Assembly: GCA_020849535.1 (NCBI GenBank)
Contig: JADLGB010000240.1
Location: 1 to 64,000 of the forward strand
Origin: Candidatus Hydrogenedentota bacterium
GTDB taxonomy: Bacteria; Hydrogenedentota; Hydrogenedentia; Hydrogenedentales; SLHB01
Direction: 5' to 3'
DNA: 64,000 nt
The number at the start of each line of letters is the position of its first letter. Position 1 is the first letter of the stretch. The position numbers were made by a program, and so were the translations under genes. The notes under the pieces are model-generated. The model saw nothing but the letters and a program-made list of their open reading frames with translations, ran no database searches and had not been told where the DNA came from. Positions 1 to 64,000 of the stretch are shown here, one piece after another.

Positions 1-45
1 CTTCTAAGCCGTAGGTCGAGCGTTCGAATCGCTCCAGGCGCGCCA
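1..45 (+). tRNA. tRNA-Arg(TCT), 3' part only
   Basis: The 5' half lies outside the window. Bases 1-7 (CTTCTAA) read as the anticodon loop with anticodon TCT. Bases 8-12 are the 3' strand of the anticodon stem and 13-17 the variable loop. Bases 18-34 form a T arm with a perfect five-base-pair stem (GAGCG/CGCTC) around TTCGAAT. Bases 35-41 are the 3' acceptor strand, G42 is the discriminator, and CCA is encoded at 43-45. The D arm cannot be checked. Confidence 0.9.
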
Positions 46-95
46 CTTAAGACTTTGCTGCCCGGTTTCGCGTCGCGTGTCAGGTATCGCGAAGG

Positions 96-2066
96 TCATT
101 GAAAGGGCCGGTTCTCGTTTGCCGTGGCCGGTTGGCTGCCTGCCGGTTCCCACTCAAAGAAGTTGATCATCATCTCGTCCGACGTGGCATTTCCGTGCCG
201 CACCTCTTTCGTGGGGTCGGGATTGTCCGGATTGGCGGGCGTGTTGTCGTAGGAATGCCGGATGACGATTCTGCTGCCTTTCGTCACGAGCATGGGCTCT
301 TCATACTCGTAGGAAATCTGCCAGTCGAAATCGTACTTTGGCACATCCAGCAGGGTCTCGATGCGGCCGTCGGCGTGTTTCAAGTAGACCGATGCCGACG
401 CCCCGCGCGAGTGCATGTGCGGCATCAACGCCACCAAGCGCACGTCTTCGGTAAAGAGCTTGGAATAGACGAACTCCGGCTGCGAATTGGGCGGGATGAC
501 GAAATCGCCCTTCACGATTCCGCCGCTGATTACCTCTCTCTCGGGTGGAGCGGGCAACAGTTTGAACCCTATCCTCGTCACGTCTTCCACAGGAGTCCCG
601 TTCGGGTTGTAGTGCATCTGGACGAGGATCCGCCCGTGTCGTGGGATGAGCTTGCCGTGCCCCTGCGGCAGGATCATGCATTTGCGCCCCGGAAAGTAGG
701 AGAGCCAATACCCCTCGGAGCCACCAGTCGATCCGGACTCGCCGCGCGTCTGGGTTCGCTTTCGGGGATCATCGTCCGCGTACTCGATGAAAAGCATCGC
801 GTGGTGGACGACTTCCGGGGCCGACGGACGTATCTCGGCCTCCGCAATCCACATGTCCTCCTTCACCTCGAAATCCGCCGGAACGATACGCCACTCCACG
901 AAACCCTCGGCCGGGATCTGTTGAGGCTCCATTTGAATGACGATGTCGGGTTCGCTGATGCACCAGCCCGTGGACCAGGTCAGCGGCGTGGGCGCATCCT
1001 CGGGATTTCCTTTGGGGCAACCGGCTTTTACCCATTCGCTGAACATCAAACGATCCGCCTCGGACACGATGCGGGCGTTGCGCCAATGCCCGTACTTGGG
1101 ATCCGCGAACCACGGCGGCATGATCTTGTCCTCCAGGACGTACTCGATCATGCCCCTCTTGGCGACTACCTGTTCGTAGGTCTCCAGCGCGAATGGCGCG
1201 GCTTCGCCGGGACGGTGGCACTCCACACAGTTGGCCTGTGTGAAGCGCGCGATTTGTTTGAAGTACGTGACAGCGGAAGGGGCTTCATTCAACGGCTCCA
1301 ACTGCAGCACGCAACCCGGAGCATCGGTCACCTGATGATGCAGCTTCTGATGGTTGAGAACGGTCCGCAGCGCGTCGCGCAGATAGTCGTTGAACTCCTG
1401 CGATTGACGGACGGATCCCACCGCGAAGCGATCATCCAGCGCGCCGCGATAGCGAAGCGTCTGGGATTCGTCAATGATGAAGGTCTCGGTCGTGGTCCTC
1501 GCGGAGAGTGCGCGCGCGAGCTTCGCTTCGGCGTCGTTCACGTAGCGCCACCCCGGCATCTGCAGAGCGTGTGCTTCGAGTTCGGCGCGCGGGCAACCGG
1601 GATCGGGATTGAAGAGAAGGAATTCGACTCGGCCATCCCCAAACTCTTCTGCCAGGCGGCCAAGCGCAGGCACTGCCTTCTTCGAGATCGGACACCCAAT
1701 GGATGTCATCGACACGACAAGGATCTTTCCCCGGTACTCACTCAAGGAACCGGCCTTGCCCGAGAGATCGGTGAAAGCGATGTCAGGCACCATCATGTTG
1801 ACAAGCGCGTTTGCACCGAGATGCGCCCCGGTATCGGTAACGGCGCCGGCGGCATCATGGGCCTGCTGGCTGATCGCGGCCGCCATTATCACGCGCGCTT
1901 CGGCGTCACCTACCCGGCGGATCTGCCATCTGCGCAGCTTGTGCAGGACATCGCCCCCGCCGTACGCCAACGCCGCACCCGTGCAAAGAAACACCAGCGC
2001 GATACTCCAGAGGACAAACACGCGAGGCCGAAGGCCACGGAATAATCCAGACTTCAATATCGACAT
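96..2066 (-). CDS. Redoxin / cytochrome c / copper type II monooxygenase-like fusion protein
   Basis: About 656 residues. A hydrophobic segment at about 16-36 marks it as exported or membrane-anchored. A thioredoxin-fold (AhpC/TSA or redoxin-like) domain follows at about 90-215, with GCPISKK at the redox position, so only one cysteine is present. A c-type haem motif CVECH lies near 279-283, in a stretch resembling small planctomycete cytochromes. The C-terminal half resembles the PHM/DBM copper fold: VVHHAM near 420 and MPHMHSRG near 550 fit its copper-ligand histidines. The start at 2066 is preferred over 2117 because the hydrophobic leader then sits at the N-terminus and AAAGGAG lies upstream. 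The likely role is a periplasmic oxidoreductase. Its substrate is unknown. Confidence 0.85.
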   Translation of the reverse strand: MSILKSGLFRGLRPRVFVLWSIALVFLCTGAALAYGGGDVLHKLRRWQIRRVGDAEARVIMAAAISQQAHDAAGAVTDTGAHLGANALVNMMVPDIAFTDLSGKAGSLSEYRGKILVVSMTSIGCPISKKAVPALGRLAEEFGDGRVEFLLFNPDPGCPRAELEAHALQMPGWRYVNDAEAKLARALSARTTTETFIIDESQTLRYRGALDDRFAVGSVRQSQEFNDYLRDALRTVLNHQKLHHQVTDAPGCVLQLEPLNEAPSAVTYFKQIARFTQANCVECHRPGEAAPFALETYEQVVAKRGMIEYVLEDKIMPPWFADPKYGHWRNARIVSEADRLMFSEWVKAGCPKGNPEDAPTPLTWSTGWCISEPDIVIQMEPQQIPAEGFVEWRIVPADFEVKEDMWIAEAEIRPSAPEVVHHAMLFIEYADDDPRKRTQTRGESGSTGGSEGYWLSYFPGRKCMILPQGHGKLIPRHGRILVQMHYNPNGTPVEDVTRIGFKLLPAPPEREVISGGIVKGDFVIPPNSQPEFVYSKLFTEDVRLVALMPHMHSRGASASVYLKHADGRIETLLDVPKYDFDWQISYEYEEPMLVTKGSRIVIRHSYDNTPANPDNPDPTKEVRHGNATSDEMMINFFEWEPAGSQPATANENRPFQ

Positions 2067-2155
2067 AGTACTCGACTTCCCAACTCCTTTGGCGCCACAA
2101 GGCACCCAATCGGCCAACGCACCAGGTGGACCCGCGTTTCGATGCGGACCAAGCC

Positions 2156-3934
2156 CTACACGCCCGCGGTTACTGCGTCGAGCTCTTCAGACTGCCAGCC
2201 CAGTTCCTCAAACCACCGGCCTCCAATGTCCCGATTGATCGGATATGCCTGGTTCATCACGCCTGAGAAGAGCACGGCATTGTTTCGTTCGAGGATGGCC
2301 GGTCCCACTGCGCTCAGTTCGCGTGCGCGGGTGTCCTTGTCCTGAATGCAGTCCGCTTCGTGCACGGCCGGGATCAAGGTCAGTGCGTCGTCCACTCGAG
2401 CGATGTAGTCCCGGACCACCGCCCTCGGCAGCGCGCCGTGGGCCGCTTTGGCTTCCATAAGCTTGCGGACGGCGTCGAACCCCACGTATACGAGGTCCGC
2501 GCGGCTCAACCACTTGGTTTCGTAGTTGATGCGATTAATGAGCGATGCGTTTTCCATCCCTCTCCGGTGCTCTTCGACTGTGCGGAAGAAAGTCCGATAA
2601 CCGTGCTTCTCGGGATACTCAAAGAATGTGGACGCCGGGTCCAGAAAGGGGATCATCGGACACAACATTGGATTCACGTTTTTTCCGCGAAACTTGCTCA
2701 GCAGGCGCTCGCAATACTCGACCGATTCCAGCACGGACTTTTCATCCTGCTCGGGCATGCCGATGAAGTACCAGATGTCGATGTGGTAGATGCCGAGATC
2801 CAGGGCCTTCTGACACCAGTCTTCCATCTCCGCGTTGGTGTAGACGCCGCGCCCCGCCAGCCTGGCCACGCGCGGATCGTGACTCTCCGGCGACAGCGTG
2901 ATGATGGTCCGCTTGTTGGACTGCGCCATGCGCTTCAGAATGTCATCCGGGGTCAAGTGATATTGCTCGTAGCTAATGGAACGCAACGGCGTGTCTTCAA
3001 CAAAATCCAGGAACCGATGCATGCCGCTCGCGGGCTCGTTATACGACCCCACGGAGTAGAAGTGGTACCCATCTTTCTCGGTGAACGGCTTGAGACTGTT
3101 CAGCTCAAATTCGATCTCCGCGGGACTCTTTCGCGCCATCGCCCTCGTCCGTTTGTTGATCCTGCGAAACGCCTCGCGAGAACCGCCGCACCATCCGCAG
3201 TTGTAGGCGCACCCCGCGTTCTGGGTCGAGAGGACTTCGCGAATGGGCATCGTGCTCGATTTCGGAGGGCTCGGTTGGCGTGACCAGTCTATGCCGCACG
3301 AGTACGTGTCGGGCACATAGGTGAAATCATTGTCGTGAATCTCCCCGTGCGTGTCCTTCCAGAGTAGATTGGGGACTTCCCGCGGCGCGCGGCCATGCCG
3401 CAAGGAGGCGAGCAGCGTATCCATCGGCTCATGCGTGTCGTATCCCCGCATGACCATATCGACGAACGGGTACTGGACGAGCTGCTCCGCGTAGTACGTG
3501 GAGGAGATGCCCCCGAAGATGACCAAGATGTCCGGCCGGACCTCCTTGATTTTCTTTGCTACGGCGAGGCTTCCCTGGACATGCACCATCCAGTGCAGGT
3601 CAATACCAATCACACGCACATCGAGGCTGCGCAGCAGCATATCCACGTCGATGCGCGGGTATCGCAACAACACTGTGGAGAGGTTCAGCAGCGTTACCGC
3701 GTGTCCGTGCGCTTCCAGATACCGCTGGAGCGTTTTGAACCCCACCGGAAAGTACTCATAGAGCGGTGTGATCGGCACGTCGCCGGAAGTACCTAAAAAG
3801 GGGAAGTAGATGTCCTCGCGATAACGGAAATCAAAGAACGCCGGCGCATGCATCAACAGCAGATCCGCATGGAGCCGAGGCAGTGAGGACGTAAGGACAG
3901 ACTTCTCGGACGCATCCGCGACAAGAGTAGACAT
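2156..3934 (-). CDS. B12-binding domain radical SAM protein
   Basis: 592 residues. The first 190 or so look like a cobalamin-binding Rossmann domain (alternating strands, an IFGGISSTYYAE segment). A radical SAM core follows, with the [4Fe-4S] motif CAYNCGWC at about residues 241-248 (CxxxCxxC). The layout resembles the B12-binding radical SAM family with a GGxSST motif seen in archaea and uncultured bacteria. It probably does radical chemistry (methyl transfer or rearrangement) on an unknown substrate. GGAAAGGT lies upstream of the ATG. No partner enzyme identifies a pathway; the flanking genes are an exported redox fusion and a cellulase-like enzyme. Confidence 0.88.
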   Translation of the reverse strand: MSTLVADASEKSVLTSSLPRLHADLLLMHAPAFFDFRYREDIYFPFLGTSGDVPITPLYEYFPVGFKTLQRYLEAHGHAVTLLNLSTVLLRYPRIDVDMLLRSLDVRVIGIDLHWMVHVQGSLAVAKKIKEVRPDILVIFGGISSTYYAEQLVQYPFVDMVMRGYDTHEPMDTLLASLRHGRAPREVPNLLWKDTHGEIHDNDFTYVPDTYSCGIDWSRQPSPPKSSTMPIREVLSTQNAGCAYNCGWCGGSREAFRRINKRTRAMARKSPAEIEFELNSLKPFTEKDGYHFYSVGSYNEPASGMHRFLDFVEDTPLRSISYEQYHLTPDDILKRMAQSNKRTIITLSPESHDPRVARLAGRGVYTNAEMEDWCQKALDLGIYHIDIWYFIGMPEQDEKSVLESVEYCERLLSKFRGKNVNPMLCPMIPFLDPASTFFEYPEKHGYRTFFRTVEEHRRGMENASLINRINYETKWLSRADLVYVGFDAVRKLMEAKAAHGALPRAVVRDYIARVDDALTLIPAVHEADCIQDKDTRARELSAVGPAILERNNAVLFSGVMNQAYPINRDIGGRWFEELGWQSEELDAVTAGV

Positions 3935-4098
3935 GGCGGTACCTTTCCATCCAATTCACGCAATTCCAGGACAGACTCTGGCGGCAGAGTCAGCTTGCAC
4001 CAGTATTATGATATGGAAGGCATGAAAATGTCCATCCCCCTCATGCGAGGGAAGGGGCAGACGCCTGGGCCCAAGCGTTCGAACCGGGTTGCCTGCCG

Positions 4099-6765
4099 TC
4101 AATCAGATGCCGCAAGTGCGAGCAAATAGAAGGCATTGTGGGGGAGCCAGGGTTCCGCGGATTCCGCGCCAACGGGACTTCCCGTGCCGGATCGAAGGTC
4201 GAACCAGGGACGGTCGTCATTGCTGGGGTCTCGGATGATTCCGTTGGGGATAATGCCCGGCACCGCCCCGCGTTCATGTCCCGGAATCGTGGAATAGGTG
4301 TGGTGGTAACGTATCCGCGATGAGTCGCCTTTGCCCTCGAACATGCAGAGGCCCAATGGGTTCATGCCCAGTATCCAATGCAGTTGATTAGCCGCGTGCT
4401 CGCGAAGCTGTGAGCAGAATTCAGGCTCATCCTGGAAAACCCGGGCAGCCACTCGCGCCGCCCAGGCCGTTGAGCAGTACGCGCTGTTACTGCCGCCAAA
4501 CCACTCTTCACGGCTTTTGAAGTAGAACAGGTCTTCGCCCGAGCGATGCCTGATAATGCCGAACGGATTGTCTGCCATGTGCAGACTCCACTTGAAGTAC
4601 TGTCGAATGCTCTCTCGGGCGGCTCGGGCGGATTCTGCTTCTGGCCATGCGAGGACGTATAGCGCCAGTGCCGCCGGAATGACACCCTCGTCTACGATGC
4701 GAAACGAGGGGGTGCCTCCCGGCGCTGTCGCATACCATCCATAAGCGTCCTGTAGACGCAACAGATTTGCGACGAGTTGATCCGCCGCACGCGCGTACTG
4801 TTCATCGTGGGTGGTCCGGTAAAGCTCGATCGCGGCAACCAGCGCGCGTGGCTCCCGGCTCTCGATCAGGTTCCGCTCATTCACCGCCCAGAGTTGCACG
4901 GCGGCCTGCAGGTAACGCGGATCGGGCACGTGCCGCGACAGGGCTGCGAAGCCCGCAATGTTCCACGAACCCCAATCGACGGGATTGCTTGTATCGATCA
5001 GGCGGTCATCTGACGTGTTGACCACGCCGTCCGTGTCGCGCTCCGGGATGCCACGGTATTCGACGTCGTTCGTGATGTTCCTCCAGCTATGGCCCGTCTT
5101 GGGGTCGATCATCTTCAGCATCCACTCCGCGCCCCACATGGCCTCATCGAGAAGATCGGCCCGGCCATCGCCATCGTGGTCGAGCGCGTCAAAGAAGCCC
5201 TTCTCGCCTTCGTATGCGTCAACCATGGCGTAGACCGAAACGGGAGTGTTGTCATCCGTGTGCTTGTGATAATCCCCGGCATTGTGGTAGCCGCCGGTAA
5301 CATCCGCATGCGTTCCGTCCGGAAGCCGCCCATCATCCAGGTGGCACGGACCGTGCCAGCCGGGCACCTCACAGCCACACCGCTGGACCGAATAGAAGCG
5401 ATAGGCGAGTTCCGCGGTCTCGGCGAAGTGCCGCTTAGGCGCCACCGTCACGCTGTCGAATTCGGCTCGGTGCCCGTTCATTCTTACAGACAGGTGGTAG
5501 ATCCCGGCTTCGGGATCGGATACCCGCCCTTCGAAGTAGTACTTTCCCCAATCCGCGGCATCCTGCCCCTCCGCGCGGCCCACGGGCACGAGCTTCCCCT
5601 CATAGGTGTGTTGCGGTGAGCGAAGCGCGAACGTCCCCGTTTGGGTGAACACCTCGCTCTCCACGATGAAACGCACAGATGCATCCGTCGCATAGCCTGT
5701 TTGGTTGAGACGAATGACCGGCCGGGGGTCGCTCTCCTCCCGGCAGAGCAGCTCGACGGCACGCAAAGAATAGGCGCCTTCCTTCTCTGGAAAACGGATC
5801 AGAACAAGTAGGCGCTCCGCCCCGCGTTCAAACGGTACTGCCTCCGTCGAAATCACCGCCGCCCCGCTGGACGCTCCAGTAAGAACCGCATGTGATTCAG
5901 CTTCGTTAAGAAGCCCATCCGCGCCGTACTGACGCACAACGAGAACGGGTGGCTCGGAAGAGAATTCAGCGCGCGCCCGCGTCACGTGGGAGATCGCATC
6001 AAACGGACCGGTGACGGGCTCCGCGACAAGGACAAACGCCCCCTCCTCTTTCTGAACGATAAGAGCATTTCCATCGCCACGCCGCTCAATCCAAAAGCGC
6101 CCGGCAGCTTGTCTGCCCGTGTCTCCCGCTTCGTAGTGCCTGCGCCATCCTCTCGGCAGGCCCACATCCCCGATCCCGGCGGAGCGGTCATCGAGCGTTG
6201 GGGTAAGAGGGTCGCGCTGATCGAAGTCGCCGTTGACCAGACACGATGAAGGATTCTGAAGTTTAAGCGCACGCAGCAGCACGTCGCCATCCTCAACATA
6301 GAGGAGAATGTTGAACCACATACGTTGCGCGGGGCCATGGATCGGAACTTCCTGTGCAAAGTATCGCCAACCCGCAGGTGTGCCTTCGGTGATCTCAGGT
6401 TCCAGGCCGCTCTCAAGCGGCATCTTATAGCTCTTGCCGCCAGCCCCGTGCGCATCGTGGTACAAAACGACTTTGACCTGGCCCTTGCCACCCAGCAGCT
6501 TTGCCCAGGTTTCGATTCGGTACTCTCCGGGACACAGGATTGGTTGTGGCGCGTCGAATAGAGAAAGCGGCACAGTCGCACTGGTGAAGCCTTTCAACCT
6601 CAATGCGGGAATCTCATCAGAATCCTGTTCCCAGGCCGCCTGTGCGGCTGGAGGCAGGGGGAATTCGGGACTCAGCGTGAATACTGGCTCGGTCCACGCA
6701 GGCCATGCGATAACCGTGGCGACAATGACCAAATCCAACACACCAATTCGTGCTCTCTTTCGCAT
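4099..6765 (-). CDS. Secreted glycoside hydrolase family 9 (cellulase-like) protein
   Basis: About 888 residues with an N-terminal signal peptide beginning MRKRARIG. The first half is beta-rich and ends in an Ig-like CelD_N-type domain (RLNQTGYATDASVRFIVES). The C-terminal half is the GH9 (alpha/alpha)6 catalytic domain. GGYHNAGDYHKH corresponds to the family motif GGYxDAGD; the second Asp, the usual base, is kept, while the first is Asn. The C-terminal acid region reads SAEPWLPHNAFYLLALA, and the HHTYST region is present. It probably cuts beta-1,4-glucans outside the cytoplasm. A GTG at 6774 would overlap the stop of the preceding gene as GTGA; the ATG at 6765 gives the cleaner signal peptide. 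Confidence 0.92.
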   Translation of the reverse strand: MRKRARIGVLDLVIVATVIAWPAWTEPVFTLSPEFPLPPAAQAAWEQDSDEIPALRLKGFTSATVPLSLFDAPQPILCPGEYRIETWAKLLGGKGQVKVVLYHDAHGAGGKSYKMPLESGLEPEITEGTPAGWRYFAQEVPIHGPAQRMWFNILLYVEDGDVLLRALKLQNPSSCLVNGDFDQRDPLTPTLDDRSAGIGDVGLPRGWRRHYEAGDTGRQAAGRFWIERRGDGNALIVQKEEGAFVLVAEPVTGPFDAISHVTRARAEFSSEPPVLVVRQYGADGLLNEAESHAVLTGASSGAAVISTEAVPFERGAERLLVLIRFPEKEGAYSLRAVELLCREESDPRPVIRLNQTGYATDASVRFIVESEVFTQTGTFALRSPQHTYEGKLVPVGRAEGQDAADWGKYYFEGRVSDPEAGIYHLSVRMNGHRAEFDSVTVAPKRHFAETAELAYRFYSVQRCGCEVPGWHGPCHLDDGRLPDGTHADVTGGYHNAGDYHKHTDDNTPVSVYAMVDAYEGEKGFFDALDHDGDGRADLLDEAMWGAEWMLKMIDPKTGHSWRNITNDVEYRGIPERDTDGVVNTSDDRLIDTSNPVDWGSWNIAGFAALSRHVPDPRYLQAAVQLWAVNERNLIESREPRALVAAIELYRTTHDEQYARAADQLVANLLRLQDAYGWYATAPGGTPSFRIVDEGVIPAALALYVLAWPEAESARAARESIRQYFKWSLHMADNPFGIIRHRSGEDLFYFKSREEWFGGSNSAYCSTAWAARVAARVFQDEPEFCSQLREHAANQLHWILGMNPLGLCMFEGKGDSSRIRYHHTYSTIPGHERGAVPGIIPNGIIRDPSNDDRPWFDLRSGTGSPVGAESAEPWLPHNAFYLLALAASD

Positions 6766-6770
6766 ACTTC

Positions 6771-8018
6771 TCACTCGACTGCTACGTTTGCTGTTTGCGC
6801 CAGGTCATACCGCTTGCACGGCCACAGGATCTTTGTTGAGTCCCATGCGCCACCCGCGGACAGACAGTACAAGGTTCCATTGTGCGAGGGAATGAGGATG
6901 TCGACAAGCCCGTCCTCATTGCAATCGCTCAGCGTTGGCGACGCTGAGATTCGCCTGCCGGCGTCAAACTTCCACTTAAGTTCTCCGGCACTGGAGAGGC
7001 AGTACAATGTGCCGTTCCCCGCGCCGACAAGAATGTCAATGCCGCCATCGCCATCCACATCACCGATTGCTGGCGCACTCTCAATCCAGTCCCCGGCATC
7101 GAAGTACCAGAGTTCTTCACCCGAACAGTTGAGCGCGTAGAAATTGCCGCTCCCGTCTCCATAGAAGACTTCGCGGGCCCCGTCTCCATCGATGTCGCCC
7201 ACCGCGATCGACGAGTCCACGCGGCCGGTGGAAGTCCGGTGCGTCCAGTTGATAGCTCCCGAGTCCCCGTCGATGCAAAACAACAGCCCGTCATCCGACG
7301 CGGCCATGACCTCGACTTTGGAATCGGAATTCAGATCTGCGATGACGGGTCCACTCTGGAACGGCGCCATACCCCTCACACGCCACCGTTCGTCTCCGGA
7401 GCTGTCAAGGCACCGCAGCGAACCGACGCCCCCGCCCACGACAATCTCTTCCACGCCATCGCCATTCAGATCGCCCACGGCTGGCGAGCCGTGCGGTCCA
7501 GGCTCATCCGCGCGGTAACTCCAGTTCAACGCACCGTCCGCCTGGCGGCTGTCCAGAAAACCTTTTCGTGAAATCCAGTAGAGCGTGGGGCGCTGGCCGG
7601 GGCTGGCGTTTGCGACTGACACGTTGCCCCATGCGATGCCGCCCGTCACGGGTACCTGCCGAATGCGCTCGCCAAGACTACTCAGCCAGACGATGCCATC
7701 CGAGCGTGTGGCGACGAGGATCTCCAGTCTTCCATCGCCTTCGATATCCGCGACGGTTGGAGTCGATGTAACGCGCAAGGAAAACTGGTCGTATGTCCAC
7801 ACAACCTGCCCCGCCGCGCTCAGACAAATGACCCTGCGCTCCGTGTTTGACGTAATGAGGATCTCGCGGCCGGGTTCGTCCGTAATGTCAACGACAACAG
7901 GCGACGAGTAGATTTCGCTCCCGCATCGATACGTCCATTGAACGGTAGGCGTAGGGTCGGCGAAGACCGCTGCGGAAAAGAAGCAAAGCGCACCCAACAC
8001 CCCAATAAAACCTCGCAT
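6771..8018 (-). CDS. Secreted FG-GAP/PQQ-like beta-propeller protein
   Basis: About 415 residues with a classic signal peptide (MRGFIGVLGALCFFSAAVFA). The rest is about seven repeats of roughly 55 residues alternating a calcium-type motif (GDLNGDGVEE, DIDGDGAREV, DVDGDGGID) with a PQQ-like strand pair (LYCLSSAGELKWKFDAG). This predicts an extracellular beta-propeller for binding, not a catalytic domain. The start at 8018 is chosen because the signal peptide follows it directly and GAGG precedes it. It overlaps or abuts the GH9 gene, so the two are very probably translated together, and the propeller may help that enzyme bind substrate. Confidence 0.85.
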   Translation of the reverse strand: MRGFIGVLGALCFFSAAVFADPTPTVQWTYRCGSEIYSSPVVVDITDEPGREILITSNTERRVICLSAAGQVVWTYDQFSLRVTSTPTVADIEGDGRLEILVATRSDGIVWLSSLGERIRQVPVTGGIAWGNVSVANASPGQRPTLYWISRKGFLDSRQADGALNWSYRADEPGPHGSPAVGDLNGDGVEEIVVGGGVGSLRCLDSSGDERWRVRGMAPFQSGPVIADLNSDSKVEVMAASDDGLLFCIDGDSGAINWTHRTSTGRVDSSIAVGDIDGDGAREVFYGDGSGNFYALNCSGEELWYFDAGDWIESAPAIGDVDGDGGIDILVGAGNGTLYCLSSAGELKWKFDAGRRISASPTLSDCNEDGLVDILIPSHNGTLYCLSAGGAWDSTKILWPCKRYDLAQTANVAVE

Positions 8019-8134
8019 GAACCTCGGCTTCCTGCTGTTTATGAAACCCCGTTTGTCGCGAATCAGGCAGTTGAACGGGTCGCACACCGTCTTTCCCGTA
8101 CATGGTGCCTGTCACTACTCCGTCCCCCGAATGC

Positions 8135-8165
8135 ACCATACCATTTACGCACGCCCGCATGTCAA
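8135..8165 (-). promoter_or_regulatory. Possible sigma-70 promoter for the propeller/GH9 pair
   Basis: On the minus strand TTGACA (8165-8160) is followed after 19 bp by TATGGT (8140-8135). This is about 120 bp upstream of the propeller start codon. The -35 is perfect but the spacer is two bases longer than ideal. Confidence 0.35.
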
Positions 8166-8533
8166 TCACTCCATACCGTATGACGCGTTTCCAGCACTCA
8201 GTCTCAGAGCGTGTTTCAAGAGGAAGTACCCGCACAGGCTGTACGAGGCTGGATATGGTCCAAGCGGCCGGGGTCCGCTCATGCTCGCTGAAAGCGTGCC
8301 GCATTTCTAGGCAGGGGCGCGCTTCGCTTGCCTCTGGCTATGGTTGCATCGCGCTTTCAGCGCTCAAGGCGGCCTCAGCAGAAGGTGGTCGCAGGGAACA
8401 ACGGAGTGTGGCTGCCTTGTAGCGCGGGCTCCATTGACCTTTCTCGAGAGTACCGAATTCTCCAGCCGCGCAACGGAGCGAGGCGACCGGAAAACGCATG
8501 TTTCCACCCGAGCCTCTGCCTTGGGCGATTTCA

Positions 8534-8807
8534 GCCCGTAAGGGCGAAAGATAATAGCCCAGCGATTTATCGCTGGGTAGCCTGGAAAACCAGAAGACGA
8601 GTCCCGTCAGGGACGACAGAGAAGGCGACGTATCATCGGACGGTGGCATTCAAGGGGAGGCTGGAGGATTGGCATGAGAAGCATGACGTGAAGTACATGG
8701 TACTGGAGCTGGTATGGACTCTTTCGCCCCTGCCGGGGCTTGGGAGGGATGGGGTCCCACGGACCCAGCGATGAATCGCTGGGCTATTATCTGTCGTCCC
8801 CATTGGG
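8534..8807. repeat. Inverted pair of REP-like hairpins (family C)
   Basis: CCCAGCGATTTATCGCTGGG (8558-8577) is a near-perfect palindrome. It recurs with two changes at 8764-8783 as CCCAGCGATGAATCGCTGGG. The flanks ATAATAG and CTATTAT show that the two copies face each other. Smaller tetraloop hairpins accompany them: GCCCGTAAGGGC near 8534-8545, GTCCCGTCAGGGAC at 8601-8614, and CCCCATTGGGG followed by six T at the right edge. The structure resembles a REP doublet. Confidence 0.8.
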
Positions 8808-8944
8808 GTTTTTTCACCGAGCCTAGGCTTTGCGAGAATCGGCAAGAACTCGGAGAATGTCCGAAAACACACGGAAAGCGGCATCGGAGAACTCGGTACT
8901 TTCAAGGACTTTGTGTTCACTTCCTTTTGGAACACACTCCCAGT

Positions 8945-11900
8945 CTACTCCTCATAACGCGCCTTCACGGTAATCGTGCGTTGACCGGGGGTGATGTGGA
9001 CTGTCGAATCATCTGGTGACACCCTGAAATCCTTCGTGCCATCGACTTCTGCGCTCGACATCCGCTTCCCCTGGGGATGGCGAAGGCGAATGACTATCTC
9101 GTCCGGTGTTTGGCGTTTTGGCGGTGTGATAGTCGCTTCAACATAGCCCTCGGCCAGATGGGACGCGATCGTGAAGCCAGTCGGTCCGAAGAATGTCGGC
9201 GCGTCCTGAACGTCGACGGTCTTTCCTTCCTCCAGCCATTGCGCCGGTACAAAGGGCGCGAGCCACAGTGCATTCCCACGCTCCATGACGAGCATCAGCC
9301 GCGATTGGTACAGGAAGTAGCCGGTCTCGTGGGTTTTGTTAAACGCGCCGTTCATGAAGTGCTCCCATAGCGAGAGGTCTTCGCGATTCAGCAGCGAGAC
9401 CACGGCGTTGAAATAGCTGCGGATAAAGGGCTTCACGTCATCGCGCAGGGCGCACACCTCCGCGTTCCGCGCGTAATACGGCTGCACCTTGGCGAACCCG
9501 CCGAGGTTGAACCAGTCCGCTTTGTTTCCTTCTTCCGGATAGTAGAACCAGCCGGACTCGAGGAACTGCACGTCCTCCATATGGTCCATCATCCAGGTGA
9601 CTTCCGGGGCCTTGGCATCAAGCACACCCATGGGCACGAGGTGATGCGCGCCGAGTTCGACGTCATAACACCAGCTCCGGCCCACATCATCATCCACGTA
9701 CATGTCGGCGACGGGCATGGGGCAGTAGAGCTGCGTGGGGTACGGGGGCGCCCAGGTGCCATCTCGCAGCGGCAACACCGGCGCCTGCTCTTGCACATAG
9801 CGAAAAGCGCGGGCGATATCTTCGCGAAACGCCGCTGCGTTCTCCAGGATGGATTCCGCATTATCCCAACCAATAGCCGCAAGCGCGTCACCAGCGGACT
9901 TCAGGCCGGCGTAGTAATTACCGTTGAGATAGAAATAATGGCTATACACACCCCAGTCCGCGAGGACACCCGGAGGCATGAGGCCATATTCAGGCGGACG
10001 CTGACCATCGGCACTCTCGATCATCGTCTTCTTGCGTTGCGCCAGGATCCAATTGCACACGCGACTGACCTCAGGGGCGATCGCAGTCAGCCATTCCCGA
10101 TCCTGGTAAAGCGCGGAGTATTCGCCGAGTGCCCAGAGGTGCCATCCCGTGCCGATAAGCGTGTAGCCTGTGGTCAGGTAGCCATCGTCGTTGTAGCGGT
10201 TGATAAAAAAGTCCAGTCCCCTGCGTGCAAAGTCACGATGTCCCATGAACTCCATGCCGCGAACGATGGAATGCGCCTCACTTTCCAGAGGGCCGTAGTG
10301 GGTGGAAGCGATCCACGGCGCGATGCGCTCGCCTTCTTCATTGCGTGCGGCCAGCATGCAGTGAACGCGGGACGCCGCGATGAGGTTGTTCAGCATTTCG
10401 TCAGGCGTGGTAATGCGTATGCTGCCTTTCATCGCGTTGCGCCAGTGCTCTCGCGTGGCTTCCAGCAGGCTCTCCGCTTCACCTGCCGGCGGCAACACTT
10501 CAGGAGCGGCTTGCCACCCAGGAATGAGGAGAACACAGCTTGCTGTGCCCGCCGCAGGTAAGGAGCCGGAGAGCGTGATGTCCGCACCCTCGACCTGCGT
10601 GCGGAAACCTGGCGCTCCCGTCGTATCCAGCAACGCGATGAACTGACCCGCGGACTCAATCACGATGCCGCGCGCGTGCTCCCGTAGCGCGAGATCCGCC
10701 TCTGCCTTGCACGACCAAGTGAGGTTCATCTCGGCGGCGTCGCCGGGATTGTTGAACGTGCACTCGGCGACGCAGAGCGGCTTGTCGTGATACCACTCAG
10801 CCTTGCCTTCTGTTTCAGTTTCTCCGCAGGGCGCCACGAAGGTGCGCTGCTGGACCGTCACGCCGCCCTGCTGGTGGGTGACAACCGGGATGGGCATCCA
10901 TCCGCCATCCAAATGACGCTGAATGGTTCCGTTGGACTGACCTTCCCACTTCGGCGTGATGGCACGGACCTGACCTTTGTATTCCCCGGGTACATCAAAG
11001 CCAATCGCGCCGTTTCGTTGTACGAGGAATTTCTCATTGCCATGCGCGAGAGAAAGCAGTGTGGGGCCGTAGTCCGCCTCGGGCCGGTGCACGCGTTCGA
11101 GTGCCTGGGCAAAAGTCTGATCGGGCAGTTGCCGGACCTCCTCCAGTATCGTGCGCTTGTCCACGCACGCGGCCACGTACGCGTCCGCCTCACTCTCCCG
11201 TTCCGCGGGAGTGGCGACGATTCCTGCGCTCTCCACATACACGCAGCCGGATTCCAGCACGTCGCCGACCGCGATGCCGAAGTCGTTCGACGGCGTCGAG
11301 AATCGCAACACCGTCCGTTCACCACGAGTCCACGGCTGCTCCGCCGCGTATCGCACGCGGATATGAAGCGGTTCGGCCATGGACCACGTGCGCGAGACGC
11401 CTTCATTCTCGTCGAGAATCGTGCCGTTATACATGGTCAGTGTGGCCTCCTGACCCGCCGTCGGTTGTAGCGCGCGTAGCGTAATGTCCGCCTCTTGCCA
11501 GTCCGAATCCGTGTATGCGGAAAGCCGTTCGATGCGATGCCGGCCCAACTCGCGCGGGATGATCCAGCGAAGTTTCATGGTCTTCGGACGCTGCCAGCCG
11601 CGCGCAGCCTGCGGCACGGTTACCGACCAGCGATTGCCTTCGCACACGATGTCGGCCACGAGGCGTTCCCAGTGGCCCTGCCAACGCGAGACTCCGGGAG
11701 TACCGTCAAACGCGGGCGTCATCGCCCAGTACTCCACCGCCACGCCGACCGAAGCCGGCGCATCGCCCACAAAGTGCACTTCGGCTTCGCGAATCCGGCG
11801 TTGTTCCAGCCATTCGAGCCCGATGCAGCCCATACCCATGTCGGCGTGCGGATGCTGGACAAGCGGAATGGGGTAGGCGCCATCCTCGCCACGCGCAACA

Positions 11901-12583
11901 GGGCTGCCCGGGAAAAGGTCCCGCGCGGGGAACTCTTCCGTGCGCTGTGCGTGCGTACCGTCTTTGATGTAGGGATTCCATGTGAGTACGCGGCCGAACG
12001 GCGCGATGTCCACCGGCTCATACTGGGTCGCTGCGGAATCAGCCGCAGCCTCGGCGGGAACCAGCCGCAAGTTCACCCAGTTCGCGCAGTCGCAGGTGAT
12101 CCCATCTCCAGCATCGGTGATCTCAAGCCTCAGAAAGTGAACGCCCGTTACGTCAAGATGAATCGGTTTGGCGGGATCCGACTCACGCATCACGCCACTC
12201 TCGAAGACCAGGGCGTTATCCGCGTAGACCCGAAACTCGACACTGCCCTGATTGTTGGCCTGCTTCTGCACGCCAACCTCGGCCTCGAATGTCACATAGC
12301 GTTTCTCGAGTGCCAACCAGGTTTCACCCGGCGAATGAAGACCGAGGCCCGCAGCGTAGTCGCGGACGCCAATGCGTAAGGGCTGCGGCTCCGCGCCGGG
12401 CGCGAACACGCAGGTGTCGATTCCCATGAGACCCCATCCCTGCTTGTGGTAGACCACGTGCTTCAGAATCTCATTCGCGGGCAGGTATGCTGTACCATCC
12501 GTCGCGGGCGGTGTCTCGGCACACACGAGGCCCGCAGCGAAGAGCATAAACGCGATACCTGTCAGTCGCACCGACGTCAACAT
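8945..12583 (-). CDS. Large secreted NPCBM-domain glycosidase-like protein
   Basis: About 1212 residues with a signal peptide (MLTSVRLTGIAFMLFAAGLVCAE). Residues about 30-180 form an NPCBM/NEW2-like galactose-binding fold (GLGLHSPGE, FEAEVGVQKQANNQGSVEFRVY). A long beta-sandwich region follows. An (alpha/alpha)6-type catalytic region at about 700-1060 has the feel of clan GH-L or GH78/GH95 enzymes (RNEEGERIAPWIASTHYGPLESEAHS, TGYTLIGTGWHLWALGEY). I cannot name the exact family. AGGATGATGAC precedes the chosen ATG. It is the last gene of the operon that begins near 20122 and is likely to attack a complex extracellular glycan. Confidence 0.82.
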   Translation of the reverse strand: MLTSVRLTGIAFMLFAAGLVCAETPPATDGTAYLPANEILKHVVYHKQGWGLMGIDTCVFAPGAEPQPLRIGVRDYAAGLGLHSPGETWLALEKRYVTFEAEVGVQKQANNQGSVEFRVYADNALVFESGVMRESDPAKPIHLDVTGVHFLRLEITDAGDGITCDCANWVNLRLVPAEAAADSAATQYEPVDIAPFGRVLTWNPYIKDGTHAQRTEEFPARDLFPGSPVARGEDGAYPIPLVQHPHADMGMGCIGLEWLEQRRIREAEVHFVGDAPASVGVAVEYWAMTPAFDGTPGVSRWQGHWERLVADIVCEGNRWSVTVPQAARGWQRPKTMKLRWIIPRELGRHRIERLSAYTDSDWQEADITLRALQPTAGQEATLTMYNGTILDENEGVSRTWSMAEPLHIRVRYAAEQPWTRGERTVLRFSTPSNDFGIAVGDVLESGCVYVESAGIVATPAERESEADAYVAACVDKRTILEEVRQLPDQTFAQALERVHRPEADYGPTLLSLAHGNEKFLVQRNGAIGFDVPGEYKGQVRAITPKWEGQSNGTIQRHLDGGWMPIPVVTHQQGGVTVQQRTFVAPCGETETEGKAEWYHDKPLCVAECTFNNPGDAAEMNLTWSCKAEADLALREHARGIVIESAGQFIALLDTTGAPGFRTQVEGADITLSGSLPAAGTASCVLLIPGWQAAPEVLPPAGEAESLLEATREHWRNAMKGSIRITTPDEMLNNLIAASRVHCMLAARNEEGERIAPWIASTHYGPLESEAHSIVRGMEFMGHRDFARRGLDFFINRYNDDGYLTTGYTLIGTGWHLWALGEYSALYQDREWLTAIAPEVSRVCNWILAQRKKTMIESADGQRPPEYGLMPPGVLADWGVYSHYFYLNGNYYAGLKSAGDALAAIGWDNAESILENAAAFREDIARAFRYVQEQAPVLPLRDGTWAPPYPTQLYCPMPVADMYVDDDVGRSWCYDVELGAHHLVPMGVLDAKAPEVTWMMDHMEDVQFLESGWFYYPEEGNKADWFNLGGFAKVQPYYARNAEVCALRDDVKPFIRSYFNAVVSLLNREDLSLWEHFMNGAFNKTHETGYFLYQSRLMLVMERGNALWLAPFVPAQWLEEGKTVDVQDAPTFFGPTGFTIASHLAEGYVEATITPPKRQTPDEIVIRLRHPQGKRMSSAEVDGTKDFRVSPDDSTVHITPGQRTITVKARYEE

Positions 12584-12632
12584 GTCATCATCCTTTCTCG
12601 TCCATCGCACTCAGCGGCGCATTTCGTTCAGT

Positions 12633-12688
12633 GGGACTGACCCCGTCTTTCGCGTAGGCTCTGCGCAGCGAAACACGGGGTCTGTCCC
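12633..12688. repeat. Hairpin-forming inverted repeat (family D)
   Basis: GGGACTGACCCCGTCTTTCG on the left and CGAAACACGGGGTCTGTCCC on the right are inverted copies of one another with two mismatches, and enclose a short loop. The element fills the gap between the PIG-L gene and the NPCBM glycosidase gene. Similar GGGACTG/CAGTCCC words recur at 28745-28790 and 50441-50522. Confidence 0.75.
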
Positions 12689-12707
12689 TAGCTTCTCGGC
12701 TAACCCC

Positions 12708-13418
12708 TCACGGGAGGAGCGCCGCTTGCGGCACGGATGCAGGGAATAGCTTGGGCCTGCGGAATGCCTCAGCGTAATCACAGCCGGTCTGGTAACCCCG
12801 GAACCGCGATTGCGTCTCCACGAAGTACGTCGTGGGCCGGCCGTATTGGCTGACGAGCCACGCATTCTGGCTCTCGTGGCAGGCCACCATTTTGAGTTTC
12901 GTTTCCCACTGGCCGCTGATGTCCACGTAGAACTCGGGCAGGAAGTTGATGCCCGCAATCGTGTCGTAATACCAGATATCGTGAATCTTCTCGCAAGGCG
13001 GATGTTCCGTCTTGATGTTGGGAACAGTAGCCATCACGTGGGTGTCCCACACAATCTGCCCGGTGCGCGTGTGGTCGGGGTGGTAGTCGCTGTCCTTGTC
13101 GGGACACAGCACGAGATCGGGCCGCACCTGGCGGATCACGTCGATGAAATGTTTTCGCACCTCAGGACTGTCATAGAGGAATTCATCATCGTAGCCCAGC
13201 CAGAAGAAACGTGCCCCAATGATGGCGGCCGCGCTCCGGGCCTCTTTCTCGCGCACGGCGGCGATCTCTTCGCGGCTGAGCGTAGGGGACCCCACGTCGC
13301 CGCGCGTCACCACCGCGATCGCCACGTCGTGGCCCTGCGAAGCATACTTCGCGAGCGTACCCGAGCACAGAATCTCCACGTCATCGGGATGCGGACTGAA
13401 TGCGATGATTCGCATCAT
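12708..13418 (-). CDS. PIG-L family zinc deacetylase
   Basis: About 236 residues with no signal peptide, so cytoplasmic. The zinc motif PHPDDVE lies near residues 8-14 and the second site DYHPDHTRTG about 100 residues later, both diagnostic of PIG-L/LmbE deacetylases. These remove N-acetyl groups from amino sugars or their conjugates. The start is the first of two ATGs, six bases after GAGGAG. Its position among symporter, aminotransferase and glycosidase genes suggests it deacetylates an imported amino-sugar product. The substrate is inferred only from this context. Confidence 0.92.
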   Translation of the reverse strand: MMRIIAFSPHPDDVEILCSGTLAKYASQGHDVAIAVVTRGDVGSPTLSREEIAAVREKEARSAAAIIGARFFWLGYDDEFLYDSPEVRKHFIDVIRQVRPDLVLCPDKDSDYHPDHTRTGQIVWDTHVMATVPNIKTEHPPCEKIHDIWYYDTIAGINFLPEFYVDISGQWETKLKMVACHESQNAWLVSQYGRPTTYFVETQSRFRGYQTGCDYAEAFRRPKLFPASVPQAALLP

Positions 13419-13466
13419 GAGTTCTCCTCTGTCAAGGGGCGTACCCCAGGTTTTCAGCAAATTGCC

Positions 13467-16301
13467 CTATTCCGCCCGGAGTGCCAGATACACCACGAGC
13501 GCGTTGTCTCCGCCATGCGCGCCGGAGCCCAAGAGGTCTGCCCAATACGTGCCGAGTGCGCGATTGCGCGGATAGGCATAGCGCCGCACCTCCAGTGGCG
13601 CGCCATTTACCCACGCCCGCAGCTCCTGCACGCGAGACGGATCCAGCATGGGGAAGACGAGAATCGTGTGCTCGTCAAAAGCCGGTTCCGCGCCGATGGT
13701 GTACATGAACGGAAGATGGAACTCCGTCTGTATCCACCATTCGTGAGCGTCACTTTTCGGCGCGAGCGGCTGTGGCCGCTCGGGTTCAGGCGCGGCGCCA
13801 GACACGATGGCCGTGGTGGGCACACCTTCCCCGTTCGCAGACAGATCAATCCAGGTGTCCTGGAGTTCGCTGAAAGCATTGTCGATGTAAGCGCCGCGGA
13901 AATCTGCGAATGGGCCGTCCCCCGGAGCGATCTCGGTTCCGCCTTGGAAACCCTGAGGCCAGTTCTGAGTCTCGCCTGCGGGAAGATCGCCGGGCATGAA
14001 GCGCCAAGCACGCAATTCCGAAGGGGCCGCGTTGCGACGGTAGGTGATCTCGTACAAGGAATAGGGACCATCTTGTCCAAGCAGCCGCAAAGGAGTCTCC
14101 GCAAAAAGCCGTTTTGCCTGCTTGGGCGCGTCTTGCCGGACAACGGCGTTGTTCAGAGCCGCCTCGCCTTCCGGCCTCCGCACAGCGAAACGATGTGTCG
14201 TTCCCTGCGGACCAGCGGTTTGCAGCATATAGCCTTCAGCGGCGCGCTCCACGCTTCCTGGAATCCCGTAAACACGGGGAGCCTCGATGGAAGCAGGCGC
14301 GGGCCGTACTTCGAGAACGCGCACTTGCTGCGCCGGGGCTTCAATCGTCACGCTTGAACCGAATGGCGGTGTGGGCCCTTGCTCCGTCAGCAGCAGGTGG
14401 TCCACCGGATACAGTTCTTGGATTTCGCAGGACCCATCACCATGAAAGCCCAAGCGTTGATCGAGGGGCACTGCGACGGTCTCAGTCCAATAGTTTGGGT
14501 TGACGACGAAGACAAATCCATGATCGCCATCGGCGTGGCCATACACCTCGATACCACCGGGTGAGGGAGCGTCGCCCACGTGATACGTCGATTCCCAGAG
14601 CGCGAAGTGATCGCGCAAAAACTGTGTCCAATGTGAGTAGAACGCTTTCACTTCGTCCTGTTGTGCCGCGGGCAGGCGATCCAGCCAGGGCCGAATCTCG
14701 GCGAGGCAGAGATTCGGTGTGACGGCAATACTCGACAACGCGCCGTACTGGTAGTTCCGGATGTCGGGCACGATGGAGTTTTGCGAGAAGAAGTACTGGC
14801 AGTTCGTGAAGTTCCTGTATGGAACAAATCTGCTGTAATGAAGCGACACCATCTGCTCGCGGCGGGCATCATCGAGCAGACGCGTCATGTTGAGTCCTGG
14901 CCACGGCGTCGCGATGTACGGATCGGTCAAATACAGATTAGGATTCGACCATGCAATCTTGGGCAAGAACTCAGCCCAGTTACCCGAGTTGGACCAGACC
15001 ATCATGTCGGGATCGACTGCCGACAGGGTTTCCATGAAGCGAACGAGTCCGCGAATCTGATGATAGACGCTGTCCTCACCCGCGGGGTGCCCATGGTCTG
15101 CCGCAAAGCACGGGGCAATGTTGAGAAAGTCCAGGCAGTGTAGTTCGAAGCCAAATTCCGCGGCGGCGGGCACGACAGTGTCGCAGTAGTAATCCGCGAA
15201 GTCCCGCACGCCAAAGCAGAATCCCCCGCGGTTGCCTTGCGCATCCTGCGAGCGCCATTCGGGGTGGTCGAGCGTGTTCCCATACTCGTTGTAATGGGCG
15301 CAGAAGACCTGGCTAGTGCCCGAATAATCGCCGATTCGGACTCCGCGCTCGTTGCCGTAACGCACCACCTCACGGACCACGTCGCGACAGGGATCGTCCG
15401 GAACCCAGTCGAAGACCCCCGGAAAGACTTGATAGAACTCCATGCCAAGTTGCGGCATGAGGTCGAGTTCCCGTTTCATCAGGTCAATGTTGAAAGAAAG
15501 CGTCGGGTGATCCCTGTACGTGTACCAGACCATGCCCTCGCGCGGCATGGTGTATCGGTTGTTGATGCAGGCACTGACAAACATCGGCCGATCGAACCGC
15601 TGCGGGTATCGTTCCTGGATGTACTGGTCCATCGCCGCAACCTCTCCCGTGTCGCGCCCGTAACGTGACTCGCCACTGAGGTGTGCTGCGCCGATGGTGA
15701 GCGAGTGGCAGGTGTAGGGCAGACCAGGCTGAATCGACTCGAAGGCGGGATATGTCACTCGTGTCACGCCATCCGCGGTGACTATCCGGGAGTAAGGGAA
15801 ATCGAGCGAGAGGAAGATTCCATGATCGCCCGTACGAACGAACGCGGCGATGTCCTGCATCGCCGTGGAGACAATCTCGTCCGCAGGCTCAGGCGCGAAG
15901 GACGCAGCCGCCACACGCGCCAGGACTGCGACTTCCTTAGTCTCAATCACAAGCTGCTTGGTGACTCTACCCTGTCCGCTACGCTCATAGGTGAGGCTCC
16001 AGTCCAGTTGCCCCAAGCTGCCACGAAGCGTAATGCGGGGGACTGCGCCTCGTGTGTCGGCTGTGCCTTCAGGCACGACTTCCGCAGGAAGTAGCTCTAG
16101 CCAGTTTTGCCCGTCCAGTTGGATTGCTCCCGCCGAACCCTGATAGGGAATCCCCGCTCCGTCGACGACACAGGACTCCACGAACTGGCCGTTCGCCTCT
16201 CGTGTGAGACTTAGCAGGAGCCGCTCGTCGCCGATAATCCAGGTCGAAGTGCTTTCCGCGGGAGCGATGAGCATGGCGCAATAGACGAGCGGCAAGAACA
16301 C
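13467..16301 (-). CDS. Secreted glycosidase-like protein with TIM-barrel core
   Basis: 944 residues starting at a GTG preceded by AGGGA, with a short hydrophobic leader. An N-terminal beta-sandwich (to about 230) leads into a barrel-like region at about 240-600 with segments typical of clan GH-D alpha-galactosidase-like folds: GMEFYQVFPGVFDWVPDD, RGVRIGDYSG, FGFELHCLDFLN, YLTDPYIATPWPG. Beta-rich C-terminal domains follow. I cannot assign a GH family or catalytic residues with certainty. It starts 27 bp after the symporter stop, so it belongs to the same transcript. Confidence 0.75.
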   Translation of the reverse strand: MFLPLVYCAMLIAPAESTSTWIIGDERLLLSLTREANGQFVESCVVDGAGIPYQGSAGAIQLDGQNWLELLPAEVVPEGTADTRGAVPRITLRGSLGQLDWSLTYERSGQGRVTKQLVIETKEVAVLARVAAASFAPEPADEIVSTAMQDIAAFVRTGDHGIFLSLDFPYSRIVTADGVTRVTYPAFESIQPGLPYTCHSLTIGAAHLSGESRYGRDTGEVAAMDQYIQERYPQRFDRPMFVSACINNRYTMPREGMVWYTYRDHPTLSFNIDLMKRELDLMPQLGMEFYQVFPGVFDWVPDDPCRDVVREVVRYGNERGVRIGDYSGTSQVFCAHYNEYGNTLDHPEWRSQDAQGNRGGFCFGVRDFADYYCDTVVPAAAEFGFELHCLDFLNIAPCFAADHGHPAGEDSVYHQIRGLVRFMETLSAVDPDMMVWSNSGNWAEFLPKIAWSNPNLYLTDPYIATPWPGLNMTRLLDDARREQMVSLHYSRFVPYRNFTNCQYFFSQNSIVPDIRNYQYGALSSIAVTPNLCLAEIRPWLDRLPAAQQDEVKAFYSHWTQFLRDHFALWESTYHVGDAPSPGGIEVYGHADGDHGFVFVVNPNYWTETVAVPLDQRLGFHGDGSCEIQELYPVDHLLLTEQGPTPPFGSSVTIEAPAQQVRVLEVRPAPASIEAPRVYGIPGSVERAAEGYMLQTAGPQGTTHRFAVRRPEGEAALNNAVVRQDAPKQAKRLFAETPLRLLGQDGPYSLYEITYRRNAAPSELRAWRFMPGDLPAGETQNWPQGFQGGTEIAPGDGPFADFRGAYIDNAFSELQDTWIDLSANGEGVPTTAIVSGAAPEPERPQPLAPKSDAHEWWIQTEFHLPFMYTIGAEPAFDEHTILVFPMLDPSRVQELRAWVNGAPLEVRRYAYPRNRALGTYWADLLGSGAHGGDNALVVYLALRAE

Positions 16302-16327
16302 GGTGTTTCCCTATTGAAGCCTCTTTG

Positions 16328-17941
16328 CTACCAGTACAGCCAGTACAAGTAGAGCCAGACGGCGGCGAAGATTGCGTACCAAAGAAGCAGGCGGGCGTAC
16401 CACGGACGCACCTCAGCCTGGGTATGCTCGGTGAGCAAGGCCGGTCGCCACAGGAACGGCTCCCACTGCTCCTGAGCTGGCGGAGGCGTGGCGAGCGACA
16501 CCACGACCAGTACAACGATGACCACGATCTCTTGCACAAACGCGATGTAGAGCCAGTGCCACCCCAGGTCAACGTCGAGTACCGTAAATGTAAGGAGGAC
16601 TGCGGTGATGGCGATGCCCACGGTAAGCCCCACGAGCGCGCCCTGGGATGTTGCACGTTTCCAGAAGACGCCCGCCAGTATGACCGCGATGATAGGTGTG
16701 CCGACATACGTGATGCCGGTCTGGAAATAGGGGAAGATGCCGCCGAAGCGGCTGACGAACGGCGCGAGCAACGCGGCCACCACCAGTGCCGTAAGCGACG
16801 CGGCGCGTCCGGTACGCACAACCCGCGCGTCGTCCGCATGGGGGTGAAGAATCCTCTTGTACACATCCAACGCGAAGATGGTCGCGGTCGAATTGGCGAG
16901 CGCACTCACGGTCGACATGACGGCCGCAATGAACCCCGCCAGTACGATCCCGCGAAGTCCCCACGACGGCGCGAGTGTACTCAGCACAAAGGGGAACGCC
17001 AAATCGACGTTCTCCAGCGGCTCCGCGCGATCCATCACGTGAATCCAGTGATACACGATGAAGCCGAGGAAGCAAGTCACCAGTGGACGCACCAGGTTAA
17101 TGAACCCGGCAAAGATGATGCCCATGATGCCGTCCCAGCGCGACCGGGCGCCCAGCACGCGCTGGGCCATGACTTGGTTCGTTGCGGAGTAGAAGACAAA
17201 CAGGCCGAGCGTGCCGGCGAGAATCCCCGCGAAAGGCGCGATTTCGTCATCGGGCGGCCGGTAAAGGTGGAAGCGCTCCGGACTCGCCTCGACCATCGCC
17301 GACCAACCGCCCGGCACTTGATGCAGGGCCACGAAGTAAAGAATGAGTCCGCCGCCCACAAGCATGAGGCATTGGATTGCATCGGTCCACGCTACGGAGA
17401 TCAGCCCGCCTTTTACGGTGTACAAAGCGACGAGGACTACCATAGCCCATAGGACGATGAAGAAGTTCCATCCCGTGAGGTTGGCGAAGGTGAGGCTCCC
17501 TCCATAGAGCACGGGAACCATGAACACGAAGACATACGCGAACAGCATCACGTAGCTGTAGATATGACCGCACGCCGGACTGAAGCGCCGTGCCAGCAGT
17601 TCAGGCACTGTGGCAATGCGGTTTCGCAGGTAGATCGGAATGAACACGGCGATGAGGACCGTGTACACCGGCAGCGACCACCACTCCCAATTGGCGATCC
17701 CCATGCCATGCTTATATGCTTGCCCAACCGTGCCCACGATCTGCTCGCTTGATATGCTGGTGGAGACGAAGGCGCTCCCGATGATGTACCAAGGGAGCCT
17801 GCCGGATGCGAGGAAGTAGTCGCGCGCGGATGCGCCTTGTCTGCGCGATGCCCATAACCCTGCAACCACAACGATCAACAGCGATGCCACGATGATCGCG
17901 ATGTCCAACGCGCTCAGGACGAAAGACGCCTCGCCGGTCAT
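16328..17941 (-). CDS. Sodium:solute symporter (SSS family)
   Basis: 537 residues and about 13-14 hydrophobic helices. The N-terminal segment (ALDIAIIVASLLIVVVAGLWASRR...ARDYFLASGRLPWYIIGSAFVSTSISSEQIVGTVGQAY) is the classic SSS signature region. It imports a small solute, probably a sugar or sugar acid, with sodium. GGAAGGAG lies five bases before the ATG. It lies between the isomerase and glycosidase genes, so it most likely imports the product released by the secreted enzymes. Confidence 0.93.
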   Translation of the reverse strand: MTGEASFVLSALDIAIIVASLLIVVVAGLWASRRQGASARDYFLASGRLPWYIIGSAFVSTSISSEQIVGTVGQAYKHGMGIANWEWWSLPVYTVLIAVFIPIYLRNRIATVPELLARRFSPACGHIYSYVMLFAYVFVFMVPVLYGGSLTFANLTGWNFFIVLWAMVVLVALYTVKGGLISVAWTDAIQCLMLVGGGLILYFVALHQVPGGWSAMVEASPERFHLYRPPDDEIAPFAGILAGTLGLFVFYSATNQVMAQRVLGARSRWDGIMGIIFAGFINLVRPLVTCFLGFIVYHWIHVMDRAEPLENVDLAFPFVLSTLAPSWGLRGIVLAGFIAAVMSTVSALANSTATIFALDVYKRILHPHADDARVVRTGRAASLTALVVAALLAPFVSRFGGIFPYFQTGITYVGTPIIAVILAGVFWKRATSQGALVGLTVGIAITAVLLTFTVLDVDLGWHWLYIAFVQEIVVIVVLVVVSLATPPPAQEQWEPFLWRPALLTEHTQAEVRPWYARLLLWYAIFAAVWLYLYWLYW

Positions 17942-18003
17942 AGTTGCTCCTTCCGCGTTCGAGTCTTCCGCTTCGAGAACCGATACTCAGAATGTGGGGC
18001 GCG

Positions 18004-18789
18004 CTAGAATCCCAGGTGCTTCATCGTTTCCTTGATGGACACTTCGTCATCCTTGGACGGGGCGTATTCCAGGCCGAATACCCCGTGATACCCCATATCC
18101 GTGACCTTCTTCACAAGATAGGGATAGTTGACCTCGCCCTCGAATAACTCGTGACGCCCCGGAACCCCCGCCATGTGAAAGTGGCCGATGACATCGAGAT
18201 TCCGCTCGATATGCTGCAAGAGATTCCCCTCCATGATTTGCATGTGATAGCAGTCGAAGAGGAGCCTCATGCGAGGGGAATCCAGCCGTCTGCAAATTTC
18301 TGCTCCCCGATCGCTCGACGTCAGCCAATAGCCAGGGTGATCGCAATGAATGTTGAGCGGCTCGAGCATCAGCGTGACGCCAGCCTCTTCCGCCAGTTCG
18401 ACCGTGGGTTTGAGTCCCTCCACCACGGACGCGTACATTGCGTCATCGCTCATGCCAGGGACTTCATTTCCAGTGCACACAATCGTAGCCGGGATTTGCG
18501 CTTCACGGGTGAAGTCAATCGTCATCTTTGCGCGTTTGAACCATTCTTCGCGATGGGCGGGATCCGTGAGGCCACCGCCGATAGACCCATCCGGAGACCC
18601 GATAACGGTGTTTGTAATGGTGACCTTGTGCTTTCGAGCAAGTTCCGCCAAACGCTCCGCCTTGCCCTGAAACGTCATGTCCACGAACCAGAATTCAACG
18701 TTCCCTAGGCCCAACTCAGCGGCCTTTGCGATACGCTCTTCGAAAGGCAGCTTCGTGAGCGCCATCTCAATACATAGACCCAGTTTCAC
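18004..18789 (-). CDS. Hydroxypyruvate isomerase-like TIM-barrel enzyme
   Basis: 261 residues of the AP-endonuclease-2/xylose-isomerase-like barrel. The motifs LEPLN, LFDCYHMQIMEG, GHFHMAGVPGRHE followed by GEVNYPYL, and FGLEYAP match hydroxypyruvate isomerase (Hyi) and OtnI-type isomerases, including the metal-binding Glu, Asp and His positions. The start is a GTG seven bases after GGAGGG; an ATG further upstream would run into the aminotransferase gene. It probably isomerises a sugar acid or ketose made from the imported substrate. Confidence 0.9.
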   Translation of the reverse strand: MKLGLCIEMALTKLPFEERIAKAAELGLGNVEFWFVDMTFQGKAERLAELARKHKVTITNTVIGSPDGSIGGGLTDPAHREEWFKRAKMTIDFTREAQIPATIVCTGNEVPGMSDDAMYASVVEGLKPTVELAEEAGVTLMLEPLNIHCDHPGYWLTSSDRGAEICRRLDSPRMRLLFDCYHMQIMEGNLLQHIERNLDVIGHFHMAGVPGRHELFEGEVNYPYLVKKVTDMGYHGVFGLEYAPSKDDEVSIKETMKHLGF

Positions 18790-18805
18790 GGTGCTTCCCT
18801 CCGTC

Positions 18806-20122
18806 TTAACGCCAGGCCTTCGCCTTGGGATCAATCGTGCAACACGTGGCAAGCGCCTCGTTGATGCGGTCCGCAATGGCCTTGCAGTCCGCGGGTGTAT
18901 ACCACTGGTTGAGGGAAATGGTGATCACCCGGTCAAACAGATCGTCCGCAACGGGGCAGTCCCCCCGCCGAATCGGATACTGCACCATCATGGGATGCAT
19001 GAAGGAGTAGCAGTGCCAATCGTCGTCGGCCTTCTTTCCGCGCATGCCCGCCTGGATCTTTCGATCGTGCAACGCGGCCAAGATGCACTCTCCCCGCGCG
19101 ATCGTATCCGGGTAGAACCGCAGCGTGTAGCCAACCTCGCCATCGGGGTCATTCAATACCTGCGGCGTAATCTCCGTGAAGCGCTGCAGCCGCTTGAGGA
19201 TGGCCGCCTTGACCTTCTGGAATCGCTTCACCGTGCGCGGCATCTTCTTCAATTGCACCACGTCCATCGCGGCTTCCAGCTCCGACATGCGGTAATTCGT
19301 GCCCGTGAAAAGTTCGCCCCTGTACCGCGGCGGCGCGAAGCGGACCGGCCTCCACAAACCACCGGCCTCAACCAGCTGGCTTGCGCGTTCCCACAGTCGC
19401 TTCGTCTTCGCGAGTATCAATCCACCTTCACCCGCGCCCACGATCTTGTAGGCGGATATGCTGAAGATACCCACATCACCGATGGTGCCACACATGCGGC
19501 CCTTGTACCGAGCGCCACATGACTGTGCGCAGTCCTCGACCACGGCCAACTTATGCTTGCGCGCAATCCTCATGATCGCGTCCATATCGCTTACGCCCCC
19601 CATGGCATGAGTTGGCGCGAGAGCCACCGTGCGCTTGGTAATGAGCGCCTCGATTTTGTTCGGATCCATGTGCATCGATTCATCGACATCGCAGAACACC
19701 GGCGTTGCGCCCGCGAGACTGGCGGCATTCGCCGTCGCGATGAAACCAATGGCCGGGCAAATCACCTCCGTGCCAGGTCCCGCGCCGACCGCGACAAACG
19801 CCCCGTGCAGCGCGCCCGTTCCCGAACTCGTCCCGATCGCGTACGGCGAACCGAATAACTCGCGGGCGGTCCGCTGAAATGCCTGAACGCAGCTTTCCTT
19901 CAAGCCCGAATAGTAATTGGCGAGGAAAGGTCCTTCGCCCCAATCCTCTTCATTCACTGCTTTCCGGATTCGATCCAGCGTCTTCTTGGACAATCCAAAG
20001 CGTGTGCAAAGCGCCATGAATTCATCGACGCCTATCTTCGGCTCACCCTTGGCCGAGATTTGCGTGACCGCGCGCATACTGCCCTGCAGCGCAATCTCCT
20101 GATCTTTTCGCTGTTTTGACAT
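18806..20122 (-). CDS. DegT/DnrJ/EryC1/StrS-type PLP aminotransferase
   Basis: About 438 residues. GTSSGTGALHGAF (cofactor phosphate region), VEDCAQSCGARYKG and the lysine in FSISAYKIVGAGEGG (the Schiff-base position) identify the sugar aminotransferase family. An N-terminal extension of about 40 residues precedes the fold. These enzymes usually transaminate keto-sugars. Being first in an operon with a symporter and glycosidases, it may act in catabolism or in remodelling an imported sugar. The ATG at 20122 is chosen because GGGAG lies upstream; the frame stays open to 20173. Confidence 0.92.
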   Translation of the reverse strand: MSKQRKDQEIALQGSMRAVTQISAKGEPKIGVDEFMALCTRFGLSKKTLDRIRKAVNEEDWGEGPFLANYYSGLKESCVQAFQRTARELFGSPYAIGTSSGTGALHGAFVAVGAGPGTEVICPAIGFIATANAASLAGATPVFCDVDESMHMDPNKIEALITKRTVALAPTHAMGGVSDMDAIMRIARKHKLAVVEDCAQSCGARYKGRMCGTIGDVGIFSISAYKIVGAGEGGLILAKTKRLWERASQLVEAGGLWRPVRFAPPRYRGELFTGTNYRMSELEAAMDVVQLKKMPRTVKRFQKVKAAILKRLQRFTEITPQVLNDPDGEVGYTLRFYPDTIARGECILAALHDRKIQAGMRGKKADDDWHCYSFMHPMMVQYPIRRGDCPVADDLFDRVITISLNQWYTPADCKAIADRINEALATCCTIDPKAKAWR

Positions 20123-20136
20123 GACCCCCGCTCCCA

Positions 20137-20165
20137 TTGACTCGCGCCATTCCGAGGTGTAGCTT
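20137..20165 (+). promoter_or_regulatory. Possible promoter of the XRE-cupin regulator
   Basis: TTGACT (20137-20142), a 17-bp spacer and TAGCTT (20160-20165) lie in the 63-bp gap between divergent genes. The gap must also hold the promoter of the aminotransferase operon, so the regulator can act on both. Confidence 0.4.
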
Positions 20166-20185
20166 ATAGGCAACAGGAGTGCATT

Positions 20186-20749
20186 ATGAAGTCCAGTGCC
20201 TTTGATGTCAAGACCGTCGGCAACCGCCTGCGAAGGCTTCGCAAGCGGCTCGGTCTCTCCATGCGCGAACTCGCTGCGCGCGCCGATGTGGCCGCGAGTT
20301 TCGTCTCGCGAATTGAGGCGGGCAAAGCCTCACCCACAATCATGACGTTGCAGAAGATCCTCGAAGCGCTCGGCGTGGAAGTGGTCGAGTTCTTTCAGCG
20401 CGAGGATGCCCCCGACCCCGCGCGGCAAGTTGTGTTCAAGAATTCGGATATGCAGGCGCTCTGCGAGGACGACAGGCGCTGGGTCTTCGCATTCCCGTCA
20501 CATCCGGACATCAACCTCGTCATGACGTACGAAGAGTACCAGCCCCAAACCGAGCTGGTAGAACTCGAACGCCATCCGCGCGACACCTACGGCCAGGTCC
20601 TAAGCGGCCAGCTCACCATCGAGATCCCTGCTCGCGGCACCTTTACAGCCAAGAAAGGTGACGCCTTCTTTCTCAAAGCCAACACACCGCACACTTCCCG
20701 CAACTCAGGCAACTCCGTCCTCCGAATCGTCGCCGCACAGATCAAATAG
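20186..20749 (+). CDS. XRE-family regulator with C-terminal cupin
   Basis: 187 residues. Residues 10-65 are an XRE/Cro helix-turn-helix (LRRLRKRLGLSMRELAARADVAASFVSRIEAGKASPTIMTLQKI). Residues about 110-185 are a cupin barrel (GQVLSGQLTIEIPARGTFTAKKGDAFFLKANTPHTSRN). In this family the cupin is thought to bind a small ligand. The gene is divergent from the aminotransferase operon with 63 bp between start codons, which strongly suggests that it controls that operon. Confidence 0.92.
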   Translation: MKSSAFDVKTVGNRLRRLRKRLGLSMRELAARADVAASFVSRIEAGKASPTIMTLQKILEALGVEVVEFFQREDAPDPARQVVFKNSDMQALCEDDRRWVFAFPSHPDINLVMTYEEYQPQTELVELERHPRDTYGQVLSGQLTIEIPARGTFTAKKGDAFFLKANTPHTSRNSGNSVLRIVAAQIK

Positions 20750-20858
20750 CCGAGGTGGCATGGGCTTCCAGCCCATGGTCTTATTCTCTCAGCCCAGTGC
20801 GGCTTCAAGTTGATACTGACTGTTCATACGGATAAAGATCTCCCTGGGGGATCAAAAG

Positions 20859-23048
20859 ATGTTCAACCCAGCTCAACGTCAAGAACTACGCCCACACTCT
20901 AATCCTGCCATTTGGGCCGTAATCTGCTTGCTGCTTGCAGCTGGCTGCTCAACCACGGCTGTTCACTATAGGCAATGCCCTCAAGTATCCGTCAGCAGCA
21001 ATGCCATCAAGCTGCATTTCCCGGGCGACCCTGCAGTGGAGGCTTCTGTAGCCATTGAAAACGGCGAAGTGCTGGGCCTTTCGCAAATCTTCGTTGATGG
21101 GTGCGAAGTCCTTGACTCCCCACATCCCGCGGTGCCTGTTGCGAGAGCGATCACCGGTGGCAGCATCGAACCCGTAAGGGACCTCGATGCCTATCTCGCC
21201 GAACGCCAGCGAGTGGGGGACCAGCACACGTTCCCATCGCGTGGCGCGCTGAGTACCACCGACATCCCGCTCCGGGGACGCTATGCCGGCTGGCGCCGGT
21301 GTCGCGGCGCGGTAGTGCTCGATGTCGCACTGCCCAGGGGTCGTGCCGAATGGTGGCTGAGACCGGCCTCCACCCGCGTGTACAACCAGACGTACAGCGG
21401 TGTGATCTGGCAACTTAGGCTTTACGATGTGGGCCGGGTATATGAAGTCGACGTGGAAGAGCCCGTGGTCTTCGCGGAGGGGGACTGGCGTTTCCAGCAA
21501 CGCGGGAGCCAGAGTGACGACAAGAATGAAGAGGAGTTCCAACTGAGCCTTCAGCCCGATCCGAAGCAGCCGTACTCAATATCGAAACGTAAGTATGGCG
21601 CGCGCCAACAACCTTTCTTCTTCCTTGGGGGTACGCGTGGCTCTACTCTGAGTTACTTCGACCGCCTCACCTGCGCCGATGTGGAGGAGAGTCAGAAGGA
21701 AGGCCGCATCGCCTTGCGCTCCACGATTCCGGTCCGGCCGGATGAGACAGGCAGTATCGCGACGCCTGCCAAATTATGGGTCTTTCGGCGTGCGGATCTC
21801 TCGGACAAATGGGCCGCCGTGAACGAATGGACCTGGGCTTATGATCGCGTTGTGGGCGACTTGCAGGCACAGGCAGGCGTGAAACCGGTCGACCCGCTGC
21901 CGACCCTCTTTCACCAGCAGTTCGATACGCCGGGTCTCGAGTTTGGCTTCACGCCCGCGCTCCGCAAGCAGATGCCCCCGCCCTCGCTTGAAGAATCCTG
22001 GTTGTACCGCTTCACAAACGAGGTCGTGCCAAAGGCCGCCTCCTGGGGTATTGGCGTGATTGAACTGCGGGCCGTGCTCGACACGGATATTGATCATGGT
22101 GAGGCAGAATATCCCGCAGGCAGTTTCGCCGCGGACAGCGTGTGCAGTCCATGGGGACTACGCATCAGCCCCAAGCTTGCGGGCGAAGAGGGTCTCGCCT
22201 ACTTGGTGGAACAGGCCCATGCGCGAGGCATTCAGATCGCGATATGGTCGGCCCCTGCCCACCAATCCGTGTGTTCCCCTGTGGTGCGTGCGCACCCGGA
22301 TTGGCTGATGTTCGACGCTTCCGGACGCGCCATTAACCGCGGCTACGTCACGCTGGTCGGCATGGACCTGGCTGCCGGCTTTCGCGAATTCCTCGAAGGC
22401 GCCTACCGCGACCTCCACACACGCACAGGTGTGGATGGCGTGTGGGCCGATTCCTATTGCGCGTTCGGCGCGGACCGCGATATGAGCGACGCCGTCCCCT
22501 ACCCGCAGCTCGACCAGGCGGTCATGCTGCAACGCGCTATGCAGCGCATGGGGTACACCTATCTGATGCGGGAAGACTGCGGCCCCATCGGTCTCTCCTC
22601 ACGCAGTTCCGGACTCGAGGGCGTGCTTGGGCACGAGTACCTCCGCTACTACTTTCTCTACAACCACCAGGACCCCACCAAGCGCTACGACCCCGAATCG
22701 TATTTCAGGTCGCTGGCATCAAAAGGCGTGATGGACATCCGTGTGCCAAGCGAGTTTGAAGCGCTACCCAACGAAGCGCGAGACATGATCGTCAGGACCA
22801 ATTTCGCGTACCGCGAAGTGCTCCCACTGATGAAACGCCGTATCGTCCTTGGTAACGGCAATACCTGGCAGGGAGTCGCCTGGGCCGACCAACGCGACCA
22901 CATGCGCGTCCTTTTCAGCTTCGATGCGTTTGACTGGCCAATCCCCAGCGGCGCGAGAGTCCGCGAACTTATGACCGGCGAGACCTTAACGATCCCCGGC
23001 AGCCACCTCCACGCCCAACCGTGGCGCGTCTACACAATCTCGCCATGA
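20859..23048 (+). CDS. Melibiase-like (GH36-type) secreted lipoprotein
   Basis: 729 residues. A signal peptide ends in the lipobox LLLAAGC, so lipidation is expected. The N-terminal half is a beta-sandwich. The barrel from about 390 follows the GH36/clan GH-D pattern: GIGVIELRAVLD, LVEQAHARGIQIAIWSAP, HPDWLMFDASGR, MDLAAGFREFLEGAYRDLHTRTGVDGVWADSY, where the Asp of WAD sits at the usual nucleophile position. GGGGGATC precedes the ATG. Specificity is unknown; alpha-galactosidase is only the nearest fold. It lies downstream of the regulator and may belong to the same regulon. Confidence 0.8.
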   Translation: MFNPAQRQELRPHSNPAIWAVICLLLAAGCSTTAVHYRQCPQVSVSSNAIKLHFPGDPAVEASVAIENGEVLGLSQIFVDGCEVLDSPHPAVPVARAITGGSIEPVRDLDAYLAERQRVGDQHTFPSRGALSTTDIPLRGRYAGWRRCRGAVVLDVALPRGRAEWWLRPASTRVYNQTYSGVIWQLRLYDVGRVYEVDVEEPVVFAEGDWRFQQRGSQSDDKNEEEFQLSLQPDPKQPYSISKRKYGARQQPFFFLGGTRGSTLSYFDRLTCADVEESQKEGRIALRSTIPVRPDETGSIATPAKLWVFRRADLSDKWAAVNEWTWAYDRVVGDLQAQAGVKPVDPLPTLFHQQFDTPGLEFGFTPALRKQMPPPSLEESWLYRFTNEVVPKAASWGIGVIELRAVLDTDIDHGEAEYPAGSFAADSVCSPWGLRISPKLAGEEGLAYLVEQAHARGIQIAIWSAPAHQSVCSPVVRAHPDWLMFDASGRAINRGYVTLVGMDLAAGFREFLEGAYRDLHTRTGVDGVWADSYCAFGADRDMSDAVPYPQLDQAVMLQRAMQRMGYTYLMREDCGPIGLSSRSSGLEGVLGHEYLRYYFLYNHQDPTKRYDPESYFRSLASKGVMDIRVPSEFEALPNEARDMIVRTNFAYREVLPLMKRRIVLGNGNTWQGVAWADQRDHMRVLFSFDAFDWPIPSGARVRELMTGETLTIPGSHLHAQPWRVYTISP

Positions 23049-23079
23049 CGAGCTTCACAGGCCATTGACCTCCTGAACA

Positions 23080-23145
23080 AGAGGCCCGCAGGGCCCCTCT
23101 TAATTCCCCCTTCGAAGGGGGCAGGCCCGCAGGGCCGAGGGGGAT
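23080..23145. repeat. Short palindromic repeat cluster
   Basis: Two copies of GGCCCGCAGGGCC lie either side of CCCCCTTCGAAGGGGG, all able to form hairpins. This is 3' of the melibiase-like gene and convergent with the coiled-coil gene. It may act as a bidirectional terminator, although there is no T run. Confidence 0.6.
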
Positions 23146-23239
23146 GTTTAGCCCCAACGCCAAGCTTCAATCCCTCCGTGTCACGAATCGAAGCCACATC
23201 CGTGCAACAGGCCGTCCAGCATGCGACCATGGCCTCCAC

Positions 23240-24403
23240 TCACTCCACTGCGGGCTTTTCCTCAGCCACCCACTCGATTACGGGAGGCGGAGTGCGGAAG
23301 TCATCTTCCTTCAAGGATTGTTGCGTTTCTTCCACTTTCCGATTGAGCGCGTGTCGCTGGTCCTCCAATTCGCTGATGGTATTCTGCAGTTCAACGCGAT
23401 GGCCTAAGCGCGCCTTCAACTGCTCGTATTCCTTCCCGAGTACCTCGTGTCTTGCGCGCAATCCGGCGAGATTGACCTCGGTTTCCATGAGCATCTGCGC
23501 AAGATGGAGGGCCAGGTCCGTTTGCGCACGAGCGGGGAGCGTTGTGCTCTGACCTGCGAGAGTCTGCTTGATCTGTGCGATCCGGTTCTCCATTTCATTG
23601 AGGGTTTCTGCCGAAGATTCCCCAGCGTCCACCCGTTTCTTGAGTTCTGAAGCTTCTCTCTCAGCCAGCCGGAGCTTCTCCTCAATTGCCTTCTGTTCAT
23701 CTGTTAGCTCCCCAATTTCCAGAAGGGACTTCGTTGGGTGGTCCACAATTGCCTGGCGTCGAGCCTCCATCTCCGCAAGGTTCATCTCCAGCTCAAGCTT
23801 CGGACCTTCTTCTATTGCCGCAATATGGGATTGCAACGTTTCATCGGACGCTTCGAGTCTAGCGCGTTCCAGTTCTTCAGTTTTGCCGTCCATTTGCTCC
23901 TTTACCTCGGCCATGGACTGCTGGATTTCGCGGATTCTTAGCCCAATCTCTTGCTTTTCAGTTTGAAAGGCTGCATCATCTAGACCGTGCTGCCGGTAGA
24001 AGGCGCCAAGGAACAGGTCTACAGAGAGTCTTGAATAAGAGGACCGGATTCGGCCCGGTATTGCTGGTACATCCAACACATACTCCTTCCCATCATCCGA
24101 CACAATGGCGTTAACTGACAGTACAGTACGTACCCAATTAACGAGATCCATATAATTCTCGCCGCTTTTGCCCAGCGGCATCCCGTCAACCTCAGGAATC
24201 CTGTGCGGTGCGAGTGGTTTGCCCAACTCCTCATGCCACTTGTCGGCCCAGGGGCGATAGAGCGCGTAGGTGCGAGGATCGAAGTGAATTCGTGCGAGAA
24301 CTTCTGCTTGCTTAGCTGTTGCAGCCGCGTCCTCCGCGATGGCACACAAGGGCATGAGTGCCCCGATCAGAAGAAGCGCAGTGGTAGCTTTGACTCTAAT
24401 CAT
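23240..24403 (-). CDS. Secreted coiled-coil protein, third gene of the ECF sigma trio
   Basis: 387 residues. A signal peptide (MIRVKATTALLLIGALMPLCAIAE) is followed by a small globular part to about 140. About 230 residues of almost continuous heptad-rich helix come next (EIGLRIREIQQSMAEVKEQ, LRLAEREASELKKRVDAG, RARHEVLGKEYEQLKARLG). I recognise no enzyme family. The ATG overlaps the anti-sigma stop as ATGA, so the two are translationally coupled. A periplasmic rod or scaffold that interacts with the periplasmic part of the anti-sigma protein is a reasonable inference. Confidence 0.8.
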   Translation of the reverse strand: MIRVKATTALLLIGALMPLCAIAEDAAATAKQAEVLARIHFDPRTYALYRPWADKWHEELGKPLAPHRIPEVDGMPLGKSGENYMDLVNWVRTVLSVNAIVSDDGKEYVLDVPAIPGRIRSSYSRLSVDLFLGAFYRQHGLDDAAFQTEKQEIGLRIREIQQSMAEVKEQMDGKTEELERARLEASDETLQSHIAAIEEGPKLELEMNLAEMEARRQAIVDHPTKSLLEIGELTDEQKAIEEKLRLAEREASELKKRVDAGESSAETLNEMENRIAQIKQTLAGQSTTLPARAQTDLALHLAQMLMETEVNLAGLRARHEVLGKEYEQLKARLGHRVELQNTISELEDQRHALNRKVEETQQSLKEDDFRTPPPVIEWVAEEKPAVE

Positions 24404-25089
24404 GATTCCACCCTCCGGTTCTCTGACGCTTGTGTCAGCGCGCGGATTCTCTCTTTGGCACTTGCGGCACTCTTCGTGTTCGGGAAACGTGTGGTGATCT
24501 CACGATACCGGGACAACGCTATCTCGATGTCGCGGTTGTCCCGTTCGTAGTACTTGCCCGCTTCAAAGAGGATGGCCGCGGTTCCTTCCCGCTCGATTTC
24601 GCCCAGGCTCAATTCGATGCTCACGGGCTCGCGGGCATCGAAGCTGGCTTCAAGGTCAGCCACCAGACGTTCGAGATCCGCAATGCGGCCGTTCAACTCC
24701 GCCACGCGCGTCTCCATCTCGTACCCGCTCGCCGGGATCTGTGCAGGAGTCGAGACGCGCACGAGCCACAGGGCCATCGCTAACGCGCATGCTGCGCAAG
24801 CCGCCCCGGCCGAATAGACCACACGCCGATACGCGCGCTGCCGATACACGCGATGCTCTATCGCATCGACAGTGGGGGCTGCCGGACTGGGCGGTTCCAC
24901 CAAGCCGCCTTTCACGCATTCGAGGTCGGCGCGGTACGCATCCGCCAACGCGCGCGCATCGGGATGCTGGTCCAAGTAGCGATCCACCTCAGCCTGCCGC
25001 ACCGGGTCGAGTTCGTCATACTCGATCAGGGACTGCTCATCGATTTGTTCCGTTGGCGCTGGTTTCAAGGTTCGTATCCCTTCATCCAT
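24400..25089 (-). CDS. Membrane anti-sigma factor with coiled coil and TPR-like tail
   Basis: 229 residues. The N-terminal part (EYDELDPVRQAEVDRYLDQHPDARALADAY) resembles zinc-free anti-sigma domains. One transmembrane helix lies at about 90-112. A short coiled coil (VAELNGRIADLERLVADLEASFD) follows at about 125-150. The last 60 residues resemble a TPR/YbgF-type repeat (ILFEAGKYYERDNRDIEIALSRYREITTRFPNT). Its start lies inside the end of the sigma gene (25-base overlap), which is typical of sigma/anti-sigma pairs. The periplasmic coil and TPR-like tail could bind the coiled-coil protein encoded next. Confidence 0.82.
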   Translation of the reverse strand: MDEGIRTLKPAPTEQIDEQSLIEYDELDPVRQAEVDRYLDQHPDARALADAYRADLECVKGGLVEPPSPAAPTVDAIEHRVYRQRAYRRVVYSAGAACAACALAMALWLVRVSTPAQIPASGYEMETRVAELNGRIADLERLVADLEASFDAREPVSIELSLGEIEREGTAAILFEAGKYYERDNRDIEIALSRYREITTRFPNTKSAASAKERIRALTQASENRRVES

Positions 25090-25649
25090 TCACGAAGTTT
25101 CTTGCGGGCATGATATACGCGCGTACGAACGGTCACTTCAGGTATCCGCAACGTCTCGGCCACGTCCGCACAACTCATCTCCTCGAGGTACCGCAGCACG
25201 AAGACCAGCCTGAGCTTTCTCGGCAGCCGCTGTATGCAGGCCACGGCGCGCTCGTGGGCCTCGTCACGCACAGCGTGTTCGGTGTTGGGCGCAGGTTCAC
25301 TCATCGTGGCGAAAGGGTCGCGCACGAATGTCTTCAGGTTTCGCAGCCATCCTCGGCGGATGGAGGTGAAGTGGTTGAGGGCCACGCGCGTCAACCAGGT
25401 TGACTGGGCGGCGTCACCGCGAAACCGGCCGCGTGCCGCCCACGCCTTCGCGAGCACGTCTTGTACGGCGTCATCCAACTCATCTTCCGGCAGACCGAAG
25501 CGCCACGCGAGACGCCGAAGCCGCGGATACTCCCGCGCGATGAGGTCCTCCAACGTGTGGTCCGATACACTCGAGATTTCCTCACGCACGGGGCAGGGCT
25601 CGACACTTGCCACGCGCGGCGCGGTTGGAATCACGTCTCCACACGTCAT
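25065..25649 (-). CDS. ECF-type RNA polymerase sigma factor
   Basis: About 194 residues. Region 2 (LIAREYPRLRRLAWRFGLPEDELDDAVQDVLAKAW, STWLTRVALNHF) and region 4 (AVACIQRLPRKLRLVFVLRYLEEMSCADVAETLRIPEVTVRTRVYHARKKL) are both present. The frame opens at a GTG at 25679, but the ECF-type promoter just upstream would start transcription at about 25678. The ATG at 25649 is therefore the better start. It heads a three-gene operon with the anti-sigma and coiled-coil genes. Confidence 0.93.
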   Translation of the reverse strand: MTCGDVIPTAPRVASVEPCPVREEISSVSDHTLEDLIAREYPRLRRLAWRFGLPEDELDDAVQDVLAKAWAARGRFRGDAAQSTWLTRVALNHFTSIRRGWLRNLKTFVRDPFATMSEPAPNTEHAVRDEAHERAVACIQRLPRKLRLVFVLRYLEEMSCADVAETLRIPEVTVRTRVYHARKKLREWMKGYEP

Positions 25650-25684
25650 CGGTGTCCCACGCTCGAGTTTCGCTTCCACATAGA

Positions 25685-25712
25685 TTAGACTGAGGCGAGC
25701 GGGAAAGGTTCA
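25685..25712 (-). promoter_or_regulatory. Candidate ECF autoregulatory promoter
   Basis: On the minus strand TGAACC (25712-25707) and GTCTAA (25690-25685) are separated by 16 bp, the classical spacing and base pattern of ECF promoters (GAAC and TC cores). It lies directly upstream of the sigma gene, as expected for self-activation. Confidence 0.6.
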
Positions 25713-25822
25713 AAGCAAGTAGAAGTTATGCGGCGCAAACGAGTTAAACCGCGACATCAGCCAGACAATCGCTGCCGTTGGAATACGTGCGGGTGTGAAG
25801 GTTACGGCCAGGCCAACCGGTC

Positions 25823-26203
25823 CTATATCCCGTTCAAGTAGGTTGCCGCCGCGCCCAGGAACTCCCGCGCCCAAGCGACCACGAGGCTAGCCTGTTCCCC
25901 CGTTACCGATGTGCCGACACCATAATCACCCGCGTTCCGTAGGTCCTGAGCATCGAGCAGCCAGCGGTGGAACCGAGCATCAAGGTCTCCAGTCTTGGCA
26001 AATTCCCGGCCGTAGGCGGCCTGCACCGCCGCATGGCTTGAGAAGGACTGACCGCGCGACGCCAACAAAGCTCCAGCGACATAGAACATTGAGTAGTATG
26101 CGCGAGATGCGGCAAATGCCGCGTAGCCCTGCGCGAGCAACAGTTCAGCAGCGGCCAAGCTCTCTCGCGCTTTGTCGAGCTGAGCGTCGATATCGGCGTT
26201 CAC
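25823..26203 (-). CDS. HEPN-domain protein (UPF0332 type)
   Basis: 126 residues, all-helical. ESLAAAELLLAQGYAAFAASRAYYSMFYVAGALLASRG is the typical HEPN opening and DAQDLRNAGDYG the conserved second-half motif. In HEPN/MNT pairs this partner is usually the toxin, often an RNase. The start is a GTG overlapping the MNT stop by four bases (GTGA), so the two proteins are made together. Confidence 0.9.
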   Translation of the reverse strand: MNADIDAQLDKARESLAAAELLLAQGYAAFAASRAYYSMFYVAGALLASRGQSFSSHAAVQAAYGREFAKTGDLDARFHRWLLDAQDLRNAGDYGVGTSVTGEQASLVVAWAREFLGAAATYLNGI

Positions 26204-26523
26204 ACGGCAACCCCTTCCTTGCGGACATTCATCAGAAATGGCAACTGGCGCGATTCATAGTCCTCGCGCGTGACAAACGCCCGCGAAAAGACTACGCCAT
26301 GCTCAAGGCTCAGTTGTGCCGTTAGCGCCGAGGTCCGGGCAATCATCTCGCCGTAGTCGAAGGGGCGCCGCATCACGCATAGCAAATCGATATCGGAATC
26401 ATCTCGCTCTTCACCACGCGCGTGAGAGCCATAGAGGATTACGGCATCCAACGCCTCGCCCAGTTCTTCTACCAAGCCGGCGCGGTATGCAAGGAGAATC
26501 TCATTTCGCTGTGTCGATGTCAT
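26200..26523 (-). CDS. MNT-type nucleotidyltransferase
   Basis: 107 residues. GSHARG (about 32-37) followed by DDSDIDLL (about 41-48) is the nucleotidyltransferase metal-binding signature. In characterised HEPN/MNT systems this protein neutralises the HEPN toxin, in some cases by adenylylating it. GAGGAG lies upstream of the ATG. The pair has its own upstream gap and may be an independent unit. Confidence 0.92.
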   Translation of the reverse strand: MTSTQRNEILLAYRAGLVEELGEALDAVILYGSHARGEERDDSDIDLLCVMRRPFDYGEMIARTSALTAQLSLEHGVVFSRAFVTREDYESRQLPFLMNVRKEGVAV

Positions 26524-26728
26524 GGCGTCTCCTCGCTTTCAGTGTACCATCGATACCTTGAGGTTTCCATCGACGTAAAGGGAAACGCCGCCCCCGGCGG
26601 GTAGCATCGTTCTCCTCCTGACATCCTGCCGCATCGCGCAATCTTGACTGAGAGGGGTACTATTGCACGTCGAGGAGATTGGGATTCTGCCACCCGCATA
26701 ATGAATCATCCGCATCCTCGTCAGAAGT

Positions 26729-27061
26729 TCAGAAGTGGGTAGATACGACCAGCGGGATTTGTCCGGAAATCAGCAATGCCCAACAGACTGCAACGGCGTA
26801 TAGGTGGCGTCTGCGGGACCACTCGAAGTGGCCTTTCAGGACGGTCCTTGCGAGTTCCATGACGATGATGGCTGAGAGCAGCGAATGGACTATGAGGAAT
26901 GGTATTAACAGGGCCAGCGGAAGCCCGTGGATCACTGCCATGAGCGAGCGTCCACTCAGCTCAATATACGTCCAGAACAAGGCAAAGATGAGTACGTAGA
27001 TGAGACTCCCTTGAACGAGTCTCCGGTATCGTATGTCTCCGGTGAGTTCGTATGGCGGCAT
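26729..27061 (-). CDS. Small integral membrane protein, unknown function
   Basis: 110 residues with three hydrophobic helices (LIYVLIFALFWTYIELSG, LPLALLIPFLIVHSLLSAIIVMEL, LYAVAVCWALLISGQIPLVV). The ATG follows GTGGAG at about nine bases. I recognise no family. It lies downstream of amrS on the same strand with 71 bp between them, so it could be cotranscribed. Confidence 0.65.
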   Translation of the reverse strand: MPPYELTGDIRYRRLVQGSLIYVLIFALFWTYIELSGRSLMAVIHGLPLALLIPFLIVHSLLSAIIVMELARTVLKGHFEWSRRRHLYAVAVCWALLISGQIPLVVSTHF

Positions 27062-27132
27062 TGCACGTACTCCACTTCAGGTCGAAGCGCCCATGCGCAG
27101 CGTGCAATCTCGGTGCACCTACCTCAGCCCCC

Positions 27133-28248
27133 CTACATCCGCAGCGCCCGGGGATATCCGGTGCCGGTGCTGCTCACGGGCGCGTCCTTCTCCCAGACGC
27201 CCGCGATCGTGGCGTGGCATTCCGGACACTTGTTTCCGCGCATGCGGTTTTCCGACACATAGAATCCGTGCCGGCGGATGAGTACCGCGTCGCAATGCGG
27301 ACAGAACGTGTTTTCGCGATCGCCCACGGCGCCGGGGAGGTTTCCGGGGTAGACGTAGTGCAGCCCTGCCTCCTTCCCGGCGTGATACGCGCGGTCGAGG
27401 TTGCGCACCGTCGTGCGCGGCGGTTCCGTCATCTTGTAGTCGGGATGAAATGCGGTTACGTGCCAGGGGATATCCACGGACACGCCCGCGATGAACCGCG
27501 CCATTTGGAGTAGCTCGTCCTCGCTGTCGTTGAAGCCGGGCACGACCAGCGTGACAATCTCCACCCAGAATCCCATCGCCTTGAGCCGCTCGATTGTGGC
27601 GAGCACGTTTTTCAACACGCCGCCGAGACTGCGGTAGTTCTTGTCCTGAAAACTCTTCAGGTCCACCTTGTACAGATCGACGTAGGGCCTGATAAACTCG
27701 AGCACCTCTGGCGTGCCATTGCCGTTGCTCACATAGCCGCAGGTGAGGCCTTCCGCGCGCGCCTTCTCAAAGACCTTGACAGCCCAATCCGATGTGATAA
27801 GCGGTTCATTGTACGTGCTGACAACCACGGGCGCGCCCTGGTGCAACGCATGCTCGACCAACTCATCCGCATCGCACAATCGCGGCAACGCGACGGCCGA
27901 ATCGTCGCGCAGGACCTGGCTCGTCACCCAGTTCTGGCAGTACCCGCAATGAAAGTCGCACCCCAGCATGCCGAACGACAACGCCTCGCGCCCTGGGAAC
28001 GCATGGAAGAAAGGTTTCTTTTCGATGGGGTCGACCTGCAAGCCCGCGACGTAGCCTCCGGGCACGCGCAGCACACCGCCTTGGTTGAAGCGCACCTTGC
28101 AGATCCCTGCCTTGCCTTCACGGATGAAGCAGCGGTGACCGCAGGCAAGGCAACGGACCGCCCCGTCCTTCTCCTGCACGACGAGTTCAGGGGCCGCCGG
28201 CATGGTGTGATCTTCGAGCAGTTCTTTGAGTCGCATTGCCGTTGCCAT
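27133..28248 (-). CDS. amrS: AmmeMemoRadiSam system radical SAM enzyme
   Basis: 371 residues. CLACGHRCFIREGKAGICKVR is an N-terminal cysteine-rich knuckle, and CDFHCGYCQNW carries the radical SAM CxxxCxxC motif. Both, with VISTYNEPLI-like text (STYNEPLITSDWAV), are typical of the AmrS/PflA-like family. The usual partners (MEMO1 and AMMECR1 domain proteins) are not next to it. GGAGGT lies eight bases before the chosen ATG. The reaction is not settled in the literature known to me. Confidence 0.9.
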   Translation of the reverse strand: MATAMRLKELLEDHTMPAAPELVVQEKDGAVRCLACGHRCFIREGKAGICKVRFNQGGVLRVPGGYVAGLQVDPIEKKPFFHAFPGREALSFGMLGCDFHCGYCQNWVTSQVLRDDSAVALPRLCDADELVEHALHQGAPVVVSTYNEPLITSDWAVKVFEKARAEGLTCGYVSNGNGTPEVLEFIRPYVDLYKVDLKSFQDKNYRSLGGVLKNVLATIERLKAMGFWVEIVTLVVPGFNDSEDELLQMARFIAGVSVDIPWHVTAFHPDYKMTEPPRTTVRNLDRAYHAGKEAGLHYVYPGNLPGAVGDRENTFCPHCDAVLIRRHGFYVSENRMRGNKCPECHATIAGVWEKDAPVSSTGTGYPRALRM

Positions 28249-28405
28249 TGGGTGGAACCTCCCTGGAGATGAGGGCGCCCACGCATGCAAACCTCGCTTC
28301 AATCATTGTAGCACGAACGATGGGACGGAGGTGACGGTCCGATGGTCAAAGCTGCCCCCCAAGCGCGTATCCCCTTGACAAGCGGCGCCTTGGCTCTCAA
28401 TCGGG

Positions 28406-28711
28406 CTAATCGGGGATCTCCACTGAAATGTCATTTCCGTCGATACGGACTTTGTAGCGGCAAATCCCGTCGCGGCGATCGTCCTCACTGTACTTGATAT
28501 CGAACGCCCAGCCGTGCCACGGGCAGGTGACTTCGGTACCCTCCACCCAACCATCCGACAGCGGACCCCCGGCGTGGGGGCACGCGTCGCTGATGGCGTG
28601 AAACTCACCGCCCACATTGAACACCGCGATGCGGTGTTTCCCGACTGATACCGCCTTGCCTTCCCCCTCCGGAATCTCTCCCACCTCGGCGACCTTCACA
28701 ACTTCAGCCAT
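28406..28711 (-). CDS. Rieske [2Fe-2S] ferredoxin-type protein
   Basis: 101 residues. CPHAGGPLSDGWVEG and CPWHGWAFD provide the CxH and CxxH cluster ligands of a soluble Rieske ferredoxin, as used by ring-hydroxylating dioxygenases and nitrite reductase small subunits. There is no membrane anchor. GGAGAAG lies upstream of the ATG. No oxygenase lies beside it, so its redox partner is unknown. Confidence 0.93.
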   Translation of the reverse strand: MAEVVKVAEVGEIPEGEGKAVSVGKHRIAVFNVGGEFHAISDACPHAGGPLSDGWVEGTEVTCPWHGWAFDIKYSEDDRRDGICRYKVRIDGNDISVEIPD

Positions 28712-28853
28712 GCAGCACTTCTCCGATCCAAGGTTTACCCCAAACGGAACAGGGACAGTCTGGACTTAATTGCCCTGTTTGTGAGTGAGTCTAGCGCCGC
28801 CCATCCGGCGGTTCAAGGGACGTTCCTCAAGCGGAGCGTGGGGATGAAACAGA

Positions 28854-28885
28854 GGAGGCCCCTGTCCGTCAGGACAGAGACCTCC
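28854..28885 (-). terminator. Hairpin terminator of the small ORF transcript
   Basis: Read on the minus strand, GGAGG...CTGTCC pairs with GGACAG...CCTCC around a TGAC loop, followed by TCTGTTTC. It lies 63 bp after the stop of the 32-residue ORF. Confidence 0.55.
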
Positions 28886-28947
28886 AAGACACTTCAGTGG
28901 CGCTGGGGCACGTGATGCGCGCCCGGCAGCGCATCTTCCAGCTATCG

Positions 28948-29046
28948 CTATTCCTCCTCGTCGTCTCCCAACGAGATGCCGAAGATCAGCTCAAGCAACT
29001 GCAGGATGAAATCGAAGATTTGCTGCAACAGGGCACTGATATCCAT
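28948..29046 (-). CDS. Small amphipathic protein, 32 residues
   Basis: ATG to TAG gives 32 residues: a hydrophobic or amphipathic helix (SALLQQIFDFILQLLELIFG) and a very acidic tail (GDDEEE). GGGAGG lies eight bases before the ATG, a perfect TATAAT lies about 58 bp upstream, and a hairpin terminator follows the stop. These signals together make it a real gene rather than chance. The pattern suggests a peripheral membrane peptide. I know no family for it. Confidence 0.65.
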   Translation of the reverse strand: MDISALLQQIFDFILQLLELIFGISLGDDEEE

Positions 29047-29103
29047 TGAACATTCCTCCCTTTCAGGGCGCTCAATCTCGCCCCTTTACCGTGTATTCAC
29101 CCC

Positions 29104-29132
29104 ATTATAACCATAACAACTCAATTTGTTAC
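29104..29132 (-). promoter_or_regulatory. Promoter of the 32-residue ORF
   Basis: A perfect -10 TATAAT on the minus strand (29109-29104) in an AT-rich patch, preceded by TGTAAC near the -35 distance (poor match). It would give a leader of about 50 bases. Confidence 0.5.
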
Positions 29133-29296
29133 ATGCCCTCAGAATGCGCATTTCCAGCAGATTGCCCTTGCGCGCGAAGAGACAGGGGGGACAAAAGGCC
29201 TGCCGAGATGTCGCGCGCGCCAAGCGTTCAACTCTCTCCAGCGAGCCCAAAGCCCTTCCCCGACCCGCTCCGCACGCCCGGCGGGCATTGAGAGCA

Positions 29297-29441
29297 AAGA
29301 CCATGGGCAGGATGCCCATGCCACCTCGGCCTCCCGGCGTCCGTGCGTCCCATAGTTCCCATAACTCCCATAGATCCCATGGGCTTTCCGGGTGGCGGCG
29401 AAGGCCGATAAGACCACGGGCAGGGATGCCGATGCCACCTC
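29297..29441. repeat. Paired 30-bp direct repeats flanking a tandem 9-mer
   Basis: AAGACCATGGGCAGGATGCC (from about 29297) recurs from about 29410 as AAGACCACGGGCAGGGATGC, and both continue into ATGCCACCTC. Between them, 29347-29382, CCCATAGTT / CCCATAACT / CCCATAGAT / CCCAT form a tandem 9-bp array. The element abuts the hemN promoter. Confidence 0.75.
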
Positions 29442-29444
29442 TGC

Positions 29445-29474
29445 GCGACATTGCCCGCGCGGGGAATGTATAAT
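29445..29474 (+). promoter_or_regulatory. Probable hemN promoter
   Basis: GCGACA (29445-29450), an 18-bp spacer and a perfect TATAAT (29469-29474), about 80 bp before the hemN start codon. Confidence 0.5.
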
Positions 29475-29552
29475 GATCCCATGAGCGGGAGCGGCCAGTG
29501 CGCCGCTCATGCAAGGCACCAGCGACCAACGTTAGATGGCGGAACATGACTG

Positions 29553-30950
29553 ATGAATGAGGACAGTACAGCCGAGTCCATCTCGGTAACTCCCGAGCTG
29601 CTCCGGCGCTACGACCGGCCCGGGCCGCGTTACACCAGTTATCCCACAGCCCCGGTGTGGCGCGAGGACTTCGGGGATGCCGAGTACCGCCAAGCTTTGG
29701 CCGAGGCTGCCTCGCGCCCCGGCGAACCGCTGTCCGTCTACATCCACATTCCTTTCTGCCAGGAACGCTGCGCGTTTTGCGGATGCAATGTGATTATCTC
29801 GAAGAAGGAAGGCGTCGCGGACATCTACCTCCAGCATGTCCAAAAGGAGCTGGAAATGGCCTCGCGCGCCCTGGGAGAACGCCGAACCGTCCGCCAGCTT
29901 CACTGGGGAGGAGGCACCCCGACTTTCCTCCACCTCGACCAAATCCAGGACCTGTTTGAAGCCATACGCAGCCGTTTCACCATCGCGCCCGACGCGGAAA
30001 TCGCTCTCGAGATGGACCCGCGCGTCACCACGCACGAACAGGTGCAACTCCTGCGCTCCCTCGGGTTCAACCGAGTCAGCATGGGCGTGCAAGATCTTGA
30101 CCCTGAAGTCCAATGCGAAATTCACCGCTTTCAGAACGAAGAGCAGACGCGACGCCTCTTCGGTTGGTGCCGCGACGCCGGTTTTTCCGGCATCAACATG
30201 GATCTGATTTACGGACTGCCCGGTCAGAAGCCTGAACGCTGGTCGGAGACATTGGACAAGGTCATCGATATCGGGCCCGACCGCCTCGCGGTTTACAGCT
30301 ATGCGTACCTTCCGGATAAACTGCACAATCAGCGCCACATCGAAACCGGCAAACTGCCCTCCGCGGACATGAAGGCCACGCTCCTCACCAACGCGCGCGC
30401 ACGCTTCACCCAGGCGGGTTACCGGGCCATTGGCATGGACCACTTCGCCAAGCCTCACGACGAGCTTGCCCTCGCCATGGACCAGCGCCGGCTGCGCCGG
30501 AATTTCATGGGCTACACCGTTGTGCCCGCGACCGACATGCTTGGCATCGGCACTTCGGCCATCGGCGAGATCGGCGGCTGTTACGCGCAGAACGAGAAGA
30601 AGCTCTCCCGCTACTACGAGGCCCTGTCCCAGGATCGCTTCGCGACGGCCTGTGGCTGCGTGCTCACGATAGATGACCGCATCCGCAGTTGGGTCATCCG
30701 CGAGATCATGTGCAACTTCTTCCTCGATCACTCCGAGCTTGTTTCCCGCTTCGGCGTGTCCTACGACGAGTACTTCGCGGAGGAGGAAAAGACCCTCGCG
30801 GCGCTCTACGACGACGGATTTGTGGTCCGCGAAGACAACGCCCTGCGCGTCCTGCCGCTCGGACAGATATTTGTACGCAACATCGCAATGGTCTTCGACG
30901 CCTACCTCAAGAAGTCACAGGCCAAGCAACAGTTTTCGCGTACGGTCTGA
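29553..30950 (+). CDS. hemN: Oxygen-independent coproporphyrinogen III oxidase
   Basis: 465 residues, the usual HemN length. YIHIPFCQERCAFCGCNVI carries the radical SAM cysteines (CxxxCxxCxC), and the start RRYDRPGPRYTSYPTAPVW is typical of true HemN rather than HemW. It decarboxylates coproporphyrinogen III to protoporphyrinogen IX without oxygen, in the cytoplasm. Its stop overlaps the hemG start (TGATG), so the two consecutive haem steps are coupled. Confidence 0.97.
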   Translation: MNEDSTAESISVTPELLRRYDRPGPRYTSYPTAPVWREDFGDAEYRQALAEAASRPGEPLSVYIHIPFCQERCAFCGCNVIISKKEGVADIYLQHVQKELEMASRALGERRTVRQLHWGGGTPTFLHLDQIQDLFEAIRSRFTIAPDAEIALEMDPRVTTHEQVQLLRSLGFNRVSMGVQDLDPEVQCEIHRFQNEEQTRRLFGWCRDAGFSGINMDLIYGLPGQKPERWSETLDKVIDIGPDRLAVYSYAYLPDKLHNQRHIETGKLPSADMKATLLTNARARFTQAGYRAIGMDHFAKPHDELALAMDQRRLRRNFMGYTVVPATDMLGIGTSAIGEIGGCYAQNEKKLSRYYEALSQDRFATACGCVLTIDDRIRSWVIREIMCNFFLDHSELVSRFGVSYDEYFAEEEKTLAALYDDGFVVREDNALRVLPLGQIFVRNIAMVFDAYLKKSQAKQQFSRTV

Positions 30951-32311
30951 TGCGAATCGAAGTAGATACCGCGGTAATCGGTGGGGGCGTCTCCGGTCTC
31001 TGCGCCGCGCACTACCTGGCGCAAAGCCTAGGCCGGGATGCCGTCATCCTCCTCGAAGCGTCAGATTGCCCCGGCGGGACTACCCGCACCAGCGCGGAAG
31101 ATGGATACCTGCTGGATTGGGGTCCCAATGGATTCCTCAACCGTGAGCCCAAGACCCTCCAATGGGCCGAGGACCTCGGCATCTCCAACAAGCTGGTGAC
31201 TGCGAATGATGCCGCCGCGCGACGCTTTATTTTGAAGGGCGGACGCCTCATGGAGATCCACCCGCCGCCGCGTTTCTTGGCCACTCCCTTATTGTCTGTT
31301 CTGGGGCGCGTGCGCCTGTGTTGCGAGCCTCTCATTCGCCAGAAGGCGAATGACGATCCCGAAACCATATGGGATTTCGCTGCGCGTCGGATCGGACGCG
31401 AGGCGGCCGATATGATGGTCGGCCCGATGGTCAGCGGCGTGTTCGGTGGCGATGCGCACCAGTTGTCTCTAGCGCACTGCTTCCCGCGCATGGCGGCCAT
31501 GGAGCGCGAGTACGGCAGCCTTTTCAAAGCCCTGATCGCGAAAAAACGCGAGAACAGCGCGGCGAGCCCGGTCGGTCCTAGCGGCGTGCTGACGACGTTT
31601 CAGGAGGGTATTGGCTTCCTTCCCATGCACGCCGCATCCCAGTTGGGAGACCGCGTGCGCACGAACGCGAGTGCCGTCTCCATCAAGCATACGAACGGCG
31701 GGTTCAAGGTGCAGATGAAAGATGGGGGAGAGGTAGCCGCGCGCTGCGTGGTGATGGCCGCCCCCGCATTTGCCGCGGTAGGCCTTCTTTCGGGCATGGA
31801 CGATGCACTTGCGGCGGCCCTGGATAGAATCGCCTATGCAGGCATTGCTGTCGTGTGCACCACGTACTCGAGAGAAGCGGTAGGCCACGACATGAACGGC
31901 TTCGGGTATCTCGTCCCGCGCAACCAAGGCAAACGCGCTTTGGGATGCCTGTGGACATCCTCCATCTTTCCCCATCAGGCGCCAAAGGACAAGGTGCTTC
32001 TGCGATCCATGATAGGGGGATTCACCGACCCTGACGCGTTACGTCTCAGTGATTCCGAATTGCTGGACATCGTTGCTCGCGAAGTGCATCCGCTTCTGTC
32101 TGTTTCCGGTGAGCCCGAGTTGGTGAGGATATTTCGGCATGATCGCGGAATTCCGCAATATCTGCGGCACCACGGCGAATGCCTCGACGCCGTAGAAGCC
32201 GCGGAAAAACGATGGCCCGGCCTCGTTTTCGCGGGCAACGCCTACCGGGGGGTCGGACTCAATGATTGCGTGCTCTCAGCCCATCGAGCGGCAGACGCCC
32301 TGCTGAAATAA
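30950..32311 (+). CDS. hemG: Protoporphyrinogen oxidase (FAD, HemY type)
   Basis: 453 residues. VIGGGVSGLCAAHYLAQ is the FAD dinucleotide-binding motif. DWGPNGFLN, the FxxGIGFLP-like segment and the C-terminal GNAYRGVGLNDCVLSAHRAAD are characteristic of FAD-dependent protoporphyrinogen oxidases. The ATG at 30950 shares bases with the hemN stop; the open frame upstream is only the shadow of hemN. It catalyses the step after HemN in haem synthesis. Confidence 0.96.
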   Translation: MRIEVDTAVIGGGVSGLCAAHYLAQSLGRDAVILLEASDCPGGTTRTSAEDGYLLDWGPNGFLNREPKTLQWAEDLGISNKLVTANDAAARRFILKGGRLMEIHPPPRFLATPLLSVLGRVRLCCEPLIRQKANDDPETIWDFAARRIGREAADMMVGPMVSGVFGGDAHQLSLAHCFPRMAAMEREYGSLFKALIAKKRENSAASPVGPSGVLTTFQEGIGFLPMHAASQLGDRVRTNASAVSIKHTNGGFKVQMKDGGEVAARCVVMAAPAFAAVGLLSGMDDALAAALDRIAYAGIAVVCTTYSREAVGHDMNGFGYLVPRNQGKRALGCLWTSSIFPHQAPKDKVLLRSMIGGFTDPDALRLSDSELLDIVAREVHPLLSVSGEPELVRIFRHDRGIPQYLRHHGECLDAVEAAEKRWPGLVFAGNAYRGVGLNDCVLSAHRAADALLK

Positions 32312-32393
32312 CCATCGCGTGCGCATGGAATGACACCGTGCACACCAACGCCCGGAAAATCCGCAGGGCCCCAATCCTGTATGCGATATCCGA

Positions 32394-32429
32394 CGTTTCG
32401 GGCCCGCTTCCCGGGCCGGACCCGAAACG
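32394..32429. terminator. Strong hairpin between convergent genes
   Basis: CGTTTCGGG (32394-32402) pairs perfectly with CCCGAAACG (32421-32429), and GGCCCG/CGGGCC extends the stem inside. It sits between hemG and the convergent NsrR gene. There is no T run, so function as a bidirectional terminator is a guess. Confidence 0.45.
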
Positions 32430-32447
32430 CCAGCGCATTCAGCGGAA

Positions 32448-32891
32448 TCACTCCGACTGCTTGTAGTCCTTTAGCAGACCCAACATTCCATCGCCGCCGT
32501 CCAACATGTCCTGCAGCGTGTACCGGTTAAGTGTCGTCATGAAGGCCACTTCGGCCTCCGCAAGCACGTGCTTGAGCCCGCACGCGGGCGTGATCGGGCA
32601 CGTATCTTCCTCACGATTGAAACACTCGACCAAATGGAAGTGGGGTTCCACTTTTCGAACCACATCGCCAATCCGCACTTCGTCCGGTGGGACAGCAAGG
32701 TTTAGTCCACCACCTTTTCCCTGCATCGAATGGACTAAACCCAAGTGCACCAGATGATTGGCGACCTTACTGAGGTGGTTGCGTGAGATGCCGAAGCTCC
32801 CGGCAATCTCGGCGATGGTTGCGGAGCGCTTGACTGCGCCCAGGTAAATAAGGGTACGTAACGAGTAATCTGTATAGAGCGTTAACTGCAC
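32448..32891 (-). CDS. nsrR: Rrf2-family repressor, NsrR-like nitric-oxide sensor
   Basis: 147 residues. QLTLYTDYSLRTLIYLG is the NsrR/Rrf2 opening, and ISRNHLSKVANHLVHLGLVHSMQGKGGG is the winged helix. Three cysteines (about 90, 98 and 104) lie in ECFNREEDTCPITPACGLK, the [4Fe-4S]-binding pattern of NsrR. The start is a GTG six bases after GGGGGAG. It faces the truncated haemoglobin gene across 139 bp that contain a matching palindromic operator, so it very probably represses that operon until nitric oxide damages its cluster. Confidence 0.9.
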   Translation of the reverse strand: MQLTLYTDYSLRTLIYLGAVKRSATIAEIAGSFGISRNHLSKVANHLVHLGLVHSMQGKGGGLNLAVPPDEVRIGDVVRKVEPHFHLVECFNREEDTCPITPACGLKHVLAEAEVAFMTTLNRYTLQDMLDGGDGMLGLLKDYKQSE

Positions 32892-32951
32892 TGCTCTCTC
32901 CCCCATGCCCGGCCATTACCGACGTCCACCTTGTTATTCATCCTATACCTC

Positions 32952-32981
32952 TTGACTTTGGAGCGCAACATCCTTTATAAA
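32952..32981 (+). promoter_or_regulatory. Promoter of the haemoglobin/reductase operon
   Basis: TTGACT (32952-32957), an 18-bp spacer and TATAAA (32976-32981). It is a good sigma-70 match and the operator begins at its -10 element. Confidence 0.65.
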
Positions 32982-33002
32982 CAGGTATTCTGAATACCGG
33001 TT
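32980..33002. promoter_or_regulatory. NsrR-type palindromic operator
   Basis: Half-sites AACAGGTATTC and GAATACCGGTT flank a single T. Ten of eleven positions pair, giving the 11-1-11 architecture known for NsrR sites. It covers the end of the -10 and the expected transcription start, so binding would block initiation. Confidence 0.7.
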
Positions 33003-33030
33003 TTGGCCCAAACTCTTGGGGGATACTGCG

Positions 33031-33396
33031 ATGAGCACGCTTTTTGAACAACTGGGTGGTACTGGTGCCGTGGATGCCGCTGTAGATGTCTTCTACCGGC
33101 GTGTCCTATCGGATGAACGCATTGCTTCCTTCTTCGATTCGGTGGACATGGAGCGTCAGGCGGCGAAGCAGAAAGCCTTTCTAACCATGGCCTTCGGCGG
33201 TCCTAACAGTTACACGGGCTTGGACATGCGCAAGGCGCACGCACATTTGGTCAAGCGCGGCCTGGGTGATGTTCATTTTGATGCCGTGCTTGAACACCTT
33301 GGGGGAAGCCTCCGAGAGCTTGGCGTGGCGGAAAACCTCATTTCTCAAGTGATTACAACGGCCGAGAGCACGCGCAGCGACGTGCTGGACCGCTAG
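33031..33396 (+). CDS. Truncated haemoglobin, group 1
   Basis: 121 residues. FEQLGGTGAVDAAVDVFYRRVLSDERIASFF, the helix-F histidine region MRKAHAHLVKRGLGDVHFDAV and the loss of outer helices are typical of 2-on-2 truncated globins. The likely role is nitric oxide dioxygenation to nitrate, or ligand binding. GGGGGAT precedes the chosen ATG; an in-frame ATG 15 bases upstream has no ribosome site. The gene ends 13 bp before a ferredoxin-reductase gene, its probable electron donor. Confidence 0.95.
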   Translation: MSTLFEQLGGTGAVDAAVDVFYRRVLSDERIASFFDSVDMERQAAKQKAFLTMAFGGPNSYTGLDMRKAHAHLVKRGLGDVHFDAVLEHLGGSLRELGVAENLISQVITTAESTRSDVLDR

Positions 33397-33409
33397 CACG
33401 GCGCCCACA

Positions 33410-34390
33410 ATGCCCATGCCCACGGTAACATTCGAGGGGAAGGGGTACGTCCGCCAAGAGAACGAAACCGTTCTCGACTGCCTCTTGCGTAACGGCATTG
33501 ATGTCAGCTACTCCTGCAAGTCGGGGGTCTGCCAGTCGTGCTTGCTGCAGGCCGTGAGCGGAGAACTCCCCAAGAACGCGCAGATCGGACTGCGTGACAC
33601 GCATCTCGCCCGTCAGTACTTCTTGTCCTGCAGTTGTCTGCCAAACAATGACCTGGAGGTTTGCCGCCCGGACGCCGCGGGCCTCAGAGCGCCGGGTGTC
33701 GTGCGCAGGATCGATCTGTTGAATGCATCGGTGGCGCGGCTCCGCGTGCACTGTCCCGAGCCGCCCGCTTACCGGGCTGGGCAATTCTTCAGCTTGATTC
33801 GGCCCGACGGACTGGTCCGGAGCTACTCGGCGGCAAGCCTTCCAAGCGATGACGACTTCATCGAGTTTCACGTGGCCCTCGTGCCTGGAGGGCGGATGAG
33901 CGAGTGGGTTCACCGCGACCTGAAGCGCGGAGACGCCTTGGACCTTCAGGGACCGGCCGGCAACTGCTTTTACGTTCCCGGAAACCCAGGCCAGCCCATT
34001 CTTCTGGCGGGCACAGGAACTGGCCTCGCGCCCCTCTACGGAATCCTGCGCGACGCCCTCGCCAAAGGTCACTCCGGGCCGATCCACCTCTGCCATGGCT
34101 CCGTCAATTCCGGAGGTCTCTATCTGGACGCGGAACTGCGGCGCATGATGGAGGCCAATCCCCAATTCCATTACTCCCCTTGTGTGCTGAACGGAAACGG
34201 GGACGACGGCATCCCGCAGGCCAATATTGATGCGTATGCGCTCTCATGCACCGGGCCATTGAAGGGATGGAAAGTCTACCTCTGCGGCCACCCGGACATC
34301 GTTCGGACCCTGCAGCGCAAGGCCTTTCTCGCGGGCGCGAACCTACAGTCAATCTATGCGGATGCCTTCGTTTCCAGCGCAGATTCCTGA
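33410..34390 (+). CDS. [2Fe-2S] ferredoxin - FAD/NAD(P)H reductase
   Basis: 326 residues in three parts. An N-terminal plant-type ferredoxin (CKSGVCQSC, fourth cysteine in SCSC) occupies about 1-85. An FAD-binding barrel (RSYSAAS) follows at about 95-190, and then an NAD(P)H domain (LLAGTGTGLAPLYGILRDAL, VYLCGHPDIV). The order matches phenol hydroxylase and methane monooxygenase reductase components. Cotranscription with the globin suggests that it re-reduces the haem, so the pair could replace a flavohaemoglobin. Confidence 0.93.
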   Translation: MPMPTVTFEGKGYVRQENETVLDCLLRNGIDVSYSCKSGVCQSCLLQAVSGELPKNAQIGLRDTHLARQYFLSCSCLPNNDLEVCRPDAAGLRAPGVVRRIDLLNASVARLRVHCPEPPAYRAGQFFSLIRPDGLVRSYSAASLPSDDDFIEFHVALVPGGRMSEWVHRDLKRGDALDLQGPAGNCFYVPGNPGQPILLAGTGTGLAPLYGILRDALAKGHSGPIHLCHGSVNSGGLYLDAELRRMMEANPQFHYSPCVLNGNGDDGIPQANIDAYALSCTGPLKGWKVYLCGHPDIVRTLQRKAFLAGANLQSIYADAFVSSADS

Positions 34391-34823
34391 GGCCACTATA
34401 CTGCGCCAAACTCCACATCACTAGGCAAGGACATGATTCAGAGCCGATACGCGGCCCAACACCGGCCGGAGCACCGAGTCGTCTGTGGTCGAAGAGAGCA
34501 CTGAGCACTCTTCCGTCCGCCATGTCATCAAATGTTATTCAAGTTTGACCACGAGATGTCTGCCTCTGTCTCTCCTAGCAGTAAACAGTCATCGGTTCGT
34601 GCATGCTTTGCGTATTTTTAACATTCTAATCATATGCATGTTTAGTCAGTATTGCTTCTGAGTTTGTGGCACCATAATTGCTACATAGTATGCGGTCCTA
34701 GTGAAAATGGTGGAGCGGTTGCCGTTCTTGTATTCGTACCGTCTCACAGGACCCGGCAATACCAATTGCAGAGTGGCCACCTCACGGTGAGGGAGGCCGG
34801 ACGGCACGGACATTAGGACAACA
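34391..34823. other. Intergenic control region before the PEP-CTERM gene
   Basis: 433 bp without a gene. The middle (34560-34690) is clearly more AT-rich than its surroundings and holds the sigma-54 element. Two TGCATG words (34600-34605 and 34635-34640), each followed by a T-rich stretch, are possible activator sites upstream of it. Confidence 0.5.
34667..34682 (+). promoter_or_regulatory. Sigma-54 (RpoN) promoter
   Basis: TGGCACCATAATTGCT matches the -24/-12 consensus (TGGCAC, N5, TTGCT), with the GG and GC dinucleotides exactly ten bases apart. Transcription would start near 34693, about 130 bp before the PEP-CTERM start codon. PEP-CTERM genes elsewhere are known to depend on RpoN and the PrsK/PrsR system. 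Confidence 0.75.
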
Positions 34824-35741
34824 ATGAGGGATACGCACATGGGGTGTAGACTAATCGCAATTGCTATGGTGTTTGGGTGTACGGGCGCGTTTGCCGCGTC
34901 CTTGGGGACGGATATTACCTACTTTGACAACCGTGTCGGTTCCAGCAGCAATTCCACGAACAACTCATGGTGGAATGGAGGCACTCCCGATTCCCGCGTG
35001 AACGGCGGCCTCGATGTGGGTGAGGATCAGGAAGTCGAGCCGGGTGCCACGCCAGGTCAGAAGTGGGATCTTGAAGGCATGTACCTGACGGATTCCGGCG
35101 TTCTGAGCCTGGTTGGCGGCTACGATTTTGAGGATGGCCAGGATGGTTACCGCTCAGGGGATATCTTCCTGAGCGTCAACCCGACGTTTGCCAGCACGAA
35201 TACCCCGGGTTCCATCGAGCCGCCGAACTCCTCGGGCGCGGGCTACAACTACGTGATCGACATCACGCCGGCGGTGTACAGCGGCGGCGGCACGTACACG
35301 GTATATGCCATTACTGGTCTCACGGTCGGCACCGGCCTTGTCGGCACGAATACATTCTCACAGTCCAATCCGTGGCGCTTGGATTACCATTACATCCCCA
35401 ACCTTACGGTCGTGGCGAGCGGCACTTTTGACATGGACACGTACAAGACGGATGCGGCCCTTGCCAGCGCTTACACGAACTTCTCGAGCGGATACGTGCC
35501 GCAAGGCGCCGGCAACACCACCGACTACTACAATCACTACGTGCTTTCCGGGTTCGACCTGAGCAGCTTCCTCAACCTGGACGAAGTTTGCGTGTATGCC
35601 CACTACACGATGGAATGCGGTAACGACGTGCTGACAGGGTACCTCCCGTGCGCGCCGGTGCCGGAGCCCGCGACCCTGCTCGTGCTGGGCATGGGCCTGG
35701 CCGGCTTGGCCGCGAAGCGGAGGTTCGGCAAAGCGGCATAA
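34824..35741 (+). CDS. PEP-CTERM sorting-domain secreted protein
   Basis: 305 residues with a signal peptide (MGCRLIAIAMVFGCTGAFAAS). The body is rich in Gly, Thr, Asn and Asp. The last 27 residues start with VPEPATLLVLG and end with a hydrophobic stretch and AAKRRFG, the full PEP-CTERM tripartite signal cut by exosortase. The mature protein should be exported and attached or released at the surface, usually together with exopolysaccharide. An ATG at 34839 has the better ribosome site (GAGGG). No exosortase gene lies in the window. Confidence 0.93.
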   Translation: MRDTHMGCRLIAIAMVFGCTGAFAASLGTDITYFDNRVGSSSNSTNNSWWNGGTPDSRVNGGLDVGEDQEVEPGATPGQKWDLEGMYLTDSGVLSLVGGYDFEDGQDGYRSGDIFLSVNPTFASTNTPGSIEPPNSSGAGYNYVIDITPAVYSGGGTYTVYAITGLTVGTGLVGTNTFSQSNPWRLDYHYIPNLTVVASGTFDMDTYKTDAALASAYTNFSSGYVPQGAGNTTDYYNHYVLSGFDLSSFLNLDEVCVYAHYTMECGNDVLTGYLPCAPVPEPATLLVLGMGLAGLAAKRRFGKAA

Positions 35742-35775
35742 GGACGCGGCGCCACTGGTGAGTCTGCGAGCTTGC

Positions 35776-35810
35776 CGCCGGGGACGGGGTTTTGGGCCTT
35801 GTCCCCGGCG
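35776..35810 (+). terminator. Intrinsic terminator after the PEP-CTERM gene
   Basis: A perfect ten-base-pair stem, CGCCGGGGAC (35776-35785) with GTCCCCGGCG (35801-35810), followed by TTACCTTTT. It lies 35 bp after the stop codon. Confidence 0.75.
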
Positions 35811-35980
35811 TTACCTTTTGGGAACGAATCCGGCGCGATGGGGATCCACTCGGGGCGGGGTATGCGCGTGACTGCGGATTCGTGGGGATTCCCCGGCGCG
35901 CATCCGTGAGGCAGGTGTGACAACGACGCTCGCACATGGTATTATTGGAGATTGACGCTGTGGGTACTGGAGCTAAGCAC

Positions 35981-37900
35981 ATGGTGAGCGATTCTGCTTC
36001 GTCTTTGCCAGGAGGGCGCGGCGGAAGTACTGTTGCGCCGGCGGTCGCATGGGTGTCGGACCGGTTCCGGATAGTCTCCACGTTGGGCGCTGGCGCCATG
36101 GGCACAGTATGCCTGGCCGATGACACCGAGCTTCACCGCAAAGTTGCCATCAAAACCGTCAAGACCGAACTCTCCCGGGACCCCGAATTCCGCAAGCGGA
36201 TCGAGCGCGAATGCCTGCTTCACGCCAAAGTCGGTCCCCATCCGCACATCGTGACGCTGTTCGACCGCTTCGAAGCGGGCGATCAAATTCACCTCATCAT
36301 GGAGTACGTGGACGGTCAAAGTCTTCAGGCGCTACTTGAAAGCAATGTGGAACGCCGCGCCGTGATGCCCGTCGGACAGGCGCTCACCATTGGCGCGCAA
36401 TGTTTGGAAGCGCTTTCGCGGATTCACCAGCACGGCGTCATTCACCGCGACATCAAACCATCGAATATCATGGTCATCTTCGATGAAGGGGGCGCCGTGT
36501 GCGCCAAGCTCATGGATTTCGGCGTCGCGCGACTGACCTCGGATGACGAGCAACTCTCACGCTTGACGACGACCGACAGCGGCGGACCTGGCACCCCCCT
36601 CTACATGGCTCCGGAGCAGATCGACTCCAAGACTTTCGGCGAATTGGGTCCTGCGACGGACGTCTACGCCATGGGGATCTTGCTCTATCAACTATTCTCC
36701 GGGACGCCGCCGTTCCGGGGCACGCTTACCGAGGTTCTGAACGCCCACGTCAACATCCCCGCGCCGCGTCTGGACGAAATCTCGCACGGGCGAATTCCGC
36801 GGGTCATTGGCGACATCCTGCAGAGGGCCCTCTCGAAATGGCCCGACGAACGGTTTGAATCGGCCAAGGTCTTTCGCGATACCTTGCTGAAGGCGGGCGC
36901 CGCCCTGACGGGTGTCTCCGCCGAGGTCGCGGGCGCGTGGACCGTTCCCCTCGTCGAGAACCTGCCCAGCGCATCGCGGCCTCGAAAGATTGCCGAAGCC
37001 GAGACGCGTACGTCCGGCACGACGATCATGCGCATGCTGATACGCCGAAAGCGCAACATGTTCACCTTGGCGACTGGCGTCGCCATCTTCGCAGTTTTGG
37101 CCATTGCGACTTCTATGTGGATGTTCTCCGGTTCCGGGGAAGACGGGCAGGGGAGTGTTTCCAGTGGCCCGGAAGGCATGCAACTCGCGCCAGGCACTGG
37201 TCCCATGCTCCCGGCCACGTCGAGTCCCGTCGCACCTGTGACTCCGGTGACGCAACCGCCTCAGGAAACCCTGGCGCAGCCACCCGTGCCGCGCGTGATT
37301 GAACCTGCTCCGCAGTGGTACATCCGTCTGGTGCAAATGGACTGGCAGTCGGGCTGGGACGACGCCGTCGTGTCCGCGCCGGAGTTCGTTTCCGCGGAGT
37401 TGATGTCCCCAGTTGTCGAGGGGCAAGTGCCGGCAGCCGGCCTCGCAACGAACCTCACCGGGACGGTCTCCCCAGGCTTGGTCATGTCGCCAGATGGAAC
37501 CCCGTCGCCCGATGCGGCGGTCGCGATGCCAGCCGGCAAGGAGCACATTGTTCAGCCGGGAGAGAGCCTGTCGAAGATAGCCGGATTGTACGGCCTCTCC
37601 ACCCGGGACGTGCAGTGGTGGAACAAGATACGTGACCCGCGTTCACTCAAAGTCGGGCAGCCGATACTGCTGTACCAGCCTGAAGGATTGCCCTCGCAAG
37701 ACAAGTTCTTCGCGGAGATTGCCGCGGCGTCAAAGCCGAAGCCTGCCGAAGCGCCCGCCGAAGCGCCTCCCGCCGGGCCCCCGAAGTCGCTTGAGGATTC
37801 ATTCCAGGGTCCTGCCAACCCGGCGCCTGCCCAAGCGGAGCCCGAAAAGCCCAAACGCACCCTCAAAGACGTCTGGCGCAAGATGCGTGGGAAGGACTGA
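35981..37900 (+). CDS. Transmembrane Ser/Thr protein kinase with C-terminal LysM
   Basis: 639 residues. The kinase domain covers about 20-290: glycine loop GAGAMGTV, VAIK lysine, HRDIKPSN near 153, DFG near 178 and the APE-like MAPEQ. One transmembrane helix lies at about 359-383. A long Pro/Ala-rich linker leads to a LysM domain at about 520-565 (HIVQPGESLSKIAGLYGLSTRDVQWWNKIRD). A Pro/Ala/Lys-rich tail follows. With an inside kinase and outside LysM it could sense peptidoglycan, as PASTA kinases do. The ATG at 35981 follows GGAGC at eight bases; the upstream ATG has no ribosome site. Confidence 0.93.
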   Translation: MVSDSASSLPGGRGGSTVAPAVAWVSDRFRIVSTLGAGAMGTVCLADDTELHRKVAIKTVKTELSRDPEFRKRIERECLLHAKVGPHPHIVTLFDRFEAGDQIHLIMEYVDGQSLQALLESNVERRAVMPVGQALTIGAQCLEALSRIHQHGVIHRDIKPSNIMVIFDEGGAVCAKLMDFGVARLTSDDEQLSRLTTTDSGGPGTPLYMAPEQIDSKTFGELGPATDVYAMGILLYQLFSGTPPFRGTLTEVLNAHVNIPAPRLDEISHGRIPRVIGDILQRALSKWPDERFESAKVFRDTLLKAGAALTGVSAEVAGAWTVPLVENLPSASRPRKIAEAETRTSGTTIMRMLIRRKRNMFTLATGVAIFAVLAIATSMWMFSGSGEDGQGSVSSGPEGMQLAPGTGPMLPATSSPVAPVTPVTQPPQETLAQPPVPRVIEPAPQWYIRLVQMDWQSGWDDAVVSAPEFVSAELMSPVVEGQVPAAGLATNLTGTVSPGLVMSPDGTPSPDAAVAMPAGKEHIVQPGESLSKIAGLYGLSTRDVQWWNKIRDPRSLKVGQPILLYQPEGLPSQDKFFAEIAAASKPKPAEAPAEAPPAGPPKSLEDSFQGPANPAPAQAEPEKPKRTLKDVWRKMRGKD

Positions 37901-37949
37901 GAGTCTGCAAGCCGTTGCAGCGGACACATGTCCGCCTCTCTTGAAGACT

Positions 37950-38107
37950 GGGACACAGGCGAGGGCGCCTGTGCCTCACGCGCTTGCCATGCCTTGGTTG
38001 ATTCTTCCTTTCTTCTGGACCTCGATTAGTATTCGGGCTCCGAGCATTCCAAAACGACCTGGGGAGGGGAGATAGACGTGTGCCACAGGCGCCCTCGCCT
38101 GTGTCCC
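37950..38107. repeat. REPIN-like element, family A, copy 1
   Basis: CACAGGCGAGGGCGCCTGTG (37954-37973) is an eight-base-pair hairpin with an AGGG loop. Its inverse lies at 38084-38103, and the pair is bounded by GGGACACAGG and CCTGTGTCCC. The interior is about 110 bp and noncoding. A second copy lies at 58912-59060. It sits between the kinase gene and the small membrane proteins. Confidence 0.88.
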
Positions 38108-38277
38108 ATGGGGGGTACAGCCCTTTAGTTCTGGCCAGGAAGACGGCTGTTGACGGCAGCTATGCCACTGGAAGCGGCAGGCGCGAAAACGCCGCGAACG
38201 GTTGCAGAGTTAAAGATGATGTGCTATTTTAGTAATGCAATGGCCCCATTCTTTTATGACGGGGAACAGTTTGAACC

Positions 38278-38565
38278 ATGACGACTGCCCCGAGATACCC
38301 AGGCCGCACCGACGCCATCTTGTCCATCGTGTGCATGGGCTTGTGCGTCGCGGTGCCTTTCGCCTGGGTGCGATTTCGGCTTTCATTTGTGAGTGGTTTC
38401 GTTGTCGCCGTCGTCTGCATGCTCCTTTGGGGTCTTTCCTGGGGTCTTGCGATTTCGTCCGTGCGGCACGGGGAAGGACCTGGAAGAACTCTTGGAGTGT
38501 TTGCCCTAATCCTCGTCATTGTGTTCAATCTCCTGCTTGTCAGTGTCCTGTTTCCCACAGTCTGA
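38278..38565 (+). CDS. Small three-helix membrane protein, paralogue 1
   Basis: 95 residues with three hydrophobic helices (AILSIVCMGLCVAVPFAWV, GFVVAVVCMLLWGLSWGLAI, LGVFALILVIVFNLLLVSVL). The loop SSVRHGEGPGRTLG between helices two and three recurs in the next gene as SAFRYGKGLGRNFG. No family is recognised. The ribosome site is weak. Confidence 0.65.
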   Translation: MTTAPRYPGRTDAILSIVCMGLCVAVPFAWVRFRLSFVSGFVVAVVCMLLWGLSWGLAISSVRHGEGPGRTLGVFALILVIVFNLLLVSVLFPTV

Positions 38566-38581
38566 TCGCAAGGGGGACGCC

Positions 38582-38881
38582 ATGAGACTCTATCCTGTCG
38601 AGTGGAAGAGGGAGTGCTGGGCCACATGCGAAGCGCTGATATCGTTTGGGCTGCTTTCGGCGGCATTCTACATCCTCATTGCCTGGTTGCGCCCAGAAAC
38701 CCACCTGCTGCGAATTCGCATTTACGCATTCGGGATCATCGCGCTATACGGGTTCTCCTGCGGCACCGCCTTGTCAGCATTTCGCTACGGCAAAGGACTC
38801 GGGAGAAACTTCGGGGCGATCATGCTCCTCATACACTTCTTTTTAGTGTGCAGCTTCCTGGATGCTCACCATCACTGGTGA
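38582..38881 (+). CDS. Small three-helix membrane protein, paralogue 2
   Basis: 99 residues, starting at the ATG after GGGGGACGCC. The helices match those of the preceding gene in number and spacing, and the loop SAFRYGKGLGRNFG aligns with SSVRHGEGPGRTLG. The C-terminus ends in DAHHHW, which could bind metal. The two genes are 16 bp apart and likely arose by tandem duplication. Function unknown. Confidence 0.68.
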   Translation: MRLYPVEWKRECWATCEALISFGLLSAAFYILIAWLRPETHLLRIRIYAFGIIALYGFSCGTALSAFRYGKGLGRNFGAIMLLIHFFLVCSFLDAHHHW

Positions 38882-38950
38882 TCCGACGCAGCTCTATCTC
38901 AATCTGGCGAAGAGCGACGAGCTTGGCAAATAGATGCAGGGATGGACTCC

Positions 38951-39123
38951 CCCGTACCGCCTCGCTCTCCGAGCGCGGCGGCCAAGCGCCGGGTTCGAGG
39001 CAGTGACACGACGGCGCACAAGTGGCGCGCGTTCTTGCGTCCAGAGAGGGTCTGCCGTACCCACGCCTTCAAAGCTCAGAATCGTCCTCTGCTGCCGCGC
39101 TCGGAGAGCGAGGCAGTACGGGG
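38951..39123. repeat. REPIN-like element, family B
   Basis: Left end CCGTACCGCCTCGCTCTCCG and right end CGGAGAGCGAGGCAGTACGG are inverted copies with one mismatch. Each contains the hairpin CGCTCTCCGAGCG. The interior is about 110 bp and noncoding. Size and plan match family A, but the sequence is unrelated. Confidence 0.82.
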
Positions 39124-39143
39124 ACGCGAGGCAGCACGCCTCG

Positions 39144-40988
39144 CTACTTCCGGCTTGCAGCGGATATTTCAGCAGGGGCGAGCCACCTGCGCGAGCGCGG
39201 CGGAAGCGTGCAGTCCATCCGCCCGTCGCTAAGCGTGTGGGCGCTCCCGTCGAGGCGGTCTGTGAAAGGACCGCTGCCGGGCAAGGTCACCGTCACGTCG
39301 TGGGACTCGGCTGTGTAGTTCTGAACCACCAGCGAACCGTCGCCGAGAGGTTGAAGGGTCACCCGCGCTGGTCCGTCCATGCCAATGCCCAATGCACCGT
39401 CAAACACCTCGCGCAGGATATTCACCACAGGACGCGGCAGGTCAAATAGTCCAAGATACCGCGGCGGAAGAAGCACCTCTCCGACGGCATCGTAGTCGGC
39501 TTGAGAAAACGTGAACGTATTGAGGACGTAGACCGCAGCGTTGCCATTGGGATATCGAGTCAGGAAAGGCACGCGTCGTCCTTCTGCCTCCGCCTCGATG
39601 AGGGCAGTGGCCTCGCCGCAAGTCATGGCGCCCGCGAGATCCAGCGGGTTTGATAGCGTGAACTCCTGGCTGTTCGCAAACACCTTCGGCGCCTTCATGG
39701 GATCCATCGCCGGATCCAGCGACACTCCCGCCACGCGCGCGGCGTCGATGGACTCGCCCAACGCACCCAAGAGACCGGTGGTCAGCACTAACGTCTTGCC
39801 CTCCGCGATCGATTTCTCGATATGCGCGGGAAGTTGCGGGTCCGCGGCCGCCTGCGTGGGGAGGAACACGGACTTGGCATCCGATGGATACTGAGAAACC
39901 GGCACGAGGGGAACTCCCAGCATGCCAATGGAGTCCATGATGAAGAGTTCGCCTCCCGCGTCGCTATTCACCGGTTTGTACGCGGCCACGCCCCATACGG
40001 GACTGGTCCGGACAGCTTGGGCCAGCGCATCGAGACGTTTCTGCTCTTCAACGAGCAGGGGATGGCCCGGGTGCCCTTCGCGAAGAGCAGCATAGCTGAA
40101 CAAAACGATCTCGGGCGCTCCCGCGAGCACGCTCTGATAGGCTTGGTCGATAAAGTCGATCCCGTCACAGTCGCCATGATCGAACCAAGCCCCGGCGATT
40201 TTTGGACCAGTGATGGAGGCGATCCACCGGTAGTTCACGAAGCCTTCGTAGGGCTGAACGAACCCGAAGCGTTGGGTCGTGGCGCCACGCGTCTCAGTGC
40301 CGACCCACACCCGATCAAAAAGCGGCGCTGTGCGCGCAACGTCGTAACCAAACTCATGAAAGTGGTCGTACCATTGTGGATATTTGATGATCAGGGTGAC
40401 GTTCGGATTGACGGCGCGCGCGGGGTCGATGAAGACGCTCGTGGCTATCCCGCCGAGCAGGTCGCGGCGGTACTCGGACCAGGACCTGTCGCCGCGCGCG
40501 GTGTTTGACTCCGCACTGACATCGCCCGTGCAGAAGAAATCGTCTACAATGACCGTATCGAAGACGTCGGCCGCCAGTTTTGACACGCGGCGCAGGTCGT
40601 CCTGCGTCTTTGAGTTTTGCCAGTTGAGCCAGTCCAGGGGGCCTTCCTGCCGAACGCCATATTCCTCACCCGGGACAGTCGCGATGCCTCCGGCCACTTC
40701 AAAGCCTGCGGCGAGCATGGCATCGCGTGCGGCCGTTGCCTCCTCGGCACTCACAAGGTCTCCACGAAAGACCTCGAGGAACACGCGCCGGATATTCAAG
40801 GCCTTCATGCGGTCGATGGCAAGTGCCATCTCGGCGGGATCGCGCGCGATGTTCTGCACCGAGTCGCTGGTCATGTATACAGACCAGCGCAGGTGAAACT
40901 CAGTATCAACCGCAGGCTCTTGAGCGCCGGCGGAACACAAGGTCACCACGAACGCCAGCACAAGCTTGCTCAGAAAACCGCGTAGCAT
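39144..40988 (-). CDS. Secreted protein of unknown function, probable TIM-barrel hydrolase
   Basis: About 614 residues with a signal peptide (MLRGFLSKLVLAFVVTLCSAGAQE). The first 330 residues alternate strands and helices in barrel style (LNIRRVFLEVFRG, FDTVIVDDFFCTG, NVTLIIKYPQWYDHF, RVWVGTETRG, KIAGAWFDHGDCDG). The pair DD in VIVDDFF and the Asp in WFDHGD would fit active-site positions. The C-terminal part resembles a Rossmann/beta-sandwich pair. No family can be named. AAGGGGACG precedes the ATG. It is divergent from the GT39 operon. Confidence 0.75.
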   Translation of the reverse strand: MLRGFLSKLVLAFVVTLCSAGAQEPAVDTEFHLRWSVYMTSDSVQNIARDPAEMALAIDRMKALNIRRVFLEVFRGDLVSAEEATAARDAMLAAGFEVAGGIATVPGEEYGVRQEGPLDWLNWQNSKTQDDLRRVSKLAADVFDTVIVDDFFCTGDVSAESNTARGDRSWSEYRRDLLGGIATSVFIDPARAVNPNVTLIIKYPQWYDHFHEFGYDVARTAPLFDRVWVGTETRGATTQRFGFVQPYEGFVNYRWIASITGPKIAGAWFDHGDCDGIDFIDQAYQSVLAGAPEIVLFSYAALREGHPGHPLLVEEQKRLDALAQAVRTSPVWGVAAYKPVNSDAGGELFIMDSIGMLGVPLVPVSQYPSDAKSVFLPTQAAADPQLPAHIEKSIAEGKTLVLTTGLLGALGESIDAARVAGVSLDPAMDPMKAPKVFANSQEFTLSNPLDLAGAMTCGEATALIEAEAEGRRVPFLTRYPNGNAAVYVLNTFTFSQADYDAVGEVLLPPRYLGLFDLPRPVVNILREVFDGALGIGMDGPARVTLQPLGDGSLVVQNYTAESHDVTVTLPGSGPFTDRLDGSAHTLSDGRMDCTLPPRSRRWLAPAEISAASRK

Positions 40989-41147
40989 GTACGTCCCCTT
41001 CTTTCTCATGCATACCAACGTCGCCAGAGACAAACGAATGCAGGAAGAGTAACGGATCGGGGACTTGCGCGTCTACGGGTCGCGTTGCGTCGCCCCCGCG
41101 GTCTCTGTCACTATGGGGTCCATTCGGTCGATTTCAGGGGATGAGTA

Positions 41148-42782
41148 GTGAACGCGTCCAGTAATCCGTTTTGCCCAACAGCCGCCTTGTGCGAAGAGCC
41201 AGGTGCACCCGTGCGGCTGTGCGGTCGCGGCTGGATGGTTGTGATACTTCTGATGGCGCTTGCACTACTTCTCCGGTTGTACCGGCTGGATGTCAGTTTC
41301 ACGACAGACGAAGTGCTGACGCTGCGCGGCGCGCAACTTCGCATCCCGGAGATTCTCGTCCACCGCTTCCATCCTCTTTACTATCTCCTCGCACATTTTG
41401 CCCTTTTACTCGGAGACTCCGAAGGATTCCTGCGTTTGCCCAGCGTTCTCGCTGGAGTATTGTGCGTACCGGCCGCCTATGCCCTCGCGCGGGACGCCGC
41501 CGGTGGGTCGGTGGGTTTGCTCGCGGCCTTCCTCACGGCTACTTCTCAGTACAACATCGGGCAGAGTCAATCGGCGCGTTTTTATGCGGTGGTCATGCTC
41601 GGTGGTTTGCTCCTGTCGTGGTTTGTGCACCGCGGGGTCACGCGGGGCGGATACCTCAATTGGGCCGGCGTTGTGTGCACGGGATGGTGGCTAACCATCA
41701 CGCAGCTCACGGCCTTGCCCTACTACGGGGCCATCTTCGCCGGCGCCGGCCTGTGGCTGCTGTTCACCCGGAACATTCCTGGCGCACACGCCAAAGCACG
41801 CAAGCTGGGACTACTCATGCTATGCGCTCTCCTCGGCCTGCTCACGCTTGCGGCCATTGTCGCCGCGCGCGGGCGCCCCACGGTTCTGAATGTCGACCCG
41901 TTTCCGAAGTCTGGATCGGAAGTGGCCACCGACTCAAAGGGAAACACCTACGACTACCAGTTGTATCCGGGGCAATATGTGCAGTTCCTGAGTGTCTTTC
42001 TCCCGCAGGCCGGACTTCTCATCCAGGTCCTGGTGGTGGGCGCGATGTGTGTTGGGTTTGCGGTGCTTTGGCGCCGTCTTCGGTGCCTGGCGACGATCGT
42101 CGCTGCCCAGTTCATGCTACCGCCGCTGCCCTTTCTGTTCCTCCCTTCGAGCCACTGGTATGCGGCGAAGTATTTCTGTAATGTGGCGCCGTTGTTTGTC
42201 ATCCTGACGTCGATTGGAATCTGGGCAGTTATCGAGAGCGCGCTGACCCGGATCGGCGGCGCGGAGCGGCGAGTCACCTCGCGCGCGCTGGTGCTGGCGA
42301 TACTCATGTTGGCACTGACGCCTGGCATTGTCTGGCAACTCTCTTCGTACTACGAACGCTGTAGTCCCGTCGATTGGCGAGGAGTCGGGTCGTATCTGGG
42401 GACTCGTCTCGCACCCGGTGACGTAATTGCCTACACGGATTTGGAGCGCATGAGCAGCAGGTTGAGTCCCGACGCCGAGCCGGTATTTCCGCGGAGCAGC
42501 GTTGCGTTTGATTACTACCTCGTTCAGGGCGCCAAGTCCCGCCGAACAGACGAAGCTCCCATTGACTTCCTGAAGTCGATTCAGAAGTACGAGGCGGGAA
42601 CTGCAGAGCGCATCAAGAGGATGAGGCGCCGTTTCGCGTCGCAGAGGGTCTGGTGCATTGGGGTCAATGAAAAGGACCTAGAGCCGTCCGTTCAGGACGC
42701 GCTCAACGCGCTGCCGGTGGCGGAGACGGTGACTTTCGAGGGATGCACCGTGCGGCAGGTCTTGTACAGGGAAAAACCATGA
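41148..42782 (+). CDS. GT39-type (ArnT/PMT-like) membrane glycosyltransferase 1
   Basis: 544 residues and about ten transmembrane helices. The first outer loop holds DVSFTTDEVLTLRG with Asp-Glu at 54-55, the catalytic position in dolichol/undecaprenyl-phosphate-dependent transferases. QSQSARFYAVVMLGGLLLSW is the typical later motif. It should move a sugar from a polyprenyl-phosphate carrier to a surface acceptor. It starts at a GTG after AGGGGATG. Its stop overlaps the next start (ATGA). Confidence 0.88.
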   Translation: MNASSNPFCPTAALCEEPGAPVRLCGRGWMVVILLMALALLLRLYRLDVSFTTDEVLTLRGAQLRIPEILVHRFHPLYYLLAHFALLLGDSEGFLRLPSVLAGVLCVPAAYALARDAAGGSVGLLAAFLTATSQYNIGQSQSARFYAVVMLGGLLLSWFVHRGVTRGGYLNWAGVVCTGWWLTITQLTALPYYGAIFAGAGLWLLFTRNIPGAHAKARKLGLLMLCALLGLLTLAAIVAARGRPTVLNVDPFPKSGSEVATDSKGNTYDYQLYPGQYVQFLSVFLPQAGLLIQVLVVGAMCVGFAVLWRRLRCLATIVAAQFMLPPLPFLFLPSSHWYAAKYFCNVAPLFVILTSIGIWAVIESALTRIGGAERRVTSRALVLAILMLALTPGIVWQLSSYYERCSPVDWRGVGSYLGTRLAPGDVIAYTDLERMSSRLSPDAEPVFPRSSVAFDYYLVQGAKSRRTDEAPIDFLKSIQKYEAGTAERIKRMRRRFASQRVWCIGVNEKDLEPSVQDALNALPVAETVTFEGCTVRQVLYREKP

Positions 42783-44440
42783 AGGCGTCGGGGAGCTTTC
42801 AAAACGATATGCAACTTGGCGCGCCGGAAGACGAGAAGAGGGGATGCGGGCGTTGGCTGGAAGTGGCGGCGCTTGCTGTCATTTTGATCATTGCGCTGTT
42901 GCTCCGGTTCTACAAGCTCGACGTGAGCCTCTGGAGCGACGAAGTCCTGACGCACAGGGGCGCGGCAGTGTCGTTGTGGGAGGCCATCCGGCACCGGACG
43001 CATTTCCTCTATTATGTGCTGGCTCACCTCAGCCTGATGGGCGACGACAACGAGGTCATGTTGCGCCTGCCCAGCGTGCTTGGCGGAGTCGCGGGTATTG
43101 CGGCGCTGTACGCTCTTGCGCGATGTGTGGCGGGTATCCGAGCCGCATTTATCGCGGCGCTCCTGCTCACCTTCTCCACCTACCACGTCGATCACAGCCA
43201 GGAGGCGCGTTACTACGCCCTGGTCATGCTCGCAAGTGTGCTGATGACATGGGCCTTGTGGCGCGCCATTACCTCGGGCGGATGGAAATCCTGGGCTGCA
43301 TTTGTGTTCGCCACGAATTTCGGGGTGGCCACGCACCTCACCGTGCTTCCCTATCTGTGCGTACTGGTAGCGGCGGCTGCGGCGTGTCTCCTGCTTCAAT
43401 GCCGCAAAGACAGGCGACAGTTGCTTCGACAAGGAAGCGTGCTGGCGTTATGTACCCTGCTCTCGTTTGGGAGCATCGTCCTGTCCATGGCGCTGAGAGG
43501 AGAATCGCCCAATCTGAGCGGCATCGTGCTGGAAGATGCCGAAGATGACGAGGGAGCAAAGCCCCAATGGCGGGACCTGCGCTCGCATGAAGCGGAATTC
43601 CGGCTCTCGCCCAGGGACTACATGCGCTATCTTCGCGAGTTCTCTCCTATTGAGTCTCCGGTACTGCGCGGTCTTCTGCTCATCCCCATGCTGCTCGGTG
43701 CTGCCGTCCTGCTTCGCAGAGCGCCGGTCCTCGCCCTGCTGATTGCCGCGCAGTTTGTGCTCGTTCCATTGCCGTTCTTCTTCATCGACGTGACACACTG
43801 GTTCAACGACCGCTACTTTTGCAGCGTCGTTCCATTCTACAGCCTGTTCGCGGGCGCCGGTCTTGTGACTCTTGTCGAAGGCTGCGGGAAACTTGTCCGC
43901 TCCCTGGCAGGCGAGGGAGATTCGCGATCGCGCTGGGGACGCGTCATCGAATGCGGCGTCATCGCCGCACTTGCCGTCGCCGTGCTGGTGTGCGCCGCAC
44001 AAGAGAATCTGAACCGCTACCGAACGCTGCCGCCACGCGACTGGAAGAAGCTCGCCTCGGATATGTCCAAGACCCTGCAGCCGGGCGATACAGTTGCCTT
44101 CGCCAGTCTGGCCAGCGTCAGGACGCGGGCCCGTGCCGAGAGTGAGCGCAAGTACAAAAGCGCCAATGCGGCGCTGCTCTTTTACCTCCAGCGCGCGATC
44201 GAGGAACGGCGTCCGGGACAGGCGGACATGATCATCGGCACTCTGGACTTGGCGCCTGCGGGAACCACGGATCAGATTGAGGATGTGATGCGCAAATCCC
44301 GGCACCATACGATTTACTTCGTGTCGCGAGAAGAAGAGGGCCTTCCGGCCGAGGTGCAACAGAAGCTATACTCTCTTCCCGTCAAGCAGATCAACCGGTA
44401 CCGGGGACTGAAGGTCCGCATCGTCGCGCCGGGCGCGTGA
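42779..44440 (+). CDS. GT39-type membrane glycosyltransferase 2
   Basis: 553 residues, the same architecture as its two neighbours, with DVSLWSDEVLTHRG (Asp-Glu 54-55) and HSQEARYYALVMLASVLMTWALWRA. The ATG at 42779 overlaps the stop of copy 1 by four bases. The middle periplasmic loops differ strongly from copy 1, which suggests different sugars or acceptors. Confidence 0.9.
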   Translation: MKASGSFQNDMQLGAPEDEKRGCGRWLEVAALAVILIIALLLRFYKLDVSLWSDEVLTHRGAAVSLWEAIRHRTHFLYYVLAHLSLMGDDNEVMLRLPSVLGGVAGIAALYALARCVAGIRAAFIAALLLTFSTYHVDHSQEARYYALVMLASVLMTWALWRAITSGGWKSWAAFVFATNFGVATHLTVLPYLCVLVAAAAACLLLQCRKDRRQLLRQGSVLALCTLLSFGSIVLSMALRGESPNLSGIVLEDAEDDEGAKPQWRDLRSHEAEFRLSPRDYMRYLREFSPIESPVLRGLLLIPMLLGAAVLLRRAPVLALLIAAQFVLVPLPFFFIDVTHWFNDRYFCSVVPFYSLFAGAGLVTLVEGCGKLVRSLAGEGDSRSRWGRVIECGVIAALAVAVLVCAAQENLNRYRTLPPRDWKKLASDMSKTLQPGDTVAFASLASVRTRARAESERKYKSANAALLFYLQRAIEERRPGQADMIIGTLDLAPAGTTDQIEDVMRKSRHHTIYFVSREEEGLPAEVQQKLYSLPVKQINRYRGLKVRIVAPGA

Positions 44441-44464
44441 ACGCGACTGAAAGGGGGAGACATC

Positions 44465-46099
44465 TTGGCGCGTGCCACGGCAGACGGTGCCGGAAGGCGA
44501 TTCCCGAGGCGAAGAGAGATTGCCGGGCTTGCGGCCCTTTTCGTCTTGTCCCTCGTACTGCGGCTGTACAAGCTGGATGCGAGTTTCTGGAACGACGAAG
44601 TCCTCATGCAAAAAGGGGCCTCCTTGCCCCTCATGGAAATCATCTCCCATCGCTTCAACTTTCTCTATTATCTTCTCGCGCACATCTGCCTGAATTGGGC
44701 GGACAATGAGGTCATGCTCCGACTGCCCAGTGTGGTGGCTGGAGTCTTGGGCGTCTTGGCCCTCTACGGACTCACCAGGCAGATCGTGGGCGCTCGCAAC
44801 GGGATCGCCGTGCCCCTCCTCGCCAGCGTTTTGTTGAGCATCTCGGCGTACCATCTCGAACGGAGTCAGGAAGCGCGGTTCTATGCCCTCGTGATCCTGG
44901 CGAGTATCCTCATGACGTGGACACTGTGGAGAGCCTTGGAGTCCCGCAAGTGGACCGCGTGGGCCGCCTTCTGCCTGTCGGCGAACCTGGGCGTCGCTTC
45001 CCAACTCACCGTGTTGCCGTATGTGGGAGTCTTGCTGGCCGCGGCGGGGTTCAGGGTGGCCATCGGACCCGGCGCGGGAACTGCTCGCAGGCGGCTGATC
45101 GGGTTGGCGACCGTTGCCCTGGTGGGCGCCTTGTCTGTTGTCCCCCTTTGCGTATCCGGCATCGCGCAAGGCAAATCGCCGGACGCTTTGATCTCGGGAG
45201 CGGAGGAGTCCGCCGATGATGCTTCCATCGCCCAGCCACCAGGCGGGCCGGATGCATCCTATCGCCTCACGCCTCTGATGTATGCGCGCTATCTGGCTTC
45301 CTATTTGCCAGGGACTAGCGCGGGCGTGCGAATCTTTCTGACAGCACTCATGCTGCTTGGCTCTGCTTCGCTCTGCAAGCGGACGCCGACTGTGGCGTTT
45401 CTACTCATTGTGCAGGTGCTCGTGGTTCCGCTCCCATTCCTCTTTCTTCACATGGAGCACTGGTTCAATGCCCGGTACTTCTGCAGCCTCATGCCGTTCG
45501 TTCCTCTGCTCACCGCCATGGGCGTGCAAGCGGCCGCGGACCTCTTCCGGCGTCTTCTTTCGCACTTACATGAACAAGGTCCTCTGATTGGGCTCTTGCC
45601 ACGCGTCCTGCTTGGTCTGCTTGCGGGTGCGGCGTCGCTCATCTCGTGCAAGGACGCCGCGGACCATTTCAGGGACTTTCCCGAGCATGACTGGAAGTCC
45701 ATGGGCAAGCAGGTGGCTTCGTTGCTTGAACCCGGCGACACTCTTGCCTTCGCGCGATCGCCGATCGTGCATCGAGGCCGCACCACCGCCGTCAGGGAGA
45801 AAGGATATGATTCGCGCAGCAACGTGCTGGAGTTCTATATCCGCCGCTACTTGCGTGATACCGACTCTGGAGATCGCGAGAAGCTGTTCGACACATTGCG
45901 CTTCACGGCGGCGGGATCTCCCGATCAGATTCGGGCCATCACCAATCAATCGGGATCCCATCGCGTGCTCTTCATTTCTCGCAGCGAGGAGAGCCTGTCG
46001 AAACCAGTCCGGAGACTACTTAGTGGGCTCCCGTCCAGTCGCACGGTGTATGTCAAGGGCCTGACCCTGCGCCTGGTCGAGGTGCGCAACGCGCCCTAA
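44465..46099 (+). CDS. GT39-type membrane glycosyltransferase 3
   Basis: 544 residues, with DASFWNDEVLMQKG (Asp-Glu 44-45) and RSQEARFYALVILASILMTWTLWRA. It is closer to copy 2 than to copy 1. The start is a TTG seven bases after GGGGGAG, 24 bp behind copy 2. All three copies probably share one transcript with the sulfatase-like gene 97 bp downstream. Confidence 0.9.
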   Translation: MARATADGAGRRFPRRREIAGLAALFVLSLVLRLYKLDASFWNDEVLMQKGASLPLMEIISHRFNFLYYLLAHICLNWADNEVMLRLPSVVAGVLGVLALYGLTRQIVGARNGIAVPLLASVLLSISAYHLERSQEARFYALVILASILMTWTLWRALESRKWTAWAAFCLSANLGVASQLTVLPYVGVLLAAAGFRVAIGPGAGTARRRLIGLATVALVGALSVVPLCVSGIAQGKSPDALISGAEESADDASIAQPPGGPDASYRLTPLMYARYLASYLPGTSAGVRIFLTALMLLGSASLCKRTPTVAFLLIVQVLVVPLPFLFLHMEHWFNARYFCSLMPFVPLLTAMGVQAAADLFRRLLSHLHEQGPLIGLLPRVLLGLLAGAASLISCKDAADHFRDFPEHDWKSMGKQVASLLEPGDTLAFARSPIVHRGRTTAVREKGYDSRSNVLEFYIRRYLRDTDSGDREKLFDTLRFTAAGSPDQIRAITNQSGSHRVLFISRSEESLSKPVRRLLSGLPSSRTVYVKGLTLRLVEVRNAP

Positions 46100-46196
46100 C
46101 GGGCAGCGAAGTTGCCTTGACGGGGACGAGACGTTACCATGGGGCCGTCACAGCGCGCGCTTTTAGCAGCGGCTTTCTATATGAGGAATTGTTCAT

Positions 46197-47684
46197 GTGA
46201 TGCGTATCACCTCCATCGTTCCATTGCTGATTCTCTTGGCTTGTGGCCTGATACCACTTGGTTCAGGGTGTGGGGGAGAGACCGCGCCTTCCACGGAAAC
46301 GGCATCGGCTCGCCCATCGCCGGACTCCGCGTCGAACGACGCTCCCCAACCCGCACGCGATTGGACCAATGTGCTTCTGATCTCGGTGGACACCATGCGC
46401 GCCGATCACCTGAGTTGCTACGGCTACAAGCACAAGACCTCTCCGTACATTGATACCATCGCCACAGAGGGCGCCATCTACGAGCGCGTATACGCGCCGA
46501 AGAGTTCCACGTGGCCCGCGCTTGCCACGCTGCATACGTCCTTGTATCCGGTCACACATGGCGTCCGAAACAACGGACTACGTCTCGACAACACACCGGA
46601 TACGCTTGCGGAGGTCCTTTCGGGGGAAGGCTATACCTGTGGGGCCATCCTGACGAACGCCGCGGCCCAGAACTGGGAGGGATTCAGCTACAAAGAGGGC
46701 GTACGAGAGGAACCGGCGGACAAGATCGCCACGGTCACGGCGCGCACCTGGCTGCGCGAGAAGCAAGACGAGAAGTTCTTCCTCTGGGTCCACTACATTG
46801 CGCCGCACAGTCCATGGGCCCCTCCCGAGAAGCATCGCCTGTTCGGTGATCCCACCTACTCCGGAACGCTTACCGGCGGTCAAGACGATATGGCGGCCGC
46901 AATGCTCAGCGAACAGGGCATCAACGACGCCGACCTTGCCCACATCATCAGCCTCTACGATGGAGAGATAAACCTCACCGACATGATGATCGGGATATTG
47001 ATGGAGTCCCTGCGTGAACTGGGGCTTGACCAGAACACCCTCGTCGTCATCACGGCGGACCACGGTGAAGAGCTTTACGAGCATTACCGGTTCCTGCACC
47101 ATCAGGCATCCGTGTACGAAGGCACCCTGCGCGTGCCGCTCATCTACCGCTTGCCGGGAAAGATTCCCGCGGGCAAGAGCGTTCCCGATTTGTGCGGGCT
47201 GATCGATGTCGCGCCGACGATCCTGGGGATTCTCGACGTACCGGTTCCCGCCAGCTACCAGGGAGTCAACACCGAGCCCCTGATGCGCGGCGAAACCGTC
47301 GCACTCGGCCCCGCATTTGGCGAGTGGCGCGATAAGATCCTATTCGTTCGAACGAACGAATACCGTTACATCTACAATCCCCTGAACTACCACCCGCCGA
47401 TGGTGAACAACCAGCGCCTTGCCGGATTGACCGACGCGGAACTGGCAAAGCGGAACGGCATGCCCATCAAAGAGCAAGAGCTGTACAAGGTCTCCGAGGA
47501 TCCCTACGAGCAGAAGGAGATCGCCGCGGACAACGAAGAAGCCATCACCGCCTTGCGTGCTCTTCTCGACGGCTACATGAGCCAATACTCATGGAAGTTC
47601 AACGACGCCACCGACAACCGCATGAAGCAGGAGATCGACCCCCAGACCCGCCAGGAACTCGAGAACCTGGGGTACGTGATGTAG
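46197..47684 (+). CDS. Sulfatase-family (alkaline phosphatase superfamily) lipoprotein
   Basis: 495 residues. The lipobox ends at Cys25 (LGSGC). Metal-site motifs SVDTMRADHLSCYGY and ITADHGEELYEH are present. The nucleophile segment reads SSTWPALATLHTS, so Thr105 stands where classical sulfatases have the formylglycine Cys or Ser (CxPxR). A threonine nucleophile is used by phosphoethanolamine transferases of the same superfamily, so the enzyme may be a transferase or phosphoesterase rather than a sulfatase. It starts at GTG 46197 or ATG 46200 after GAGGA. The tail ELENLGYVM recurs in two fossils downstream. Confidence 0.88.
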   Translation: MMRITSIVPLLILLACGLIPLGSGCGGETAPSTETASARPSPDSASNDAPQPARDWTNVLLISVDTMRADHLSCYGYKHKTSPYIDTIATEGAIYERVYAPKSSTWPALATLHTSLYPVTHGVRNNGLRLDNTPDTLAEVLSGEGYTCGAILTNAAAQNWEGFSYKEGVREEPADKIATVTARTWLREKQDEKFFLWVHYIAPHSPWAPPEKHRLFGDPTYSGTLTGGQDDMAAAMLSEQGINDADLAHIISLYDGEINLTDMMIGILMESLRELGLDQNTLVVITADHGEELYEHYRFLHHQASVYEGTLRVPLIYRLPGKIPAGKSVPDLCGLIDVAPTILGILDVPVPASYQGVNTEPLMRGETVALGPAFGEWRDKILFVRTNEYRYIYNPLNYHPPMVNNQRLAGLTDAELAKRNGMPIKEQELYKVSEDPYEQKEIAADNEEAITALRALLDGYMSQYSWKFNDATDNRMKQEIDPQTRQELENLGYVM

Positions 47685-47753
47685 GCGGCAGCAGGTGAGA
47701 CACGGAAACGCTCCCAGATACGACGAGTCTTCAGGAGAACTGGGTCAGCCCCA

Positions 47754-48482
47754 TTATCCTCTGGGGTTCTGAACGTCTCCGGTCAGGATCTCCGTTACGA
47801 CCTCCTTGAGAAGGTCAGACATGACGTAGAATCGGCGTCCCTTGTCTGTGTCATTCCGTTGGTAGGTGATCGAGAGATCGGCAAGTCTGCTGAGGGCCTC
47901 GCGGAAGCACCAGACGTTTTGGGCGAAGAGGTAGTTCTTTGCGTCGTCTATGGTGGCAAAGTTGTCGACAGGAAACTCGCGGAAAAAGAGAATGTCTTTG
48001 CCGGTGTCGATGCCGGCATCGATAAAGAAGGCCGTAACGCCGGTTGGAGCGCCGTAGAGGAGAGACCATTCCATGACGCTTCGCCCGCGAAACTCAGGGA
48101 GCTTGCCGATGTGGGGATTCAGAATACCGAGACGGAAGCAGTCGATGGCGTTTTGGCGGTAGATAACACTCATGGCGTGCAGTCCAACGTCGGGAGACAA
48201 GCTGCGGAGTTGGTCGAGGTTGTCGCTGAGCTTGGAGAAGTGAAGTCTCGCTCTGACTCTGCGGGTGAACAAGTCACTAAGGAGCCGGATGGTGCTTGTG
48301 ACGCCCATCTTGATAAGGCAACCGTAGGCGTTGGCGGCCAAAAACTTCACTGCGTTCCACCGATTGTTGCATACAAACAGGACAACGTCGACATTGGGAA
48401 TATCTCGGATGCCCTGCCAGATTCGATTGGCAGAGTAAAGGTGGTCGGCAAGCACCACAACGATCAGGCGCTCAGGATTCAC
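47754..48482 (-). CDS. Formyltransferase-family protein
   Basis: About 242 residues. GILNPHIGKLPEFRGRSVMEWSL and TAFFIDAGIDTGKDIL are the Asn-x-His and Asp motifs of the Fmt/ArnA-type formyltransferase fold, which uses 10-formyl-tetrahydrofolate. The C-terminal OB domain of Fmt is absent, which favours a sugar substrate. The GTG at 48482 gives an 11-base overlap with the preceding gene; an ATG at 48521 is also open. It forms an operon with a deacetylase, reminiscent of ArnA and ArnD. Confidence 0.82.
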   Translation of the reverse strand: MNPERLIVVVLADHLYSANRIWQGIRDIPNVDVVLFVCNNRWNAVKFLAANAYGCLIKMGVTSTIRLLSDLFTRRVRARLHFSKLSDNLDQLRSLSPDVGLHAMSVIYRQNAIDCFRLGILNPHIGKLPEFRGRSVMEWSLLYGAPTGVTAFFIDAGIDTGKDILFFREFPVDNFATIDDAKNYLFAQNVWCFREALSRLADLSITYQRNDTDKGRRFYVMSDLLKEVVTEILTGDVQNPRG

Positions 48483-48930
48483 GGTTGACGGCTCTTTCGT
48501 CCAAGAAACGGACGTAGGCACTCAGCGCTGCCCGGTAGCGTTCGAGAAAAGGGCGAAGCAGGTTTGTCGATTGGAAATCTCCTCTCTTCAAGAATAGCTC
48601 GTAGGCGACATGATAGGCGTCAAGGTATCTGAGATCACTGCTGACGCAATGCTCACCGATTCGACTGAGGAGGTGCAGGTATTCGTCCAACTGCTCGGGG
48701 CTCAGCGTGCCTTGGGCGAGACGTGGCACGTACTTGACCATACAGAGCCGGAGCGCCTCTTCGGGGTCGGGTGCCCCTCCGTCATCCGTGACATGGACAC
48801 CTTGTGAAGGTGGGGGCGTCGGCGTTGTCTGCATTTCGAGGGACTTGCGGAAGCTGTCGAGTTCAGCTCGCCGTGCGCATAGGCGGCGGCGAATTGCTCC
48901 AGCCACATGCTCGCTGAAGTCAAGCGTCAT
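48472..48930 (-). CDS. Unknown 152-residue protein between deacetylase and formyltransferase
   Basis: Mostly helical, soluble and without motifs I recognise. The first half is charged with a Pro/Thr linker (QTTPTPPPSQG). The second half (LSPEQLDEYLHLLSRIGEHC, RYLDAYHVAYELFLKRGDF) looks like a helical bundle. The start overlaps the deacetylase stop (ATGA) and the end overlaps the formyltransferase start, so it is certainly part of this translational unit. Confidence 0.72.
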   Translation of the reverse strand: MTLDFSEHVAGAIRRRLCARRAELDSFRKSLEMQTTPTPPPSQGVHVTDDGGAPDPEEALRLCMVKYVPRLAQGTLSPEQLDEYLHLLSRIGEHCVSSDLRYLDAYHVAYELFLKRGDFQSTNLLRPFLERYRAALSAYVRFLDERAVNRES

Positions 48931-50051
48931 GGGCTCTTTGCCAGTCTTGGGGTGAGCAAGTCGAGGTGCCGCGCCATTTTCTTCAGGTGTACGAACTCGA
49001 TCCTCTCGCCGAACCGGTCCTGCATATGCTTCAAGATGCTGAAGATACGGTCAAAGTCCGACGATTTCACCAAATCCTTCGTGTGGTTTTCGAATACGAG
49101 AAACGCTGGGGTTGCGCTGTGGTCGAACCGCTCGACTACGAGATCGATGGCCTTGAGCCAGTGATGCAGCGGTCGGCGAACGCTAAAATCCATAACGAAG
49201 TCGCTCCTGGACCATATGCCGAACGGGCTGAGGGGCGCCTCGAACGGATCCGTGGCGCGGCCAGAAAGCCGGTGGCGGCAGGCCGTTGCGAAATAGCGTG
49301 CGCCCCGAACGAGCGGCTTCACGACCTCGCGAAGGCGAGTGATGGGTGCCTGCATGCCAAGGACCTTGGCAAGGGGAACGCTCTGGGTTGGGATCTCAAC
49401 GAGCCCGTGCGGGTGTGCGGACAGCTTTCTTGCGTCGTCGAGGTCAGGGTAATAGGGTTCGTAGGGGCACTCCAGCGCGGTATAGTCCAAAGCAATGCAC
49501 TCCCCGCGATAGACGAGGCCAGCCACGATAGAAACATCGAGCTTGATGCCGTTTCGGATCAACGCCTCGATCAAGGCACGGCTGGGAGGCCCGAGACCCC
49601 AAGACCCCGAGCGGAATGAGACGAGATCCTCCCTGGGCACGAATTGCGCCAGGAAAGCGATACCGTCTCGGATGAATCCGTCTATCTCGTCCGGCGAATA
49701 CTTTGTAATATCCCATCGCCGATTCAGGCGCCAGCGCCTTCCGTCAAATTCGGCGCCATGCCATTGTGGATGAGTATGAAGTTGAACGTCATAGCCCCGC
49801 CGCGCCATTTCCCCGACGGCCTTGCGCCATAGGGCGGACTGTCTGGAAATGTCTTCGTACCGGTCCTGGTACCGTTCGAACGCGATCTGCTGCATGACCT
49901 CAACGTTAAAGGTCCCGGTGACACCCAATGAGTCGTAGCAATCCATGAGCCGTAGAGCGGTATCGAATTGAAGCGTGCCCACATCACCGAGCCCATTGCC
50001 CCGAAGCTCCCAGTCATCCGAAAGCGCAATCCATATACTCTTCTCAGCCAT
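48927..50051 (-). CDS. NodB-like polysaccharide deacetylase
   Basis: About 374 residues with no signal peptide. LSDDWE supplies the base and metal-binding aspartates, QLHTHPQWHG the two metal histidines, and SFRSGSWGLG the Arg-containing motif 3 of NodB-homology (CE4) enzymes. It resembles the WalW-type branch found in surface-polysaccharide loci. GGAGG lies seven bases before the ATG. A cytoplasmic enzyme of this kind would act on a nucleotide- or lipid-linked sugar. Confidence 0.85.
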   Translation of the reverse strand: MAEKSIWIALSDDWELRGNGLGDVGTLQFDTALRLMDCYDSLGVTGTFNVEVMQQIAFERYQDRYEDISRQSALWRKAVGEMARRGYDVQLHTHPQWHGAEFDGRRWRLNRRWDITKYSPDEIDGFIRDGIAFLAQFVPREDLVSFRSGSWGLGPPSRALIEALIRNGIKLDVSIVAGLVYRGECIALDYTALECPYEPYYPDLDDARKLSAHPHGLVEIPTQSVPLAKVLGMQAPITRLREVVKPLVRGARYFATACRHRLSGRATDPFEAPLSPFGIWSRSDFVMDFSVRRPLHHWLKAIDLVVERFDHSATPAFLVFENHTKDLVKSSDFDRIFSILKHMQDRFGERIEFVHLKKMARHLDLLTPRLAKSP

Positions 50052-50112
50052 CGACGGCCTCCACCAAGTAATGCACAAGCAGGGTCAGGAGTAGATTCGG
50101 AAACCGACGCAC

Positions 50113-50247
50113 TTCGCGAATGCACTCTTGGGAATCCGAGGTACGCGTGTACTCATATGCTGGCTCAAAGAAGTCTGCCCGGCGGCTTCTTCGCACCGCC
50201 ACGTGGTGCGGGAAACCGGAGACAACACTGCGTACTATCCTTCTCAT
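50113..50247 (-). pseudogene. Decayed start of a REP-associated tyrosine transposase (RAYT), copy 1
   Basis: Minus-strand text RSVVSGFPHHVAVRRSRRAD then FFEPAYEY aligns with the RAYT/IS200-like opening (VVPGxPHHVTQRGNRRxxVFF.xxDY). Only about 45 codons remain, and the metal and tyrosine regions are gone. A related fragment lies at 52620-52754 in the same context. Confidence 0.72.
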
Positions 50248-50328
50248 GAGGCCAATCCTACACAGGGCAGACGAGAGTGATCAAGGAATCCTGTGCTGCC
50301 CGAACTGTGAGGCGGATTGTGTGGGCAA

Positions 50329-50394
50329 GCGAATGAGGAAGGAAACCGACGCACAGACCAGCCAAGAACTCGAGATTCTCGGCTACGTGATGTA
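50329..50394 (+). pseudogene. Fossil of a sulfatase C-terminus, copy 1
   Basis: Reads KETDAQTSQELEILGYVM then TAG, against QEIDPQTRQELENLGYVM at the end of the intact gene (47684). Similarity continues past the stop for about 60 bp (AACGAGTCTTCAGG in both). There is no upstream reading frame. Confidence 0.78.
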
Positions 50395-50440
50395 GCAGCA
50401 GGGGGGAGAAGCGGAAGCTTTCCCAAACGCAACGAGTCTT

Positions 50441-50522
50441 CAGGAAAACAGGGACTGGGAAGACAGAGACTGTTCCAAGCGAAGTGAGTCTTCGAGCGGA
50501 GACGGGACTGTCCCTGTTTTAC
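50441..50522. repeat. Inverted AAAACAGGGAC repeat
   Basis: AAAACAGGGACTG at the left and CAGTCCC/GTCCCTGTTTT at the right are inverted, about 50 bp apart. Similar words lie at 28745-28790. It borders the RAYT and sulfatase fossil. Confidence 0.6.
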
Positions 50523-51120
50523 CGGTTATTCAACCACCTATAGTTCTAAACTGCGGGGTCATCCATGAAGGAGGCACACCGCACGCTTTGCCTCTTGAAT
50601 TATGCCTTTCATGGATGTCCCCGTGTTGTCGTGAATTGCCGTCAGTACAAGTGGGCGGAACCCGTGGAATGGGTGGGCGCAATCCCTCGGAATCGCCCGC
50701 CGGGATTGCTGGGAATAGGCACGGAGGGTTGATTGTTACTCTTGTGGCCCTTCTTACCAATGTTTATATGAACGCTTGGAAGTTATGGGAAGGAGATCTG
50801 TCGAAGAGTCTAGCGGATGAGTTTGGCGCGTCAACTGGGGGTGTTAAGGTTCGAAGGCGCTATTCCGGCTACCTACAAGGTATACCTCCTGTCCTCGAAC
50901 AGTCGGGTCTGTTTGGGAGCGGAAGAGAGCCTGGGTTGTGTGTCGGTACCGGAAATCAAGTTTGTGGATGACCCGGATTCGGAAACGAGCGTGGTCAACG
51001 AGAACCTTGGTCTGTCGCGATCGTAGCCCGGTCTGGTGTGATGTCTTGCCTAATTCGAGAGAATAGCTGCAGTCTAACAGGATGTCCTACTCTGTACGCA
51101 ACCACCTGGAGGGGGAATCA
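50523..51120. other. About 600 bp without a recognisable gene
   Basis: Open frames of up to 127 codons exist on the plus strand (for example 50588-50971) but lack a ribosome site and family-like sequence, and amino-acid usage is erratic. It may be a degraded gene or a long leader of the Wzz-type gene. Confidence 0.5.
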
Positions 51121-52584
51121 ATGACGAACAGCCCATCCGCTTCAAATGACGATACTCAGTCCAAATCCGCCCCTGGAGCCGAAGCGAGCAAGCCTTCCGG
51201 TTCCAATCGTAAGAGGGACGCCTCGCCACGGATTCCCATTTTCCTGATTACAGCGTTAGTCGCGGGAGTCCTTTTGCTTCCGGCGGCGTGGTTGCTGATG
51301 CCGGCAACGTACACGGCGACGGCGGAGATTCGTTTCCTCTCCGTCCGGCCTCGGATCATGGATACCGGCGAACAAACCAGCGTCAGTGGGTCGTATGAGA
51401 AGTTCGTCAGCACTCAGGTCACGCTGATCACGGGTAGTACCATCATGCAGCGGGTCCTGAACGACCCCGCAGTATCGGCAATTCCCCAAGTGGCTCAAGC
51501 GGCCGATCGGCTTACCTTCCTTCAGGAGCACGTCCGCGCCAGACAGAAGTCGGGAACGGAACTCGTTCAGTTGGAATGTTTCCTTCCGGACCGGGATGCG
51601 GCTCTGACGATACTGGACGCCGTCAAGGATGAGTATCTTGACTATGCCTTGGGCCAGGAGGCGTACGCTGGCGGTGAGCGCCTGAGAATCCTGGTGACGG
51701 AGCGCGATTCGCGTCAGAAGGACTTGGAGCTGTTGCTTAACCAAGTGAACGCGCTGCAAGCGAAGTTGGGTCCACGTGCTGCAGACGGGCCAAACGAGAT
51801 CGGCATGTATCGGGCGAAACTTGTTAAGGCAGAAGAAGACCTTTATGCGTTGGGGCTGCGACGCTCCAAACTTGAAGCACAACTGGCGCGTTTGAAGGGA
51901 GCGCCAAACGATTCTGAAAGTGCTGGAGAAGATGCCTCAGACGAGACGTTCACCGATCCCGAGGTGGCTACGGATCCGCGGGTTGCAAGTCTCCTGGGGG
52001 CACACGCATTAGCCAAGCTGGAGTATGCGAAGACGTTGGCGAAATACCCCGATGGGAATCCTCAATTGCAGCAGTTTGAAGTGGACATTCGGGTGATTGA
52101 GGCGCAAATCGAAGAAACGAAACGGACGGTACGCCACGAAGTAAGTCAGTCCAAGATGTTGGCATTAGCGGACCTTGAAGTCGAAAACCGCGAGGCGACG
52201 GCCCGCGTAGACATGTACAGGACACGTCTTACCGGGTACATGCAAAATGTCGATGAGCAACGGGGAGATTTGACAAAGCTGCAATCACTCGAAGATAGCG
52301 TGGCCGAACGACGGACTCTGATCAGTGAGCTCAGCCGGCAGATCACGGATCTCAGTCTCGAATCGAAGGCTCCTGCACAAGTCTCTCTTGCTTCAGCGCC
52401 CTCGGTCCAGGCCGAACCCAGTTATCGGGCGAAGCTGGCTGCGCTTATACTGGCGTGCGTCGCATCCGTGGGGCTGGGTCTCGTAGTGTCTATGGCAGCA
52501 AAGAGGCGCAATCCTCGGCGACACTCCTCGCCCAAGGAAGCGCACGAGAGCGTGCGTACCGGCAGTTACTCTATAAGCAGTTGA
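51121..52584 (+). CDS. Wzz/GNVR-type polysaccharide chain-length protein
   Basis: 487 residues. The first transmembrane helix (IFLITALVAGVLLLPAAWLL) follows a charged N-terminus. The periplasmic part has the Wzz opening (TYTATAEIRFLS) and long coiled coils at about 190-410. The second helix (LAALILACVASVGLGLVVSMA) follows a Pro-containing segment (APSVQAEPSY). There is no kinase domain. It should control the length of an exported polysaccharide made by nearby genes. GGAGGGGGAATCA lies directly before the ATG. Confidence 0.9.
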   Translation: MTNSPSASNDDTQSKSAPGAEASKPSGSNRKRDASPRIPIFLITALVAGVLLLPAAWLLMPATYTATAEIRFLSVRPRIMDTGEQTSVSGSYEKFVSTQVTLITGSTIMQRVLNDPAVSAIPQVAQAADRLTFLQEHVRARQKSGTELVQLECFLPDRDAALTILDAVKDEYLDYALGQEAYAGGERLRILVTERDSRQKDLELLLNQVNALQAKLGPRAADGPNEIGMYRAKLVKAEEDLYALGLRRSKLEAQLARLKGAPNDSESAGEDASDETFTDPEVATDPRVASLLGAHALAKLEYAKTLAKYPDGNPQLQQFEVDIRVIEAQIEETKRTVRHEVSQSKMLALADLEVENREATARVDMYRTRLTGYMQNVDEQRGDLTKLQSLEDSVAERRTLISELSRQITDLSLESKAPAQVSLASAPSVQAEPSYRAKLAALILACVASVGLGLVVSMAAKRRNPRRHSSPKEAHESVRTGSYSISS

Positions 52585-52619
52585 GCATCAGCAACTGGGG
52601 CAAGGTTAAGGACCGCTCA

Positions 52620-52754
52620 GTTCCGCGCATACTGGGTCAAAGCTCCCCAATACGCGTGCCGGTCAGCGGGCGTCTCGAAGACATCCACTTGCTGTTGCCG
52701 GCGTCGCGTCACATAGTGCGGGCATCCAGGATAGCCATGCGTACTACCTGTCTC
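52620..52754 (-). pseudogene. Decayed start of a RAYT transposase, copy 2
   Basis: Minus-strand GYPGCPHYVTRRRQQQVDVF followed by ETPADRHAYWGALTQYAR matches the RAYT N-terminal domain, including the conserved PGxPHHVTxRGNxRxxVF pattern (second His replaced by Tyr). The frame stops soon after and no start codon fits. The surrounding 300 bp resemble those of the first copy. Confidence 0.78.
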
Positions 52755-52850
52755 ATAAGGCTGTCCTGCGTTGGCCAGACGAGAATGATCCACTAGGAAT
52801 CCAGCAGGTCCCGAATCTTGTAGTAAATTGTGCGGACAGGCCTTGAAGCT

Positions 52851-52895
52851 GGAAATCGACCCACAAACCTGCCAGGTACCCAGAAATCTCGTAGG
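52851..52895 (+). pseudogene. Fossil of a sulfatase C-terminus, copy 2
   Basis: Reads LEIDPQTCQVPRNLV, still close to QEIDPQTRQELENLG in the intact gene, but frameshifted afterwards. The sequence after it (GCGCTCCCAGGTGCGTTGAAG) still resembles that after the other two copies. Confidence 0.65.
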
Positions 52896-53021
52896 GTTCT
52901 CGCACGTCATTTGAAGTCAAAGCGCTCCCAGGTGCGTTGAAGGCCGGGATTTCCGAGGGTACCATAGCGTTGTGCGGGGAAGCGCCCCTGTGAACGAAAC
53001 CAGACTCCGGAGGGGAAGCTC

Positions 53022-54539
53022 GTGAACCATCCCCGATTCACAGCCAGAACGATCTCGCTGCTGTTCCTCGCTTTACTCTGCGTGAGTGTGCCCCGCGTCG
53101 TCCACGCGGCGGAGTACCCAGCGGCCAGCACTTTCAACATCCTGGACTACGGCGCCGTGGAGGGCGGGTCGCAGCTTTGCACGGAGTCCATTCAGCGGGC
53201 TATCGACGCCTGTGTTGCGTCCGGACGCGGGCGTGTGCTCGTGCCTGCCGGTACGTTCCTCACGGGGACTATCATCCTGAGGTCGGGAGTGAACCTTTAT
53301 CTCGAAGAGGGGGCGGTCCTGCTGGGCAGCCCTTGGATGCGCGACTATCCACCCCTGGCCCCACGGTCAAGGGTACGCTACGAGAAGTTTCTGAAGACGA
53401 GCCTCGTTTTCGCTCAGGCTGCGGACGGCGTGTCCCTGACCGGCAAGGGCACGCTGAACGGTAACAGCCAAGGCGAAAACGATTTCATCGACGAGAGCCG
53501 CGCCGAGCGGCACCGGCCCTGTCTGCTCTGGTTTGACGAGTGCACGAACGTGCTGGTCCAGGGCGTGACCTTCACCTCGTCGGGGTTCTGGACCGAGACC
53601 TACACGAAGTGCCGCAACGTTCACGTCAATGGGGTCACCGTGAAGGACAGCACCTTCCCCAACAACGACGGCTGCAACATCATCGACTGCGAAAATGCCC
53701 TCGTCGAGAACTGCAATATCGACGCACTGGATGACGGGATCTGCCTCAAGGGCTATACGGCCGAAGGCTGCAAAAACGTCGTCATCCGAAACAATCGGGT
53801 CCGAAGCCTCTGCAACGGCATCAAGGCGGGAACCGATTCGTCGGGCGGATTCCAGAACATCCTGATTGAGAACAACGTCGTGTGGCAGACGGGTATCTCG
53901 GGAATCGCCCTCGAACTTGTGGACGGCGGGATCATGCGCAACGTCATCGTGCGCAATATCACCATGGATGTGGTCGAGACGCCCATCTTCATCAAATTGG
54001 GCGACCGCAACCGGCCCATCTTCACGGAAGAGGGGGAGGTGGTCCCCGAGACCGGCACGCTTCAAGACGTTTACATCAGCGGCATCCGCGCGACGGTCAA
54101 CGACGCGGAGAAGCACTCGGACGCGGAGCGCGCCGTGCACAATTACACGCCTTATGCGTCCAGCATCACCGGCATCCCCGGGCACTGCGTCGAGCGCGTC
54201 TATATCCAGGATGTTGATATCGACATCCTTGGCGGTTTTCCCGCGGGCACACCTGAGGACTCCCAACGGACGATTGAAGAGAACTCGACTAAATACCCTG
54301 AGAACCGGATGTTCGGCACTCTGCCGGCCTACGCCTTCTACATCAGGCATGCCCGGGATATCCACATGAGCGACGTCCGCATCGCGATCCGGCAGGAAGA
54401 CGCCCGGCCCGCCTTCGCCCTCGATGACGTCCACGACTCGACCTTCAAGAACGTTCGTAGCGAGAGCGTTACGCCGACAGAGCCATTCCGCGTCGAGCCG
54501 AACTGCACTCGGGTGGAAACCGAAGCGCCGCAACCCTAA
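53022..54539 (+). CDS. Secreted glycoside hydrolase family 28 (polygalacturonase-like) protein
   Basis: 505 residues with a signal peptide (TISLLFLALLCVSVPRVVHAAE). FNILDYGAVEGG and LPVAGTFLTG-type text (VPAGTFLTGTIILRSGVNLYLEEGAVLLGS) are the usual GH28 N-terminal signature. NNDGCNI and ALDDGICLK carry the three catalytic aspartates on a right-handed parallel beta-helix; CNGIKAGTDS replaces the GHG loop, as in many bacterial members. It probably cleaves a galacturonan or related glycan outside the cell. GTG start after GGAGGGGAAGC. Confidence 0.92.
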   Translation: MNHPRFTARTISLLFLALLCVSVPRVVHAAEYPAASTFNILDYGAVEGGSQLCTESIQRAIDACVASGRGRVLVPAGTFLTGTIILRSGVNLYLEEGAVLLGSPWMRDYPPLAPRSRVRYEKFLKTSLVFAQAADGVSLTGKGTLNGNSQGENDFIDESRAERHRPCLLWFDECTNVLVQGVTFTSSGFWTETYTKCRNVHVNGVTVKDSTFPNNDGCNIIDCENALVENCNIDALDDGICLKGYTAEGCKNVVIRNNRVRSLCNGIKAGTDSSGGFQNILIENNVVWQTGISGIALELVDGGIMRNVIVRNITMDVVETPIFIKLGDRNRPIFTEEGEVVPETGTLQDVYISGIRATVNDAEKHSDAERAVHNYTPYASSITGIPGHCVERVYIQDVDIDILGGFPAGTPEDSQRTIEENSTKYPENRMFGTLPAYAFYIRHARDIHMSDVRIAIRQEDARPAFALDDVHDSTFKNVRSESVTPTEPFRVEPNCTRVETEAPQP

Positions 54540-54662
54540 CGCCGTTTTCGGGCCCGTCAAGAAGGCGGGAACAAATCCCGCCCTACTCAATCCGCGCTGC
54601 CTCGTGCGGTCGTCCCTGCTGAAATCCGATGCGTGGCACGTGCGGGATGCCCCGACACGGCA

Positions 54663-54691
54663 TTGACTTCGCTTTCCGCGCTTGGTACCAT
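54663..54691 (+). promoter_or_regulatory. Riboflavin operon promoter
   Basis: TTGACT (54663-54668), a 17-bp spacer and TACCAT (54686-54691), about 20 bp before the riboswitch. Confidence 0.6.
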
Positions 54692-54716
54692 TACGGTTAG
54701 AGCAGTTTAGACGAGC

Positions 54717-54828
54717 ACCTTCGGGGCAGGGTGAGATTCCCGACCGGCGGTTATAGCCCGCGAGCGCGAATACGCGCAGGAACCGGTGAAATTCCGGTGC
54801 CGACGGTAAAGTCCGGATGGGAGAAGGT
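54717..54828 (+). promoter_or_regulatory. FMN riboswitch (RFN element)
   Basis: P1 is ACCTTC pairing with GAAGGT at the two ends. Inside are the hallmark blocks GGGCAGGGTGAGATTCCCGA, CCGGCGGTTATAGCCCGCGA, CCGGTGAAATTCCGGTGCCG and ACGGTAAAGTCCGGATGGGA. It controls the following rib genes by binding FMN. The downstream hairpin GTCCCGA/TCGGGAC (54901-54930) covers the only plausible ribosome site before ribD, so control may act on translation. Confidence 0.97.
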
Positions 54829-54936
54829 GTTACGCGCCCGCCATGAGGGGGAGGTGCATCCGTTTCCCGGAAGCGCCCCTTCATTCCGGCACGTAAGCAG
54901 GTCCCGAAGGTGAATTCCGTCTGTCGGGACTTAATA

Positions 54937-56073
54937 ATGCCGGAACAAACCGCCACAGTATACCAGCCGGACCCGAGCGACGAGACGCACATGCGCCGCG
55001 CCTTGGAGCTTGCCGCCAAGGGCAAGGGCCGAACCAGCCCGAATCCCGCCGTGGGCTGTGTCATAGTGCGCGATGGCCGTGTGATCGGCGAAGGCTACCA
55101 CGAACGCGCCGGCGAACCCCACGCGGAAATCAACGCCATCGAGGACGCGAGGGGGGATATCCAAGGCGCGACCCTCTACGTATCCCTCGAACCATGCTGC
55201 TTCCACGGCCGCACGCCGCCGTGCACCGATACCATCATTCGTCACAGGCCCAGACGCGTTGTGGTTGCGATGCACGACCCGAATCCGCGAGTCTGCGGAG
55301 AGGGGATCTTTGCGCTCCGCCAGGCGGGCATTCGTGTCGATGTCGGAGTTCTGGAAGAGGAAGCACGGCGTCTCAACGAGGCCTTCGTGAAGTTCATGAC
55401 CCGGGGTCTGCCCTTTGTCATCGCAAAGTGCGGAATGTCTCTCGATGGCAAGATCGCCACGCGCACCGGAGACTCCAGGTGGGTGACTGGCGAGGCTTCC
55501 CGCCGCTTGGTCCACGAGCTGCGCAACGAAGTCGACGCCATTTTGGTCGGCAGCCGCACTGTCATGATGGATGACCCGAGCCTCACCACCCGTCTCGACG
55601 AGCGCGATGTCAAAGATCCAATACGTGTCATTGTAGACGCTGACCAGTACCTTGATACGGACCGGCGCGTCTTTCAGCTCAAGAGTGGCGCGCCCACCTG
55701 GGTGGCGGTTCCTGATGATCGCTCGTTCGAGGGGGCTGACGAAGTTCTGCGCATCCCGAGTGGTAAGGGGGGGCTCGATCTGACACTACTCATGAAGGAA
55801 CTTTCCGCGCGGGATATCGTATCTGTCCTTATTGAAGGCGGCGGCTCGACATTGGCATCGGCCTTTGAGTCATCTATCATTGACAAGGTGATGTTCTTTG
55901 TCGCTCCCAAGATCATCGGTGGTCAGCATGCCATTACGGCAGTGGAGGGCGAGGGGGCTGCTAGAATGGCGGATGTTATACGCTTGGAGCGCATGACTGC
56001 CCGTCCAGTAGGTGAAGACATTCTGATAGAAGCTTATGTAATGCAAACTATTCCTGGCGAGAAGGGGGACTAG
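54937..56073 (+). CDS. ribD: Bifunctional riboflavin deaminase/reductase
   Basis: 378 residues. The deaminase domain has the zinc motif HAE with PCCFHGRTPPC (about 60-100). The reductase domain follows (IAKCGMSLDGKIATRTGDSRWVTG, VLIEGGGSTLASAF). It converts the first pyrimidine intermediate of riboflavin synthesis in two steps. The ATG at 54937 lies six bases after the hairpin; a GTG at 54910 has no ribosome site. Confidence 0.97.
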   Translation: MPEQTATVYQPDPSDETHMRRALELAAKGKGRTSPNPAVGCVIVRDGRVIGEGYHERAGEPHAEINAIEDARGDIQGATLYVSLEPCCFHGRTPPCTDTIIRHRPRRVVVAMHDPNPRVCGEGIFALRQAGIRVDVGVLEEEARRLNEAFVKFMTRGLPFVIAKCGMSLDGKIATRTGDSRWVTGEASRRLVHELRNEVDAILVGSRTVMMDDPSLTTRLDERDVKDPIRVIVDADQYLDTDRRVFQLKSGAPTWVAVPDDRSFEGADEVLRIPSGKGGLDLTLLMKELSARDIVSVLIEGGGSTLASAFESSIIDKVMFFVAPKIIGGQHAITAVEGEGAARMADVIRLERMTARPVGEDILIEAYVMQTIPGEKGD

Positions 56074-56080
56074 GCTTCCC

Positions 56081-56707
56081 ATGTTCACGGGAATCATAGA
56101 AGAGGTCGGCGCTGTCTCAAGGCGTTCAGGGTCGGACATGACCATCATGGCCAAGATCGTCCTGGAGGGTGTCCAGGAGGGCGACAGCATCGCTGTCAAC
56201 GGTGCGTGTCTCACCGTCGTGTCCTTTAGCCACGATTCCTTTGTTGTGCAGATGTCACCGGAGACCCTTGAGCGCACGACGTTGGGAAGCCTTCGCCCCG
56301 GAGACGCGGTCAACCTGGAACGCGCGTTGGCCTACGGTGGACGTATGGGCGGGCACTTTGTCCAGGGACACGTGGACGGAGTAGGGCGGGTCCACTCGGT
56401 TCAGAACCAGGGAGAGTTCTCCTTGTGGCGGTTCCAAGCGCCCGCTGAAGTTGCTCGCTACCTGGTCCCGAAGGGTTCGGTCGCGGTGGACGGTATCAGC
56501 CTTACGGTGGTCGAGCCAATGGGCGATACGTTCGGGGTAGCGGTGATTCCCGCCACCATTGAAAAGACGACGCTTTCCAGCAAGCGCGCGGGCGATCCGG
56601 TCAACATGGAAGCCGACATGCTCGGGAAGCATATTCTCCACTATATGAAGCAAATGACACGAGGCAGCCTGACGCTTGAGAAGTTGAAGAAGCACGGGTT
56701 TGCGTAG
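56081..56707 (+). CDS. ribE: Riboflavin synthase alpha chain
   Basis: 208 residues. MFTGIIEEVG opens the first of two lumazine-binding repeats; GHFVQGHVDGVGRV and DGISLTVVE are family motifs in the two halves. It makes riboflavin from two lumazine molecules. It starts seven bases after ribD. Confidence 0.97.
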   Translation: MFTGIIEEVGAVSRRSGSDMTIMAKIVLEGVQEGDSIAVNGACLTVVSFSHDSFVVQMSPETLERTTLGSLRPGDAVNLERALAYGGRMGGHFVQGHVDGVGRVHSVQNQGEFSLWRFQAPAEVARYLVPKGSVAVDGISLTVVEPMGDTFGVAVIPATIEKTTLSSKRAGDPVNMEADMLGKHILHYMKQMTRGSLTLEKLKKHGFA

Positions 56708-56734
56708 GCCTCCGGTGTCTGAGGAACGAAAGAC

Positions 56735-57928
56735 ATGTTTGCGCCAGTAGAAGAAGTATTTGAAGAACTGCGAGCCGGCAGGACGATCATCCTGGTGGAT
56801 GACGAGGACCGGGAGAACGAGGGTGACCTGGTCTGTGCCGCCGAGAAGGCCACGCCGGAGCTTATCAATTTCATGGTGACCCACGGCCGGGGACTCGTCT
56901 GCCTGGTGATGTCGAAAGACCGCATGGACCATCTCAACCTGCAACCGGTAGCCAAAGAGAACCGGTCCCGTTTTGGGACCGCCTTCTACACCCCAATCGA
57001 AGCCGCCGAAGGCGTCTCGACCGGCGTGAGCGCGGCCGACCGCGCGCGGACCATCCAAGTGGCCGTGGACCCCACGTCTACCGCGAAGGACCTCGTGCAG
57101 CCGGGTCACGTCCACACCTTGTGCGCGCGTGAGGGCGGGGTGCTGGTGCGCGCCGGTCAGACGGAAGGCTCGCTGGATCTGGCGCGCCTCGCGGGGATGA
57201 ATCCGTCCGCCGTGTTGTGTGAGGTCATGAGTGCGGATGGCACGATGGCGCGTCTGCCTGAACTTACCCGCTTCGCTGAAAGGCACAATCTTAAGATTTG
57301 CAGTGTAGCGAGCATTATCGAGTACCGGCGGCGTCATGAGAAACTGGTCGAGCGCGTGGCGGAAACGACTCTGCCGACCGAATATGGCGAGTTCCGCCTT
57401 TACGCCTACGAAACCGAGATCGACGAGTATCACCACCTGGCCCTCGTGTACGGTGATTTCACTTCCGACGAGAATGTGCTCGTGAGGGTCCATTCCGAGT
57501 GTCTGACTGGTGATGTGTTTGGATCCAAGCGGTGCGACTGTGGCGAACAGCTCAAAGCGTCGTTGCGGATGATCGCCAAGGAAGGGAAAGGGATCCTGCT
57601 GTACATGCGCCAGGAAGGGCGCGGCATCGGGCTGGTCAACAAGATCAAGGCATACGAACTGCAGGACCGCGGACTCGACACGGTCGAGGCGAATGAGCAT
57701 TTGGGCTTTCTGCCTGACCCGCGGGAATACGGTATCGGCGCGCAGATCCTGAATGATCTCGGTGTGAAGCGCATGCGGCTCGTCACGAACAATCCCAGCA
57801 AGCGGGTGGGTCTTGAGGCGCATGGATTGATCGTGACCGACCGCGTACCCCTGATCATCAAGCCCAATGCGCGCAACGAACGCTACATCCGCACGAAGAA
57901 GGAAAAAATGGGCCACCTGCTGGCGTGA
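56735..57928 (+). CDS. ribBA: DHBP synthase / GTP cyclohydrolase II fusion
   Basis: 397 residues. The DHBP synthase half has DDEDRENEGDLV and GHVHTLCAREGGVLVRAGQT; the cyclohydrolase II half has SECLTGDVFGSKRCDCGEQL (zinc cysteines) and RQEGRGIGLVNKI. It supplies both precursors of riboflavin. All catalytic motifs look intact. Confidence 0.97.
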   Translation: MFAPVEEVFEELRAGRTIILVDDEDRENEGDLVCAAEKATPELINFMVTHGRGLVCLVMSKDRMDHLNLQPVAKENRSRFGTAFYTPIEAAEGVSTGVSAADRARTIQVAVDPTSTAKDLVQPGHVHTLCAREGGVLVRAGQTEGSLDLARLAGMNPSAVLCEVMSADGTMARLPELTRFAERHNLKICSVASIIEYRRRHEKLVERVAETTLPTEYGEFRLYAYETEIDEYHHLALVYGDFTSDENVLVRVHSECLTGDVFGSKRCDCGEQLKASLRMIAKEGKGILLYMRQEGRGIGLVNKIKAYELQDRGLDTVEANEHLGFLPDPREYGIGAQILNDLGVKRMRLVTNNPSKRVGLEAHGLIVTDRVPLIIKPNARNERYIRTKKEKMGHLLA

Positions 57929-57967
57929 CGCCGGGGGACAGGCGGCCGATGGAAGGAGATAGGTTCC

Positions 57968-58432
57968 ATGCCCAAGGTTATTGAAGGGAAGTTGGTATCG
58001 AAGGGGAAGAAGTACGGGATCATCGTGTCTCGCTTCAACGAGTTCATCTCATCGAAGTTGCTGGGCGGCGCGATTGACGCGCTCACCCGGCATGGCGTCG
58101 ACGAGAAGGAAATCACGGTGGTGTGGACACCGGGCTCGTACGAGATTCCGGTCATTGCGAAAAAGATGGCCCAGTCCGGGAAGTACGACGCGCTTATTGC
58201 GCTCGGCGCGGTGATTCGCGGCAGCACGTCGCATTTCGACTACGTCGCGGGCGAGGCCGCGAAGGGTGTGGCCCACGCCGCATACGACGCCGGCATTCCG
58301 GTGATCTTCGGCGTGCTCACCACGGATACCATCGAGCAGGCCGTGGAACGCGCCGGCACTAAGGCAGGCAACAAGGGCTTTGATGCTGCCATGGCCGCCA
58401 TCGAGATGGCCAACCTCCTGGAGCAGTTGTGA
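57968..58432 (+). CDS. ribH: 6,7-dimethyl-8-ribityllumazine synthase
   Basis: 154 residues. Motifs [55 protein letters not shown] and [24 protein letters not shown] are all present. Such proteins assemble into pentamers or capsids and make lumazine. GGAGATAGG lies just upstream of the ATG. Confidence 0.97.
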
Positions 58433-58848
58433 GTGTAGTCAGTCCAAAAATGCGGCGCAGCGCCCGCGAACGCGCTGTGCAGTTCCTCTTCGGTCTCGAT
58501 TTCACCGAGTACAATTGGCACGACGCGATCGAGGACTTCTGGCACGTCAACCAGTCGCGGCCGGGGGTCAAGGACTATGCGGAGACCCTGATTGGTGGCG
58601 TGATCGAACACCGCCCGAAACTCGATGAGCTGATCGCCGCCAACCTCGACAAGTGGACCCCGGACCGGGTCGGCCGGGTAGAGCGGAATGTGATGCGGGT
58701 CGCGCTCTTCGAGATCCTGTACCGTCCGGATGTGCCGAGAGCGGTCGCCATCAATGAGGCCATCGAAGTCGCCAAACGCTACGGCGCGGACGATTCGGCG
58801 CGTTTCATCAACGGCGTGCTCGATCGCATCAAGGAACAGAACGAGTAG
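58429..58848 (+). CDS. nusB: Transcription antitermination factor NusB
   Basis: 139 residues, all-helical. [17 protein letters not shown] opens it, and the C-terminal [47 protein letters not shown] is the NusB signature. It binds boxA RNA with NusE. The GTG start overlaps the ribH stop (GTGA); the rib-nusB order is common in bacteria. Confidence 0.96.
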
Positions 58849-58911
58849 CGAAGAAAGGGAAGATGTGTCCGCAGATTCGCGCAGATGCTAGAGAATCAAT
58901 ACGTGAATTCA

Positions 58912-59060
58912 AGACACAGGCGAGGGCGCCTATGCCACACTTCTACCTCCTATGAGATATTCATTCCAGCATTTGAGATCCTTGGGGCAGGTCTGGGGTG
59001 GAAGAAAGAGATTCGCAGGCCGGGCAAGCGCTTGTGGTAACAGGCGCCCTCGCCTGTCTC
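58912..59060. repeat. REPIN-like element, family A, copy 2
   Basis: The same ends as copy 1: CACAGGCGAGGGCGCCTATG at 58915-58934 (one change) and ACAGGCGCCCTCGCCTGTCT from 59040. The interior aligns with copy 1 when reversed (CGCTTGCC and TTCTTCC words shared). It lies just before the PHP gene start. Confidence 0.88.
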
Positions 59061-59076
59061 TAGATTGAAACATCCC

Positions 59077-59913
59077 ATGCCCTCTGAACGCTACGCAGAC
59101 CTCCATCTGCATACACACTACTCCGACGGTTCGGACTCGCCGTCGCGGGTGGTGGAGCGCGCCGTCGCCGCAGGCTTCAGCGCCATCGCCATCACCGACC
59201 ATGACACCCTTGACGGCGTCAGTGAAGGGGAGGACGCTGCCCGCGGGGCGGGACTCGGTTTTGTGCGGGCCGTGGAAATCAGCGCGGGCTACGGCAAGAA
59301 TGAGGTCCACATCCTGGGCTATGGCGTTCGGCTTGATAATCCTGAACTCTCCACCACGTTGCTCCATCTCCGCGAGAGCCGCGAAACACGTGCGCGCAAG
59401 ACCCTGGATAAGCTTAACGCGCTCGGGATGCCGCTCGACTTCGGCTCCGTGGCCGCGCAGGCCGGACCCGGTGCGGCTATCGGACGCATGCACATTGCCC
59501 GCGAGCTTAACGCCCAAGGCCACGTGAAATCCGTGCAGGACGCGTTCAACCGCTTTATCGGCGCGGGCAAGCGCGCCTATGTGCCCAAGACCCGGCTCAC
59601 GTGCGACCACGCTATCGAACTTGTCCATGGCGCGGGCGGCCTCGCTTTTCTCGCACACCCCGGTATCGGCACGACGCATGCCATCTTGAACCGTCTGCTG
59701 GCGCATCCATTTGACGGCATCGAGGCGTATCACAGCAAACACACTGCCGGACAAACCGACGCGTATTTGCAGGTGGCGGCAGAACGCGGCCTCCTCGTCA
59801 CCGGTGGGTCCGATTGCCACGGTACGGCAAAGACCACCGCCGAGATGGGGAAGGTGAAGCTGCCTTGGGCGCGTTTCGAGCGATTGATTGAGCGTCTCGG
59901 GTGTCAGGCTTGA
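59077..59913 (+). CDS. PHP-domain phosphoesterase (YciV/RNase AM-like)
   Basis: 278 residues. YADLHLHTHYSDGSDSPSRVV and ITDHDTLDGV are PHP motifs I and II; LAHPG and TGGSDCHG are III and IV. The length and motif order match the family of 3',5'-nucleotide bisphosphate and 5'-3' RNA phosphatases. The ATG at 59077 is preferred to a TTG at 59065, which lies at the edge of the repeat. Confidence 0.93.
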   Translation: MPSERYADLHLHTHYSDGSDSPSRVVERAVAAGFSAIAITDHDTLDGVSEGEDAARGAGLGFVRAVEISAGYGKNEVHILGYGVRLDNPELSTTLLHLRESRETRARKTLDKLNALGMPLDFGSVAAQAGPGAAIGRMHIARELNAQGHVKSVQDAFNRFIGAGKRAYVPKTRLTCDHAIELVHGAGGLAFLAHPGIGTTHAILNRLLAHPFDGIEAYHSKHTAGQTDAYLQVAAERGLLVTGGSDCHGTAKTTAEMGKVKLPWARFERLIERLGCQA

Positions 59914-60099
59914 GAAGTATGAAGACGCGAAGATTCACACGAAAGGCACGAAACACACGAAACGAATTGGGGGTAATGTCGAAGAAAGGGAGGCGCGCTT
60001 CTCTTGATATCAGCCTTCGAACACACCCATCATATGCTTGGCTGCGAAGCCATTTCGCGCGTGTGTGTAGCAGCCTGAAGCAGAATCGGGAGAGGGCAT

Positions 60100-60258
60100 A
60101 TGTCCTGGTGGTGGTTGGGGCGAAAGCGGCCCGGCGCGGGCAGACCTCTATACCTCGTCGACGTGAGTCTCATGGGATGCTTGCTCCTCATTCTCATGCT
60201 TTTGATTCTTGTGACCACCGCATTCATTGCTGTGCGGGGATTGCCTGCGCCGCCCTGA
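60100..60258 (+). CDS. Small single-pass membrane protein, 52 residues
   Basis: The ATG follows an excellent GGGAGAGG site. MSWWWLGRKRPGAGRPLYLV precedes one helix of about 24 residues (GCLLLILMLLILVTTAFIAV), with basic residues on the cytoplasmic side and a short tail RGLPAPP. No known family. Its signals and hydrophobic pattern suggest a real small gene. Confidence 0.6.
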   Translation: MSWWWLGRKRPGAGRPLYLVDVSLMGCLLLILMLLILVTTAFIAVRGLPAPP

Positions 60259-60368
60259 CCACACATTGAGCATGGGGGAGCTATCCGAATGAAGCGGCGT
60301 TGCATCATCCCATTACGGTGCTCCATCGGGAGGAGGTCTGCCTTTGCTCCTGAGAGAGGGAGCAGGCA

Positions 60369-61574
60369 TTGACTTCAGTGCTCCGCAACTTTCTCCGCCT
60401 CGTTCTCCTGTGCGCTGCAGTTGTCCTTCCTCTTCTTTTCGGGTGTCGCACACACCTTGGCACCGAATCCGCGCACGAAGTCCTAGTCGGTGCTCTCGAA
60501 GAATGGGACGCGGCGCAAGAACCCGTCCCTCCGGATACCGCGCAGCGGCGGCACTTCCGCGTGCGCTCGGAGTTGCTGAGCCAGTTCTGGAGGCGGGACA
60601 TGTACCTTGAGGCGGTGGTGCTCCTGCCTCCCAATCACAATCCGTCTGAACAGTTCCCCGTGTGCTACTTCATCCATGGATTCGAGAACTGGCGCCTTTG
60701 GGCGTTTCGCTTTAGCGAGGACCTTGTAGCCAAGTTGAACGATCCTGACGCCAATTACCCGCAGATGATCTATGTGTATCCGAATGCGCAGTTCGGACTT
60801 GGGCATCACGCGTTCGCGGACTCCGCGAACAATGGGCCGTGGGGCGAAGCGTTTGTGAAGGAACTGCTGCCGGCCATTGAGCAGAGGTATGGGGGAGTGC
60901 GTGATGCCTCAGGGCGCTTCCTCGCCGGCCATTCCTCCGGCGGGTGGTCGGCGTTATGGCTTCAGATCGTCTATCCCAACACGTTCGGCGGCGCGTGGGC
61001 GGGTGCTCCGGACCCGGTTGACTTCCGCTCGTTCGCGGGCGTGAACATTTATGCCTATGACAACGCGTTCACAGATCCTTATGGCAACGAGGTCATGCTC
61101 ATGCGTGAAGGGGCCGCGTGGGTGACCTCGTTTCGCGACTACGTGAGCGACGAAGCAAGAAAAGGCCGGTTCGCCGGTCAAATGGCGAGTTTCGACAATG
61201 TGTTCAGTCCTCGTGGGCCGGATGGTTTTCCCATGCGCCTCTATGACTGGGCGAGTGGCGCGATCCATCGCGAGGTTGCGAAGGCGTGGAAGAAGTACGA
61301 CATCTCGTTGCTGATGCGGACGCACTGGAAAGACCTGGCGCCGAAGCTGCGCGGAAAGCTGCACATCTTCGCAGGTACGCAGGACAACTTCCGGCTTAAT
61401 GAAGCTGTGGAGCTACTGATAGCCGAGCCCGTGTTTCAGGATGGCGACTTGGACATCGTGTTGGTCGAAGGCGCGAATCACCGCATCTTCACGCCCCACC
61501 CGGAGCTGTGGCCCGATGGATTGCTCGAGCGCATGCATCGCGAGATGGCGGAGTCTCTGCTTACAGTGCGCTGA
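60369..61574 (+). CDS. Alpha/beta-hydrolase esterase lipoprotein
   Basis: 401 residues with signal peptide and lipobox (LPLLFGC). GHSSGGW is the nucleophile elbow; the Asp in AGTQDNF and the His in EGANHRIF complete the triad. It resembles the D-/S-formylglutathione hydrolase-like and feruloyl-esterase branch. The start is TTG, within a hairpin whose arm holds the ribosome site. It may remove ester groups from plant-type glycans. Its stop overlaps the convergent aroA by 14 bp. Confidence 0.88.
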   Translation: MTSVLRNFLRLVLLCAAVVLPLLFGCRTHLGTESAHEVLVGALEEWDAAQEPVPPDTAQRRHFRVRSELLSQFWRRDMYLEAVVLLPPNHNPSEQFPVCYFIHGFENWRLWAFRFSEDLVAKLNDPDANYPQMIYVYPNAQFGLGHHAFADSANNGPWGEAFVKELLPAIEQRYGGVRDASGRFLAGHSSGGWSALWLQIVYPNTFGGAWAGAPDPVDFRSFAGVNIYAYDNAFTDPYGNEVMLMREGAAWVTSFRDYVSDEARKGRFAGQMASFDNVFSPRGPDGFPMRLYDWASGAIHREVAKAWKKYDISLLMRTHWKDLAPKLRGKLHIFAGTQDNFRLNEAVELLIAEPVFQDGDLDIVLVEGANHRIFTPHPELWPDGLLERMHREMAESLLTVR

Positions 61575-62811
61575 ACCGCTCGAAGAAATCAGGGAAGGTC
61601 TTTGAGACGCAACCTGGATCGCGAATGATGACTCCTGGAATGCGCAGGCCCGCCATTGCAAAGCTCATTGCCATCCGGTGGTCATCGTAGGTATCGATAG
61701 CCGCGCCATGAAGTGCGCCGGTGTGAATGAGCATGCCATCATCAGACTCTTCCGCGTCCGCGCCCAGCTTGCGCAGTTCCGCGACGGTGGCCGCGATGCG
61801 ATCCGTCTCTTTGATACGGAGGTTGGCCACGTTGCGGATGCGCGTTTCTCCGTCAGCGAAGAGGGCCGTCACGGCCAGTGTCTGGGCCATGTCCGGCATG
61901 GCGTTCAAGTCGATATCGATTCCTCTAAGCGAGCCGCTGCCGCGCACTTCGATCCAGTCCGGCCCCTCTTGCACCACACACCCCATCTGCTTGAGCACAT
62001 ACGCAAACCGGGCATCGCCCTGGTGCGAGGCGCTGGTGAGATTGCGCACGCGTACGCGGCCGCCCGCGATCCCGGCAGCGGCAAGGAAGTAGGAAGCGCC
62101 GGATGCATCCGCTTCGATGGGATAGGTGCCGCGGCGGTAGCGCTGTCCCGCCGTGCAAGAGAATGTCTCGTAATTGGAGTGCGTGGCCTCTACGCCGCGC
62201 TCGGCCATCATGGCGATGGTGAGATCGATGTATGGCTTTGAAACGAGATCGCCTTCAATTCCGATAGTTACATCTTGCGTGGCGTAGGGTGCGGCCATCA
62301 GCAACCCGGAAAGGTATTGGCTGCTGGCTGAACCTTTGACCCGTGTGTGTCCCCCGAAGCGACCGGTACCGCTCACGCGCAAAGGCGGACAACCGGTTTC
62401 CGTCGTCGCATTCACCCCCCAAAGGCGCAAGGCCTCCACAAGATCCACGATAGGCCGTTCGCGCATACGCGGAGTGCCGTCGAGTACGACATCGCCCGAG
62501 ACCGTCGCACAGGCCGCCGTCAGGAAGCGCACCGCCGTTCCGGAGTTGCCCAGGAAGAGTGGCTCAGCGGAAGGCAGGAGCCCCCGGCTATCCACGCGGA
62601 CCAGTGAACCCATACGCGTCACATCCACCCCAAGCGCGCGCAGCCCGTTCATCATGTGATCGGAATCGTCGCAGTCCGCGGGATCGAGAAGCTCCGTGGT
62701 CCCGTGTGTCAGGCCGGCCATCACGAGGGCGCGGGCTGTGCAGCTTTTCGACCCAGGGATGGAAACGTTGGCGTCTAGGTTGGACCGGGGTGTTATCGCA
62801 ATTGCGTTCAT
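61561..62811 (-). CDS. aroA: 3-phosphoshikimate 1-carboxyvinyltransferase (EPSP synthase)
   Basis: 416 residues. SIPGSKSCTARALVMAGL, LGNSGTAVRFLTA, SSQYLSGLLMAAP, RIKETDRI and DDHRMAMSF are the family motifs. It joins PEP to shikimate-3-phosphate in the shikimate pathway. The ATG at 62811 lies four bases after the preceding stop. It is in an operon with the SAM hydrolase. Confidence 0.97.
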   Translation of the reverse strand: MNAIAITPRSNLDANVSIPGSKSCTARALVMAGLTHGTTELLDPADCDDSDHMMNGLRALGVDVTRMGSLVRVDSRGLLPSAEPLFLGNSGTAVRFLTAACATVSGDVVLDGTPRMRERPIVDLVEALRLWGVNATTETGCPPLRVSGTGRFGGHTRVKGSASSQYLSGLLMAAPYATQDVTIGIEGDLVSKPYIDLTIAMMAERGVEATHSNYETFSCTAGQRYRRGTYPIEADASGASYFLAAAGIAGGRVRVRNLTSASHQGDARFAYVLKQMGCVVQEGPDWIEVRGSGSLRGIDIDLNAMPDMAQTLAVTALFADGETRIRNVANLRIKETDRIAATVAELRKLGADAEESDDGMLIHTGALHGAAIDTYDDHRMAMSFAMAGLRIPGVIIRDPGCVSKTFPDFFERFSAL

Positions 62812-62815
62812 CGTG

Positions 62816-63595
62816 CTAGAACCGGACTTCGACGCGCGTGCCGCGTGCCAGGCCGAGTTGTTTGCGTGCGTTACCACGATGCACCGCGATTTCCAGGTAG
62901 TCGCTACTCCCAAACAGCACTACGGCATGCCCCGGCTCCACATCGCCGTAGGTTTCGTGCACGGACGAAAACCGGTGCAGCCCGATCCGAATCTCTGTTG
63001 CTGTCCTATCGCCGAAATGCACTCGATTAATATTCGTGATGGCATTGCCAAAATGGTCTACATGCATGACGATGCCCTCGATAAGCCCCTCCTCGGACTT
63101 GCGCACTTCGGGAATCTCGAGCATGGTCAATGCCGTCAAGCGCTCGCCTGCATCCTGGATGGGCACTCCGCGCGTCAGGGCCGCCACGGCCGGCGCGAAT
63201 ATGTCGCGGCCATGAAACGTGGCGCTGATGGACCCGCGCATGAAGCGTGGATTCGTGATCATGCGCGCCTCATGGATGGGATGCTGGCGCGTATACAGGG
63301 TGAGCACGCCATTATCCGGACACGCAAAGATGTGGTCTCCTGCGGACACAACGATCGGAAGCCGGGCCGTGCCCACCCCGGGGTCCACCACCACGCAATG
63401 AATGGTGCCCGGGGGAAAGTACGGGGCAGCTTCCGCCAGGAAAAGGGCGCCTTCGAAAACGTCCTGCGGCGGGATGTCATGTGTAAGCTCGACAACGCGC
63501 GCGTCCGGGCAGAAGTTGAGAATGACCCCTTTCATGACGGCCGCATAGGCATCCCGCGTACCGAAGTCGGTTGTCAGTGTGATGAGAGGGGCCAT
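62816..63595 (-). CDS. SAM hydrolase (DUF62/duf-62 family)
   Basis: 259 residues, the exact family length. ITLTTDFGTRDAYAAVMKG, VVDPGVGT, PDNGVLT, GRDIFAPAVA and HVDHFGNAITNI are family motifs. Members hydrolyse S-adenosylmethionine to adenosine and methionine; related fluorinases use halide. The fluorinase-specific loop is not evident. A long open frame upstream is antisense/out-of-frame to the GGDEF gene and is not real. Confidence 0.95.
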   Translation of the reverse strand: MAPLITLTTDFGTRDAYAAVMKGVILNFCPDARVVELTHDIPPQDVFEGALFLAEAAPYFPPGTIHCVVVDPGVGTARLPIVVSAGDHIFACPDNGVLTLYTRQHPIHEARMITNPRFMRGSISATFHGRDIFAPAVAALTRGVPIQDAGERLTALTMLEIPEVRKSEEGLIEGIVMHVDHFGNAITNINRVHFGDRTATEIRIGLHRFSSVHETYGDVEPGHAVVLFGSSDYLEIAVHRGNARKQLGLARGTRVEVRF

Positions 63596-63605
63596 GGGCT
63601 GTCGG

Positions 63606-64000
63606 CTAGGGTCCCGCGAGGCGGACGCAATTTCGGCCCGCGCCCTTCGCGGCGTACAGAGCGCCGTCCGCAGCGGCGATGATTTGTTCGATCGTTTGGC
63701 CGTGCGACGGCCACTCAGCCAGGCCTTGGCTGATGGTAACCGAGTAGGGCACTCCCTCATGTTCGAACTGCATCGCGGCGATGCGTTGCCGGAGGTTTTC
63801 CGCGAGCACCTGGGCCTCCGCGATGGAGGTGCTGGGATACAACATGATCGCCTCGTCGCCACCATATAGGCCTGCGCGGTCCTGAGGCCGCAGATTTGCC
63901 CGGATGGCGACGCCCATTTCCTGAATGACTTTGCTTCCGCACAGGTGACCGTGCGTGTCATTGACCTTCTTCAGACCGTCGAGGTCGGTCATGGCGAGTG
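63606..64000 (-). CDS. Diguanylate cyclase GGDEF domain, 5' end outside the window
   Basis: About 131 codons are seen, entering from the right edge. LAMTDLDGLKKVNDTHGHLCGSKVIQ is the GGDEF N-terminal motif. The signature is GGDEA, with the last Phe replaced by Ala; the acidic residue that binds metal is kept. It is the C-terminal part of a longer protein whose sensor lies outside the window. It ends ten bases before the SAM hydrolase start. Confidence 0.93.
   Translation of the reverse strand, partial: LAMTDLDGLKKVNDTHGHLCGSKVIQEMGVAIRANLRPQDRAGLYGGDEAIMLYPSTSIAEAQVLAENLRQRIAAMQFEHEGVPYSVTISQGLAEWPSHGQTIEQIIAAADGALYAAKGAGRNCVRLAGP

Follow-up and report, generated by a model that had tools for sequence, protein, structure and literature searches.

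The window, a 64,000-nucleotide stretch of the 7.8 Mb genome of a Candidatus Hydrogenedentota bacterium, contains a three-gene operon that probably forms a self-contained, autoregulated ECF module controlling an exported, helical protein of the periplasm. On the minus strand, genes for an ECF sigma factor, a membrane anti-sigma-like protein and a coil protein with a signal peptide follow each other head to tail. The trio was found in the same gene order in 3 of the 68 genomes of the phylum: the genome of the window (G000), a sister species of the same genus (G002) and, in strongly diverged form, a member of another genus of the same family (G016). The completeness of these assemblies is limited (93.7%, 72% and 84%). 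Direct support for the module came from the gene order and overlaps, the conservation in three species, a single conserved promoter, the export signal and a domain layout derived from models and weak profiles.

The three genes and their products

All three overlapping genes described in an earlier note on this DNA are present at the indicated location. The sigma and anti-sigma genes overlap by 25 bp and the anti-sigma and coil genes by 4 bp (ATGA), and the differences by codon position indicated purifying selection on all three. The following features were distinguished:

25684-25713, minus strand: ECF-type promoter TTGAAC-N17-GTCTAAT (-35 at 25713-25708, -10 at 25690-25684), 34 nt upstream of the sigma ATG
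25065-25649, minus strand: ECF sigma factor, 194 aa, start MTCGDV (Pfam, PDB relatives, orthologues)
24400-25089, minus strand: membrane anti-sigma factor-like protein, 229 aa (weak HMM matches, layout, gene position, AF2 model)
24904-25044, minus strand: cytoplasmic anti-sigma domain-like region, residues 16-62, three predicted helices, no zinc motif
24754-24810, minus strand: single predicted transmembrane segment, about residues 94-112 (hydropathy maximum 1.9 at residue 94; model helix 74-112)
24634-24726, minus strand: predicted periplasmic coil, residues 122-152 (model; conserved RIADLER)
24406-24606, minus strand: TPR-like three-helix tail, residues 162-228 (pLDDT 75-93; fold and sequence matches)
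23240-24403, minus strand: exported coil protein, 387 aa (sequence, orthologues, codon positions)
24335-24403, minus strand: Sec signal peptide, predicted cleavage at about AIA/ED, no lipobox cysteine (sequence; A-x-A-like ends in the orthologues too)
23981-24334, minus strand: N-terminal alpha/beta domain, residues 24-141 (model; conservation)
23309-23977, minus strand: long helices, residues 143-221, 235-288 and 291-365, modelled as a hairpin (pTM 0.40, modest)
23738-23842, minus strand: most conserved block of the coil, residues 188-222, SDETLQ..IAAIEEGPKLELEMNLAE..ARR (77% identical to G002)
23243-23308, minus strand: conserved C-terminal tail RTPxPVIEWV..E (RLPKAPVVV in G016), predicted beta strand
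23162-27131, no strand assigned: block absent as one piece from a third member of the genus (G001), comprising the ECF operon, a HEPN/nucleotidyltransferase pair and a 110-aa ORF

The identification of the first product as a sigma factor was upheld by Pfam, with both domains of the region 2 and region 4 pair above their cut-offs: PF04542 (4.7e-11, 42.7 bits, cut-off 24) and PF08281 (5e-15, 55.3 bits, cut-off 25.7). As in ECF (group 4) sigma factors, the protein contains regions 2 and 4 and is too short for regions 1.1 and 3, and the nearest PDB relatives are SigH, RpoE, SigW and CnrH. The conserved start of the gene was placed at the ATG at 25649, since the orthologues align from there; the mechanically chosen GTG at 25679 is too early.

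For the second protein, the anti-sigma HMM NF052375 matched the three orthologues at 6.7e-5, 2.2e-6 and 4.5e-6 and zf-HC2 matched at 0.0019, all below the curated cut-offs; an Hx3Cx2C zinc motif was not found in it. The AF2 model (pLDDT 66.6, modest) has short helices at residues 18-22, 29-41 and 43-60. As in class I ASD anti-sigma factors, a hydrophobic segment follows the N-terminal domain and the gene lies next to that of the sigma, and the same holds for the orthologues. The tail is modelled as one three-helix unit, which matches single TPR-like stretches of NlpI (VIA-align Z 9.8 over 64 residues, rmsd 3.2), BamD and CpoB. Among PDB sequences it matches the CpoB TPR domain best (E 0.0054); of the HMMs, BamD matched at 1.7e-5, below its cut-off, and TPR_6 at 0.14. 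A layout like that of CpoB, with a periplasmic coil followed by one TPR-like unit, is supported, because the tail in the model resembles single TPR units and CpoB is the best match by sequence. Repeated TPRs are not supported. The layout of a membrane protein with a coil and a TPR-like tail, as first read from the sequence, was thus recovered in the model and the hydropathy profile; its anti-sigma character is suggested by HMM matches below the cut-offs.

In the coil gene, the differences to G002 at codon positions 1, 2 and 3 were 0.45, 0.38 and 0.66; third positions exceed first and second, which indicates purifying selection. The protein contains no hydrophobic membrane segment beyond the signal peptide. 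Its model, built from three sequences (pLDDT 69.0, pTM 0.40), starts with a strand (residues 35-41), helices, a strand (108-113) and a helix (120-138), and continues with long helices at 143-221 and 291-365, shorter ones between them and a final strand at 375-380. Identity to G002 is uneven, with 69% in residues 24-62, 77% in residues 188-222, 55% in the tail and 24% in the other parts of the coil. The earlier note had described a signal-peptide protein almost entirely of heptads. The signal peptide was found, but the helices span about residues 143-365 of 387, residues 24-141 are predicted to be alpha/beta, and a regular 3.5-residue periodicity was statistically significant in only a few stretches. 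Nor does the model favour the rod shape proposed there: given its topology and the restriction of heptad periodicity to some stretches, a folded-back hairpin on an alpha/beta base is, with modest confidence, the better guess.

By sequence comparison, the coil protein belongs to no known family. No Pfam match was obtained at E<=5 in any of the three orthologues, and searches of Pfam, NCBIfam and the PDB sequences returned coiled-coil cross-matches and no relative; matches to PADLOC LmuB (8.5e-5) and to SMC/Rad50 were dismissed as such cross-matches. PDB fold searches with the model gave generic long-helix matches only, with Z values in the range that is usual for models of helical proteins, and no conclusion is drawn from these matches.

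Related circuits and the possible role of the third protein

The general plan of the operon has precedents. CnrYXH of Cupriavidus metallidurans likewise combines an ECF sigma factor, a membrane anti-sigma factor and a periplasmic, mostly helical third protein (PMC7689651, PMC4598750). However, CnrX is membrane-anchored and binds metal, whereas the coil protein has a cleavable signal peptide, and CnrH also drives the efflux pump cnrCBA (PMC7689651, PMC4598750). A CnrX-like metal sensor was rejected, as the coil protein has no membrane anchor and none of its histidines is shared by all three orthologues (His40 and His67 are kept in G002 and absent in G016). In cirY-cirZ-spy of Phocaeicola vulgatus, genes for a sigma factor, an anti-sigma factor and an exported helical protein are co-transcribed as here and the sigma chiefly induces its own operon; after deletion of cirZ, induction by CirY is strongest for CirY itself, for spy and for two genes downstream (PMC13114119). 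The third protein of that operon is the Spy chaperone, whereas the coil protein is longer, has an alpha/beta base and does not match LTXXQ/Spy. Kinship with Spy/CpxP (LTXXQ, PF07813) was rejected, with no Pfam match in the three orthologues and 2.4% in hhalign against a local LTXXQ-like set. Control of RpoE by RseA and RseB also pairs a membrane anti-sigma factor with a soluble periplasmic partner (PMC4598750); the coil protein gave no match to RseB in Pfam/NCBIfam.

Within the phylum, 40 further ECF loci were read. Three of these are sigma/anti-sigma/exported helical protein trios with 4-bp overlaps (L088:3136-3837, on G000:C286; L113:3120-3806; L121:3140-3850), the first of them in the same genome as the coil operon. 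They share the gene order, the overlaps and an exported helical third protein with the coil operon. Their third proteins are about 230 aa long; two have weak LTXXQ or Metal_resist matches and the other is 41-42% identical to them. Profile comparison of these third proteins with the coil gave nothing (2.4%), and the profile match of their anti-sigma factors to the second protein covers the N-terminal half only. Because CnrYXH, cirYZ-spy and these LTXXQ-like trios share one plan, the circuit appears to be a lineage-specific form of a known type of envelope-stress circuit. The earlier remark that no family with such a third component had been described therefore applies to the protein itself, which has no known family or solved relative, but not to the plan of the circuit.

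The topology of the coil model, with its alpha/beta base, long helical hairpin and return strand, also suggested a relationship with the Wzz/Wzc polysaccharide co-polymerases. Foldseek gave a weak match to Wzc (E 0.21), Wzc was not among the top VIA-align matches listed, and the G016 orthologue matches TIGR03007 at 8.4e-8 in its coil part only. In contrast to Wzz/Wzc, where two membrane segments enclose the periplasmic hairpin, the coil protein has no flanking membrane segments and no Wzz/GNVR domain. By sequence this relationship was not supported, as profile comparison with the co-polymerases of its own genome was negative (12% over 27 columns; 0.3%).

Rather than being the output of the circuit, the coil protein could possibly be its sensor or co-inhibitor. 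It would then bind the coil or TPR-like tail of the anti-sigma, with its conserved C-terminal tail or residues 188-222 as possible contact sites, and the sigma would be freed when the coil protein is lost, titrated or deformed, as with CnrX or RseB. The earlier note had raised a sensor of this kind, a periplasmic rod interacting with the anti-sigma tail. This tentative reading is favoured by the finding that in all three genomes the coil gene strictly accompanies this anti-sigma and is apparently co-transcribed with it, by the TPR-like tail, since such folds often bind peptides or helices, and by the conserved blocks within the coil protein. Against it, the identity of the coil falls faster than that of the anti-sigma, down to 22% in G016, and its C-terminal tail is predicted to be a strand of the coil protein itself. 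Moreover, a third protein encoded in the operon can be dispensable: VreA, such a third component, proved unnecessary for signalling (PMC7035377), which calls for caution in assuming that the coil protein binds the anti-sigma tail.

In the preferred reading, an autoregulated module with the exported protein as its product, it is plausible, if on the unlikely side, that the coil protein also binds this tail. Rather doubtful is the fuller proposal that it is a new kind of ECF co-regulator: its folded-back helices would dock onto the TPR-like tail of the anti-sigma from the same operon and signal the envelope's condition, in a closed loop that serves this one operon. Such a loop would so far be known only from a small branch of the Hydrogenedentota. 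If the coil does bind the tail, this would be a new mode of sensing for a very large class of bacterial signalling systems.

Promoter, targets and proposed mechanism

The motif TGAACC-N16-GTCTAA, which had been noticed before the sigma gene, is present exactly at 25712-25685. The position and sequence of the promoter are kept in G000, G002 and G016, while the surrounding upstream DNA is poorly conserved; by this conservation the promoter is considered real. An AAC-containing -35 precedes the sigma in all three genomes, a feature which, as far as sequence can tell, fits autoregulated ECF promoters. With a variable spacer allowed, there is a single strict match in each of G000, G002 and G016, always before the sigma, and none in G001, which lacks the operon.

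As a control the reversed pattern was used, the strict form of which was found once in the four genomes. The earlier note had named an equal frequency of the promoter pattern at random positions as a ground for refutation, and had proposed mapping other sites. The strict form was not found at random positions, and mapping yielded near matches at the control rate only: sites with up to 2 mismatches numbered 4 against 7 for the control in G000, 3 against 0 in G002, 2 against 1 in G016 and 1 against 7 in G001. In these four genomes near matches do not exceed the chance level, which leaves no basis for claiming a further target, in a search limited by the incomplete assemblies and by a pattern beyond which the promoters of other targets may diverge. 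Because the strict form occurs once per genome and near matches occur at the chance rate, the operon is the only target found and appears, by its sequence pattern, to switch on itself only.

We infer a mechanism, including the inhibition of the sigma, its release, the signal, the function of the coil protein and the feedback, which for inhibition, release on a periplasmic event and feedback draws on established knowledge of ECF systems. The membrane anti-sigma-like protein would hold the sigma by its N-terminal helical domain, and a periplasmic event acting on the coil and TPR-like tail would free it. The freed sigma would transcribe its own operon from the conserved promoter, and little or nothing else, raising the levels of sigma and, as negative feedback, of anti-sigma, and producing the exported helical protein. 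The latter is the most likely output, because no other gene was found with this promoter; it would be the main product, probably chaperone- or scaffold-like in the periplasm, and may in turn act on the tail of the anti-sigma.

It is unlikely that the sigma instead serves a wider regulon of diverged promoters, of which the operon would be the autoregulatory part, as in a stress regulon of the RpoE type, which in E. coli is large. Sites with 2 mismatches do lie before another ECF operon in G000 (G000:C10) and before carB in G000 and G001. However, the total of 2-mismatch sites is no higher than that of the reversed control, and the carB site is present in G001, which has no such sigma. These hints (carB sites on G000:C3 and G001:C66; ECF operon on G000:C10) were rejected as being at the control rate. 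The carB site itself, a conserved TTGAACGCG-N14-GTCTAAT-like sequence about 150 bp before the gene (G000:C3:25847-25876; G001:C66:551-580), is probably another promoter or due to chance.

Distribution, loss and neighbouring genes

The orthologues of the sigma, second and coil proteins are 65%, 45% and 41% identical in G002 and 58%, 34% and 22% identical in G016. In G002 the trio lies beside the radical-SAM gene known from the window; the neighbours in G016 are different. The conserved neighbourhood that the earlier note had proposed seeking in relatives was thus found for the trio in two further genomes, so that neither of the two refuting conditions named there held. In no other of the 68 genomes of the phylum was the coil gene recognisable; matches in G054 and G055 were due to chance, in unrelated reading frames. 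Among 386 genomes, reaching outside the phylum, orthologues of the sigma and anti-sigma were confined to the three trios. When 84,980 species genomes were scanned with two short patterns, coil relatives turned up in the sister species only; with such patterns distant relatives may have been overlooked.

In G001 the block 23162-27131 is cleanly gone, and a 729-aa gene lies at the same site directly beside the radical-SAM gene, which is 96% identical to that of the window. Loss in G001 is the simpler reading, because the more distant G002 keeps the operon beside the same radical-SAM gene. This clean absence shows that the module is dispensable.

That an ordinary ECF pair is merely co-transcribed with an unrelated passenger gene is improbable: ECF operons of the phylum differ widely in their third genes and the module was lost without a trace in G001, but the coil gene lies directly behind the same pair across two genera, in differing chromosomal surroundings, and was found nowhere else in the 68 genomes of the phylum. 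On the preferred reading, the operon is a compact ECF circuit, apparently with a single target, whose exported protein belongs to no known family and whose anti-sigma would, like CpoB, pair a coil with a TPR-like unit in the periplasm. On a conservative reading, it illustrates how the third component of ECF operons varies in a phylum that lacks experimental systems.

Between the operon and the radical-SAM gene, the window encodes a HEPN protein and a minimal nucleotidyltransferase (25823-26523; PF05168, PF01909 and PADLOC PDC-S09, 8e-30), a common toxin-antitoxin arrangement, and this pair has gone together with the ECF operon in G001. Convergent with the operon lies the gene for a 729-aa exported, glycosidase-like protein (20859-23048), for which the matches to Melibiase, GHL6 and GHL15 were all sub-threshold. 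In G016 an exported polysaccharide deacetylase-like gene, recognised by eye, is divergent from the ECF operon (L053:2822-3691, on G016:C82), a faint hint towards envelope polysaccharide. No RNA families were matched in the region. In-frame TGA codons in distant radical-SAM homologues were considered as possible selenocysteine codons: in L160 and L162 the TGA, after ...WN at the end of the protein, looks like an ordinary stop.

A second type of ECF trio was observed across the phylum. Its third proteins, 45-84% identical and without any Pfam family, are conserved, exported and about 158-208 aa long, and follow a sigma factor and a membrane anti-sigma-like protein of about 140-150 aa. These trios are located at L058:387-863 (G000:C10), L098:1747-2229, L112:1719-2345, L119:1741-2217 and L158.

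Follow-up and report, generated by a model that had tools for sequence, protein, structure and literature searches.

The window, by which we mean the whole 64,000-nucleotide stretch analysed, contains an intact sulfatase-family gene (46197-47684, forward strand) encoding 495 amino acids (PF00884, E=9e-45). The homologue in a congener is 45% identical in amino acid sequence, with the C-terminal tail conserved. Ahead of the sulfatase gene there are three tandem genes for PMT_2-like glycosyltransferases (41148-46099), two of which are 66% identical at the DNA level across 415 bp; on the congener contig, a single PMT_2-like gene precedes the sulfatase gene. The tail of the sulfatase gene is present at three positions: within the gene itself (copy A) and, decayed, in copies B and C, for which the intact gene is either the source or a paralogue of the source. 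A three-gene operon with a sugar N-formyltransferase-like gene lies between A and B, and a wzz block lies between B and C. Downstream of the locus, an FMN riboswitch (RF00050, 117.9 bits) is located at 54713-54832, just upstream of a ribD-like gene (54910-56073).

Repeated segments and the RAYT-sulfatase junction

We compared A, B and C by pairwise local alignment, with 500 dinucleotide-preserving shuffles as the control. Copy A (47615-47744, forward strand) comprises the final 22 sulfatase codons and 60 bp of 3' flank. It aligned with the right part of copy B (50326-50453, forward strand; 22 decayed codons, the stop codon and 3' flank) at a score of 134 (shuffle mean 24, maximum 43) and with 77% identity across 130 bp. 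This similarity begins 22 codons ahead of the sulfatase stop codon, extends ~60 bp beyond it and ends 10 bp short of the formyltransferase ORF. Because a dispersed repeat covers part of the right flank of B (50418-50523), the A-B match in that part is less specific than that in the coding tail. B (50102-50381) aligned with C (52611-52891) at a score of 125 (shuffle maximum 40), and A aligned with C at a score of 56 (shuffle maximum 44). Copy C (52611-52940) is a second copy of unit B, about 68% identical to it, and its homology to B ends at ~52940, within the sulfatase 3' flank. The right part of C (52843-52940, forward strand), a decayed sulfatase tail with the beginning of the 3' flank, is supported by the A-C alignment and by a model constructed from A and B without C, which recovered 52843-52939 from the whole 7.8-Mb genome (E=8e-4). 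The tail stays in frame up to the stop codon in B and is decayed in C. All three pairwise scores exceed the shuffle maxima and C was found with the A+B model; the repeated pieces noticed in a preliminary description of this DNA are therefore genuine.

As the draft genome comprises 336 contigs and repeats are prone to misassembly, an assembly artefact, or else chance similarity, had to be considered. However, the alignment scores are far above those of the shuffles, and the copies differ by 23-32%, a divergence that misassembly of a single sequence would not produce. Moreover, A, B and C all lie within one 85.6-kb contig, and a second assembly matches the wzz part. We regard an artefact or chance similarity as highly improbable.

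To the left of the sulfatase tail, both B and C carry an inverted, decayed start of a RAYT gene, as the preliminary description had proposed; the likeness that it saw among all three segments holds for the sulfatase tail, whereas A is without the RAYT part. RAYTs were first described in PMC2817692. The congener (G001) carries an intact RAYT gene (L018, 239 amino acids), whose product matched B with residues 1-28 (50247-50164, E=1e-6) and C with residues 10-43 (52730-52629, E=2e-7). In B, the decayed and frameshifted first ~50 codons of a TIRYT-like RAYT occupy 50085-50247 (reverse strand); the upstream region with the 5' terminus of the element (50248-50312, reverse strand) was aligned to intact congener elements (L018 and L087). 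In C, the decayed RAYT start is at 52600-52752 and the upstream region with the 5' terminus, delimited by DNA alignment, at 52753-52820 (both reverse strand). In both copies, the RAYT portion comprises some 45-50 codons from the start of the gene and the upstream terminus. The core of the HUH tyrosine transposase (Y1_Tnp, NHVH), present in L018, is deleted in B and C, and both are remnants only. In B, the RAYT DNA homology passes through the untranslated leader to the 5' terminus of the element at about 50310, and the sulfatase tail starts at about 50324, leaving a gap of ~14 nt. Clearly, B and C contain the same fused junction and share descent.

TIRYTs are RAYT-like transposases with flanking inverted repeats of the consensus GGGG[AT][CG]A[CG] (PMC6006769). 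The L018 protein contains Y1_Tnp (PF01797, E=1.5e-13) and one NHVH motif (residues 59-62). Its N-terminal part matched NCBIfam REP_Tyr_transpos just under the cut-off, and it scored 76.3 bits, near full-length over the model, against the curated NCBIfam family NF047646 (cut-off 80). RAYT elements are intact in the congener, with terminal repeats AAATCAGGGACAGACTACGAATTT. The terminal inverted repeats of the intact G001 RAYT read approximately AAATC(A/G)GGGACAGACTACG, and one of them, GGGGACAG, matches the TIRYT consensus. L018 is flanked on the left by AAATCAGGGACAGACTACG (three Gs) and on the right, as the reverse complement, by AAATCGGGGACAGACTACG, which places terminal repeats at both ends.

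One contig of the same genome (C218) and one of the congener (C526) contain further truncated 5' ends from this RAYT family, none with a sulfatase tail attached, so that RAYT remnants are normal debris here. On another contig of the same genome (C255), several RAYT 5'-end fragments are arranged in a row near the contig end (L082, 3886-4178), and an intact-looking RAYT lies at the opposite end.

Two palindromes are located behind the tail of copy B, REP1 (50446-50522; folding z=-3.4), with perfect terminal inverted repeats of 11 bp, and REP2 (50553-50623; GGGGTCATCCATGAAGG...CCTTTCATGGATGTCCCC; folding z=-5.5). Each folds better than 200 of 200 shuffles. REP1 belongs to a dispersed repeat, with copies of 90-92% identity over 62-63 bp on C149 of the same genome and on C256 and C501 of G001; the 14-mer GGGACATCCATGAA of REP2 recurs in L082, on another contig. 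Words resembling REP2 (TTCAGGGACATCCATG and TTCAGGGATATTCATG) are present on both sides of the congener wzz block (L071, 8930-8968 and 10830-10890). A second dispersed repeat occurs in the window at 37949-38108 and 58903-59061 and in L077, with many copies on contig C236 of the same genome.

Distribution of the fused junction

Uniqueness of the junction was assessed by BLAST and covariance-model searches. Plain BLAST with B failed to detect C and was thus insufficiently sensitive on its own; for this reason, the models R1 (junction) and R2 were built. Within its own genome, R1 matched B and C only. The fused RAYT-start/sulfatase-tail junction was absent from 60 relatives (one genome per species) in BLAST and covariance-model searches, run with stricter filters by which weak matches can be lost. 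R1 matches in these relatives were RAYT starts without a sulfatase tail. Among the weak model matches, L136 was rejected as an ordinary RAYT start without a sulfatase match, and L135, L138 and L140 were rejected because they resemble neither RAYT nor any protein of the window. No fused unit lies beside the sulfatase gene or the wzz gene of the congener. A search of 47.7-53.0 kb for further pieces of a second sulfatase or for glycosyltransferase remnants yielded only the tails. In the literature, we found nothing specific on RAYT with sulfatase in these phyla or on cassette recombination. RAYT remnants are common debris, but, as judged from the genomes searched, one fused to a sulfatase tail is peculiar to this place.

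The unit might be a composite mobile piece whose ends were the 5' terminus of a RAYT and the REP-like palindrome that follows the sulfatase stop codon; the transposase would have taken the sulfatase tail with it and inserted a second copy close by. Unit B indeed spans from the truncated RAYT start to a palindrome with an end, AAAACAGGGAC, resembling the RAYT terminal repeat AAATCAGGGAC; B and C are similar in extent despite differing flanks, and truncated RAYT 5' ends recur elsewhere. However, copy C has no palindrome and ends within the 3' flank, on its left side the unit ends inside the RAYT gene rather than at a palindrome, and there are just two copies, both inside 2.5 kb, with no third copy in the genome or the 60 relatives. 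Such a composite origin appears unlikely. A related reading, in our view unlikely, would be transduction of host sequence by the RAYT, with the palindrome behind a host gene serving as a surrogate end and the sulfatase tail moving with the 5' terminus; if true, these transposases would have a new means of remodelling genomes.

Genes between the copies

The A-B interval contains three genes on the reverse strand, a deacetylase-like gene (48927-50051), a gene in the middle for a small protein, P152 (48472-48930), and the formyltransferase-like gene (47754-48521; PF00551, E=1.5e-10). The start of the deacetylase-like gene was placed at ATG (50051) in preference to TTG (50078); this gene has no Pfam match, and its identity comes from reading of the sequence. 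P152 showed no significant match in Pfam or NCBIfam. Formyltransferase homologues with 36-41% identity adjoin deacetylase homologues in distant phyla. The gene order around P152 is the same in L131 and L132; the order deacetylase-P152-formyltransferase recurs in one Gemmatimonadetes and one Chloroflexi genome, and an Acidobacteria genome has deacetylase and formyltransferase together. Within the order, the operon is present in 1 of 68 genomes, the exception among the others being a deacetylase homologue of the congener, 29% identical and without a formyltransferase. From this distribution, the operon probably entered the lineage by horizontal gain, the alternative being loss elsewhere.

The wzz block in the B-C interval (50760-52585) is composed of a conserved leader (50760-51081) and a gene for a kinase-less Wzz-like chain-length protein (51082-52584, forward strand), delimited by the match to a block on the congener contig C162 (80% identity in DNA, 76% in amino acids). 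In the congener, the block has a sialidase-like gene on one side and an endonuclease/phosphatase-family gene on the other. The syntenic sialidase locus of the genome studied here (82% identity over 4.5 kb, 77% over the sialidase gene) has a pyrophosphatase-like gene where the congener has wzz; therefore, wzz has different addresses in the two congeners. The Wzz of the window is 56% identical in amino acid sequence to the N-terminal part of a 746-aa Wzz-kinase encoded on contig C26 of the same genome; the kinase domain of this paralogue is absent from the window Wzz. A version of the C26 paralogue with two stops, seen in the search stretch, was rejected, because reading of the ORF gave an intact 746-aa Wzz-kinase gene. 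This Wzz-kinase gene belongs to an exosortase locus (L074; EpsH, PF09721) that also encodes PEP-CTERM-like proteins.

In the preliminary description, the copies were viewed as homologous ends round exchangeable surface-glycan modules. In favour of this view, the formyltransferase operon and the wzz gene are indeed enclosed by A, B and C. None of the other genomes searched in the order contains the operon, whose gene order is conserved in distant phyla; in the congener, the wzz block is located elsewhere. The content between the copies varies among genomes. However, the longest identical runs among the copies are 14, 9 and 9 nt, and runs of this length would generally be too short for efficient RecA recombination. 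The unit was found neither elsewhere in the genome nor in the 60 relatives, wzz and the sulfatase gene of the congener are at separate loci, both without the unit, and the RAYT half is missing from A. No alternative cassette was seen at this site with one genome per species, and the same ends around different cassettes were not found in the 60 relatives or elsewhere in the genome. Since the exact runs are short, the unit is in no other genome and there is no alternative content, use of A, B and C as recombination ends at present is unlikely, and the view that glycan cassettes are exchanged by recombination at these copies is, to our mind, quite improbable. Of the two observations that the preliminary description named as jointly refuting its view, one was made and one was not: the unit was found nowhere else, but it does flank genes that vary. 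Nothing supports a link between the unit and the movements of the operon or the wzz block.

Origin of the junction and comparison with known systems

On balance, B and C appear to be two fossils of one rearrangement, namely insertion of a RAYT into a copy of the sulfatase gene, followed by a single copying of the junction and by decay. A TIRYT-kind RAYT (an HUH tyrosine transposase with terminal inverted repeats) would have inserted in reversed orientation ~22 codons before the stop codon of the sulfatase copy, fusing its 5' terminus to the sulfatase tail and ruining that copy. One further copy of the junction, including the sulfatase 3' flank, would then have been made, the remainder of the RAYT element and of the sulfatase copy lost, and both copies of the junction eroded through substitutions and frameshifts. 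By separate events, the formyltransferase operon and the wzz block would have come to this tolerant intergenic zone.

The insertion account is consistent with the shared junction in B and C, with the stop of the RAYT homology at the terminus of the element and the sulfatase tail following so closely, with the intact, repeat-flanked RAYT elements of the congener and the truncated 5' ends on C218 and C526, with the reading frame kept in the tail of B, and with the restriction of the unit to this place. Tandem sulfatase paralogues occur in a relative (G011), which makes an extra sulfatase copy plausible here. On the other side, the left flanks of B and C are unlike each other, as are the right flanks, so that there is no sign of a simple tandem duplication spanning a larger segment; either the short unit alone was copied or the flanks were replaced. 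Of the repeated segmental copying suggested in the preliminary description, copying of the fused junction is supported. In addition, the RAYT gene was lost at a similar codon (~50) in both copies, which simple decay does not explain, and the rest of the presumed second sulfatase gene was not found.

The scar looks like ordinary mobile-element debris rather than a functional system for the exchange of surface-sugar genes. Debris by itself is minor; the case documents the fusion of a RAYT-type terminus to a host gene and the copying of both together. It sits where the operon probably entered the lineage and where wzz changed its address between congeners.

The RAYT half resembles TIRYTs, or RAYT subclass 2.1 (PMC6006769), in PF01797, NHVH and terminal inverted repeats, as judged from the congener copy. 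It differs from them in that B and C retain only ~50 codons and the 5' terminus, frameshifted and fused to the tail of a host gene. The C-terminal helix-turn-helix expected in most members of the subclass was not found by Pfam in intact L018 (E<=0.01), so the assignment is one of resemblance rather than filing. REPINs, BIMEs and other miniature elements are mobilised by RAYTs (PMC3116915). REP1 and REP2 are likewise short, palindromic, dispersed and intergenic, but their copies here are few and their tie to RAYT is that of a candidate; the fused RAYT-sulfatase unit is too low in copy number to qualify. In cassette exchange at glycan loci, such as capsule or O-antigen loci with conserved flanking genes, glycan-related genes likewise lie between similar sequences, whereas here the similar sequences are short and diverged and occur at no other place.
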